Program-made: the position numbers and the translations under genes | Shown: positions 1 through 37,763 of the stretch, piece after piece | Layout of the letters: each line of letters begins with the position of its first letter | Position numbering within the stretch: position 1 is the first letter of the stretch | Assembly: GCA_016199265.1 (NCBI GenBank) | Contig: JACQGX010000389.1 | Span: forward strand, 1 to 37,763 | Length of the DNA stretch: 37,763 nt | Reading direction: 5' to 3' | Source: Chloroflexota bacterium | GTDB taxonomy: Bacteria > Chloroflexota > UBA11872 > UBA12225 | Notes under the pieces: generated by a model | Databases searched by the model: none | Seen by the model: only the letters and a program-made list of their open reading frames with translations | Told to the model about the DNA's origin: nothing

Positions 1-449
1 CACACATGCGCTACGGCCACCACATCGAGACGGGCGCCGTCGGGCTGGTGCACTTCCGCGGCGGCGCACAGGGGCTGATCGAGGTGGGCATCGTCACCCG
101 CGCGCGGCCCGCCTACAGCGCCGTCATCTACGGCACGGAGGGCATCATCGAGACGTCGGGCGACCGGCCCGACAACGGCGAAGCATGGCTGCGGGCGCGG
201 GTAAGGGGCGAGCCGGACTGGATTTACCCGCACGTCGAGCCCAACGACGCGGTTCAGGCGGAGATCGAGGCGCTGATCGACGTGATCGAGCGCGGCGGCA
301 CGCACCCGCTCGACGGGCGCTCGGCGCGCGCCGGGCACGAGATCGTGATGGCGGTCTACGAGTCAGCGCGCCGGCGGGCGCGGATCGACCTACCGTTGGA
401 CGTGAAGGGGCACCCGCTGGAGGCGATGATCGCCGCCGGAGCGGTGTGA
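1..449 (+). CDS. Gfo/Idh/MocA-family oxidoreductase, C-terminal part (5' end outside window)
   Basis: The frame is open from base 3 and has no convincing start of its own, so the gene begins before the window. The visible ~148 residues read like the C-terminal alpha/beta domain of NAD(P)-dependent sugar dehydrogenases of the Gfo/Idh/MocA type: strands GAVGLVHFRGG and SAVIYGTEGIIE, then a helix ending in the family-typical DGRSARAGHEIVMAVYESA stretch. The Rossmann half with the EKP motif is not visible. Members oxidise or reduce sugars, inositols or sugar acids in the cytoplasm. Its substrate cannot be read from this piece. No gene follows closely enough to suggest a shared operon; the next stretch is a broken TA-like pair. 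Confidence 0.8.
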   Translation, partial: HMRYGHHIETGAVGLVHFRGGAQGLIEVGIVTRARPAYSAVIYGTEGIIETSGDRPDNGEAWLRARVRGEPDWIYPHVEPNDAVQAEIEALIDVIERGGTHPLDGRSARAGHEIVMAVYESARRRARIDLPLDVKGHPLEAMIAAGAV

Positions 450-517
450 AGCATTTGGCCGCAACGCCTCCCAGTCAGGGCCAGGGGTGGGCTCAGAATG
501 GTGCCTCACTCGCATGA

Positions 518-832
518 TGCAAGGGTGGTATCGGCTATACTGATACCAAATGCAACCGACCAGAAGGCTGGCGAGAGCGCACGCTCGTCGCCTTCACGGG
601 CCGCGCCGTCACGCTCCGCTCCTTGGGCCGCATCGACCTTCTGCGGAGCAAGCTGTTCGCGCTGTGCGACCGCGGTATCGACATTGGCGACTGCCTGGCG
701 CTGCAGCCGACTGGCGCTGATCTCGACGAAATCGCCCCCTGGCTCGAGGCGCAGGACGCCAACCCAGATTGGCCGGCGCACGTCCGAGCTACACTCGCCG
801 ATCTGCGAAGGAGACTCGGTTATGGCCTATAA
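518..832 (+). pseudogene. Nucleotidyltransferase-like (DUF6036-type) protein, 5'-truncated remnant
   Basis: The frame is open from 518 to the stop at 832 but has no ATG or GTG start with a ribosome-binding site; the ORF track can only begin it at an internal TTG (623). The readable part (GWRERTLVAFTGRAVTLRSLG, DLLRSKLFALCDRGIDIGDCLAL, PWLEAQDANPDWPAHV) resembles the C-terminal half of small nucleotidyltransferase-fold proteins found in two-gene TA-like cassettes. The expected N-terminal catalytic half is missing. The stop overlaps the start of the next gene by 11 bases, the coupling expected of a two-gene cassette. I judge it a decayed gene. The family assignment rests on recall of the motif pattern, not on a search. 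Confidence 0.5.
526..548 (+). promoter_or_regulatory. Inverted repeat overlapping a -10-like box
   Basis: A perfect dyad TGGTATC-N9-GATACCA is visible, and its spacer contains TATACT, a good -10 hexamer. No matching -35 box is seen at 16-18 bp. It sits just before the damaged nucleotidyltransferase remnant and may be an operator or promoter of that pair. This is inference only. Confidence 0.3.
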
Positions 833-1493
833 ACGCGCCGGCGCATCGACGAGTCTCCTGCGTGGAGATCAGCTCACCGCCGCGTTGGCCGGCATCGGCA
901 TGCGCTTCGCGGCCCAGCCGATGGTGAACGCCAACATCGAGGACACGCTCCTCTCCGCGTCGGTCGAAGCGCTCGAGCATGACGATCTGCGCGTCCTGGC
1001 GGTGCTCATGACGTGGCTGCGTGTGCATCATCCTTGGGTGAACGCGGACCGTTTGCTGCGCGCCGTTCGTCCGAAAGAGACCCCTCGTGTGCGTGTGTTC
1101 TGGGCGGCGGTCGGCCACTGGCTGCACAAGGACCGACGACTCGCACGCCTCACTGAGCTGTATCGCGGACCTCGCATCGACCTGCTCTCCGCAGGGACCG
1201 ACTTCCAGATCCGGCGTGCCGGCGAGGATGCGCGGTTCGCGGGTGGGCCGCTGCGCGTGCCGGCCAACGTGCTGCGTGACCGTGAAGCCGACGTGCTCGC
1301 CCCCGCCGAGCTCGCCAAGCACCACCGCACCTACCACCACCGGGTGCTGATGGGACCGACGTACCGAGCCGACATGTGGGCGGTCTTGGACCAGGACCCG
1401 TCGCTACCGGCCGCGGCGCTCGCGCGCCGCGCGTACGGCTCGTTCGCCACCGCCTGGCAGGTGAAGCACGACTGGGAGCTCCTGGCCGCATAG
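822..1493 (+). CDS. Hypothetical partner protein of the nucleotidyltransferase cassette
   Basis: The ATG at 822 is chosen over the longer ORF start at 498 because GAAGGAGA lies nine bases upstream and because the gene then begins inside the last codons of the upstream nucleotidyltransferase remnant. The product has 223 residues, is rich in Arg and Leu, and has no signal peptide or membrane segment. The N-terminal half is helical (EALEHDDLRVLAVLMTWLRVHH). The C-terminal segment around YHHRVLMGPTYRADMW ends in a possible winged-helix-like ARRAYGSFATAWQVK. I do not recognise the family. The overlap suggests a regulatory or neutralising partner of the upstream toxin-like enzyme. With that enzyme truncated, this gene may now be an orphan. 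Confidence 0.65.
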   Translation: MAYKRAGASTSLLRGDQLTAALAGIGMRFAAQPMVNANIEDTLLSASVEALEHDDLRVLAVLMTWLRVHHPWVNADRLLRAVRPKETPRVRVFWAAVGHWLHKDRRLARLTELYRGPRIDLLSAGTDFQIRRAGEDARFAGGPLRVPANVLRDREADVLAPAELAKHHRTYHHRVLMGPTYRADMWAVLDQDPSLPAAALARRAYGSFATAWQVKHDWELLAA

Positions 1494-1565
1494 CCAGATG
1501 GCTGAGCTACTGGAGGGCGCCGTGAGGCCCGGCACCGTCGCCAGCCGCTGCATTCACTCACCTAA

Positions 1566-1639
1566 AATGTGAGCGGTGGACCCTCGGTCACATTCTCAAT
1601 TGAGTGAACCGTCTCCCAAACGGCTCCGCCGCTCACATT
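1566..1639. promoter_or_regulatory. Long inverted repeat and dyads upstream of the isomerase gene
   Basis: Two 15-base arms, 1566-1580 (AATGTGAGCGGTGGA) and 1625-1639 (TCCGCCGCTCACATT), are complementary at 14 of 15 positions with a 44-base spacer. The spacer holds a further perfect palindrome, CTCAATTGAG. A TTGACA hexamer at 1650-1655 follows the right arm directly, but no good -10 box is seen at 17 bp. The arrangement could be a regulator-binding region for the gene starting at 1713, or a small mobile-repeat relic. Confidence 0.4.
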
Positions 1640-1712
1640 ATCTTTTGAGTTGACACGGGGCGCCGCAGTGATTTGATCTGGAAACTCTCGTTGCAGTAAT
1701 AGGAGGACAAAC

Positions 1713-2573
1713 ATGGCACAGGGACCGGTGATCGCGTGCACGACGCACTCGTTCGGGGTCGTGCCGCTGGGGGCGGCCCTTCGCATTATCCGAGCGCTGG
1801 ACATCGAGTACGCGGACCTGATCGCGGCCACATACCCGCAGCAACTGGAGCCGTACGCGCTGGCGGCCGACCCTGAAGGGGAGGCCGAACGCATCGGCAA
1901 CATGGCGGCCGGCGCCGGCGTGCAACTCTCCGGCTGTTTCGTGGGGTTCCGGGAGCGCTTCTCGAGCGCCAATTCCGAGCACCGGCGCCGCCTCCCCGAA
2001 TTGTTCGGCGCCATCGGCCGCTTCGCCCGGCGCGGCGGCATCGCCCACGTGCAGACCGGGTTTGGCCCGCCGGACCCGGCGCTGCCGGCAGACGAGCAGC
2101 TCGGCGTTGTGGTCGAGAACGTCCGCGCGGCGCGGGAGGCCGTCGCCGCCGAGGGAGCCGAGCTGATCGTCGAAGCGCAGCGTGGTGCCGCGATCAAGAG
2201 CCCGGACGATACGCGGCGGCTGCTGGGGGCGGTGCCCGGCTTACGCATCAACCACGATCCGGGGCAGTTTGCGTGTATCGGGTTCGCGCAGGAGACGTAC
2301 GAGTCGCTGTACGCGCACACCCCGCACATCCACATGCGGCAGGCGCGACCGGGTGCGCTGCAGGAGAAGCTGGAGCACGGCACGATCGACTTCCGGCGAG
2401 TCGTGCGCGGCCTGCAGGCGGCGGGGTTCGACGGCGTGTACGCCACCGAATACGTGCACTTCGCGCGGTCGGCCGACTGCTCGAGTGTCGACGTCGTGGC
2501 CGAGACGGTGAAGATGCGCGACCTGATCCGCGAGGAGCTGGCGGCGCTCGTCGCCGGCAAACTGGCTACCTGA
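1713..2573 (+). CDS. Sugar phosphate isomerase/epimerase-like TIM-barrel protein
   Basis: The 286-residue protein starts at an ATG with AGGAGG seven bases upstream. Its sequence fits the xylose isomerase-like/AP endonuclease 2 TIM barrel: an N-terminal THSFGVVPLGAALRIIRAL, the barrel strand AELIVEAQRG with a candidate metal-binding Glu, RINHDPGQFACIG, HIHMRQARPGAL and a C-terminal FDGVYATEYVHF. In this superfamily such Glu, Asp and His residues bind a divalent metal used in ketose/aldose isomerisation, epimerisation or dehydration. It is cytoplasmic, with no leader. It follows the dyad region after about 220 non-coding bases, so it probably has its own promoter. The actual sugar is not deducible. 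A second, distant relative lies at 11593-12447. Confidence 0.85.
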   Translation: MAQGPVIACTTHSFGVVPLGAALRIIRALDIEYADLIAATYPQQLEPYALAADPEGEAERIGNMAAGAGVQLSGCFVGFRERFSSANSEHRRRLPELFGAIGRFARRGGIAHVQTGFGPPDPALPADEQLGVVVENVRAAREAVAAEGAELIVEAQRGAAIKSPDDTRRLLGAVPGLRINHDPGQFACIGFAQETYESLYAHTPHIHMRQARPGALQEKLEHGTIDFRRVVRGLQAAGFDGVYATEYVHFARSADCSSVDVVAETVKMRDLIREELAALVAGKLAT

Positions 2574-2588
2574 TGGCCGTCGGCTTCC

Positions 2589-2624
2589 TCAGAGACCCAG
2601 GATCAGCCGCAGCACTCGCTCCAC
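2589..2624 (-). pseudogene. Possible tail of a lost toxin gene behind the antitoxin
   Basis: Directly after the antitoxin stop, in the same frame, the minus strand reads VERVLRLILGL and then a stop. That resembles the last residues of MazF/PemK-type toxins. No upstream toxin sequence exists. It could equally be chance. Confidence 0.2.
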
Positions 2625-2627
2625 ACT

Positions 2628-2954
2628 TCACCACGTCGCGGCGTCGGTAAGGGACTCATCCCACTCCACCCCCTCCTCGAGGTCCAGCCCGTCCGCCGCG
2701 GTGGCGTCCAGTTCGCGGCTCTCCTCGTGGTAGGCGGCCCAGGCCGCGGGCTCAGCGCGCAGGCGCTCGATGGCCTCGTTCACGTGCTGGTAGAACAGCC
2801 GGCGTTCCTCCTGCTCGATCGCCCGCTCGATCACCTCTGTAATGGACAGGTCGTGGGTCGCGGCCAGCCGGCGGGCACGTTCGTACGTCTGAGCATCGAC
2901 GCGCACGCTCCTGGCGCGGCGGGCAGTCGGTGTAGTGATGGCGGTGGTAGCCAT
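2628..2954 (-). CDS. Antitoxin-like protein with N-terminal ribbon-helix-helix
   Basis: The ATG at 2954 is preceded by AGAGGAGG with a six-base spacer, so it is preferred over the longer ORF start at 3443. The 108-residue product has a basic N-terminus with a ribbon-helix-helix pattern (RSVRVDAQTYERARRLAATHDLSITEVIERAIEQ, residues ~16-48), the DNA-binding fold of CopG/MazE-type antitoxins. A helical segment (LFYQHVNEAIERLR) and a very acidic C-terminus (GLDLEEGVEWDESL), typical of toxin-wrapping tails, follow. A complete toxin gene should lie downstream but is absent; only a possible ten-residue tail is visible. It probably persists as an orphan antitoxin. Confidence 0.75.
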   Translation of the reverse strand: MATTAITTPTARRARSVRVDAQTYERARRLAATHDLSITEVIERAIEQEERRLFYQHVNEAIERLRAEPAAWAAYHEESRELDATAADGLDLEEGVEWDESLTDAATW

Positions 2955-3032
2955 GGCACGCCTCCTCTGCGGATGATCCTGCTGACAGGCTAGCAAATGA
3001 CTGCCCAGATGACACCGCTGATGCAGAAGGAA

Positions 3033-3053
3033 GGAACCGCCGATGAACGCCGA
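3033..3053. repeat. Dispersed 21-bp repeat, copy 1
   Basis: A 21-base stretch beginning GGAACCGCCGATGAACGC recurs identically at 27715-27735. It is made of CGCCGATGAA-like subunits and lies in non-coding DNA both times. Confidence 0.6.
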
Positions 3054-3097
3054 TGGCGGAGAGGAGAAGGGAACCGACAGACGGTGTGAGAACGAGA

Positions 3098-3195
3098 GCG
3101 GGGCCTCAGCGTTCATGCGCCCGACGCCACGCGGCGAGATTGGCCCGAAAGTCGGGACCGATCTCGCCACGAGCGACCAGACGCCGGAACACCTC
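3098..3195. repeat. Left copy of ~97-bp direct repeat flanking the defence island
   Basis: Aligned by eye with 9542-9638, this shows about five differences in 97-98 positions, including a single-base gap. Both copies are in the same orientation. The right copy is the 3' part of the intact yhaV-like gene; the left copy is an isolated fragment. The two bracket about 6.3 kb holding the VapBC remnant, the McrBC-like genes and the methyltransferase genes. Confidence 0.85.
3106..3195 (-). pseudogene. YhaV-type toxin, C-terminal fragment
   Basis: The minus strand reads EVFRRLVARGEIGPDFRANL and continues to AHER and a stop. This is nearly identical to the C-terminal part of the intact toxin at 9465-10007 (EVFGRLVARGEIGTDFRANL). 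The remainder of the gene is absent or unrecognisable upstream. It is a dead fragment produced by duplication or deletion. The rest of the stretch between 2955 and 3276 shows no other gene. Confidence 0.75.
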
Positions 3196-3276
3196 CCCGC
3201 CCGCGTTTTGTATGACACTTTGCGCATCGTGGCGGCGACCCGCGCCGTCGTAGCACTATCTGGGGGAGGAGAGCGG

Positions 3277-3501
3277 ATGATAGCCTCGACGAAGGCCCTG
3301 ACCGAGGATGAATCAGAGCGGGCCGCCAGCCTACGGCAACTGGAGAGCCATGTCGCCCGCCGCTCCGTTGAGCGGCTGCGGGAGCAGTTCGCCAAGAGTG
3401 GCGATCCACCCAGCCTTGAAGAGATCGAAGACATGCTCGACAAGACGCTTGGCCCGCGACCAATCGGCGAGCTGCTTGATGAGGTGCGAGGGAAGTATTG
3501 A
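3277..3501 (+). CDS. VapB-like antitoxin
   Basis: The start at 3277 follows an AGGAG motif and is preferred to the longer ORF start at 3043, which runs through the repeat. The product has 74 residues, is charged and mostly helical (SLRQLESHVARRSVERLREQF), and ends with an acidic and Gly/Pro linker (EEIEDMLDKTLGPRPIGELLDEV). The stop overlaps the ATG of a PIN-domain toxin remnant (TGATG), the usual layout of VapBC pairs. I see no clear DNA-binding motif, so the subfamily is uncertain. Its toxin is broken, so the module is probably inactive. Confidence 0.6.
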   Translation: MIASTKALTEDESERAASLRQLESHVARRSVERLREQFAKSGDPPSLEEIEDMLDKTLGPRPIGELLDEVRGKY

Positions 3502-3607
3502 TGCGTACCTACTACGTCGAGACCGCGGCGCTGCTGAAGCGGTACCGGCGGGAGCCAGGGTCAGACTAGTCCGGGAACTCTTTACTGACAGGCGGGAAGG
3601 CGATTGA
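3501..3607 (+). pseudogene. VapC-like PIN-domain toxin, frameshifted and truncated
   Basis: The gene begins MRTYYVETAALLKRYRREPGS, the characteristic first strand of PIN-domain ribonucleases (usually YY.DTSALLKRY.REPGS, whose Asp is Glu here). It then hits a TAG at 3567. One frame over, the expected continuation LVRELFTDRREGD is present and also stops, at 3605-3607. So a frameshift and an early end are both visible. No further PIN residues occur downstream. The start overlaps the antitoxin stop. Confidence 0.7.
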
Positions 3608-3662
3608 CACGCAAGAAACGGTTGCGGGGCGCCAGCCGCTTGCGTCCGCAGCGCACACCGAG

Positions 3663-4013
3663 TTGCGGGGCGAGGGCGCTTACAAGATCGAATGGGTGAC
3701 CTGCGAACACGACGATGATACCGTTCCCGGGCTCGTGCTGGACCCGTTCGCGGGCACCGGCACCACGCTTGAAGTGGCGGCCAGGCTCGGAAGGCGAGCG
3801 GTGGACATCGATTTGGCACCGGTGACCACCGAGGCCGGGCCATGGGTGCTGAGTGCCTGGTACCGCGATACACAGTGCGAGGCCGAACCGCACGGCGCGG
3901 GCTATCCTGTGTCGCCTTTCACACTCCCGCGCGTCCCCGTCGAGCCCATAGTCCCTGCATCGCCGATGCCGCCTGCAGATCACCACCCCTCGAACGACTC
4001 CATCATCACCTAG
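3663..4013 (+). pseudogene. DNA methyltransferase, C-terminal fragment
   Basis: The reading frame contains GLVLDPFAGTGTTLEVAARLG followed by RRAVDIDLAP. This is methyltransferase motif I (the S-adenosylmethionine pocket) as it appears at the C-terminal end of beta-class DNA methyltransferases. The intact enzyme at 8133-9299 ends with the same layout (GVVLDPFMGTGTTL...GIDLAP) but differs enough to be a separate gene. The catalytic SPPY half is absent, so the fragment cannot methylate DNA. After about base 3830 the frame no longer looks like coding sequence. It converges on, and overlaps by a few bases, the McrB-like gene. Confidence 0.65.
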
Positions 4014-5806
4014 ACGAGCGGGCGAATCCTGCCTTGATTCTCTTGCGTCAGCAGGCGTAACTCACCAAGGCGTTTCTTCGCTAGGGCAAACCGATCGTCG
4101 AGGCAATCCTCGATGAGGTCGAGTACTTCCTCACCGCCTCGCAGCAGTGGGATGAGCTTTTGCGTCAGCTGGAGGTCGAGCGCCGCTACTGGGTCCGTGC
4201 CGGCGCCCTGCACGTACTCGAGGATATTCTGGATGGGACCCAGAGTCATCGGCACATCGGATCGTGGCGCCAGCACTTTGCTGACTGCCCACAGAACGTC
4301 CTCTACCGCATCCGGGATCGGCGCAGAGAGCCGACCGATCCTGTCTCCTTCTAGAGCGCCGCTCGCGCGTCTCCTCAACCGGTCAATCGCCTGATCGAGC
4401 AGAAGCCGACACGTGCGGGAGAACCGCGCCCTCGCTGCCGCTTCGTCGTTCTTCGCGCTCGCCGCCATCTCTTCCAGCGGGTTCGTCATCTGGATGATAT
4501 TGGCGCGACGTTTCACGGGAGTGGATAGCATCTTGCGGCTCGGGTCTTCCAAGTAGCTGTTCATCGTGCCGATCACGAAGGCCCCAGGAGGGGGTAGCCA
4601 CTTGCCGCTGGCGGGCACGGACCCATCGGCAACGGTCCCGGGCAGGTCGATGGCGAGTCCGCTCTTCACCGCCGCGAGGAACTTGCCGGCGTACTCGTCC
4701 AGAGACCCAAGGTTGCACTCGTCCAGCAAGACGAAATACACATCATTGTCGGGATCGCCGCGCCGCAGGTCCCTGATGAGAGTGCTCGGGACGTACTGTC
4801 CCGTGAGATCGCGAAAGCCGAGCAGGTCGTGTTCGGCGAACTGATCAGAGATCTCGATCTCCGTCGGCCATACGTGCACGATCCCCTCCAGGGCGTGCCT
4901 AACGCCCTTGATGAACGCCCTGGCGAATTCCGTCTTGCCGGAACCGGACTTACCGACGAGAATGGCGAATCGGTCGGTGCGTACGCTCTCCAGGAGGTTC
5001 GGAATGAGGTCGGGCGCGACCTCCATTTTGGCTTCGTCGCGGACGTGGCGCATGACGGCAGCGATGAGTTCCGTGTCGGTCGGGGGCGGGATTGTCTCCG
5101 CCAACTCTTCTTCCACCTCTACGGCTTCTCCGGGCGCTTCGGTCCTGGCGGCCCGAGGCCGGGGCGGTTCGGTGTCGGGCGGAGGTAGGTGCTTGGTCAA
5201 CGCCGCGATGTCCCACTCGTCGCCCGTGACGATCTCGTCCGGATCAGGGACGGTGCTATCGAAAAGTGCGTCGAAGGCGGCTTCGGTTAGCCCGCGGAGT
5301 TCGTTCCGAAGCGAGGTGACCATCTGCCCCAGGGTCTTGTCCTCGTCGTAGAGGTTGTGGCGGAATACCCAGACGGCGAACTCCCCGATCGGGATCCGCC
5401 GCTCGGGAAGGACGTACTCCTTAAGCACCGTCTCGTAGCCTGGCTTGAGGCGCCACTCGTAGTTCTGGCCCTCCCCTCTGTTCTCGAGGTAGCCCTCCTG
5501 TGCAAGAGGCGTGAGATCCTTGAACCGAGTGAAGATGCTCCCGCGGGGCCAATTGGTCGCCCGCCAAGTTCCCTGGAGCGGCCAGAAGTATGGCTTGTCA
5601 GGGCGCGGCGGGTTGGGCACCTTGAAGTACGCCTCGCAGAGGTCGACAAACGCCGTGGGTGGGATGGCCGTCCACTCGTCACCCGTCTGAATGCCGGCGC
5701 GGATCAATGCAAACAGCCCCGGTATCAGCGCTCCGGCTTTCGGAAGGTCTACTGTCCCAAGCCTCTCCACCGCTGCCAGGACTCGCTCCTGTTTGACCTG
5801 TCTCAT
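4010..5806 (-). CDS. McrB-like AAA+ ATPase/GTPase of a type IV restriction-like system
   Basis: The ATG at 5806 overlaps the TGA of the upstream nuclease gene (ATGA), so it is preferred to the start at 5833. The 598-residue product has an N-terminal ~210-residue domain I cannot name, an acidic proline-rich linker (about 208-242), then an AAA+ core. The core has Walker A GKSGSGKT at about 285-292, Walker B VYFVLLDE at about 356-363, sensor GTMN at about 413-416 and a KRR near 432-434. The GTMN...RR pattern and the LDECNLG box are those of McrB-type motors, which move on DNA and drive a partner nuclease. The partner would be the protein encoded just upstream. The N-terminal domain probably recognises the DNA target. 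Confidence 0.8.
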   Translation of the reverse strand: MRQVKQERVLAAVERLGTVDLPKAGALIPGLFALIRAGIQTGDEWTAIPPTAFVDLCEAYFKVPNPPRPDKPYFWPLQGTWRATNWPRGSIFTRFKDLTPLAQEGYLENRGEGQNYEWRLKPGYETVLKEYVLPERRIPIGEFAVWVFRHNLYDEDKTLGQMVTSLRNELRGLTEAAFDALFDSTVPDPDEIVTGDEWDIAALTKHLPPPDTEPPRPRAARTEAPGEAVEVEEELAETIPPPTDTELIAAVMRHVRDEAKMEVAPDLIPNLLESVRTDRFAILVGKSGSGKTEFARAFIKGVRHALEGIVHVWPTEIEISDQFAEHDLLGFRDLTGQYVPSTLIRDLRRGDPDNDVYFVLLDECNLGSLDEYAGKFLAAVKSGLAIDLPGTVADGSVPASGKWLPPPGAFVIGTMNSYLEDPSRKMLSTPVKRRANIIQMTNPLEEMAASAKNDEAAARARFSRTCRLLLDQAIDRLRRRASGALEGDRIGRLSAPIPDAVEDVLWAVSKVLAPRSDVPMTLGPIQNILEYVQGAGTDPVAALDLQLTQKLIPLLRGGEEVLDLIEDCLDDRFALAKKRLGELRLLTQENQGRIRPLV

Positions 5807-7398
5807 TGGCCGTTCACCGAGTGGGGCTCGCACGCCAGTTCAAGTACGGCGGCGCGCAGTCTGGCAAGACCGGCGTCCGCATCGGCCGCAATCGGTGCAA
5901 TTCCAATCTCCCGTAGCAGGTACACCCCACCTGCAACGTCGGAGTGCTCGCCGAACTTGCCGTTGCTCGGGAACAGCACGCCAGCCCGTTCGAGACCGAA
6001 GCTGTTCAGATACGCCTGGACTTCTTTCAGCCGCTCACCTGTGGGCCGTCCGCCTTCCGCGGAAAACTTGGCGTCGAGGAGGATCACCTTTCCAGAACGA
6101 TTGCGCAGGAGAATGTCGGGTCTGTACCCGTCGGGACGAGAACTGCCATCGCGCCAAGAATGGACCACCCCATGGATGTCGTAGTACAGCTCCCACTCCT
6201 CACCCGTAAAGGACACGCCGTGCTGGGTCCGGTCACGTAGACCATCACCAATTGGCTTGAGGGACAGCGCCGCCGCCACAACATAGCAGCAGTAAGCCTG
6301 GAATATCTCGTCGGGCCGGGCGAGATACTGCCTCGTAAGCTGGGGAGCATCGATTCCAGGGCTGACGTTCGTCAGATACTGTACCCGAAGCCTCCGAAGC
6401 AGCGCATAGCGGTCGTCGACGGCCTCGAGCGGCGTGGGGTCGACAACGTGTATGTCGAACTCTTGTTCGTCCATCCTGGATATGAACGTGCTCGTGCGGA
6501 TGCTGTCGAGACGTTGGCGGGCGGAGCTGAGCGCCAGACACGTCTCGGCGGATGCGAGACCAGAGTTCTCGACGCGTCTGGCATCCGCCCACAGGCGTCT
6601 CAAGAAGGCTGAGAGCCGCCGGTGCTCCGGCGTAGCGATTTCCGATCGGCGGATCGAAACCCGCATCAACGTTGGCGCGAAGCGTCGGTCGCCTATGGTA
6701 ATGGGGCCGTTGGGCGCTTCCTGGACATACTCAGGGTGCCTTGTCAGCAACCGCCTGGTGGCGGGTACATCAATGGGGTAGCCGCTCGGCTGAATACGAG
6801 TAGTTGCCACGGCTTCGAGCTGGGGTTGTTCGTCGATTTGCTGCACGACGTGCTCGATGAGGTCGAGGTTGTCGGCCAGGAAAGTCGCTACTCGAAAGGG
6901 GTCCACGAATCGCCGGGGCCGCCGACGGGCATCGAGGTACCAGAACCTGCCTGCAAGGCGGGGGAGATCGGCGCCTTCGACCGAATGGACGTAGGCACGT
7001 AGCAACCGCAGCGTCTCGACGGCAGAGTCGGTGAGAACATCGAGGCGCGCGAGAAGCGAACGTTCGCGCACCTCGATCCTCCTGATCCCCTGCGCCGGAA
7101 GTTGCGTGGTGGATATGTCAACCGCGGCAAACGCGTGACCGTCGCGCTCGATGGACCGCACCAACTTGCCATCTAGCTCAACCGCCGCGGTCTTGCCGGC
7201 TTCCACGAACACAGTAGTGCGGTCTGACGTCCGGACCATGAGGTGCTCACCCTCACGTACTCGGTGGGTGGCAGTTCCCGCATCGTCGGCGATCATGAAG
7301 GTCGGCATTAGGTACGATGCGGCCGCGGCCGCCAAGGCAGACCAGGATGACTGGCTGGACGCGCCACCCGCAGGCGGCCATTGGGGTCCAGGAGACAC
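5803..7398 (-). CDS. McrC-like protein with PD-(D/E)XK nuclease domain (DUF2357-like)
   Basis: The ORF starts at a GTG 13 bases after the helicase stop. No strong ribosome site is seen, and the ATG at 7308 (MPTFMIADD) is an alternative start. The 531-residue protein has a long N-terminal and middle region rich in Arg (SLLARLDVLTDSAVETLRLL, a YLDARRRPRRFVDP stretch, TLMRVSIRRSEIATP). At about residues 427-444 it carries RPDILLRN...VILLDAKF, the PD...D-x-K signature of PD-(D/E)XK endonucleases, followed by the QAYLNSF helix usual for the fold. It ends in an ATGA overlap with the McrB-like gene. Known McrBC systems pair such a nuclease with a GTP-driven motor to cut modified or foreign DNA. Confidence 0.75.
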   Translation of the reverse strand: MSPGPQWPPAGGASSQSSWSALAAAAASYLMPTFMIADDAGTATHRVREGEHLMVRTSDRTTVFVEAGKTAAVELDGKLVRSIERDGHAFAAVDISTTQLPAQGIRRIEVRERSLLARLDVLTDSAVETLRLLRAYVHSVEGADLPRLAGRFWYLDARRRPRRFVDPFRVATFLADNLDLIEHVVQQIDEQPQLEAVATTRIQPSGYPIDVPATRRLLTRHPEYVQEAPNGPITIGDRRFAPTLMRVSIRRSEIATPEHRRLSAFLRRLWADARRVENSGLASAETCLALSSARQRLDSIRTSTFISRMDEQEFDIHVVDPTPLEAVDDRYALLRRLRVQYLTNVSPGIDAPQLTRQYLARPDEIFQAYCCYVVAAALSLKPIGDGLRDRTQHGVSFTGEEWELYYDIHGVVHSWRDGSSRPDGYRPDILLRNRSGKVILLDAKFSAEGGRPTGERLKEVQAYLNSFGLERAGVLFPSNGKFGEHSDVAGGVYLLREIGIAPIAADADAGLARLRAAVLELACEPHSVNGQ

Positions 7399-7411
7399 TG
7401 TTCAGACAGCA

Positions 7412-8005
7412 TCACGCCGCGCCTTGCCACTGCAGCGCTCGGAGGGTGACTTCCATGGCTCGATCTTCACCGGCCTCCTTGTACCTCAACGGGAACCGGC
7501 CGATGGGGCTGCAATACCGCTCAACGAACAACCGAAAGTTCGCTGCCTGTTGTACGATCTCACGGTCGTACAACAGGTGCTCCACATGAGAGTTGCTGAC
7601 GAGCACCACGAACTTCTTTCGCGCCCGAGTGAGTGTGACATTGAATCGACGCAGGTCGAAAATGAACGCTTCTTCGGCGGTGACAAAGTCGGGAGCGCTG
7701 ACGCTATTACTGGCGAACACGACATCTCGCTGCTGTCCCTGGAACCTATCGACCGTGTCCACTTGCGGTTCGGGCCGCCGCGGCAAGACGCCGGACGAGA
7801 CGAGCAGATTAGTGATGGTAGACATCTGCGCACGATGTCGCGTGGTGGTGGCCAGTTGCGCACTCCAAAACCGCCGCAGCGGGTCTTCGTCGCTCGCAGC
7901 GTCGCTAGATGGCAAGTGTCTGCGCAGCAAGGCCGCGAGCGCGGAGATGACCTGTGCCTCGAACGTGTTCGAGAGCGTATTTCGGCGCGCGTCGTAGATT
8001 AAGGG
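7412..8005 (-). pseudogene. SF1 (DNA2/NAM7-type) helicase, C-terminal remnant
   Basis: The minus strand encodes VDTVDRFQGQQRDVVFAS and RFNVTLTRARKKFVVL, helicase motifs V and VI of superfamily 1 UvrD/DNA2-like enzymes. Coding similarity extends upstream to about 8005 (PLIYDARRNTLSN), where the sequence loses helicase character; an in-frame stop lies at 8051-8053. The ORF track can only start it at a TTG (7930). The Walker A half is missing, so it cannot hydrolyse ATP. It is tightly followed by the nuclease gene, suggesting that a helicase-nuclease-motor operon lost its front end. The stretch 8006-8132 shows nothing else. Confidence 0.7.
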
Positions 8006-8132
8006 CGCACGCCGCGCGACGTGGCCAGTGGTAGATGGATGTCTGGCTTGTCATTTGGTCCGGCACGCGCACATGCTACTGCACGCTAGCTCGCGGCGGC
8101 CAACAGCAGTATCATCGTCGGCCGATGCCATA

Positions 8133-9299
8133 TCAGACACGATCCGGCGGCGCCAGGTCTATGCCAATCGCCGAACGTCCGAGTGCCACGGCGCTTCTTA
8201 AGGTGGTGCCAGTACCCATGAAGGGGTCCAACACGACCCCAGGCAGCGTGCCGGCGCCGCACTCGCAGGACGTCCAACCAACAGTCTCTCTCTTAGCGAA
8301 CGTGAACTCGCGAAAGTAGCCACCCAGAGCTGCCTTCGCCTCGGCTGCAAGCGCCTTCACGCGTTCTGAGTTGCGGCCCGTACCGTTCTGGATGTGCAGG
8401 GCCTTGCCGGCATCGGATACGCCCGTGGCCTGGACTGCAGCGATGTGCTCCGCTGTGAGCCCTTTCTCACGAGCGATTTCCATCGCGCGGCGAGCCTGCG
8501 GCCGGTTCGGGTCCAATCGGGCTGTCCGACGAGTCATCCGACGTCGCGGTATCCCGCACTGTGTGCACACTGCGGATGGGCATGCAAGGATGACAGCTCG
8601 CGCCACCAGATCTTCTGGGAATGGAGCCAAATGCGGCTCCATATTGCGGCCCGGCTGTACCTGCCACACGTCGCCTGGATTGGTCCCGTTGCCGTAGTGC
8701 TGTGAGTAGCCGAGAAGATCGTAGTAGTAGTCATTCCGCATGACTAGGTGAAGAACGTACTCGTGTCGATTGGCGAGGCGATCTTTGGCAGGCTCGGGCA
8801 TGCCACCGTCCTTGGCCCAGATGATCCGATTACGCACGATCCAACCATCGTCACGTGCCGCAGCCTCTACACGTCCAGGAATGGCAGCGAGGCTTCGCTT
8901 CCAATACGTGTCACCGATGTTAAGAAAGACGGATCCGGTTGAGCGCAAGACTCGACGCCACTCTCTAAGTGCGTCAACCAGCGCATCGACGTATTCGCCA
9001 GGTGTCGCCTCCTGGCCAATCTGGCTAGCAATCCCGTAGTCGCGCTTTCGCCAATATGGAGGCGATGTCACAACCAGGTCAACTGTGCAAGTGCGCAGTG
9101 GTAGCCTTCTCGCATCTGCGCCAAAGATACGAATATAGGGAGCAACTGTCGGTCTCGGCGCATCTCCCGGTTCCACCATTCTCAACGGAACAGCAGACAC
9201 TGCAATATCTGTGGTCAGCGTGCTCCGGCTGCCGCGACCATTAAGACTACGTTTGGCATCGGCCTCATCGCTCACAATCGTACGAGCCATCGCATCCAT
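8133..9299 (-). CDS. Site-specific DNA methyltransferase (beta class, TSPPYW type)
   Basis: The 388-residue enzyme carries the catalytic motif IV VVTSPPYWRKRDYG early (about residue 78) and the SAM-binding motif I VVLDPFMGTGTTL near the C-terminus (about 355-365). This is the beta-class order found in N4-cytosine and N6-adenine DNA methyltransferases. SPPY favours N4-cytosine, but some adenine enzymes share it. The middle region (NRIIWAKDGGMPEPAKDRLANRHEYV) matches the conserved region between these motifs. A Cys pair (CTQCG, then CECG) could form a zinc-binding insert. The ATG at 9299 and a nearby second ATG are both possible starts. A near-consensus promoter lies upstream at 9414-9442. It may protect host DNA from the adjacent nuclease, or be solitary. 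Confidence 0.85.
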   Translation of the reverse strand: MDAMARTIVSDEADAKRSLNGRGSRSTLTTDIAVSAVPLRMVEPGDAPRPTVAPYIRIFGADARRLPLRTCTVDLVVTSPPYWRKRDYGIASQIGQEATPGEYVDALVDALREWRRVLRSTGSVFLNIGDTYWKRSLAAIPGRVEAAARDDGWIVRNRIIWAKDGGMPEPAKDRLANRHEYVLHLVMRNDYYYDLLGYSQHYGNGTNPGDVWQVQPGRNMEPHLAPFPEDLVARAVILACPSAVCTQCGIPRRRMTRRTARLDPNRPQARRAMEIAREKGLTAEHIAAVQATGVSDAGKALHIQNGTGRNSERVKALAAEAKAALGGYFREFTFAKRETVGWTSCECGAGTLPGVVLDPFMGTGTTLRSAVALGRSAIGIDLAPPDRV

Positions 9300-9413
9300 A
9301 TCATCCCCGCCGTGACCATGATAGCGGCACCAACAGCATGTTCGCCGCTCTTGGTAAACCTTTGTGGCCGGAGCAGAGTTCTCTTCCGGAACCGTGTCGC
9401 AGTCACGACTGTG

Positions 9414-9442
9414 ATTATACGCAAGCGTGTAGGAAATGTAAA
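9414..9442 (-). promoter_or_regulatory. Sigma70-type promoter for the methyltransferase gene
   Basis: The minus strand reads TTTACA, 17 bases, TATAAT: five of six and six of six matches to the consensus boxes at ideal spacing. The methyltransferase start codon lies about 115 bases downstream. The flanking 9300-9464 stretch holds no gene. Confidence 0.6.
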
Positions 9443-9464
9443 GGGTCGCCTCGAGCCGCCCATG

Positions 9465-10007
9465 CTATGGAATGGAAGGGTGATCGGCCTGATTTCTGCG
9501 ATCGCTCGCCGTGCGGCCGCCGGGCACGCCGCGATACCATCGCGGGGCCTCAGGTTCATGTGCCCGACGCCACGCGGCGAGATTGGCCCGAAAGTCGGTA
9601 CCGATCTCGCCACGAGCGACCAGGCGCCCGAACACCTCGTAGGGATCGGTGGCGGCGCCTTCCCTGCGGAGCGTGGCCTCGTCGTTGAGGTACAGAAAGA
9701 TGATCGATCGGGCCGATTCCGAGAAAACCCAAAACAGGCGAAACCGAGGTGGCAGGCCGCGCCCCTTCGCTCGACGGAATCGCGCGAGCTCGCCTTTGAG
9801 CCGGCACTCCGGCGCATCGGGGTTGGCCGGAACGATCTCGATGAGGAGGCGATGGACCGCCGCCGCCAACTTCACCGTCGGGTGCTGTCGAAACTGCTCT
9901 GGAGACAGTTCCCGTTTCAAATGTCGAGCTGCATGCCGCAGTTCAAGGTACCGCTTGCCAAACACCGGATGGTACAGCAGCGTCCAGCCATTGACGACCA
10001 GAGGCAC
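9465..10007 (-). CDS. yhaV: YhaV-type toxin
   Basis: The 180-residue protein reads like toxins of the YhaV family, ribosome-dependent mRNA interferases: NGWTLLYHPVFGKRYLEL at the N-terminus, HPTVKLAAAVHRLLIEIVPANPD, GLPPRFRLFWVFS, FLYLNDEATLR and DPYEVFGRLVARGEIGTDF. It starts at GTG 10007, some 23 bases after the stop of an AbrB-fold antitoxin, the standard PrlF-YhaV order. The C-terminus is extended past AWRRAHE by a basic tail (EAPRWYRG...NQADHPSIP) that the fragment at 3106-3195 lacks. That tail may be read-through into foreign DNA after a rearrangement. The duplicated 97-bp repeat lies within this 3' part. Confidence 0.8.
   Translation of the reverse strand: MPLVVNGWTLLYHPVFGKRYLELRHAARHLKRELSPEQFRQHPTVKLAAAVHRLLIEIVPANPDAPECRLKGELARFRRAKGRGLPPRFRLFWVFSESARSIIFLYLNDEATLRREGAATDPYEVFGRLVARGEIGTDFRANLAAWRRAHEPEAPRWYRGVPGGRTASDRRNQADHPSIP
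9542..9638. repeat. Right copy of ~97-bp direct repeat flanking the defence island
   Basis: This matches 3098-3195 in the same orientation with about five differences. It lies inside the 3' part of the intact YhaV-type toxin gene. Confidence 0.85.
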
Positions 10008-10030
10008 GTTAGGTCTCGACCGGCCCGGTA

Positions 10031-10333
10031 TCAGTCGGTTTCGACACCACGGAAGAGCTCGTCGTCTCCTTCGGTCAGCACGCCAACATCGCCCAACTGT
10101 TCTGGGTGGGCGAGCGCATCCTTGGCGAGGAAGTGGAGGAAGTGGGCGAACTCCGGCTCATCCTCGATTGAAGGCGTTTCTCCGTGCGGCCGCTCTATCA
10201 TGATGCCTGCGTCGGTACGCACGAGATCGACCCGGGCCTCGATCCCCAGCTCATCCAGCCATGACTTCGGTACAACTACTGAGCGCGACCCGCCGGTGCG
10301 GCGTAGAGGCACTGTCTTCCGTTCGTATGCCAT
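10031..10333 (-). CDS. PrlF/AbrB-type antitoxin
   Basis: I take the ATG at 10333 (MAYERKTVPL) because the swapped-hairpin DNA-binding fold begins there. The ORF extends to a GTG at 10384, which would add 17 residues. The 100-residue product has RTGGSRSVVVPKSWLDELGI, the AbrB/SpoVT/MazE beta-hairpin signature, then DLVRTDAGIMIERP. An acidic C-terminal part (SIEDEPEFAHFLHFLAKDAL, EGDDEL) would bind the toxin. The next gene downstream is the YhaV-type toxin. Such antitoxins repress their own promoter, which here would lie in the 30-80 bases shared with the divergent aldo/keto reductase gene. Confidence 0.75.
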   Translation of the reverse strand: MAYERKTVPLRRTGGSRSVVVPKSWLDELGIEARVDLVRTDAGIMIERPHGETPSIEDEPEFAHFLHFLAKDALAHPEQLGDVGVLTEGDDELFRGVETD

Positions 10334-10413
10334 GTACCTGTGTCCGTCGAGAGACTTCACCTCAACCGTACCACATATAGCCACAAGTTGCTACTAACGA
10401 AGGAGGAATTGGC

Positions 10414-11406
10414 GTGGAGTACGTGCGATTCGGGTCGGCGGGCGTCAAGGTGTCGCGGCTGGCCCTGGGCCTGGGATTGCGGGGACAGATGGACGAGCGG
10501 GAAGCGGAACGCCTGATCCTGCGTGCCTACGACGGCGGCATCAATCTCTTCGACTGCGCCAACGTCTACGGGTTGGGCGACGACCGTGCGTACGCCGGGC
10601 GTTCGGAAGAGATTCTCGGCCGCGCCCTCAAGGGCCGGCGCGACGACGTGGTCATCACCTCCAAAGTGGTCAGCGCGGTTGGTCCGGGGCCAAACGACAG
10701 AGGCGGGTCACACTACCACATCATGCGCGAGGTCGACCGGTCGCTCCGCCGGCTGGACACCGACCGGATCGACATCTATCTGCTGCACAGCTTCGACGCC
10801 ACGACACCGTTGGAAGAGCAACTGCGGACATTGGACGACCTGGTGCGTCAGGGCAAGGTGCGTTACACCGGCGTCTGCAACTACCAGGCGTGGCAGGTGT
10901 GCCACGCCCTGTGGATACAGCAGCAACTCAACGCGCCGCCGTTGATCACCATCCAGAACCGCTACAGTCTGCTCGACCGGGAGTTGGAACGCGAGATGTT
11001 CCCGTTGCTGCGCCACTTCGGCATCGGCATGATGGCCTACTCGCCGCTGGCCATCGGCTTGTTAAGTGGCATGTACCGGCCGGGCGAGCCGCCGCCGCCG
11101 GGAAGCCTGTGGGCCAAGTTTCCTCAGGAGGCGTTTGAACGTGCACTCTCCGGTGCGGCCGGAGCCACGGTGAGCGCCGCGCACGAGCTCGCCGCGCGCC
11201 ACGGCGCGACCGTGGCCCAGCTGGCGCTCAAGTGGGTGCTGTCACGGCCGGAGGTCACCGTCGCCATCTCCGGCGCCGACACCGATGCGCAGATGGAGGA
11301 GAACCTCGGCGCGGTCGACCTGCAGCTCCCCGCCGAAGACCTCGAGCTGCTCGACCGCGTTTCTGCCGGGCAGGACGCGGTGGCAGAAAGGATGCAACGC
11401 CGGTAA
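10414..11406 (+). CDS. Aldo/keto reductase
   Basis: A GTG start follows a strong AAGGAGGAATT ribosome site. The 330-residue protein shows the aldo/keto reductase catalytic tetrad at expected places: Asp47 and Tyr52 in NLFDCANVYG, Lys84 in ITSKVV and His125 in YLLHS. The C-terminal NADP-binding part (SPLAIGLLSGMY, LALKWVLSRPEVTVAISGAD) is also present. It resembles the YajO/beta-subunit-like (potassium channel beta) group of reductases acting on sugar aldehydes and related carbonyls. It is cytoplasmic. It stands alone, divergent from the antitoxin gene and convergent with the isomerase gene at 11593. Confidence 0.9.
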   Translation: MEYVRFGSAGVKVSRLALGLGLRGQMDEREAERLILRAYDGGINLFDCANVYGLGDDRAYAGRSEEILGRALKGRRDDVVITSKVVSAVGPGPNDRGGSHYHIMREVDRSLRRLDTDRIDIYLLHSFDATTPLEEQLRTLDDLVRQGKVRYTGVCNYQAWQVCHALWIQQQLNAPPLITIQNRYSLLDRELEREMFPLLRHFGIGMMAYSPLAIGLLSGMYRPGEPPPPGSLWAKFPQEAFERALSGAAGATVSAAHELAARHGATVAQLALKWVLSRPEVTVAISGADTDAQMEENLGAVDLQLPAEDLELLDRVSAGQDAVAERMQRR

Positions 11407-11450
11407 CGGCGGCCGGGTGCGAGCAACCGTTCCGGTGGCCGACCACGGTC

Positions 11451-11513
11451 TGTAGGGGCGTATAGAGATACGCCCGGGGGCGGCGGCCAGGCGTATGGCG
11501 ATATGCCCCTACA
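11451..11513. repeat. Inverted repeat in convergent intergenic region
   Basis: TGTAGGGGCGTAT at 11451-11463 is complementary to ATATGCCCCTACA at 11501-11513 at 12 of 13 positions. Further internal ATACGCCC/GGCGTAT pairs are present. It lies between convergent genes and looks like a dispersed GTAGGGGC-type repeat that may also act as a terminator. The rest of the 11407-11592 gap holds nothing recognisable. Confidence 0.55.
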
Positions 11514-11592
11514 CGTCCTCGCCACATCCGGAAGTATTGTCTGCGCCCACGGCGGCCCGACTGGGTTGTGTGGTTTGTATGTACTGTTGCGG

Positions 11593-12447
11593 CTATCCGC
11601 TGTTGGCGGCGGCGATGGCGGCCGTGAGGCCGCGGTAGCTCATCGCGGCGGCTTCCTTGGGTGGGCGGGGCGCGCGGGGCGTGCCGTCGAGCTCGACCAT
11701 GAACCAGCCGTCGAAGCCGGCGTCCTTCAAGCCGCGGAACATCGTGGCGAAGTCGATCACGCCCGAGCCCACCGGCACGTACCCGGCGTAGCCGGTGGGG
11801 TCCTCGACCGTCCCGTCTGGCAGGCGCTTGACGGGGGAGCCGCCGTAGTCCTTGACGTGGACGTGGGTGACGACGTCGCGGTACCTGCCGACGACCTCCA
11901 CCGCATCGCCGCCGGCCTGGGCGATCTGCCCGGTGTCCGGCCCGAAGCCGCAGGCGCGCGGATCGAGCGCCTCGACCACCATGGCGATCTCTTCCGGCTT
12001 CTCGACCGGCGTACCGGTGTGCGGATGCAGCGAGGTACGCAGGCCCAACTCGTCGCGGATGCGCGCGCCAAGCTCATTGAGCGTCCGCGCTAGACCGGCG
12101 TACTCCTCGGGTGAATACGACTCCTTCTCGCGTCGCTGGCAACTCACGACGATCGTTTCGGCCCCGACCTCTTTGCTCCAACGCGCCCACTTCATCACCT
12201 GCTCGATATCCTCGGCCGCGCGAGCCGGATCGATGTACGTGCGGGCGCAGTACGACGCAGCGTACTTGAGGCCGTGTCGGGCAATCAGGTCCTTGAAGGC
12301 CGGCGCCCCGCCGGGGTACTGCTCGATCACGTGGCCAAACGTCTCGAAGGCGGTGAAGCCAACGGCCGCGACGTCGGCCACCTTCTCTTCCACCGGCTGG
12401 CTCGGCCAGGTGATACCGGTATGTCCGATGCGTTCAGGATCAAGCAT
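11593..12447 (-). CDS. Sugar phosphate isomerase/epimerase-like TIM-barrel protein
   Basis: The ATG at 12447 is chosen because AAGGAGG sits nine bases upstream; the ORF start at 12495 has no site. The 284-residue product has the xylose isomerase-like barrel pattern: HTGITWPSQPVEEKVADVAAVGF, the ETIVVSCQRRE strand, LRTSLHPHTGTPVE with a metal-ligand-type His, CGFGPDTGQIAQAGGD, VTHVHVKDYGG and DGWFMVELDGT. These match inosose dehydratase/IolE- and IolH-like enzymes, which act on sugar or inositol derivatives with a divalent metal. It is the last gene of the leftward operon, 82 bases after the substrate-binding protein gene. Confidence 0.85.
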   Translation of the reverse strand: MLDPERIGHTGITWPSQPVEEKVADVAAVGFTAFETFGHVIEQYPGGAPAFKDLIARHGLKYAASYCARTYIDPARAAEDIEQVMKWARWSKEVGAETIVVSCQRREKESYSPEEYAGLARTLNELGARIRDELGLRTSLHPHTGTPVEKPEEIAMVVEALDPRACGFGPDTGQIAQAGGDAVEVVGRYRDVVTHVHVKDYGGSPVKRLPDGTVEDPTGYAGYVPVGSGVIDFATMFRGLKDAGFDGWFMVELDGTPRAPRPPKEAAAMSYRGLTAAIAAANSG

Positions 12448-12529
12448 ATCTCTACCTCCTTGAAGTAAGACGAATGACGTAACACGAACTGCCAACTCGA
12501 TTCATTTCCCAAGCCGGCTTCTGGCGCTT

Positions 12530-14017
12530 CTACAAATACTGTCGCCACTTGTCGATCCACGCCTTGGCCTGTGCTTCGCCCTGCTGCAGTGCCTCACGCA
12601 CGCTCCGCTTCCCCTGGAGAGCATCGTTGACGATGCCGGCCACGATCGTCTGGATCTCGGAGTTACCCGGTACCGGCGGCAGCCAGTGCGAGTGTGGCAC
12701 TTCGTCGATGAGCACCTTGCGTGTGGGGTCCTTCTGGAGATAAGCCGCGCTGCTGGCGACCGACCGGCGCGACGGGATGCGGTCCAAGTCCTCGGAGAAT
12801 CGCAGAATGTGTTCCGGTTTCATGAGATGTTCGATCAGCGCCCAGGCGGCCTCGCGCTGCTTGCTCTGCGGCGCAATTGCCAGCGCTGTCCCGCCCTGGA
12901 GACCCGAACGCTTACCACCCTTGGGCACCGGCAAGGGGGCAACGTCGTACTTGGTCTCTGGAAAGTCCCGGCGGAGCGTCGCCATGATGGTGTGGGCATC
13001 CATCTGCGTCGCGATGCGGCCGCTGCCAAAGTTCCACCCGACGTTCCGGACGGTAACCGCACCGGCGACCTCTTGCTGCACCTCGGCCAGCGCCTGCCAG
13101 CCGCCGTGCAGATCCACAAAGCGCTTCATGAACTCCAGCGCGCGGATGCCCTGGTCGCCGCCAAACGCGGGCTGGAAGTCGGCCGTGAAGTAGTCGCCGC
13201 CCAACTGACGCAGGTGCATCAGCCAGGTGACAACGCCGCCATTGTGCCAGGTAGGGTGGTAGCCGACCCGATCGACCTTGCCGGGCGTTGCCCCGGTGCG
13301 CATCGCCTTGCGGGCGACGACCTCCAGGTCGTCCCACGTCTTGGGTGCCTCCGCAGGGTTCAGCCCGACCTCCCGCCACAGGCTGTCATTAAGGAAGAGG
13401 ACCCAGACACCGGTGGAGTGGGTGATCCCGTACAGCTTCCCCTTCCAGCTTGCGTCGGCGATGTGAGACCCCCACATATCCTCCCGCTTGAGCGCCTGCG
13501 ACCGCTTCACGTATTCGTCGAGGGCAACCGCGGTACCGTTGACCGCCAACTCAGGGATCGCGTTTCTGGACGCCAGGTAGAGGTCGGCGATTTCGCCGCC
13601 GATGGCGGACGCGTACAACTTTTCGATGTGCTGCGTCACGCCGCCGGGCAAGATGTCCTGAACGTCGAGATCCAGTTGGGGATGCAGCTCACGAAAAGAT
13701 CGGATCTGTGCCGCGCCGATGCCTTCGGTGAAGCGGGAAAACGAACCGGACTGTGACCAGAACGTCAATTTGCCGGTCAGCTTTGCGCTCTTGGCCGCAC
13801 CGGTAGTGGTCACGGCTTCTCCCGAGCCCCCGGCGCCACCGGATCCACCGGCGCACGCAATTACGACGCCGCTCGCCAATCCGGCCGCGCTCGCACCAAA
13901 CAGCCCCCGTCGGGTTCGGTACGCCGCCACTATCGCGCCGGCACGCGCGTTGACACGGGCCGAATCCACTCGGCTGTCACTTGTGCCGCCGGCCGCGTTA
14001 TCTCGCGTGATCACCAT
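12530..14017 (-). CDS. ABC sugar-type substrate-binding lipoprotein (Tat leader)
   Basis: The ATG at 14017 follows GAAGGAGGAT. The 495-residue protein has a long N-terminal arm, a twin-arginine leader (RTRRGLFGASAAGLASG) and a lipobox ending at Cys55 (GVVIAC), so it should be exported folded and lipid-anchored. The mature part fits family 1 extracellular solute-binding proteins: KLTFWSQSG, ADLYLASRNAIPELA, LYGITHSTGVWVLFLN, NPAEAPKTWDDLEVVARK, GGTALAIAPQSKQREAAWALIEHL. It would deliver a sugar-like ligand to a membrane permease, but no permease or ATPase gene is nearby. The gene lies between the cyclase-family and isomerase genes and is probably co-transcribed with both. Confidence 0.9.
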   Translation of the reverse strand: MVITRDNAAGGTSDSRVDSARVNARAGAIVAAYRTRRGLFGASAAGLASGVVIACAGGSGGAGGSGEAVTTTGAAKSAKLTGKLTFWSQSGSFSRFTEGIGAAQIRSFRELHPQLDLDVQDILPGGVTQHIEKLYASAIGGEIADLYLASRNAIPELAVNGTAVALDEYVKRSQALKREDMWGSHIADASWKGKLYGITHSTGVWVLFLNDSLWREVGLNPAEAPKTWDDLEVVARKAMRTGATPGKVDRVGYHPTWHNGGVVTWLMHLRQLGGDYFTADFQPAFGGDQGIRALEFMKRFVDLHGGWQALAEVQQEVAGAVTVRNVGWNFGSGRIATQMDAHTIMATLRRDFPETKYDVAPLPVPKGGKRSGLQGGTALAIAPQSKQREAAWALIEHLMKPEHILRFSEDLDRIPSRRSVASSAAYLQKDPTRKVLIDEVPHSHWLPPVPGNSEIQTIVAGIVNDALQGKRSVREALQQGEAQAKAWIDKWRQYL

Positions 14018-14034
14018 GCCGGTATCCTCCTTCG

Positions 14035-14814
14035 TCATTCGTCATGAACGATCGCCACCGCCCGCACCGGCGCCGCCGAGGCGCCGCGCCACTTGATGGG
14101 GAGCACACTGACGGTGAACGAATGGTATGGCGGCGGGATCAGGTGCAGATTGCACAGGTTTTCCAGGTGATAGTACTCGCGCTCGAGCATCACCCGGTGC
14201 GCCTCCCAGAACTTGTTGCGCTCGAACATCGCCGGCACAGGTGGGTCGAAGCCCACCGCATCGATGCCCATCATCTTGATGCCGCGATCGAGGAGCCAGT
14301 GCACCGCTTCCTTGGTCATGCCTGGGTGGTCGGTCAGGTACCGCTTTTCGTCGCGGTACTTCGCCGCGTCGGTGCGCAGCAGCACGATGTCGAGCGGCTT
14401 GAGCCGGTATTCGATCTTGTGCAGTGCCGCTTCGAGGTCGTCCGACCAGATCTCGTCGCCCGGCTGTTTGGCGGTCAAATCGAGCACGACGCCGTCGCCA
14501 TAGCAGTACTCGAGCGGAATACCCTCGGCCCGCGGCGCCTCGGGGTTGACGTGGCCCCACGAATCGAGGTGTGTGCCGACGTGATCGCCGGTGACGATCA
14601 TACAGTGGTTGGGCAGGTGGGTGATGCCCAGCACATCGGTGCCCATGCTGCGCGCCATCTGCTGGTGATCCTCCATCTCCACGATCACCGGCTTGGCGAC
14701 GCTGGGGTAGACGACCATCCCCTGGTACACCTCGAATGAGAGGTCGACGATGCGCGGCCGCTTCCGCTGTGCCGTTGGTTGTGCTTGAGTAGGAACCGGG
14801 CCGAGACGAGACAT
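14035..14814 (-). CDS. Cyclase-family (kynurenine formamidase-like) metal hydrolase
   Basis: The 259-residue protein contains HVGTHLDSWGH at residues 78-88, the HxGTHxDxxxH metal-binding signature of the cyclase/formamidase family. The family-typical RIVDLSFEVYQGMVVYP start, DGVVLDLTAK and DIVLLRTDAAKY strands, and a late GIDAVGFDPP are also present. Relatives hydrolyse N-formylkynurenine, isatin or cyclic amides/lactones using Mn or Zn. In a sugar operon a lactone- or ester-opening role is plausible (inference). It starts two bases after the MDR dehydrogenase stop and ends 17 bases before the binding-protein start, so it is a clear operon member. Confidence 0.85.
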   Translation of the reverse strand: MSRLGPVPTQAQPTAQRKRPRIVDLSFEVYQGMVVYPSVAKPVIVEMEDHQQMARSMGTDVLGITHLPNHCMIVTGDHVGTHLDSWGHVNPEAPRAEGIPLEYCYGDGVVLDLTAKQPGDEIWSDDLEAALHKIEYRLKPLDIVLLRTDAAKYRDEKRYLTDHPGMTKEAVHWLLDRGIKMMGIDAVGFDPPVPAMFERNKFWEAHRVMLEREYYHLENLCNLHLIPPPYHSFTVSVLPIKWRGASAAPVRAVAIVHDE

Positions 14815-14816
14815 CG

Positions 14817-15797
14817 CTAGTTCCCCATATCGAATGTGACTTTGATTGCTTCCCGGCGGCGCAGGAGGTCGATTCCCTTGTCGAACTCCTCGATAGGAAT
14901 CTCGTGGGTGAGGAGCGGCTTCACATTGACCTGGCCGCTGACGAGCAGGTGCCGGGCGTACTTCCCGGGCCGGCCGGCGGGCGTACGCGTGTACTCGATC
15001 GTCGTGCCGCGGCGCCGGGCCGCCTGCGGCACGCGGAAGTCGGCCTCCGGCACGCTGAAGATGATCAATCGTCCGGCCGTGTGCTCGAGGTCACCCTCGA
15101 TCGCCGCCGGCACGCCGGAACAGTCGACGCTGAGCGTGAACTCGTCCTCGCGGAGATCGGCCCAGTCCTTCGATCCCGGCCGGACAGCGCGGTCGGCGCC
15201 GAGCGACACCGCCAGCTCGCACCGATCCGGTTGGACGTCGATCGCGGTCAACGATTCGGGCCCGAGCGTCTTGAGCGCCTGGAGCATCATCAGGCCGGCG
15301 GGGCCCATCCCGGAGACGGCGACGCGCTGCCCGGTAAGATCGCCCGCCCTCACCACACCCTGGCCGACGCAGCTCAGCATCTCCAGCATCGCCATTTCGC
15401 GCCAAGAGAGCCCCTCCGGAAACGGCAAGACCGAGCGCTCGTGCGTTGCGTAGAACTGGACGTAACCGCCGTAGGCCCGCCCGGAGGGGCGGAATGACCT
15501 CGTACCCGGCGGAGAACCCCAGTACGCGACACGGTCGCCGACCTGCACCGTCGTGACTTGGTCGCCGCGCTCAACGACGACGCCGGAGAGCTCGTGGCCG
15601 GGGCTGCCCACCGGGTAGGGATAGATCGGGTGCCCGGCCCGGCCGAAGAGGTCGATGCCGTCCCAGACGGTGAGGTCCCAGTGGGTGCAACTGTTGATCG
15701 CCTTGATCTCGACGATCACTTCGTCCGCGTAGGGTTCCGGCCGGGGCACGTCCACGATCTCGAAGCGGCCCGGCCGGGGGATCTGTAAGGCCTTCAT
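14817..15797 (-). CDS. Zinc-type alcohol/sugar dehydrogenase-like MDR protein
   Basis: The ATG follows AGGAGGAAAGAGACG. The 326-residue protein has the MDR layout: an N-terminal GroES-like domain with VGSPGHELSGVVVERGDQV (GHE motif), then a Rossmann domain (RVAVSGMGPAGLMMLQALKTLG) with a discriminating Asp in TAIDVQPDR that suggests NAD. The catalytic-zinc region reads NSCTHWDLTVWDG. The four-cysteine structural zinc loop is absent; that stretch reads SFRPSGRAYGGY. It is the first gene of the leftward operon, so the pathway probably begins with oxidation of a polyol or sugar. Its promoter (15843-15871) carries a putative GntR operator on the -10 box. Confidence 0.85.
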   Translation of the reverse strand: MKALQIPRPGRFEIVDVPRPEPYADEVIVEIKAINSCTHWDLTVWDGIDLFGRAGHPIYPYPVGSPGHELSGVVVERGDQVTTVQVGDRVAYWGSPPGTRSFRPSGRAYGGYVQFYATHERSVLPFPEGLSWREMAMLEMLSCVGQGVVRAGDLTGQRVAVSGMGPAGLMMLQALKTLGPESLTAIDVQPDRCELAVSLGADRAVRPGSKDWADLREDEFTLSVDCSGVPAAIEGDLEHTAGRLIIFSVPEADFRVPQAARRRGTTIEYTRTPAGRPGKYARHLLVSGQVNVKPLLTHEIPIEEFDKGIDLLRRREAIKVTFDMGN

Positions 15798-15841
15798 CGT
15801 CTCTTTCCTCCTGTGCGCCTCGCCAGCAGTTATGCCAGGTC

Positions 15842-15852
15842 GATTATCGATA
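15842..15852. promoter_or_regulatory. Putative GntR operator, copy 1
   Basis: GATTATCGATA with the palindromic core TATCGATA. The identical 11-mer recurs at 15971-15981. This copy covers the -10 box of the leftward promoter, so a bound regulator would block RNA polymerase. Confidence 0.6.
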
Positions 15853-15871
15853 GTAGGACGCGAGCTGTCAA
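15843..15871 (-). promoter_or_regulatory. Sigma70-type promoter of the leftward catabolic operon
   Basis: The minus strand reads TTGACA, 17 bases, GATAAT: a perfect -35 and a five-of-six -10 box. The dehydrogenase ATG at 15797 lies about 45 bases downstream. The -10 is embedded in operator copy 1. Confidence 0.65.
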
Positions 15872-15928
15872 GTGCTTCGGCGGTTACGATCGACTTTGCT
15901 GGCGAATGTCATTGGTGCGCAGGGTATC

Positions 15929-15958
15929 TTGACTTCGACCATCGGCCTGTCGTATACG
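15929..15958 (+). promoter_or_regulatory. Promoter of the gntR gene, near-leaderless
   Basis: TTGACT, 18 bases, TATACG. The start codon begins at 15969, ten bases after the -10 box, so the transcript would have almost no 5' leader. No ribosome-binding site is visible before this ATG, which agrees with leaderless translation. Operator copy 2 overlaps the predicted start point. Confidence 0.5.
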
Positions 15959-15968
15959 TAGAAGCGGC

Positions 15969-16832
15969 ATGATTATCGATAACGAGCGCACCGACTGCCG
16001 GCCGGCGGTACGGCGCTCGCTGCCGGTGCGGGTGCGTGAGGCCATCGAAGAGCAGATCCTGACCGGCGGGCTGCGCGAGGGCGACCAGATCGTCGAGTAC
16101 CAGCTCGCCCGCCAGATGGGGATTAGCCAGACGCCGGTCCGCGAAGCGCTGCGCACGCTGGAACGGGATGGGCTGGTGGTCACGCTGCCGCACCGAGGCA
16201 CGTTCGTCCGCCGCGTCACACGCCGCGAAGCGGCCGAGCGCTATTCCCTGGGGATGGAGTTAGAGGCCTTTGCGGCGCGGCTGGCGATGCCCAAGCTTTT
16301 GGAAGACGACTTTCGCCGGCTGGAGCAGATCATCGACGAGATGGCCGCGGCCGCCGATACGGCGCGGCGGGAGTTGCAGGAGTTGCAGGAGCTGCAGGAG
16401 CACCAGGAGCACCAGGGGCCGGCCGCACCGGCGCCGCACGCCGAAGACGTGGCCTTTGCGCGGAGCGTCGAGCTGAATGTGGCTTTTCACCGGTACCTGG
16501 TAGAGCGTGCCGAGCACGAGCACCTCCTGAGAGCGTGGCTCTCGGTGAACCCGCTCAACTGGCGCTTCGTGACCTATACTCGCCTGCTCAACCCCGATCC
16601 GGTGGAGTTGGCGGAGCGGCACCGCTCGCTTCTCGCGGCGTATCGCACCGGCGATCAGGTGCTGGCTGCCGCTGTTATCCGGCAGCATATTTGGGAGGTG
16701 GCGGAGCAAGTCTTGCCGAACATTCCAGACGAACCCGCACACTCGTTGAGTGCGCCCAACTTGCCGCGCGCGCCGAGGAACGGTAACGGCGCCGCCCGGC
16801 TCAATGGCACGGCATCGAGCCGTACTGGTTAA
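15969..16832 (+). CDS. GntR-family regulator, FadR/FCD subfamily
   Basis: The 287-residue protein has an N-terminal winged helix (RVREAIEEQILTGGLREGDQ, then LARQMGISQTPVREALRTLERDGLV, residues ~20-75). A helical FCD ligand domain follows, with metal-ligand candidates in NVAFHRYLVE, AERHRSLL and RQHIWEVAEQ. Such regulators usually repress catabolic operons until a sugar acid or similar ligand binds. A tandem repeat encodes ELQELQELQEHQEHQ in the middle of the FCD domain, an unusual insertion. The C-terminus adds a ~35-residue low-complexity tail. Position, divergence from the dehydrogenase operon and the twin operators argue for autoregulation and control of both flanking operons. Confidence 0.9.
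   Translation: MIIDNERTDCRPAVRRSLPVRVREAIEEQILTGGLREGDQIVEYQLARQMGISQTPVREALRTLERDGLVVTLPHRGTFVRRVTRREAAERYSLGMELEAFAARLAMPKLLEDDFRRLEQIIDEMAAAADTARRELQELQELQEHQEHQGPAAPAPHAEDVAFARSVELNVAFHRYLVERAEHEHLLRAWLSVNPLNWRFVTYTRLLNPDPVELAERHRSLLAAYRTGDQVLAAAVIRQHIWEVAEQVLPNIPDEPAHSLSAPNLPRAPRNGNGAARLNGTASSRTG
15971..15981. promoter_or_regulatory. Putative GntR operator, copy 2
   Basis: An identical GATTATCGATA overlaps codons 1-5 of gntR. With the following A it makes the perfect 10-bp palindrome TTATCGATAA. Binding here would block the regulator's own transcription. Confidence 0.6.
16371..16415 (+). repeat. Five tandem 9-bp units inside gntR
   Basis: GAGTTGCAG, GAGTTGCAG, GAGCTGCAG, GAGCACCAG, GAGCACCAG. 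The units are in frame and encode (ELQ)3(EHQ)2. Unit number could vary by slippage without a frameshift. Confidence 0.85.
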
Positions 16833-16896
16833 CCAACCCGGGAGTCATCCACACCCATCAAGAGTCCAGCAAATTCAAATCAAGGAGAGGTACCAC

Positions 16897-18252
16897 ATGA
16901 AAGACATATTGGAGGGTCCGCAAACCCGCGGACAGACGCGGCGGGGTGTCGTTGGCGCCGCTGGAGGCGTCATTGGCGCGGCGCTGCTAGCTGCCTGCGG
17001 CGCGCCGGTCGGCAGCGGCGAAGAGGCGCAGAAGGCCCGGCAGCCGGTGAACCTCACCACCAACATCCAGTCGCCGGCCAGCACCCAGTGGGGAGCTTAC
17101 GAGGCCGCCGATCGGGCGATCCGGGAGAAGTACCCCTGGCTGCGGATGGAATACCAGGGCGGCTCGTCGTCCTCATTCGAGGCTATGGGTAAGCTGGTCG
17201 CCCTGGCAGCGTCGGACAGCCTGCCGGACATGTTCTATGCCCAGGGCACGCAGATCCAGTTTTACATCAGCAAGAAGATCGCCGTCTCGATGGCGCCCTA
17301 CCTCAACAGGGACAAGGCGTTCGACCTGAACGACTTCCCCAAGGTCGCCATCGACATGTACAGCCGGGGCGGCCAGGTGTACGCCATCCCGTACGACCAC
17401 GGCCCGCAGATGCTGTGGTACAACGCCAACCTGTTCAAGAAGCACGGTGTACAGCCGCCAACGTCCAAGTGGACGTGGAATGATGTCCTAGAGGCGGCGA
17501 AGAAGCTCACCGTCGAGGGGCAGCAATGGGGGATCGTCAACAACGGCCCCACCGCCGCCTGGATTATGCCCAGCTACTTCGGTCCCTGGGGTGGCTCCTG
17601 GGTCGACGATACGGAAACCAAGACTGGCATCAACGGCGCCAACTCCGTTGCCGCGATGCAATACTGGATGGATCTCTTCTTCAAGCACAAAGTAGCGCCC
17701 GTACCCGGCACGACCCAAGGCGATCTGTACCTGGAGGGCAAAGCCGCAATGGTCTTTGGCGGCCCCTGGAGCTACCGCGGCTGGATCGGCAAGCTGTCCT
17801 TCGAGTCGCCCATTGCCGACTGGCCGATCGGTCCTGCCGGCAAGCGGATCAGCGCCTCGATGGGCTCCGGGTATCCCATCAGCGTCAACAGCAAGCACCG
17901 CGACGAGACGTGGTTGTATGAATCCGAGCTCCTGGGCAAGGACATGAACCGATCGGTGATGGGGCAGTTCGTCAAGACCGGCTTCGGCACGCCGGTTCGC
18001 TTCTCGATGATGAAGCAGTTCGAGAAATCGGAGTTCGCCATGCCCAACGTCCAGATCGTCGCCCCGGCTGGCTCGTACTCGGTCATCGGCCGGCCCATCT
18101 CGCCCATCAAGCTGGACCTCGACAAGGTCTGGAGCGAGGAGCGCGCCAAGCTGCTCAAGCAAGAAGTCTCGGTCAAGGACATGCTCGATACGGTGGCGCG
18201 CCGCATTCAACCGTTCCTGGACCAGAACAAAGGCTGGGACGCGACCAAGTAA
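16897..18252 (+). CDS. ABC substrate-binding lipoprotein (Tat leader)
   Basis: The ATG at 16897 follows AAGGAGAGG and is preferred over the longer ORF that starts inside gntR. The 451-residue protein begins with a twin-arginine leader (TRRGVVGAAGG) and a lipobox ending at Cys34 (LLAAC). The mature region matches solute-binding family 1: LRMEYQGGSSSSFEAMGKLVALA, LPDMFYAQG, YAIPYDHGPQMLWYNANLFKKHG, WTWNDVLEAAKKL, YLEGKAAMVFGGPW, and a C-terminal QEVSVKDMLDTVARRIQPFL. It follows gntR by 64 bases, so the regulator and binding protein are probably co-transcribed. Its ligand is unknown; a sugar is most likely. Confidence 0.9.
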   Translation: MKDILEGPQTRGQTRRGVVGAAGGVIGAALLAACGAPVGSGEEAQKARQPVNLTTNIQSPASTQWGAYEAADRAIREKYPWLRMEYQGGSSSSFEAMGKLVALAASDSLPDMFYAQGTQIQFYISKKIAVSMAPYLNRDKAFDLNDFPKVAIDMYSRGGQVYAIPYDHGPQMLWYNANLFKKHGVQPPTSKWTWNDVLEAAKKLTVEGQQWGIVNNGPTAAWIMPSYFGPWGGSWVDDTETKTGINGANSVAAMQYWMDLFFKHKVAPVPGTTQGDLYLEGKAAMVFGGPWSYRGWIGKLSFESPIADWPIGPAGKRISASMGSGYPISVNSKHRDETWLYESELLGKDMNRSVMGQFVKTGFGTPVRFSMMKQFEKSEFAMPNVQIVAPAGSYSVIGRPISPIKLDLDKVWSEERAKLLKQEVSVKDMLDTVARRIQPFLDQNKGWDATK

Positions 18253-18285
18253 CGTACGTCATCTTCTCCCCTATCAACCGCTACT

Positions 18286-18312
18286 CCCCTCTCCAGCTCC
18301 CCTGGAGAGGGG
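18286..18312. terminator. Strong hairpin between two binding-protein genes
   Basis: An 11-bp perfect stem, CCCCTCTCCAG and CTGGAGAGGGG, has a five-base loop and is followed by CCGGGTTTT. It could attenuate transcription after the first binding-protein gene. It also resembles dispersed CTCTCC/GGAGAG repeats such as the one at 20611. Confidence 0.5.
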
Positions 18313-18353
18313 CCGGGTTTTAGGCCGAGGGTAAGGCCAACAAAGGAGAGAGC

Positions 18354-19715
18354 ATGGCCGTCGATTCTCCCACGGTATCGAGTAATGGCAAGACACGGCG
18401 ACGCGTAATCGCGTACGGGGCCGGAGCGGCGTTGCTGGCGGCGTGCACGCCGGGAGCAGCCAGTACCGAAGGACGGCAGACCGCGGCCAGCGCCTGCCGT
18501 TCAACCCTGGAGTTCTACACGCCGTTTGCCAGCACGACGGTGCAGTACCAGGGCTTCCAGGAGGTGATCACGGCGTTCATGCGCCAGCGTAGCGGCTGTA
18601 GCGTCGAACAGGTGCCGCAGGCGGGTGCCGGCGGCGTGCAAGAGAAGCTGACCGCCGCGCTGGCCGGCGGCGATCCCCCCGCTCTGACCGTCATGCCGCC
18701 GGGCAACGTCTCCACCTGGTCGGCGCGCGGGCTCATCGCGCCGGTAGACGACCTGTTCAAGCGCGACCGGCTCAACGGCGGCGACTTCCCGGTGCCCTTG
18801 TGGAAGCCGATGAGCCACAGAGGCAAGGTGTGGTTCCTGCCGCTCTTCGCCAACGCCGACTTCGTGCTGCACTGGAACAAGGGTCACTTCCGCGAAGCTG
18901 GCCTCAATCCGGACAAGGCCCCGGAGACCATCGCGGACCTGGACAAGGTGATCCCGCAACTCACCCAAGAGCAAAGCGGCGACCTGGTCCGCCTTGGCAT
19001 GCAACCCTGGGACATCTACGGGCTGGGCAATACGATCCAGGCGTGGGGCTACGCCTTCGGCGGCGTCTTCTACGACGAGGCGAAGGAAGTGCTGACCTTT
19101 ACCCACCCGCGCATCCAGCGCGCCGTCGAGTGGTACACCGGGTGGGCCCGCCGGCTGAGTGTGGACCGCGTCGCCCGGTTGCGCCAGTCGGCCGCCCCGC
19201 CACCCGGGGCGCACTTCTTCGCCACCGGCCGGATCAGCATCGCGCCGATGACGTCGCCCGCGCTCCGCGCCACCCTGCGGCACGACCCGGCACTCCAGAT
19301 CGGCGCTGGGCCAATGCCCGGCGAGCCGCCGGGGAAAACGGGAACCGTCACCATCGGCGGCCAGATGATCTCCGCTGTGCCGGGCGCCAAGCGCGTCGAG
19401 GCGTGGGATTTCATGAAGTTCATCGGCGCCTCTGACGAGGGGACATCGATCATGGCGCGCACCGCCGGCATCCCCGGCTGGCTCAAGTCCCCCGGACTCA
19501 GCGAGGTCGCCAAGGATCCGCTGCAGAAGGCGTACGTCGACGGCCTGCGGCGGGCGCAGTCGGTGCAGCTCGGCTACTACGCGCCGTTCGCCCTCAACCT
19601 CACCCCCATTCAGGAGGTGATCGACGGCAAGCGGGGTGTCCGCGACGCGCTTGAGGCGATCAACCGCGAGGCGAACCAGTCGCTCACCGAGTTGCGGCGG
19701 CAACTGGGGAAATAG
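18354..19715 (+). CDS. ABC substrate-binding lipoprotein (Tat leader)
   Basis: The ATG follows AAAGGAGAGAGC. The 453-residue product has a leader with consecutive arginines (TRRRVIAYGAG) and a lipobox ending at Cys31 (LLAAC). The mature part is a family 1 solute-binding protein: STLEFYTPFAS, QEKLTAALAGGDPPALTVMPPG, VWFLPLFANADFVLHWNKGHF, FHEVGLNP-like FREAGLNPDKAPETI, GAKRVEAWDFMKFIGASDEG, and IQEVIDGKRGVRDALE. It is only distantly like the preceding binding protein, so the two may bind different ligands or different forms of one ligand. No permease gene adjoins it; an SDR gene follows after 50 bases. Confidence 0.9.
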   Translation: MAVDSPTVSSNGKTRRRVIAYGAGAALLAACTPGAASTEGRQTAASACRSTLEFYTPFASTTVQYQGFQEVITAFMRQRSGCSVEQVPQAGAGGVQEKLTAALAGGDPPALTVMPPGNVSTWSARGLIAPVDDLFKRDRLNGGDFPVPLWKPMSHRGKVWFLPLFANADFVLHWNKGHFREAGLNPDKAPETIADLDKVIPQLTQEQSGDLVRLGMQPWDIYGLGNTIQAWGYAFGGVFYDEAKEVLTFTHPRIQRAVEWYTGWARRLSVDRVARLRQSAAPPPGAHFFATGRISIAPMTSPALRATLRHDPALQIGAGPMPGEPPGKTGTVTIGGQMISAVPGAKRVEAWDFMKFIGASDEGTSIMARTAGIPGWLKSPGLSEVAKDPLQKAYVDGLRRAQSVQLGYYAPFALNLTPIQEVIDGKRGVRDALEAINREANQSLTELRRQLGK

Positions 19716-19765
19716 GAACAGGAGGGGACAAGCCCCTCCGCTACACGGCTATCAGGAGAGATAAG

Positions 19766-20557
19766 ATGGCGGAAGGCAAACTCGCTGGGAGGGTAGCGCT
19801 GGTCACCGGTGCGAGCCGGGGCATTGGCCGGGCCATTGCCGCGCGGTGCGCGCGGGAGGGGGCGGCGGTGGCGGTGAATTACATCACCGGTCCCGAACCG
19901 GTGCAGGGCAAAGACAACCGCGCCGACGCCGAAGCGCTGGTCGCGGAGATCCGCGGCGCCGGCGGCCGGGCGACCGCCGTCGAGGCCGACGTCTCGAACG
20001 GCGAACAGGTGCAGCGCGTGGTGTCGCGCGTTGCCGAAGAGCTCGGCACGGTCGACGTGCTGGTCAACAACGCCGGCATCGAGACGATCATTCCCTTCAT
20101 GGAAATGACCGAAGAGCAGTACCAGCGCGTACTCGACGTGAACCTCAAGGGCGAGTGGCTCTGCGCGCAGGTGGTCGTCCGCCAACTCGTCGCCGAGCAC
20201 AAGCCGGGAGCGATCGTCAACATCGCGTCGATCCAGTCGGGCATGGCGCTGCCGGGCCGCAGCCACTACGCGCCCTCCAAGCGCGGCGTCGAAGCCCTGA
20301 CGCGCAACCTGGCCGCCGAGCTGGCCCCACACAACATCCGCGTCAACTGCATCAACCCCGGCCTGATCGCGACCGACATGACCGACTGGGTCATGAAGGA
20401 CGAGCAGATCCTGCCCATCATCCTCGACAAGATCCCCCTGCACCGTGCGGGCGAGCCCGACGAGATCGCCAAAGTCGCCGTCTTCTTGGCCAGCGATGAT
20501 GCCTCGTACGTCACCGGGCAGTGTATCTACGTCGACGGCGGGTGGGTTGTGACGTAG
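19766..20557 (+). CDS. SDR-family oxidoreductase (glucose 1-dehydrogenase-like)
   Basis: The 263-residue classical short-chain dehydrogenase has TGASRGIG (cofactor site, residues ~14-21), NNAG (101-104), and catalytic Ser155, Tyr168 and Lys172 in IASIQSG...SHYAPSKRG. A C-terminal GQCIYVDGGWVVT is typical of 3-oxoacyl reductase/glucose dehydrogenase-like members. A short insert between the first two strands (TGPEPVQGKDNRADAEAL) is longer than usual. The cofactor preference is not clear. It probably oxidises a sugar or polyol delivered by the neighbouring binding proteins. It starts after GGAGAGATAAG and likely shares a transcript with the binding-protein genes. Confidence 0.92.
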   Translation: MAEGKLAGRVALVTGASRGIGRAIAARCAREGAAVAVNYITGPEPVQGKDNRADAEALVAEIRGAGGRATAVEADVSNGEQVQRVVSRVAEELGTVDVLVNNAGIETIIPFMEMTEEQYQRVLDVNLKGEWLCAQVVVRQLVAEHKPGAIVNIASIQSGMALPGRSHYAPSKRGVEALTRNLAAELAPHNIRVNCINPGLIATDMTDWVMKDEQILPIILDKIPLHRAGEPDEIAKVAVFLASDDASYVTGQCIYVDGGWVVT

Positions 20558-20610
20558 GGGCAAGGGCGAGAGGGCGAGAGGGCGAAGCCGTAAAGAGATG
20601 CCCCCTCGTT

Positions 20611-20631
20611 CCCTCTCCCTCTGGGAGAGGG
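20611..20631. repeat. Hairpin repeat CCCTCTCCC/GGGAGAGGG
   Basis: A nine-base perfect stem with a three-base loop, followed by CTAGGGTGAGGG. The sequence looks like a common dispersed repeat rather than a classical terminator, as no T-tract follows. Upstream, GGCGAGA units are tandemly repeated at about 20562-20585. Confidence 0.55.
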
Positions 20632-20692
20632 CTAGGGTGAGGGCAGCCACGGCCTTAAGGCGAAACCGAAATTGGAGTGAGGAGAAAGATAC

Positions 20693-21394
20693 ATGCCACG
20701 ACCGACGGCGCTGCTAATCATGGGCGGTGCCGACTACCACAATACGCCCGAGCACTACGAGCTGCTCACGGGGCTGCTCGCCGGACCCGCCGGCCTGAAC
20801 GTGACCGTGACCGACGACTTCCTGGGACAGACCAAAGAGAGCTTGTCTCAGTACGACCTGCTGGTGCTGTGGGCGACGCACGGTCAGGCGCCTGCCGAGC
20901 CGGTACACGCCCTATTCGACGTCGTGCGGCACGGTACGCCGCTGCTCGGCCTCCACGCCGCGCCGTATAGCGTACGGATGGTCGAGGGAGGACCGGAGGC
21001 CATCGGCAGCTCCTACATTAGGCGCTTTCCCCATCTGCCGTACCAGGGCATCACCGTCAACATCCTGGATCGGGAGCATCCCATCACGGCCGGCATGGAG
21101 GACTTCCGCATTTCGGACGAGCTGTACTGCTTGGAGGATCTTGGACCGGATGTGCACGTGCTGGCCAGCTACGACGGCCGGACGGCGAACGCGCCATACC
21201 GGGGTGAACCCAGGCCGCAGCATGACGAGGCGCACTCCTGGCGGATGCAGCAGCCGCGAGCGCCGCTGGTCTACGTGAGGCAGCTCAGCGCGGGGAAGAT
21301 TTGCGTCAACGCGCTGGGGCACGACGGCGCCGCGATTTCGAATCCAGGTTTCCGGCAGTTCGTAGTACAGGCAGCGAAGTGGCTGCTCTCGTAG
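20693..21394 (+). CDS. ThuA-like domain protein
   Basis: The 233-residue protein has the class I glutamine amidotransferase-like fold of ThuA: PTALLIMGGADYHNTPEHYELL, QYDLLVLWATHG, GTPLLGLHAAPYSV, HPITAGMEDFRISDELYCLE, VHVLASYDGR and KICVNALGHDGAAISNPGFRQFVVQAAKWL. ThuA proteins take part in trehalose and related disaccharide use, in the 3-keto-sugar route; the exact chemistry is debated. There is no leader, so it is cytoplasmic. It is the last gene in the rightward sugar run and lies 135 bases after the SDR gene, with a hairpin repeat between. Confidence 0.88.
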   Translation: MPRPTALLIMGGADYHNTPEHYELLTGLLAGPAGLNVTVTDDFLGQTKESLSQYDLLVLWATHGQAPAEPVHALFDVVRHGTPLLGLHAAPYSVRMVEGGPEAIGSSYIRRFPHLPYQGITVNILDREHPITAGMEDFRISDELYCLEDLGPDVHVLASYDGRTANAPYRGEPRPQHDEAHSWRMQQPRAPLVYVRQLSAGKICVNALGHDGAAISNPGFRQFVVQAAKWLLS

Positions 21395-21478
21395 GCGACG
21401 AACCGCCACTGAGGCGGAGCGATATGCTCAATAGGTAGGGACGTGCGTTAATCCGCGGCTAAGGATGGAGAAAACTGG

Positions 21479-21739
21479 ATGACATCGGTTACGAAGGAGT
21501 GCCTGCACCGACTCGTCGACGAACTGCCTGAAGGCGAGGCCGCGGTTGCGGCAGTGCGCGTTCTCACGCATCTACGTGCCCACGGCAGCGATCCTGTGCT
21601 TCGCGCGCTGGTGAGCGCGCCATCTGACGATGAGCCCGAGTCAGACGAAGAGCGAGAGGCGGTGGCCGAAGGAATGGCCGCCCTGGTACGTGGCGAGGTC
21701 GTCCCGGACTCCGATCTGGAGCGAGAACTCGGCTGGTGA
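21479..21739 (+). CDS. Antitoxin of a RelBE/ParDE-like pair
   Basis: The ATG follows AAGGATGGAG. The 86-residue product is helical and acidic, with an N-terminal helix (TKECLHRLVDELPEGEAAVAAVRVLTHL) and an acidic middle (SDDEPESDEEREAVAEGMAALVRGEVV). The next gene starts at a GTG inside its last codon (TGGTGA), a tight translational coupling. No clear DNA-binding motif is seen. The family call rests on size, charge and the adjoining toxin. Confidence 0.7.
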   Translation: MTSVTKECLHRLVDELPEGEAAVAAVRVLTHLRAHGSDPVLRALVSAPSDDEPESDEEREAVAEGMAALVRGEVVPDSDLERELGW

Positions 21740-21993
21740 GTTGGGAGATCGTCTGGACGCGGCCTGCCGTAAGTGACCTGCGGCGACTTGACCGCCAGGT
21801 TGCGGAGCGCATTCGGCAGGCAGTTCGCCAATTTGCCGTGACCGGACGCGGCGATGTGCGAAAGCTTCAGGGAAGTCAAGCCGAATGGCGGCTACGGGTA
21901 GGTGATTGGCGGGTGCGCTTCGTCTACGACTACGAAGCGGCCGTGCTCCGCATCGTGCGCGTCCTTCCGCGCGGTCGGGCCTACCGTGACTGA
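21736..21993 (+). CDS. RelE/ParE-type toxin
   Basis: The 85-residue protein has the RelE fold pattern: WEIVWTRPAVSDLRRLDRQVAERIRQAV, then VRKLQGSQAEWRLRVGDWRVRFVYDYEAAVLRIVRVLPRGRAYRD. The basic RLRVGDWRVRF strand and terminal RGRAYRD match ribosome-dependent mRNA interferases of the RelE group, although ParE gyrase poisons are similar. It overlaps its antitoxin by four bases. The module is complete and looks functional. Confidence 0.85.
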   Translation: MSWEIVWTRPAVSDLRRLDRQVAERIRQAVRQFAVTGRGDVRKLQGSQAEWRLRVGDWRVRFVYDYEAAVLRIVRVLPRGRAYRD

Positions 21994-22078
21994 AGTACAA
22001 CGATGCATCACCCCTACCGCATGGGCGAAACCGCCGCGAAGACGTGGGAGTACATTGGCAGCCGCACGTTCTTGCTCA

Positions 22079-22096
22079 CCGGCGAATCATCGCCGG
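22079..22096. terminator. Hairpin between convergent genes
   Basis: A perfect seven-base stem CCGGCGA/TCGCCGG with a four-base loop lies just before the epimerase stop and after the toxin gene. No T-run follows, so intrinsic termination is uncertain. Confidence 0.3.
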
Positions 22097-22100
22097 CGTG

Positions 22101-23198
22101 TTAGCGCGCCTCGCGTAGCCCGATCCACATCGTCCCTTCCCAGGTTTCGCCGGGAGCGAGGACGATCAGGCCGTGGTGCGGCACGCCATGGGCCGCCAGG
22201 TTAAAGACGTTGGAGGGGCACGTCCACGGCTCAAGGCAGAGCTCGGGGCGGCCCGGCGGCGACCAGAACACGACGTTGCGGAAGTCCGGCTTCGCCCCCA
22301 TCACCGTCTCGACCCCGGCGGCGGGATCGCGCACGAAGCACTCGACGTAGCCATCCGTGAGCGTGAGGTCGGTGTAGATGCCGTTGTAGCGCCCCTCGAC
22401 GAACGGCTTGGGCGTCCGTAGATCGATCTCTTCCGATACCGGCGGACAGAGCTCGTCCCACGGCACCGTCTCGCCGGCGGCCGCCGCGGTCAGGCGCCGT
22501 CCGTCCCACTTCCGGGCCGCCGGGATGTGGACGAGACAGCCGCCGGGAGCGCCCGCTTCAGCCAGCGGTATCCGAAAGAACGGGTGCGCACCGAAGCCGA
22601 AGGGCAAGTTCCCCTGGCCGGTGTTCGTCACCTGGAACCGCAGGCTGAGTCCGTGCGCGTCGAGCCGGTAGGTCGCGTCCACGCGGTACGGGAACGGATA
22701 GCCCTCGAGCGTCTGTGGGTGGTCGTCGGCAGTGAGCGTGCTGTGGACGGTTGCGGCCTGGTCGTCGGCGTCGGTGGCGGATACCCGCCAGGGGAGGTCC
22801 ATCACAAAGCCGTGGAAGTCGCGCCGCGCGCCGGGAGTCTCCTTGCCTTCGGAGACGATCGGCTGGTCGGGCCGCCCCAGCCGGTAGCGGCGTCCCTCGA
22901 ACTCGTACGCGCCACCCGAGATGCGGCTCGGGAAGGGGAAGAGCAGGGGAACGCCCCACCACGAGGGGCGCCGGCGGATCTCGTCGAGCGACGGCGGCGC
23001 TTCGATCACCGTCACCAGCCGGCCATCTGGTGCGGGCCCACGTGCCTCACGCGCAGCTCCCGGCGCAGCAAGCGTCGCGGCGAAGCAGTTGTTGCCCCAC
23101 CCGGGCCAGACCTGTGCGGTGGCCCGGGTGGCGGTGTCGCGCAGGACGACGATTGCCTCGCCCTCGCGCTGCGTGGACTCGACGGTGTAGCGACTCAT
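22101..23198 (-). CDS. Aldose 1-epimerase
   Basis: The ATG follows GAGGAGTCGT. The 365-residue protein shows the galactose mutarotase fold and catalytic residues: a His in RDFHGFVMDLPW, a second in FGFGAHPFFRIP, and a Glu in PELCLEPWTCPSNVFN. These enzymes interconvert alpha and beta anomers of hexoses in the cytoplasm, feeding later steps. There is no leader. The GALM-type core is present, but the N-terminal part is longer than in E. coli-type enzymes. It is transcribed alone, convergent with the RelE-type toxin gene and divergent from the MazEF pair. Confidence 0.9.
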   Translation of the reverse strand: MSRYTVESTQREGEAIVVLRDTATRATAQVWPGWGNNCFAATLAAPGAAREARGPAPDGRLVTVIEAPPSLDEIRRRPSWWGVPLLFPFPSRISGGAYEFEGRRYRLGRPDQPIVSEGKETPGARRDFHGFVMDLPWRVSATDADDQAATVHSTLTADDHPQTLEGYPFPYRVDATYRLDAHGLSLRFQVTNTGQGNLPFGFGAHPFFRIPLAEAGAPGGCLVHIPAARKWDGRRLTAAAAGETVPWDELCPPVSEEIDLRTPKPFVEGRYNGIYTDLTLTDGYVECFVRDPAAGVETVMGAKPDFRNVVFWSPPGRPELCLEPWTCPSNVFNLAAHGVPHHGLIVLAPGETWEGTMWIGLREAR

Positions 23199-23348
23199 AC
23201 GACTCCTCTGAGTTGACGATCCGGCGAGTGTACCTTACGGAAGGTGGGTGACCGCCTGCCCAGTATGAGCCATGGTGCCCCTCTTGCCGCCTGCGATCAT
23301 ACCAGATACCATACCCATGAGCTTCGTAGGTATGGAGATGAGAGGGAA

Positions 23349-23654
23349 TTGGCAACAGAAAAGATCGCCATCAGTCTCGAGCAGGAGCTGCTCGCACGCG
23401 TCGATGAGGAGGCCTCCGCCTTGGGGCAGTCACGGAGTGCGTTTGTGGCGCAGTGCCTAAGGGATGCGCTCGCGACGCGAGAAGCAGAGCGTGTGCTCCG
23501 CGAAGCGCGCGCCATCTACGAGGAGATTGAGACAGACGCCGAGTTACGGCACCTCCACGACCGGGCTCAGGCGATCATGCCGGAGACGGTACCTGCGTAT
23601 GATGCTCTGGCGGATACTTCCGCAGATAATGCAGATAATAAGGCGGTCGCATGA
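23349..23654 (+). CDS. MazE-like ribbon-helix-helix antitoxin
   Basis: A TTG at 23349 is the best start because the ribbon-helix-helix begins there (EKIAISLEQELLARVDEEASALGQSRSAFVAQCLRDAL). An AGAGGG lies upstream but unusually close. The ORF could start further upstream at 23244 or 23265. The product has about 101 residues. The acidic C-terminal part (YEEIETDAELRHLHDRAQAI) would contact the toxin. The stop overlaps the toxin ATG (ATGA). Confidence 0.75.
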   Translation: MATEKIAISLEQELLARVDEEASALGQSRSAFVAQCLRDALATREAERVLREARAIYEEIETDAELRHLHDRAQAIMPETVPAYDALADTSADNADNKAVA

Positions 23655-24046
23655 ATCCGGCAGCGCAAGTGCCGTTGCCGGTTGTGCCGCGGCGTGGAGA
23701 GGTGTACTGGCTCGACTTCAGCCCCGCCACCGGCGCCAAGATGCGTGAACTGCATCCTGCCCTCGTGATCCAAAACGACGTAGGCAATCGTGCCAGCGCC
23801 CTGACCATTGTGGCGGCCATCACCAGCAATCTTCGCGTGGCGGACCTCCCTGTTGGCGTACGAGTTGAGCCGGCCGAAAGCGGACTGCCTCAGCCGTCGG
23901 CGGTGCACTTGGGCCACGTCTACACGGTAGATAAGCGCCGCCTCCAACGTCGCGCCGGGGAGCTGCCGCCGGACACGATGGCGCGAATCGACGACGCGAT
24001 CCGGACGAGCGTCGGTCTTCAGCCGTTTCGGCTGGCACACACCTGA
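23651..24046 (+). CDS. MazF/PemK-type mRNA interferase toxin
   Basis: The 131-residue protein has the CcdB/MazF fold: RRGEVYWLDFSPATGAKM, RELHPALVIQND, a SALTIVAAITSN strand, LPQPSAVHLGHVYTVDKRRL, and a C-terminal DDAIRTSVGL helix. The early RRGEVYW and HPALVIQ motifs carry the usual RNA-binding and catalytic residues. The ATGA overlap with the antitoxin marks a complete type II module. The 90 bases to the convergent gene at 24136 hold nothing recognisable. Confidence 0.92.
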   Translation: MNPAAQVPLPVVPRRGEVYWLDFSPATGAKMRELHPALVIQNDVGNRASALTIVAAITSNLRVADLPVGVRVEPAESGLPQPSAVHLGHVYTVDKRRLQRRAGELPPDTMARIDDAIRTSVGLQPFRLAHT

Positions 24047-24135
24047 GCTGGTGGGTTGCCGTGGCCGGACCCTGAACTCTGACGATGGTGCCGCGTGATC
24101 GATGTCCGCCGTCCAGAGCGAGTGGTCGATGTCTC

Positions 24136-25575
24136 CTATAGGATCGGCAGGTCCGGTGGATAGTAGCCCGGCATGTCTGGAACCGGTTCGCGCACGTCGC
24201 GTTGGGGCCGAGGGCTGGTGGTTGCCTCCCAGGGCTGGCCGCAGCGGGCGCTAATGACGGCCCACTCGCCGGGCGTGAGGTTGCCGTGGTGGTGGTACAG
24301 GAAGCGCCGCAGCCCGGCGCGTGACGCTGCCTCCAGCGTGCGGTCGAGGTCGTGGGGGGTGAACGGCTCGCCGTCGTGGGGCTTGCGGCCGGCGTCGACC
24401 CACGGGCAGACGCGCTCGGGGTCGCGCATCGCGGCGATAGCGCGCTCGGTCTCGCGCACGACGACGGTGTCGAAGAACTCCTGCGGAAAGCCGCGGTCGA
24501 AGTCGCGCAGGCCGGTGATCCCCGGCAGCTCGATGCCGAAGAGCGCCTCGACGACGCGCAGCGCGCCCCATTCGCTCAGGTCGGCGTTCCACTCGGTCAG
24601 CGCCTGGACGTACCGGGCGGCGGTGCCGTACATGCCGTCGAAGCCGCGGTGCCAGAAGTAGTGCTTACAGAGCATGACGTCGAGCGCGTCCGTCAGGCTG
24701 CCGTAGTCGTAGCCGCAGAGCGACGACCACGCCGCCGAGCGCGGTCCGGCCGCGAGCCGGATGGGGCGCCGGGCATGCGTCTGCACCAGCTCGCGCAGGC
24801 GCCCGTAGGTCTCGGTCACCGTGTCCAGGCGGAACGCGAGCCACTCGGCGAGCGCCGGATCGTTGCCCAGCAGGCCGAACGCGCCCAGGAAGCCACCCTT
24901 GCCGCTGCCCCACAGCCGGACGTCGCGGTCGCTCAAGCCGTGCAGCCGGGCGTAGAGCCGGTCCTTGGCTCCTATGAGCCGCTCATAGTTGTACCCCAGG
25001 CGCGTTGCGGCCTCGGCAGCCGCCGGGGGAAGGTCGTCGAAAATGTACGAGCGGCGATTCTGGTGGAAGGGCGCGATCTCGTAGCCCCACTCGGGGCCGT
25101 CGAGCACCGCGCCGTCGGCCATGGGGTACTGCTCGAGGCAGTCGACCAGCCGCGCGGCGGCGGCGACACGCGTGCGGTCGTCGACGAGCATCGGCCCGCC
25201 GCCGGGACCGGCGCCGTAGTGCGGACAGAACAGCCAGACGCTCCAGCCGCGATCCTTGGCCGCCTGGAGCGTGCGCGAAAGCAAGGCGCGCTTCGCGTCG
25301 ACGCCGGCCGGCACACCGGTGGTTGGTGAGGCGGCGGGTGGCTTCCACCAGAGCGAGCCGGTGTTCGCGCTCGGTGGCGGCTCGGTCCCGAAGCGGCGGT
25401 AGACCTCCGGTTTGGGATCGAACGTAAACGACTTGTCCTCGAAAGTCATCGGCCCGATCACCAGGCCGTCGACGCCGCCGGCCTCCCAGGCGTCGAACCA
25501 GCGTTCGTGATTGGCCATTACCGGATCGAGGTGGCGCATCACGTCCATCCACAGACGCAGCCGCTGTTCGGTCAT
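24136..25575 (-). CDS. Protein of unknown family A, possible TIM-barrel carbohydrate enzyme (paralogue of 35943-37316)
   Basis: The ATG at 25575 follows AAGGAGG at eight bases, so it is preferred to the ORF start at 25623. I do not recognise the 479-residue family. There is no leader. Its strand/helix pattern looks like a TIM barrel: ERWFDAWEAGGVDGLVIGP, DRGWSVWLFCPHYG, GAVLDGPEWGYEIAPFHQN, LDVMLCKHYFWHRGFDGMYGT, and RVCPWVDAGRKPHDGEPFTP before LRRFLYHHHGNL. The paralogue at 35943 shares these blocks, including KHYFWHRGFDGMYGT exactly. The DG...E..YE segment places carboxylates at a strand end, as in glycoside hydrolases. It is divergent from the second gntR gene, which probably controls it. 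Confidence 0.7.
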   Translation of the reverse strand: MTEQRLRLWMDVMRHLDPVMANHERWFDAWEAGGVDGLVIGPMTFEDKSFTFDPKPEVYRRFGTEPPPSANTGSLWWKPPAASPTTGVPAGVDAKRALLSRTLQAAKDRGWSVWLFCPHYGAGPGGGPMLVDDRTRVAAAARLVDCLEQYPMADGAVLDGPEWGYEIAPFHQNRRSYIFDDLPPAAAEAATRLGYNYERLIGAKDRLYARLHGLSDRDVRLWGSGKGGFLGAFGLLGNDPALAEWLAFRLDTVTETYGRLRELVQTHARRPIRLAAGPRSAAWSSLCGYDYGSLTDALDVMLCKHYFWHRGFDGMYGTAARYVQALTEWNADLSEWGALRVVEALFGIELPGITGLRDFDRGFPQEFFDTVVVRETERAIAAMRDPERVCPWVDAGRKPHDGEPFTPHDLDRTLEAASRAGLRRFLYHHHGNLTPGEWAVISARCGQPWEATTSPRPQRDVREPVPDMPGYYPPDLPIL

Positions 25576-25670
25576 CGTCTCTACCTCCTTACCGATGATG
25601 AGGAAGTTGGGGCACTCTGACATTTCCTTCGTTCGCTCCGGCAGCCCTTGACCCCAAGCTCAATGCGTGC

Positions 25671-25684
25671 TAGCATGCATGCTA
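25671..25684. promoter_or_regulatory. Perfect 14-bp palindrome in divergent promoter region
   Basis: TAGCATGCATGCTA is fully self-complementary and lies between the family A gene and the second gntR gene, a position expected for that regulator's operator. Further right, about 25787-25812, short GCTGACG units repeat three times. Otherwise the 25576-25834 stretch holds only a possible TACAAT box near 25730. Confidence 0.45.
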
Positions 25685-25834
25685 CAACACAAGCAGCGGT
25701 GCACGCTATATTGGCGACAACTTTGCATACAATCGTGCGCGCAGATGGCGTACGGCCGCCCTCTATACCACCCCGTGTGAGCACATGACTGCTGACGGCT
25801 GACGGCTGACTGAGTGATTGACGGGACAAACGGT

Positions 25835-26560
25835 ATGCGCACACCTGACACGAACGAGCTCGATACGACCACGCGTCGAGAGCCAAGAGAGCCCGACCTG
25901 GCGACACGCGCCTACGACGGCATTCGGGAAGCGATTCTCACTATGTCGTTTCAGCCGGGCCAGCAGTTGCAGGAGGTGGCGCTGGCGCACTGGCTGGGCA
26001 CGAGTCGGACGCCCGTCCGCGAGGCAATTCGGCGGCTGCAGAGCGAGGGGTTGGTCGAGAGCTCGTCGTCGCGCGGCGTCGTCGTTGCGCAGGTCTCAAT
26101 CGACGACGTCGAGAACGCTTATCTCGTGATCGAAGTGCTCGAAGGCCTCGCCGGCCGGCTCGCTGCCGAGCGCCTGACCGACGAGGGCGCCATCGGCTTG
26201 CGGCGCGTGCTCGACGAGCTACAGCACGCCGCCGCGGCCGCAGATCTCGAGCGCTGGACGCAGCTCGACGCCGAGCTGCACGACACCATCCGTGCCATCG
26301 CCGCCAACCCCAAACTCAACCAGGTAGCGAATCTCGTGTATCCCGTGATCGAGCGGGTGCGGAGCATCTACTTGCGCGAGGGGCACGAGCCCGATCAGGT
26401 GGCGATCGCGACGGCCGACCACTGCGTGATCGGCGAAGCGATTCTTGCTCGCGACGCCACCCGTGCCGAGGCACTTTCGCGGCAGCTCTTCGCCAAGGCT
26501 GGAGCCGATAACGTTCGGCTGCTCAAGCGCTGGGTGTCGCCGCTGCGGCGGAGTTTTTGA
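25835..26560 (+). CDS. GntR-family regulator, FCD subfamily
   Basis: I choose the ATG at 25835; a GTG at 25814 is possible. No strong ribosome site is visible. The 241-residue protein has the winged helix (YDGIREAILTMSFQPGQQLQ, then LAHWLGTSRTPVREAIRRLQSEGLVE) and an FCD domain with LDAELHDTIRAIAANPKL and ATADHCVIGEAIL. The last usual metal-ligand His is not obvious; that helix reads LSRQLFAKAG. Such regulators control sugar-acid and amino-acid use. It sits between family A and a downstream dehydrogenase-aminotransferase-hydrolase set, and probably governs both directions. Confidence 0.88.
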   Translation: MRTPDTNELDTTTRREPREPDLATRAYDGIREAILTMSFQPGQQLQEVALAHWLGTSRTPVREAIRRLQSEGLVESSSSRGVVVAQVSIDDVENAYLVIEVLEGLAGRLAAERLTDEGAIGLRRVLDELQHAAAAADLERWTQLDAELHDTIRAIAANPKLNQVANLVYPVIERVRSIYLREGHEPDQVAIATADHCVIGEAILARDATRAEALSRQLFAKAGADNVRLLKRWVSPLRRSF

Positions 26561-26618
26561 GACAGGCAAGCGGAAAGGGAGTGGCGGAGAGCAAGACAAG
26601 GAGAGGAACGGAGAGTCT

Positions 26619-27713
26619 ATGGGGTCTTTGGGGCAACTGAGCCGTCCGGTGCGTATCGGGTTCATTGGGTGTGGGAGCCACGCCAGCAACAGCATCTACC
26701 CGACGTTTCGGCTCGGCGTGACCGGGTCGCCGCGGCTCGCGGAACCGATCGGCGAGCTCGTCGCCTGCTGTGACCTGGACGAAGGCAAGGCGCGACGCAA
26801 CGCCCGCGCCTTCGGCTTCGAGTGCTGGTACACCGATCACCGGGAAATGCTCGAGCGCGAAGACCTCGACTGCGTCTTTGTGGTCATGCATCCGCGACTC
26901 CAGGCGCCGCTGGCGATCGAGTGCCTCGCAGCGGGCAAGCCGGTCTTCGTGGAAAAGCCCGCCACGGCTACCCTCGTAGCGGCGTACGCCGTGAAGGAGG
27001 CCTGCGAACGTTCCGGGCAGCCGCTGATGATTGGCTTCATGAAGCGCTTTTCTGATCCCTACCGGCGGGCGCGCGAGCTGATGCAGCGACCCGAGTTCGG
27101 CCCCGCCACCTCGTTTGAAGCGCGCTACAACTACGGCCGGTACGCGCCCTTCAGCAGTTACGACTTCATCAACGGCTTCTCCTGCCACGTGCTCGACCTG
27201 ACGCGGTTCTTCATGGGCGACGTGGCGAGTGTTTACGCCTCCTACGTTTCGCGCACCGGCGGCAGTACCGGCCGGCCGCAGACCTACGCCGAGGTGCTCC
27301 AGACGCGCGATCCGTCGGCGTCGCAGCAGGAGGCCTGGTTGCTCAATCTGCAGTTCGAGAGCGGTGCCATCGGCTTCGTCCAGACCAATTGCCTCGAACG
27401 CGTGCAGGAGCGGGTGACGATCACCGGCGTTGGTAGCTGGATCGTCGTCGACGACTGGCGGCGGGTAACCGCCTACATCGGTAATCCCGAGCTGCCGTAC
27501 TACTACGAGCCGAACGACCAGATGCCGTCGGCGCAGTTCGACTTCCGTACGCTCCACGGCTACACCGGCGAGGTGCGCCACTTCGTCGAATGCGTGCGTG
27601 ACGGCCGTGTCCCGACGCCGAACATCGACGACGGGATCGCCCACCTGAAAATCGAGCTGGCGGCGAAGCGCTCGGCCCTGGAAGGGCGTCCGGTGGCGGT
27701 GTCGGAGATTTGA
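26619..27713 (+). CDS. Gfo/Idh/MocA-family oxidoreductase
   Basis: The ATG at 26619 is chosen because the family starts with VRIGFIGCGSHASNSIYP; the ORF track start lies inside gntR. The 364-residue protein has the Rossmann GCGSHA motif, PVFVEKPATATL (EKP catalytic motif) and MIGFMKRFSDPYRRA, and a C-terminal domain with VRHFVECVRDGRVPTPNIDDGIAHLKIE. These enzymes oxidise sugar or inositol hydroxyls with NAD(P). It is clearly paralogous to 29757-30839: both share GFMKRFS/GYMKRFS, NYGRY/TYGRY and NGF..H.LDL.RFFMG. It follows gntR by 58 bases, probably in one operon. Confidence 0.9.
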   Translation: MGSLGQLSRPVRIGFIGCGSHASNSIYPTFRLGVTGSPRLAEPIGELVACCDLDEGKARRNARAFGFECWYTDHREMLEREDLDCVFVVMHPRLQAPLAIECLAAGKPVFVEKPATATLVAAYAVKEACERSGQPLMIGFMKRFSDPYRRARELMQRPEFGPATSFEARYNYGRYAPFSSYDFINGFSCHVLDLTRFFMGDVASVYASYVSRTGGSTGRPQTYAEVLQTRDPSASQQEAWLLNLQFESGAIGFVQTNCLERVQERVTITGVGSWIVVDDWRRVTAYIGNPELPYYYEPNDQMPSAQFDFRTLHGYTGEVRHFVECVRDGRVPTPNIDDGIAHLKIELAAKRSALEGRPVAVSEI

Positions 27714-27714
27714 C

Positions 27715-27735
27715 GGAACCGCCGATGAACGCCGA
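27715..27735. repeat. Dispersed 21-bp repeat, copy 2
   Basis: Identical to 3033-3053. It continues with one more GAACGCCGA unit. Confidence 0.6.
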
Positions 27736-27785
27736 CGAACGCCGATAGGCTCAACGGGATTGGCGCTGTCCGGCGCTAAGATGCG

Positions 27786-28394
27786 GTGGCAAAGGCGGTA
27801 GATGCGGTAGATACGGAAGGCGGTAGATACGGATGGAAAGAGTGCGAGGATACCCACGACTCGTACTGGACCGATCCGGCGACAACGCCGGGCGGCGGCT
27901 GGTTCACCCACGGCGACCACGCCGTCGACCTGACGCGCTGGCTGTTCGGCGTCGAGTTCATCGAAGTGCTGGCCGACATGCGGAAGCTGCGTTATCCGCA
28001 CTACGACGTCGAGGACTACGGCGTCGCGCACTTCGTGCTCGGTAATGGCGGTACGGCGCTCATTCACTCCGATGCGATTGCGCCGGCGGCGCGCATCGAC
28101 GTCGAGGTGATCTGTCAGAAGGGCGGCATGTCGTACAAGCGTATCCCGGAGCCGCGGCTGAAAGTATGGGGCGCGCCGTCGCTCGGGGCCAACGTCGTCG
28201 AGTATGCCGTTCCCGAAAACTGGGTCGACGCACTCCGCGAGATGACGCGGGGCTTCGTGCGTGCAGTCGAGACCGGTACGGCTCCGCCCATCACCGGCGA
28301 GGACAGCATGCGTGTCATCGAGGTTTCTGAAGCCGCCTACCGCTCCTCGCACGAGGAGCGCCGCGTGCCTATCACGCAGGCATCGGCAGAGTGA
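27786..28394 (+). pseudogene. Gfo/Idh/MocA oxidoreductase, C-terminal fragment
   Basis: The frame has no Rossmann domain. Family-like sequence begins only at DTHDSYWTDPATTPGGGWF and continues with THGDHAVDLTRWLFGVEFIE, FVLGNGGTALIHSDAI, and WVDALREMTRGFVRAVETGTAPPITGEDSMRVIEVSEAAYRS, the usual C-terminal end of these dehydrogenases. About 150 N-terminal residues are missing. Short CGGTAGAT-type repeats (27794-27833) sit exactly where the missing part would begin, suggesting deletion or insertion there. Without a nucleotide-binding half it cannot be an active dehydrogenase, though it might fold. A separate N-terminal fragment lies at 30880-31113. Confidence 0.7.
27794..27833. repeat. Short tandem CGGTAGAT/ACGGA repeats
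   Basis: GGCGGTAGAT, GCGGTAGATACGGA and GGCGGTAGATACGGA occur in a row within 40 bases, at the 5' edge of the dehydrogenase fragment. Confidence 0.7.
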
Positions 28395-28466
28395 GCAGTG
28401 GCAGTGTAGATGCGACGTAGGCATCGCCCGCGACAGGCAGTAATCAGGGTTAGAGGAGGCACTGAC

Positions 28467-28595
28467 GTGGAGAACGCTGATACACGAGTAAGCCGGAGAT
28501 GGAATCTGCGGAGGTTGTCTGGGCTGGCAAGCGCGACGGCGGGTGGGGCCGCGCCGGCGCCGATCTTGGACAAGCGCACAAAGGAGGTGATGTGA
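28467..28595 (+). pseudogene. Tat-type leader-like remnant overlapping the aminotransferase start
   Basis: A GTG start follows AGAGGAGG at seven bases. The 42-residue product reads VENADTRVSRRWNLRRLSGL and continues with a short Ala/Gly-rich stretch (ASATAGGAAPAP). It resembles the twin-arginine leader region of the four binding lipoproteins in this window, but has no cysteine and no mature domain. Its last codons overlap the aminotransferase start and its Shine-Dalgarno, so it may serve as a coupling leader peptide. The best reading is a binding-protein gene that lost its body by deletion. Confidence 0.45.
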
Positions 28596-29713
28596 GAAAC
28601 GCACTGGTACCGCGCTCCGACTTTCTCGGACTCGACGGCGTTACTCATCTCTACACCGCGGCCGAGTGCCCGATGCTCGCGGTCGCCGCGGAAGCGATGC
28701 AGGAGTACGCGCAGCAGAAGTCGCGCGCCGAGGCCGGTCGTGCCAACCACGCGGCCGTTGCCGGCGCATGCAAGGAAGCGCTGGCACGCCTGCTCGACGT
28801 GTCGCCGGAGGATATCGCCCTCGTCGGCTCGGCATCCGATGCCATCAACCAGGTGTGCGGCGCGATCGACTTTCGGCCCGGGGACAACGTCGTGATCAAC
28901 GACCTGGAGTTCCCTTCGGTAGCGCTGCCTTGGCTGCGGCTCAAGGCTAGGGGTGTCGAAGTACGGGTCGTACATCACCGAGACTGGGACATTCCTACCG
29001 AGGCGCTGCTGGATGCCGTGGACGGCCGCACGCGCCTGGTCGGTCTGAGCCACGTCAGCTACGTCAACGGCCTGCGCCACGACGTCGAGACGATTGCCGC
29101 CGGGTTGCGCCGGACTGGCGCGTTGCTCCTGCTCGACGCGACACAGTCGATGGGCGTCCTGCCGGTGCCGGCGAAGGCGGCCGACTTCGTCGTCAGCAGC
29201 ACGTACAAGTGGCTGCTCGGTACCCATGGATTGGGCGTGCTGTACTGGAACCGTGCGCGCATCTCCGACCTCGAGCCGGCGGCTATCGGCTGGTACTCGG
29301 TCGAGAACCTCTTTGCCGCCGACCGGTACGAGCGCTACACGCTCAAGCCCGACGCCGGCCGCTTCGAGACCGGCTACGTCGATTTCCCGGCGATCTACGC
29401 GCTGAACGCGTCGGTGCCCTACCTGCTCGACGCCGGCGTCGGGCGAATCGCGGCACACGCGCACGCGCTTGGCGATCTGCTGATCGACGGCCTGCGGCGC
29501 CTGGGACTCGAGGTGACGACACCGGTGGCACGCGAGCGGCGCGGCGCAAGCGTCACGTTCCTCCACGAGCGGGCCGCCGAGATCGGCCCGGCGCTGGCCC
29601 AGCGCGGCGTGCACGTCTGGGCCGGCGACGGCCGCGTCCGCGCCTCCACTCACCTGTTCAACGGCGAGGCCGACGTCGAGTGCTACCTGGAAGCGCTCGC
29701 GGAGGTGCTGTGA
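28592..29713 (+). CDS. Class V aminotransferase (PLP-dependent)
   Basis: A GTG at 28592 follows AAGGAGG at four bases; the ORF start at 28499 is ignored. The 373-residue protein fits the fold type I class V family: THLYTAAECPMLAVAAEAM, GSASDAINQVCGAIDFRPGD, LVGLSHVSYVNGLRHDV, LLLLDATQSMGVLPV (PLP-contacting Asp and Gln), and the PLP lysine in SSTYKWLLGTHGLGVLYW. Close families include cysteine desulfurase-like, serine-pyruvate and isopenicillin epimerase-like enzymes. I cannot fix the substrate. In context it may move an amino group to or from a keto-sugar or sugar-derived acid. The next gene follows after 43 bases. Confidence 0.88.
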   Translation: MRNALVPRSDFLGLDGVTHLYTAAECPMLAVAAEAMQEYAQQKSRAEAGRANHAAVAGACKEALARLLDVSPEDIALVGSASDAINQVCGAIDFRPGDNVVINDLEFPSVALPWLRLKARGVEVRVVHHRDWDIPTEALLDAVDGRTRLVGLSHVSYVNGLRHDVETIAAGLRRTGALLLLDATQSMGVLPVPAKAADFVVSSTYKWLLGTHGLGVLYWNRARISDLEPAAIGWYSVENLFAADRYERYTLKPDAGRFETGYVDFPAIYALNASVPYLLDAGVGRIAAHAHALGDLLIDGLRRLGLEVTTPVARERRGASVTFLHERAAEIGPALAQRGVHVWAGDGRVRASTHLFNGEADVECYLEALAEVL

Positions 29714-29715
29714 CC

Positions 29716-29761
29716 AGACGAATGACCCTTCGACAAGCTCAAGGCAGGCTAGACGAATGAC
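29716..29761. repeat. 24-bp insert flanked by 11-bp direct repeats
   Basis: AGACGAATGAC occurs at 29716-29726 and 29751-29761, and CTTCGACAAGCTCAAGGCAG lies between them. This core is a dispersed repeat seen in many bacterial genomes (TTCGACAAGCTCA type). The pattern looks like a small insertion with target duplication. The second direct repeat supplies the start codon of the next gene. Confidence 0.6.
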
Positions 29762-30839
29762 GAATGTGGCGCCGGTACGGGTCGGGTTCGTCGGTTGTGG
29801 CGAGCACGCGCGCATGAGTCTCTATCCCAGCCTTCGCTCGGCATTCGGCGGCTCGCCGTCCGGGCTACCGGCGCTCGTCCTGACTCAGCAAGGGCGCGGC
29901 CAGCCGCCGCTCCTCGCCGAGTTGGTTGCCCTCGCCGACCACAAACGCGATCTGGCCGAGCGCGTCGCGGCGTTTCACGGCGTCCGGCGCGTATACACCG
30001 ACCACGTCACAATGCTCGAAGCCGAGCAGCTCGACGCGGTCGTCGTCTGCATGCACCCGCGCCGGCAGGCGCAGGTGGCGATCGATTGTCTCGAGCGCGG
30101 TGTCCACGTTTGGGTCGAGAAACCGCCGGCCGAGACCGTGCATGAGGCGCGCAGGATGGCCGAAGCAGCCGAGCGCACCGGCAAGCACCTCGCCGTCGGC
30201 TACATGAAACGGTTCTCGTATCCATATCAGAGGGCCAAGGCGTTCACCCAGCGTCCCGGCTTCGGGGAACCCTCGGTGTTTGAATCGCGCTTCACCTATG
30301 GCCGGTATCCCGTCGACGTGTACCACTTCCTCAACGGCTTCGCGACGCACCATCTGGACTTGCCGCGCTTCTTCATGGGGGAGATCGAGTCCGTCTCTGC
30401 CGAGCGGGTCGTCCGCGGCATTGGCCTCGAGGGATATGCGCTCAGCTTGCGCTTTGCCAACGGCGGGATCGGCGTCGTCAATGTCAACTGCCTCGAGGGC
30501 GAGCACAACAACTGGAGTGAGCGGGTGGCCGTGACCGGCGTTGGCGGGCGCGTGTTCGTGGAAAACTGGCGCCGCGTCGTCGGCTTCTTACCCGACGACC
30601 CGCAGACATACTACTGGGAACCCGAGGATATCCGCCCGGCCGACGACCAGAACAGCTTAGCGATCCACGGGTGTGTCGGCGAGCTGCGTGACTTCGTCGA
30701 GAGCGTGCGCGAGGGGAGGGCCCCGGCATGCACGATCGACGACGGCATCGCGGCGCTCCGCCTCGAGCGTGCCACCGCGCTCTCAGTCGAGCGCGGCGCC
30801 CGAGTCAGCCTCATAGAAGCGGGTGACGACATTGCCTAG
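29757..30839 (+). CDS. Gfo/Idh/MocA-family oxidoreductase
   Basis: The 360-residue protein starts with VRVGFVGCGEHARMSLYPSL (Rossmann GCGEHA), followed by VVVCMHPRRQAQVAIDCLERG, VWVEKPPAETV (EKP), and LAVGYMKRFSYPYQRA. A C-terminal domain contains FVESVREGRAPACTIDDGIAALRLE. It is a paralogue of 26619-27713, with similar length and motifs throughout. The ribosome site is poor because the start region was rebuilt by the 24-bp repeat insertion. It lies between the aminotransferase and the M20 hydrolase genes and probably acts on the same or a related substrate at another carbon. Confidence 0.9.
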   Translation: MTNVAPVRVGFVGCGEHARMSLYPSLRSAFGGSPSGLPALVLTQQGRGQPPLLAELVALADHKRDLAERVAAFHGVRRVYTDHVTMLEAEQLDAVVVCMHPRRQAQVAIDCLERGVHVWVEKPPAETVHEARRMAEAAERTGKHLAVGYMKRFSYPYQRAKAFTQRPGFGEPSVFESRFTYGRYPVDVYHFLNGFATHHLDLPRFFMGEIESVSAERVVRGIGLEGYALSLRFANGGIGVVNVNCLEGEHNNWSERVAVTGVGGRVFVENWRRVVGFLPDDPQTYYWEPEDIRPADDQNSLAIHGCVGELRDFVESVREGRAPACTIDDGIAALRLERATALSVERGARVSLIEAGDDIA

Positions 30840-30879
30840 TGCGAGTCGCCCGGATGACCGGCAGGGGCAGCATGGGACG

Positions 30880-31113
30880 ATGAAACCAGGTGTGCGGCCG
30901 GTTCGGTTCGCCGTCGTTGGCTTGGGTGCCTTCGGCGAGGCGTATCTTCGCTGTTTGCAGGGGATGCGTGCCGCCGCCGGGGTGGAGATCGCTGCCGTCT
31001 GCTCGCGCGCCGAAGAGCGGGCCCGCTCGCTCGCCGTCGCGCTGGCGCTCGTGCGGTCTGCCGAGGACGACCGCGAAGTGGTCGTAGCGGAGCAAGGAGA
31101 ATGGCGAAAGTAG
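30880..31113 (+). pseudogene. Gfo/Idh/MocA oxidoreductase, N-terminal fragment
   Basis: The frame from ATG 30880 reads RPVRFAVVGLGAFGEAYLRCL and EIAAVCSRAEERARSLA, the first strand-helix-strand of a Rossmann dehydrogenase (GxGxxG). It then loses similarity and stops at 31113. No EKP motif or C-terminal domain follows. Its end overlaps the start of the M20 gene. It may be the missing front of the fragment at 27786-28394, but it lies after it, so a simple insertion cannot explain the order. Confidence 0.65.
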
Positions 31114-32300
31114 TGGCGGACGACGTGCCCGAAGCGCAGCTCGTCCGTCTGCTGAGCGATCTCGTGGCGATCGAGAGCGTCAATCCAGCGTATCCAAGCG
31201 GTGAACGCGGCGAGGGAGCGATGGCCGCCTTCGTCGAGGACTACTGCCGCCGGCTGGGGCTCGACGTGAGTCGCCAGCCGGTATTGCCGGGCCGCGACAA
31301 CGTCCTGGCCGCGCTGCGTGTGCCCGGCGCCCGGCGTACGCTGCTCTTCGAGGTCCACATGGATACCGTGGGCCTGGATGGGCTCGGCGGAGAGGGCCTG
31401 CAGGCGGCGGTGCGCGACGGGCGGCTCTACGGCCGCGGCGCGTGCGACGCCAAAGGTGCCTTGGCCTCGATGCTGGCCGCGCGCGAGCTGTTGCTCGCGC
31501 GCCGGAACGAGCTTGGAGTGAACGTGCTCTTGCTGGCCTCGGTCGACGAGGAATACCAGTACCGCGGCATCCTGAGGTTCATCGATTCGATCCCTGGCGA
31601 TCCGTCGGTCGATGCGGCCGTCGTCGGCGAGCCGACCGAGTTGCGCGTGGTCGTCGCGCACAAGGGCTGCGTCCGGACACGCATTACCACCGTTGGCCGC
31701 GCGGCGCACAGCTCACGCCCTGAGGAAGGTATCAACGCCATCGAGCACATGGCCGGCGTCGTCGCCGCCTTGCGCGAGCACCGCCGCACGATAGCCGAGC
31801 GGCGCCACCCGCTGGTGGGAAATCCGACGCTCAGCATCGGACGTATCTGGGGTGGTACCGCGGTGAATATCGTCCCCGACCGATGCACGATCGAGATCGA
31901 CCGTCGCACCATTCCCGGTGAGAATGCTGCCGGGGCGCTGGCCGAGATCGACGCCGTGCTCGCCGGTTTGCGAAGGAAGGATGGGAGTATCATTGTCAAG
32001 CGAGAGGAACCGTTTGTCGCCGATTGGGCGCTCGACACGCCCGTCGACACCGCCGTCGTGCGGGCGGCGGCGACCGCCTGCCGCGATACCGGAGTACCCG
32101 GCGGACCGGTCGGCGTCGCCTACGGGTCGGACGCGAGCAAGCTGTGGGCGTTACGCGGGATACCGAGCATCGTGCTCGGCCCGGGCTCGATCGCGCAGGC
32201 GCACACAGACGACGAGTACGTGCCGGTGGCCCACCTCTCGCTCGCGGTGCAGGTCTACGCGCGGACCGCCATGCACCTGGCGGCGGCGATCAGCGAATAA
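31101..32300 (+). CDS. M20-family peptidase/deacylase (ArgE/DapE-like)
   Basis: The 399-residue protein has the M20 metal-binding residues: His86 and Asp88 in EVHMDTV, Asp117 in CDAKGA, and Glu150/151 in SVDEEYQ. It also has a later GEPTELRVVVAHKG, a GRAAHSSRPEEGINAIEHM dimerisation-domain motif, and a terminal GPGSIAQAHTDDEYV with the last metal His. Such enzymes cleave N-acyl or peptide bonds in acetylornithine, succinyl-diaminopimelate and carboxypeptidase G2 substrates. Here a role in removing an acyl or amino-acid group from the imported compound is plausible. AAGGAGA abuts the ATG; a GTG four codons later (31113) is an alternative start. Confidence 0.9.
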   Translation: MAKVVADDVPEAQLVRLLSDLVAIESVNPAYPSGERGEGAMAAFVEDYCRRLGLDVSRQPVLPGRDNVLAALRVPGARRTLLFEVHMDTVGLDGLGGEGLQAAVRDGRLYGRGACDAKGALASMLAARELLLARRNELGVNVLLLASVDEEYQYRGILRFIDSIPGDPSVDAAVVGEPTELRVVVAHKGCVRTRITTVGRAAHSSRPEEGINAIEHMAGVVAALREHRRTIAERRHPLVGNPTLSIGRIWGGTAVNIVPDRCTIEIDRRTIPGENAAGALAEIDAVLAGLRRKDGSIIVKREEPFVADWALDTPVDTAVVRAAATACRDTGVPGGPVGVAYGSDASKLWALRGIPSIVLGPGSIAQAHTDDEYVPVAHLSLAVQVYARTAMHLAAAISE

Positions 32301-32362
32301 GGGCCTGGTCCGCTACCAGGCCGCTGCGTGTCAGGGTGTTAGTGTTACCTAAGGAGGTTACG

Positions 32363-33859
32363 ATGAGCAGTACTGATAACGTCAAGAGCGCCTTGGGCGT
32401 TCAGGTCACCGAGCCAGCGGCCGCCGCGCAGAACGCACGCGCTGGGGAGGTCGTGCGGTCAAGGTCGGGCCGTGTGACACGGCGTGCCTTCATCGGCACC
32501 GGGGCCGCCGCGGGAAGCGGCATCGTCCTGGCAGCGTGCGCACCAGGCGGTGGCGGACCGGCGTCAAGTGGGGGGAGTGGCAGCGCCCAGCCGATGGCCA
32601 AGAGCGTCAAAGGTGGAACGTTGTACTTTCTCGACCACACGCTGCAGCAGGCCGTGCGCGACGTCGTCGTCAAGCGCATCGCCGAGTTCGAGCAGAAGTT
32701 CCCGGGCACGAAGATCGAGCACGACGACGCCACGCCCGATAACTCCAAGAAGTTCCCGGTGCTTATCGCCGGTGGAACCTTCCCCGACGTGTCGGTGACG
32801 CACACGGCGTTCGTCGATCAGTATCCGTCCTTCATGGACATCACGCCGTACCTGGCCAGAGATAAGGAGGTGAAGATACCCGACTACTTCGCGGCGGTGC
32901 TCAACGCCTTCAAAGTCCCGGTCAACGGCACGCCGCGGCAGTTGGGCGTTCCGCGTGAGGCGCACGCGACGATTCTGTACTACAACCGCAACGCCATCCA
33001 GGCCGTCGGGCTCAAGGAGCCGACGAAGGACTGGACGCACCAGGACTTCGTCGAATACGGCCTCAAGCTGCGCGAGTGGACGAACGACCCGGCGACGGCG
33101 AAGTGGGCCATCTTCAACGGCACCGGCCTCGGCGGCGCCTCGGCCGGCTTGGCAACGTTCTGGTCGTTCGGCGCCGACTTCTTCAGCGAGGACGGCACCA
33201 AAGCCCTGATCGACCAGCCACAGGCGAGAGAAGCGTTCGAGTACATGCGCGACCTCGTGATCAGGCACCACATCGCGCCGTCGGCGGATGAGCACAAGGC
33301 CAGCGGCCTGACCGGCTCGTCCCAGGCGCTCTTCAACACCGGTCGGTACCTGATGTACGCCTGTAACCAGAACTGCTCGCCCACCACAGCCGGCGTCGAG
33401 ATGGGGTTCTCGTGGGACGTCATGGCGGTGCCGCAGGTGCCCGGCAGGAAGCGCGGCACGCGCCTCGCCGCCAACGCTTACGGTCTGCTGACGCAGGGCC
33501 AGAACAAGAATCCCGATCTGGGGTGGGAGTTCATCAAGTACATTGTCGGCGAAGAGGGGTCGAAGCAGCTCGTCCAGAGCGCGACGCTGTACATGTCGCA
33601 CAAGAGTGCTGCCGATACCTGGGTGGAGACGATGAGTCGTAAGGGTGGTGTCCGCAACGGCAAGGTCGTCGCCGACGTGCTCGACCAGTGGGCACGGCGC
33701 GAGCAGACGCTGCTCCCAGGCTGGGGCAAGGCGATGGCGCCGATCCACCGCGAGTGGGATGCGGTGCTCAACGGCAAGCGGTCAGTCGGCGAAATGATCA
33801 ACGTCGCCAAGGCGGAGGCCGAAGCGGCGCTCGCCGCCGAGCGGGCGGCGGCGCGCTAA
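32363..33859 (+). CDS. ABC substrate-binding lipoprotein (Tat leader)
   Basis: The ATG at 32363 follows AAGGAGGTTACG; the ORF track start lies in the M20 gene. The 498-residue protein has a long N-terminal arm, a twin-arginine leader (RVTRRAFIGTGAAAGSG) and a lipobox ending at Cys59 (VLAAC). The mature part is a family 1 solute-binding protein: GTLYFLDHTLQQAV, FPVLIAGGTFPDVSVTHTAF, HATILYYNRNAIQAVGLKEP, GSSQALFNTGRYLMYACNQN, and DLGWEFIKYIVGEEGSKQLV. It follows the M20 gene by 62 bases and precedes the DUF59 fusion gene, so it probably brings in the substrate of this locus. No transporter membrane genes adjoin. Confidence 0.9.
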   Translation: MSSTDNVKSALGVQVTEPAAAAQNARAGEVVRSRSGRVTRRAFIGTGAAAGSGIVLAACAPGGGGPASSGGSGSAQPMAKSVKGGTLYFLDHTLQQAVRDVVVKRIAEFEQKFPGTKIEHDDATPDNSKKFPVLIAGGTFPDVSVTHTAFVDQYPSFMDITPYLARDKEVKIPDYFAAVLNAFKVPVNGTPRQLGVPREAHATILYYNRNAIQAVGLKEPTKDWTHQDFVEYGLKLREWTNDPATAKWAIFNGTGLGGASAGLATFWSFGADFFSEDGTKALIDQPQAREAFEYMRDLVIRHHIAPSADEHKASGLTGSSQALFNTGRYLMYACNQNCSPTTAGVEMGFSWDVMAVPQVPGRKRGTRLAANAYGLLTQGQNKNPDLGWEFIKYIVGEEGSKQLVQSATLYMSHKSAADTWVETMSRKGGVRNGKVVADVLDQWARREQTLLPGWGKAMAPIHREWDAVLNGKRSVGEMINVAKAEAEAALAAERAAAR

Positions 33860-33911
33860 GGCACGGTCCGGCACCCTCACGCAAGCCACCTGTCACCCGG
33901 AGACGCTGCAC

Positions 33912-33982
33912 TGTCATCCTGAGCGCAGCGAAGGACCTCCGTAGCGCCGCCGGCGAGGTCCTTCGCTGCGCTCAGGATGACA
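33912..33982. repeat. Perfect 27-bp inverted repeat (MITE-like)
   Basis: Arms 33912-33938 and 33956-33982 are exact reverse complements, separated by 17 bases. The arm begins TGTCATCCTGAGCGCAGCGA, a dispersed repeat I know from many bacterial genomes. It lies between the binding-protein gene and the DUF59 fusion gene and could form a strong RNA hairpin. The remainder of 33860-34042 holds nothing else. Confidence 0.85.
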
Positions 33983-34042
33983 TGAAAGGACAGTCTTGGC
34001 GTCCTGGACGCACTAACCGAATCGTGGGTGGAATAGCCGCAA

Positions 34043-35932
34043 ATGAGCATGGACGAAGTGAGCACCAAACATGAACCGCAGGCCGTGCGGGTGGGGTGGG
34101 ATTTGCGGCAAGGAGAATTCACCTACGCCGACCGGACGGACGACGTTGAGACGAAGGTGCGGCTGTTGCGCCAGGCGCAGCAGGACGGCAACTTTGCGCT
34201 GGCAATCGCGCTGGCGGATTCGATCAAGGACACGCTCCAGTGCGAGCAAATGCTCCGCGAGGATCCGGGTGCGCCGGTCGTACCGGCGAGCGCATGGGGT
34301 TCGGTCGGGGAACTGCCGGCGTCCTGGGAAAGTTGGGCCGCCGGTTGGTCGCTTTTCCAGGTGCTTGCGCTCGATGAACCCATTGGGCAGCCGAGGCGCG
34401 GCGAACCGGTCGACGTGCTGATCGCGCTACCGGCTGATCGCGTCGCCGCGCCGGCGCGCGAGGTGCGCGTGGCGCGCGTCGATGCTGCGACCGGAACGCT
34501 TCGGGAGGTCCGCAGCCAGCTCTACAATGAGGTGCGGCGCGGCGGGCAGTGGCTGGCGCGTCTCGTCGTGCTCGCCGACGTACCTGCCCGCGGCCGGAGC
34601 GTCTATCTCGTCTTCTGCGGCAATCCCGCGGCTGAACTGCCCGACTATCCCAGCGAGCTGCGGGTGCACGGCGAGGGATTTGGCCTGGACATCGAGACGG
34701 CGCACTACGTCGCGCGGCTCTCCCGGCAAATGGGGCAGCTCGAGCGGCTCACGTCGAAGCACCGTCACGGGCTGGAGCTCTATGCCGGCGGCGAGGGGCA
34801 CGGCGAGCCGCCCAACATCGACTGGGCGCACGATTACCTCGCCTCCGGCAAGTTTCAGAAGTTCCGCGTCACCAACTGGGAGTCGTGCCCAAACTATGAG
34901 GTTGTGCGCGGGCCGCTGTGCACAATCGTGCGACGGTTCGGCTTCCCGCACAGTCCGGCGCATCCGCTGTTTACACCGAGCCGGCTCTTCATCGACGTGT
35001 CGTACACGTTCTACGGCGACCTGCCCTACCTCCTAAAAGACGGCCGGATGGACGCCGCCCAGGATTTCACTCTCAACTACTCGCGCGACGACGAGTGGGT
35101 CTTCTCCGGCTATTCGTTCACCGATTCCCTGTGGATGGACGAGCAGTGGCGGCTGCACGAAGGCCCGGTACCGCGCGAGCACGCCGACCGGCTGTGGGGC
35201 GTCGGCTTCTTCAACCGCACCAGCCGGGACAGCTTCTTTGCCATCCACCTGGCGCATCATCTCGAGGTGCCGCCGAGCGCCGGTCCCCATTCGGCCGTAG
35301 ACGCGCCGCTGTACCACAGCGGCCCGCCGGTCTTGAACTATGCCGGGCACGGGCAGCTCTGGAGCCGGTGGCAGCTCCGCCAGGACCCCAAGCTCGTCGC
35401 TGGGCTCGGCCTGGTGCAGCGCAATGCCTATCTGCTCGGCGAGTACCCCGAGGACGGCGGTGCGGCCTCCCTCGAAGAACTGGCGCAGCGGCTGCTCCAT
35501 CCGGTTGCTGCGTCCTCGGCGCGCGGCGCGCTGCCCGATGATCTGGGCTCGCCCGCGGGCGTTACGGACCGGCCACTCGCGCGGCCCGGCGAGCGCCCCG
35601 TCGACCAAGACCGCAAGCGCGCGATCTGGGAAGCGCTGCGGGAAGTGCGTGATGAGATGTTCTACACCGTCGATGCAAACGTCGTCGATATGGGCTACGT
35701 TTACGACGTACGTCTGCGGGGCGACGAGGTGCACGTGCTGATGACGATGCCGCACCGCGGCCGGCCCAGGTACAACTGGCTGGCCAACTCCATGCGCCGC
35801 CGGCTTGAGCAGCTTCCCGGTGTCCGCTCGGTCGTCGTCGACCTGACGTGGGAGCCGGCGTGGACGCCCAACCGCCTGACCGACGCCGGCCGGCGGGCGA
35901 TGGGGCTGGGCGAGGCGGTTGCGACGACGTGA
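34043..35932 (+). CDS. Unknown large protein with C-terminal MIP18/DUF59-like domain
   Basis: The 629-residue protein starts at ATG 34043 (a second ATG is two codons later) without a strong ribosome site. Residues ~75-500 form a domain I cannot name; segments such as YLVFCGNPAAELPDYPSELR and FGLDIETAHYVARLSRQMGQ look beta-sandwich-like, as in some polysaccharide-active enzymes. Residues ~523-625 match the MIP18/PaaD-type domain: IWEALREVRDEM, VDANVVDMGYVYDVRL, LPGVRSVVVDLTWEPAWTP, RLTDAGRRAMGL. In that family a reactive Cys normally follows the TxxxG turn (GCP); here it is GRP, so Arg574 replaces it. No leader, so cytoplasmic. The next gene begins ten bases after its stop. Confidence 0.65.
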   Translation: MSMDEVSTKHEPQAVRVGWDLRQGEFTYADRTDDVETKVRLLRQAQQDGNFALAIALADSIKDTLQCEQMLREDPGAPVVPASAWGSVGELPASWESWAAGWSLFQVLALDEPIGQPRRGEPVDVLIALPADRVAAPAREVRVARVDAATGTLREVRSQLYNEVRRGGQWLARLVVLADVPARGRSVYLVFCGNPAAELPDYPSELRVHGEGFGLDIETAHYVARLSRQMGQLERLTSKHRHGLELYAGGEGHGEPPNIDWAHDYLASGKFQKFRVTNWESCPNYEVVRGPLCTIVRRFGFPHSPAHPLFTPSRLFIDVSYTFYGDLPYLLKDGRMDAAQDFTLNYSRDDEWVFSGYSFTDSLWMDEQWRLHEGPVPREHADRLWGVGFFNRTSRDSFFAIHLAHHLEVPPSAGPHSAVDAPLYHSGPPVLNYAGHGQLWSRWQLRQDPKLVAGLGLVQRNAYLLGEYPEDGGAASLEELAQRLLHPVAASSARGALPDDLGSPAGVTDRPLARPGERPVDQDRKRAIWEALREVRDEMFYTVDANVVDMGYVYDVRLRGDEVHVLMTMPHRGRPRYNWLANSMRRRLEQLPGVRSVVVDLTWEPAWTPNRLTDAGRRAMGLGEAVATT

Positions 35933-35942
35933 GGGTACCGGT

Positions 35943-37316
35943 ATGCCACTGACTCCCTGGATCTTCGTGCAAGACCCGCTGGAACGCTGGCTCGCCGACT
36001 ACCGGCGTACGTTTGACGCCTGGCACGACGGCGGCGTACGCGGGATCGTCGTGGGCTACCTCCGCTGGCGGCAGGACGACGGATCGATGGTCCCGTGCTT
36101 TTCGGTTGACCCGAGCGCGTACTCGTCGTTCGGCGTGCCGCTACCTCCAGAGACACCACGCGACCCGGACAAGGAGCGGCTGTTCTCCACGATGCTCGAC
36201 GATGCGGCGGCGCGCGGCTGGGAGATTCTGTTTTTCGGCGCACGGACGAGTGCGCGACTTGGCCCTGTCCACCCGCTCCCCGGCGATCCTTTTGGTGCCG
36301 CTGCCTACGCCGCCGGCGTGCAGAGCGCACTGTCTGCTTACCCCCAGGCGCAGGGCTGGGTCATCGACGGCGCCGGCGAGCACCACTACGAGCTGGCCTT
36401 CCACCACGATGGGGAGCTCTTCGAGATCCGCGAGCACGAGCGTCGGTGGCTCGAAGCGCTGGGTGCGGACGTGGACCGCATGGAGCGTGGCATCGCGCAC
36501 CTGCGCGACCGGTTCCATCGCCTCACGCCGTCGCTCGTCCGGTACCACACGCCTGCCGGGCTGCTGGCAGGCCTGGCGCTGTTCGACCTCACCGAAGATG
36601 CCCTGTACTGGCTGCGCATGCGCCGGGAGACGGCGCTGGCCTACATGGCCGCTGTCCGCGAGCAGATCGCCCGGATACCGCGCGCGGTCAAGTTAGGAGC
36701 GATCCCGCGCACGGCCACGTTCTCCGCGCTGGCGACCCAAGACTACCACCGGATGCCCCGGTACTTCGACTACATCTTCCCCAAGCACTACTTCTGGCAC
36801 CGGGGCTTCGACGGGATGTACGGCACGGTGGCGCGGTGGGTGCGGCGGCTCGGCGACTGGAACCCCCGCCTGAGCGAGGCCGACTGCTTTGCCGTCGTCA
36901 AAGCCTGGTTTGGCTTACAGTTGCCCGGCATCGAGTCGCTGGCCGACATGGAAATGGGGTTCCCAGACGCGTTCTTCACCGAGGTCGTCGCCACCGAGAC
37001 GCGGCGTGCCCTCGCCGCCGTCGGTGACCCCAACCGAGTCATCGCCTGGGTCTCGAGTGGGCGGCAGCCGCACGCCGGCGACCCGATGCCGGCGCGCGAC
37101 CTCTACCGCATCCTGACGGTGTCGGAAGAGGCAGGGCTGCGGCGATTCATCTACCATCCCGCCGGCGCGCTAGGCGCGGCCGAGTGGAGTACGCTCTCCC
37201 GGCTGTGCGGTACGCCGTGGCGGGAAAACCCAGACGATCCCAATGCCTACTGGCCGCCCGATACGCCCAAGCCCGACACGTTTGGCGGCGGGCGGGTGCC
37301 GCAACGAAGAGGGTGA
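35943..37316 (+). CDS. Protein of unknown family A, possible TIM-barrel carbohydrate enzyme (paralogue of 24136-25575)
   Basis: The ATG at 35943 lies ten bases after the DUF59 fusion stop, so the two are co-transcribed. The 457-residue protein shares with the paralogue the N-terminal RTFDAWHDGGVRGIVVGYL, ARGWEILFFGART, a VIDGAGEHHYELAFHHDGEL block equivalent to LDGPEWGYEIAPFHQN, KHYFWHRGFDGMYGT, FGLQLPGIESLADMEMGFPD, and a C-terminal VSSGRQPHAGDPMPARDLYR to LRRFIYHPAGAL. Conserved D-G, E and Y-E in the middle block and the H-rich KHYFWH are candidate catalytic residues. I do not know the family. Two copies flank one catabolic locus, suggesting related substrates or a heteromeric enzyme. Confidence 0.7.
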   Translation: MPLTPWIFVQDPLERWLADYRRTFDAWHDGGVRGIVVGYLRWRQDDGSMVPCFSVDPSAYSSFGVPLPPETPRDPDKERLFSTMLDDAAARGWEILFFGARTSARLGPVHPLPGDPFGAAAYAAGVQSALSAYPQAQGWVIDGAGEHHYELAFHHDGELFEIREHERRWLEALGADVDRMERGIAHLRDRFHRLTPSLVRYHTPAGLLAGLALFDLTEDALYWLRMRRETALAYMAAVREQIARIPRAVKLGAIPRTATFSALATQDYHRMPRYFDYIFPKHYFWHRGFDGMYGTVARWVRRLGDWNPRLSEADCFAVVKAWFGLQLPGIESLADMEMGFPDAFFTEVVATETRRALAAVGDPNRVIAWVSSGRQPHAGDPMPARDLYRILTVSEEAGLRRFIYHPAGALGAAEWSTLSRLCGTPWRENPDDPNAYWPPDTPKPDTFGGGRVPQRRG

Positions 37317-37408
37317 GGCCTGTTCTGAGGGTACAGCTTTGAGAGAAGGGCCCGAGCCGAGGGGCTGAGTACCAACTGGCAAAACCGACACGCGCCGTGG
37401 CGGCCGAA

Positions 37409-37763
37409 TCAGACCAGGTGCTGCAGACCGTACAGCGCCGCCGGATTGTCCCGGAACAGACAGCGTCCCACATCGAGGGCCTCCGACTCGCTCATGATGC
37501 CGTCTTCCACCAGGTCGGCCAGGGTCGTGGCGACATTGTGGCGCGCCATGATCAGGTGGCCATAGATCGTATCCACCCAGTACAGGTCGTCCCCGAAGGC
37601 GAGAACCTTGTTGGCCGGCACCATGCGCAGCCACTCTCGGAGTGCGGCCTGGCAGGCCACCGGCGAGTAGATGTGAATCCACGACATGTTCAGGTAGACG
37701 TTGGCGCACGTCTTGGCCAGCACGGCGGCCTCGCGCAGGTAGGGGAACCCCGCGTGCGAGATG
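37409..37763 (-). CDS. Amidohydrolase-family TIM-barrel protein, C-terminal part (5' end outside window)
   Basis: The frame is open to the right edge, so the gene starts beyond the window. The visible residues include HAGFPYLREAAVLAKTCANVYLNMSW and the terminal AFGDDLYWVDTIYGH, in which FGDD supplies the active-site Asp of the amidohydrolase 2 group. The C-terminal helix DVGRCLFRDNPAALYGL is characteristic: a metal-enzyme barrel followed by the NPxxLY-type motif. These enzymes hydrolyse lactones, decarboxylate or act on sugar acids. It converges on the second family A gene; the 92 bases between them hold nothing recognisable. Confidence 0.8.
   Translation of the reverse strand, partial: ISHAGFPYLREAAVLAKTCANVYLNMSWIHIYSPVACQAALREWLRMVPANKVLAFGDDLYWVDTIYGHLIMARHNVATTLADLVEDGIMSESEALDVGRCLFRDNPAALYGLQHLV

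Follow-up and report, generated by a model that had tools for sequence, protein, structure and literature searches.

The stretch of DNA analysed here (the window) is a contig of 37,763 nucleotides, C358, of a Chloroflexota assembly of 5.59 Mb in 430 contigs that is 77% complete, and two divergent sets of genes flank a short intergenic region in it. On the right lies gntR (15969-16832, plus strand), whose product carries an N-terminal GntR winged helix and a C-terminal FCD domain, with PF00392 and PF07729 both scoring above their gathering cut-offs; on these domains it is assigned to the FCD-domain (FadR) subfamily of the GntR family, and it is the proposed binder of the sites described below. 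On the same strand follow two solute-binding protein genes recognised by Pfam scan (16897-18252 and 18354-19715), an SDR dehydrogenase gene (19766-20557) and a gene for a ThuA-like protein (20693-21394), the last two having homologues in all three orthologous clusters treated below. The leftward operon (minus strand) starts with a zinc-type dehydrogenase gene (14817-15797; PF08240 and PF00107; 73-79% identical in two genera) and continues with those for a PF04199 'cyclase' hydrolase (14035-14814; 81-88% identical in three genera), an ABC solute-binding protein (12530-14038; Pfam scan) and a xylose-isomerase-like TIM-barrel protein (11593-12495; orthologues 71-83% identical in three genera). 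These enzyme classes point to sugar or sugar-acid breakdown. The window encodes four sugar ABC-type solute-binding proteins in all, the fourth at 32024-33859, and the Pfam scan of ORFs in the window turned up no permease gene. A second FCD-type GntR gene (25814-26560), followed by a Gfo/Idh oxidoreductase ORF, has no copy of the 11-mer described below nearby, and a DNA N6/N4 methyltransferase gene (PF01555; 8133-9299) is found about 6.5 kb left of the operators.

Reading of the intergenic sequence found two exact copies of the 11-mer GATTATCGATA, at 15842-15852 and 15971-15981, the two sites being about 129 bp apart and each close to its own operon. The left predicted operator (GATTATCGATA, 15842-15852, exact match) contains the core TATCGATA at 15845-15852, which does read as a palindrome, as the first-pass annotation had claimed, and lies on the −10 box of the leftward promoter. 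The right copy begins at the G that ends the gntR ATG (15969-15971); the operator there, GATTATCGATAA (15971-15982, exact match), spans codons 1-5 of gntR, and its core extends to the palindrome TTATCGATAA (15973-15982). The palindrome region of the left copy reads TTATCGATAG, and across the gntR divergons the left site is palindromic in this imperfect form, its shape being set in part by the −10 box. The leftward promoter (TTGACA-N17-GATAAT, 15843-15871, minus strand; TTGACA 15871-15866, GATAAT 15848-15843) matches 11 of 12 consensus positions and was the sole promoter-like match when 15700-16100 was scanned (shuffle mean 0.1). The coordinates therefore bear out what had been described there, namely one 11-mer covering both the −10 box of a near-perfect leftward promoter and the start codon of gntR. 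A rightward promoter driving gntR (TTGACT-N18-TATACG, 15929-15958, plus strand; TTGACT 15929-15934, TATACG 15953-15958), missing from that annotation, was recognised by eye and by conservation and scores below the consensus threshold of the promoter scan. Relative to it, the centre of the right operator lies at about +12.

With one mismatch allowed, just these two 11-mers matched in a scan of the window (shuffle mean 0.13), and shuffling of the intergenic region gave two copies of TTATCGAT in 2 of 20,000 trials. Genome-wide counts were obtained by pattern searches rather than by a full motif scan. In the whole assembly the 11-mer has four exact copies, compared with about 0.3 expected from base composition, and these form two pairs, each across a divergent promoter region, one in the window and one on contig C128 (9957 and 10254). 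The many random copies in coding DNA that the first-pass annotation had named as counter-evidence were thus not what the search returned. Allowing one mismatch in ATTATCGATAA added a single place in the genome, on C57. Further genomic matches to TTATCGATA (C57, C178, C243, C359 and C400), mostly inside genes and lacking a recognisable promoter pair, were rejected, as were additional ATTATCGATA matches in the related genomes G004 (C144) and G005 (C370), which resemble coding DNA.

In the C128 pair, the leftward promoter (TTGACA-N17-GATAAT) again bears the operator on its −10 box, and the rightward promoter (TTGACT-N17-TATACG) is followed by an operator centred 17 bp past the −10 box. A gene for a Gfo/Idh-type oxidoreductase lies to the left, and to the right a TIM-barrel isomerase-like gene precedes those for another oxidoreductase, sulfatases and solute-binding proteins. 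The right-hand operator at this locus has no start codon next to it; because this copy is non-coding, the start-codon overlap is inessential to operator function. In G004, the proteins closest to the TIM-barrel and oxidoreductase products of C128 are encoded in its gntR cluster (56-68% identity; TIM-barrel 67%, oxidoreductase 65%), and the genes of one G004 cluster correspond to two places in the present genome, with an operator pair at each. Since homologues of C128 genes sit in the G004 gntR cluster, gene content would tie the C128 sites to the GntR regulator independently of the motif. Both divergons also share the 13-base block TGTCGTATACGTA (15948-15960 in the window, C128:10233-10245), which surrounds the rightward −10 box, holds the palindrome CGTATACG (15951-15958 in the window) and occurs exactly nowhere else in the genome by pattern search; on C239, a copy with one mismatch stands without a visible partner site. 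Three sulfatase genes lie around the C128 pair (L005; 7012-8628, 12448-13941 and 16876-18429), a hint that this regulon may include the breakdown of sulfated sugars.

Three further genera of the family have gntR orthologues, 67-72% identical, namely G004 (AVDCRST_MAG77), G002 (YX3bin23) and G003 (CH-Oct18-156); known orthologues number just four, every one from metagenome assemblies. The three genera share much the same divergent gene set, with the cyclase and TIM-barrel genes on the left and gntR, SDR and ThuA genes on the right, and gntR directly adjoins the site pair in all four genera. In the three orthologous divergons both sites are kept, 115-127 bp apart, in intergenic regions that have otherwise mostly diverged, and shuffling each of these regions, as well as that of C128, gave two TTATCGAT copies in 0 of 20,000 trials. 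The left site is ATTATCGATAG in these three divergons and supplies, there and on C128, the −10 GATAAT of a TTGAC[AG]-N17/18 promoter. The right operator is likewise conserved in the three divergons and on C128, with a counterpart of the rightward promoter (TTGACn-N17-TATAnn) at the same place; the distance from the TATAnn −10 box to the right-site centre is 19-21 bp in G004, G002 and G003. In 4/4 genera the right site shares the reading frame of the gntR start, and in 3/4 the start codon (ATG or GTG) stands immediately 5′ of ATT ATC GAT (MIID). The −10 box lies just 6-11 nt upstream of the gntR start codon in the four genera, and a leaderless or nearly leaderless gntR mRNA is therefore likely.

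Within the family, the site pair is confined to genomes having a gntR orthologue and is absent from the five family genomes that contain no close one; among 400 genomes of the phylum, pair matches outside the family stayed at the background given by the reversed pattern. A second gntR match in G002 (L049, C10:256924-257472) is interrupted by stops in the matched stretch, has no operator nearby and was discarded. When the regions upstream of remoter GntR homologues were scanned for palindromes, they had no TTATNNATAA in common, and one TCATCGATGA was seen, in L034.

The operators overlap both promoters and are conserved with the regulator gene, which is the arrangement of an autorepressing divergon. 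We therefore favour, with a probability of about 0.84, the reading that the FCD-type GntR protein binds TTATCGATAA and represses its own gene, both divergent operons and the C128 divergon. The gntR product would bind the palindrome as a dimer; at the left site it would cover the leftward −10 box and keep RNA polymerase off, and at the right site, about +12 of its own promoter, it would block initiation or promoter clearance. Both divergent catabolic operons and gntR itself would thereby be repressed, the C128 divergon would be repressed in trans, and a pathway metabolite presumably releases the regulator. Both site positions suit repression, and looping between the sites, though possible, is not needed. 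The sites, the promoter-like sequences and the conservation of both are direct observations, and from them we infer the binder, the repression and the metabolite induction. The first-pass annotation had called this a complete repression and autoregulation layout; the layout gains support from the sites kept beside gntR in four genera, from the missing pair where the orthologue is missing and from the C128 divergon, while the word "complete" overstated it, as effector, binding and direction of regulation cannot be read from sequence.

Among the other explanations, the one that survives best, although we consider it improbable, is that the sites are operators of another regulator encoded elsewhere, such as a LacI-type protein or a GntR paralogue. 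LacI-type operators are often central-CG palindromes and the sites have such a central CG, and about 25 other GntR matches in the genome offer paralogues that could bind. Against this, the pair occurs in the family where the gntR orthologue does, gntR itself stands directly beside it in four genera, no GntR paralogue lies near both pairs, and BioR provides a GntR precedent for TTATMKATAA (PMC4494728). It is more doubtful still that the GntR protein, though binding the sites, activates transcription or represses on one side alone, and that the left copy is retained chiefly for its −10 function: this copy does coincide with GATAAT, which a promoter alone would conserve, but in four genera, as on C128, conservation over ATTATCGATA reaches 4 bp past that hexamer, and a −10 box or a position near +12 is a poor site for an activator. 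Least credible of all is that the CGTATACG palindrome within TGTCGTATACGTA in the rightward −10 region is the true operator and the 11-mers are secondary, for although the block is exact in both divergons and its GTATAC is similar to the GT/AC boxes usual in FadR-type operators, it is missing from the three orthologous divergons, where the TATA box alone remains, and on account of this lack of conservation the block seems to belong to a duplicated promoter.

The helix-turn-helix of the gntR product is compatible with binding by this protein. Gln54 occupies the position of Arg45 of E. coli FadR, which we take to be a G-contacting residue, and this agrees with, though it does not prove, recognition of an operator without the G that the usual box contains. 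In an alignment, Gln54 is present in 13/34 and Pro56 in 34/34 of the homologues compared, Gln54 occurring in some of the remoter GntR homologues too, so that these residues are consistent with the predicted operator but not specific to it.

Among the titles listed in literature searches with the operator string there was no regulator report. The common operator of the GntR FadR subfamily consists of TKGT/ACMA boxes, with exceptions that include BioR and NanR (PMC4494728). These boxes are not present in the conserved site TTATCGATAA; since BioR and NanR are listed as exceptions (PMC4494728), this does not exclude membership of the subfamily, and the predicted site would be an operator of a less usual GntR type for which there is precedent. 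BioR, the GntR/FadR-subfamily biotin repressor of Alphaproteobacteria, has the operator consensus TTATMKATAA (PMC4494728), and paired operators with autoregulation have been predicted for it (PMC4494728, PMC4554459). The site TTATCGATAA fits this consensus and its proposed binder is of the same family, whereas the centre is AG/CT in BioR operators and CG here, and BioR controls biotin genes in place of catabolic sugar-type operons; the genes scanned in the window cluster and on C128 included no biotin gene. Two bio-operon-linked GntR proteins, taken from plasmids and chosen as BioR comparators by gene context rather than from a named BioR record, align to the gntR product at 26-27% identity (E about 4e-15). 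TATMKATA sites lie near the bioB genes or the regulator gene of these comparators, among them TATCTATA 4 nt before the ATG of the Phyllobacterium bio-operon gntR. Their recognition helix reads SHVPVREAF, with His at the Gln54 position and thus likewise without Arg, compared with SQTPVREAL here; with this difference and the low identity, the gntR product would not be an orthologue of alphaproteobacterial BioR.

Among divergons of the GntR/FadR subfamily, those with separate double sites have each side governed by the site next to it (Suvorova et al. 2015, PMC4494728). The locus here likewise has a divergent regulator and structural operon and a pair of intergenic sites, one close to each operon, but unlike those divergons it lacks TKGT/ACMA, and the right site overlaps the regulator start codon. 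Such a GntR divergon, conserved and autoregulated through a BioR-like operator, would be an ordinary type of switch, and what is distinctive would be the CG centre, the coding overlap and the two-locus regulon. Tentatively, and at somewhat less than even odds, the right operator may be a conserved dual-use element, doubling as the first codons of a leaderless or nearly leaderless mRNA, and the regulator may define a CG-centred branch of BioR-like specificity whose regulon comprises two similarly built divergons. In a lineage of uncultured Chloroflexota, the locus gives a specific pairing of operator and regulator that is inexpensive to test, together with a small regulon, and it suggests a second GntR/FCD group that, as BioR does, uses TTAT-NN-ATAA rather than TKGT/ACMA, which helps to link helix residues to operator sequence.

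Follow-up and report, generated by a model that had tools for sequence, protein, structure and literature searches.

DUF59 proteins are regarded as factors of Fe-S assembly and receive the automatic annotation 'metal-sulfur cluster assembly factor'. The stretch of Chloroflexota DNA analysed here (the window, 37,763 bp) encodes, within a sugar locus, a large protein whose C-terminus resembles DUF59 but has arginine where the conserved cysteine of the GCP turn is expected. The question raised by this locus was whether the domain is a genuine DUF59 domain, whether the replacement is a fixed feature or a sign of decay, and what such a domain might do in a sugar locus.

Identification of the C-terminal DUF59 domain

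The fusion protein (629 aa) was encoded by an uninterrupted ORF at 34043–35932 (+), which was supported by homologues. Its C-terminal DUF59/FeS_assembly_P domain (residues 519–622; 35597–35908, +) was defined by Pfam, PDB sequences and fold. PF01883 matched residues 525–597 (E = 5.5e-9) with a score of 36.6 bits, above the curated cut-off of 23.5. When the two parts of the protein were searched separately, as the first-pass annotation had proposed, the C-terminal 114 aa matched PF01883 (E = 2.6e-10), and residues 1–515 had no Pfam match even at E ≤ 10. NCBIfam gave subthreshold matches of the C-terminus to the SUF_assoc and PaaD models.

In phmmer searches against the PDB, the fusion protein matched TTHB138 (2cu6; E = 1.5e-12) and TM0487 (1uwd; E = 2.8e-9), and in these alignments its GRP lay on the GCP of TTHB138 and on the Cys-Pro of TM0487. 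The DUF59 part of the predicted structure had the fold of 3cq2 (TM-score 0.85 over the target, rmsd 1.8 Å). The fusion shared this fold and the motifs NVVDMG-YVYDV and WEPAWTP with SufT, TTHB138, TM0487, MIP18/CIAO2 and PaaD; it differed from canonical DUF59 proteins in the Arg for Cys, in the swapped DPE and TT of the pocket and in the attached 515-aa core. The C-terminus is a true DUF59/FeS_assembly_P domain, as its sequence pattern had first suggested.

Fixed replacement of the cysteine by arginine

The motif MPHRGRP (residues 569–575; 35747–35767, +) stood in place of the canonical (T)TPGCP. The residue at the GCP cysteine position was R574 (codon CGG, 35762–35764), so the arginine noted in the first-pass annotation was correctly read, and a survey of homologues in several phyla showed that they share both the fusion and the Arg rather than keeping the Cys. 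The motif MPH[R/K/H]GRP occurred in 29/29 aligned members of clade 1 and MPYAGR[E/A] in 8/8 members of the divergent clade 2, giving Arg at the Cys position in 37/37 C-terminal fusions compared. All six Arg codons occurred at this position in the scan of fusion loci, and since the residue is invariant in 37 sequences while all six codons are in use, it is held by selection. R574 was one of 7 invariant columns among about 104 in the DUF59 domain of clades 1 and 2, although the identity of this domain between the two clades was 28%. A lone MPHGGER match at the Cys position was rejected because its frame was full of stops.

The canonical pocket motif has been defined as DPE, T and C (PMC9045647). 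In the fusion, these residues were swapped as a set (DEMFYTV for DPE.., PHR for TTP, and R for C). SufT/MIP18 factors carry a hyper-reactive Cys in G-C-P. A published survey of 761 SufT homologues found the Cys in every one (PMC4982691), and it was also kept in the 22 ordinary DUF59 loci used here for comparison. The window's genome encoded two other DUF59 proteins, one Mrp-fused and one SufT-like, each with the Cys; the SufT-like gene adjoined a SufU-like frame. A search of the open-licence literature turned up no account of a fusion of this kind or of a DUF59 without the Cys.

The change from Cys to Arg might be read as decay of a useless appended domain, and one member with a degraded stand-alone copy (L013/L058) would fit this. 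The Arg in 37/37 sequences, its six different codons and the fixed surrounding motif speak against it, as does the comparable conservation of the two parts in clade 1 (mean identity 54% for DUF59 and 56% for the core). The conservation of Arg, motif and domain already refutes decay, which keeps hardly any probability; the Cys-to-Arg fusions are a conserved family.

Distribution and phylogeny of the fusion

A single scan across 84,980 species genomes yielded 15 loci, most of which held full-length fusions. The MAGs concerned bore the names Gemmatimonadota, Planctomycetota, Poribacteria, Latescibacteria, Chloroflexi and Myxococcota; according to a survey of the Latescibacteria, several of the 'Gemmatimonadota'-named MAGs belong in that phylum. 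Within the Chloroflexota, core profile matches were confined to the window's own family (7/400 genomes), and core relatives were present in 27/64 genomes of the Latescibacteria phylum, weaker relatives counted. Clade 1 members were 48–62% identical to the window protein, and clade 2 about 30–34%; the DUF59 domains of clade 2 scored near the PF01883 cut-off (20.9–25.1 bits, cut-off 23.5).

In a maximum-likelihood tree, the fused DUF59 domains all fell on one side of a branch (support 98/93). The same single branch was recovered after a permuted form was added (97/92; 97–98% ultrafast bootstrap), while the finer branching was uncertain because of the few columns. The fusion apparently arose once, long ago. 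In the permuted form (L180:7018–8697, +), DUF59 came first and the core second, an order that is expected if both domains must work together; its motif was LFNRGHV, in which His replaces Cys. A joint origin of the conserved core loops and DUF59 was considered and then abandoned, because L180, first taken as lacking DUF59, carries it at the N-terminus.

Directly before a gene of the CL2 family (described below), genome G001 carried an RGR-type DUF59 standing alone (L058, about 7958–8332). This domain fell inside clade 1 of the tree and is therefore probably a remnant after loss of the core; it had lost conserved tryptophan/proline positions, and the copy may be decaying. Core relatives lacking DUF59 were also found (L161–L164 and L166), some with signal-peptide-like starts as judged by eye. 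One relative of the fusion (L044:2146–3432), from a MAG with the label Myxococcota, retained the DUF59 domain although a stretch of about 180 residues within the large beta domain (query 259–435) was missing.

No relative of the fusion was found in viral contigs. In plasmids, no place covered most of the query, and among the matches listed only DUF59-sized ones occurred; one of these, in a Mesorhizobium plasmid, adjoined a cytochrome oxidase locus.

DUF59 fusions with P-loop NTPase, PaaJ, PqqD and DUF1858 are known, and the surveyed ones keep the Cys (PMC4982691). The present fusion resembles them in using DUF59 as a module of a larger protein, but none of them was described with its core.

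Structure of the N-terminal core

The AlphaFold2 model of the fusion protein (20 sequences) had a mean pLDDT of 76.6 and a pTM of 0.82. Its helical N-terminus was short and was followed by a beta domain at 104–192, a large beta domain at 207–467 and then DUF59; the model confirmed the beta-rich nature predicted for the first ~500 residues. The N-terminal helical segment (about residues 28–99; 34124–34339, +) contained model helices at 35–47 and 51–72; it was present in clade 1, and the clade 2 profile matches began at about position 54–59. Model and conservation together delimited the first beta domain (residues 102–205; 34346–34657, +) and the second, large one, which was galactose-mutarotase/GH38C-like (residues 206–470; 34658–35452, +).

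Most sequences of all three clades kept R118, E121, E140, R142 and Q159 in the first beta domain and H253, R298, Y321, R348, D350, E351, W440 and R442 in the large one; the same was true of W102, N194, W364, N461 and Y463. The fully invariant core residues included R142, Q159, R298, Y321, R348, E351 and W440. The charged and aromatic character of these conserved residues points to a putative binding or active site, and judging from sequence conservation the residues may be catalytic; the core could also be a non-catalytic sugar-binding scaffold. Model confidence was low in the best-conserved core loops (249–278 and 304–310) and in the 570–580 block, and an active site was not visible in the model because of the low confidence of these two loops.

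The best Foldseek matches were GH38 alpha-mannosidases, PL26 exo-rhamnogalacturonan lyase and galactose mutarotase, with a TM-score to the query of 0.4 or less in every case; a viral fold library gave only weak matches that were not informative. For GH38 (E = 6.5e-9; TM-score to query below 0.4), the C-terminal beta domains (PF07748 region) likewise comprise a small beta-sandwich and, after it, a large super-sandwich. Comparison of the core with these domains by hhalign gave a probability of 10% (clade 1 only, alignment A2) and, in one pair, of 69% (E = 4.5e-5; all clades, alignment A4). GH38 enzymes have a catalytic alpha/beta domain with a nucleophile Asp, whereas the fusion has short helices and beta domains before DUF59, and no GH38 match was found in Pfam. 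The match to the PL26 lyase (E = 2.6e-7) extended over about 515 columns at a TM-score to query of about 0.39 and an rmsd of 8 Å or more; PL26 combines PcRGLX domains with a helical barrel, and the barrel was missing from the fusion model. PF19501 (PL26) had no match in 101 Chloroflexota genomes, the window's genome among them. Galactose mutarotase shared the large beta-sandwich fold with the core; the fusion differed in its additional beta domain and its other conserved residues (about 12% identity).

Gene neighbourhood of the fusion

The gene before the fusion encoded an extracellular solute-binding protein of an ABC transporter (SBP_bac_1; 32024–33859, +). Related Chloroflexota loci contained relatives of this protein close to the fusion or to CL2. 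Other Pfam matches in the window were a GFO/IDH/MocA oxidoreductase (29757–30839, +), an M20 peptidase/deacylase-like protein (31101–32300, +), class-V aminotransferase, SDR, ThuA, aldose epimerase and more GFO/IDH/MocA. A partial Amidohydrolase_2 gene at the window edge (37409–37763, −) was a neighbour in related loci too.

The neighbours in other fusion loci were mannonate dehydratase UxuA, SDR, enolase-superfamily, GFO/IDH/MocA, PhyH dioxygenases and sulfatases, with sodium:solute symporter, MFS and ABC sugar transporters nearby and a weak GH88 match below the cut-off. The common theme is the catabolism of sugar acids and (sulfated) polysaccharides, with no one operon common to all. As the immediate neighbours of the fusion vary outside the Chloroflexota family, the pathway was deduced from this theme and not from a conserved operon. 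The Pfam matches agreed with the initial view of a sugar locus, in place of the suf/Fe-S gene context of SufT/MIP18.

Fe-S enzymes include some sugar-acid dehydratases. As a true DUF59 homologue, the domain might then still aid Fe-S insertion through non-Cys residues, for a client in sugar catabolism such as a dehydratase of this kind. Neither UxuA nor the enolase-superfamily enzymes belong to the Fe-S proteins, and no Fe-S dehydratase was a consistent neighbour in the fusion loci. With Cys, DPE and TT all replaced, and the Cys universal in the SufT survey cited above, this role is improbable.

PhyH-type dioxygenase genes or cluster relatives lay within five genes of the fusion in 12/39 loci (L034, L182, L184, L185, L187, L188, L190, L193 and L175–L178). 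In the window, a GFO/IDH/MocA gene (26445–27710, +) was followed by what seems to be just the C-terminal part of a second one (27786–28391, +; 202 aa), possibly a truncated gene or a frameshift. A perfect 28-nt inverted repeat (TGTCATCCTGAGCGCAGCGAAGGACCTC) preceded the fusion gene at 33912–33982; its 24-nt core had 22 matches in the genome (up to 2 mismatches) and 0 for the reversed control, and the repeat is a dispersed element.

Predicted role of the fusion protein

That the DUF59 domain was recruited out of Fe-S assembly, as the first-pass annotation had suspected, is well supported because the family goes back to one origin, with Cys fixedly changed to Arg and both DPE and TTPxC replaced, and because it combines sugar-catabolism neighbourhoods with separate Cys-bearing DUF59 proteins in the genome. 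The role then suggested for it, in binding or oligomerisation, is plausible. Our favoured explanation, held with modest confidence, is that the fusion is a cytosolic protein of carbohydrate catabolism in which an Fe-S-assembly fold has been repurposed as a binding or assembly module.

The core would be a pair of beta domains of the GH38-mannosidase/PL26-lyase kind with conserved charged and aromatic residues, to which a DUF59 domain from the Fe-S-assembly superfamily became fused. In one apparent founding event, the DPE/TTPxC signature would have been lost and the loop MPH[R/K]GRP gained (MPYAGR in the sister clade). The Arg loop most likely binds the core, a partner or an anionic sugar and would not serve metal or sulfur transfer. 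The protein is predicted to be cytosolic and is probably an enzyme, or a subunit of one, acting on acidic (uronate-type) oligosaccharides; we infer both activity and substrate.

The family would be a clear case of a fold that leaves the Fe-S pathway, with a key residue fixedly replaced at one traceable evolutionary point. It offers a natural experiment on the DUF59 fold without its Cys and a warning against automatic annotation.

CL2, a candidate partner of the fusion

The end of the fusion gene was overlapped by CL2, a TIM-barrel glycosidase-like gene (35919–37316, +; likely start about 35943), and a second CL2 paralogue (24136–25623, −) was 37% identical to the first. CL2 matched no Pfam family, and the PDB sequences gave nothing credible. 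The barrel in its model (pLDDT 88.3) was nearest to the PgaB C-terminal glycosidase, GH18 and GH164, and Glu146 was invariant in CL2.

Every Chloroflexota fusion locus that was read had CL2 next to the fusion, as did four clade 2 loci, and CL2 homologues were present in 11/13 fusion genomes outside the Chloroflexota. It was rare in 301 sampled Chloroflexota genomes, with strong matches in all 5 fusion genomes and 4 others (Fisher p = 6e-9, a value that overstates independence because the genomes include relatives). These data point to a predicted, unnamed two-component sugar-degrading system of fusion and CL2 in uncultured Chloroflexota, Latescibacterota, Poribacteria and Planctomycetota.

A more specific version of the favoured explanation, compatible with it, is that DUF59 serves mainly for oligomerisation or partner docking (as a homodimer, or with CL2 or another enzyme) and that the core alone does the chemistry. 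The co-occurrence of fusion and CL2 in the Chloroflexota fits this suggestion, as do the core relatives lacking DUF59 and the RGR-type stand-alone domain that persists beside CL2 in G001. SufT of Mtb homodimerises, does not bind Fe and requires its Cys for partner binding (PMC9045647), so that canonical DUF59 function depends on protein contacts. However, CL2 does not adjoin the fusion in most other phyla, and the G001 copy shows the signs of possible decay described above. A docking role is a tentative proposal with rather less than an even chance.

More doubtful is a new carbohydrate-active enzyme family in which DUF59 would supply part of the active site. An acidic sugar would be bound at the mouth of the beta core, its carboxylate or sulfate being gripped by the invariant Arg together with the His/Lys/Arg of MPH[R/K]GR, and the CL2 barrel would act alongside the enzyme. 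In Latescibacteria-type genomes, CL2 was present in multiple copies (up to 10 matches).
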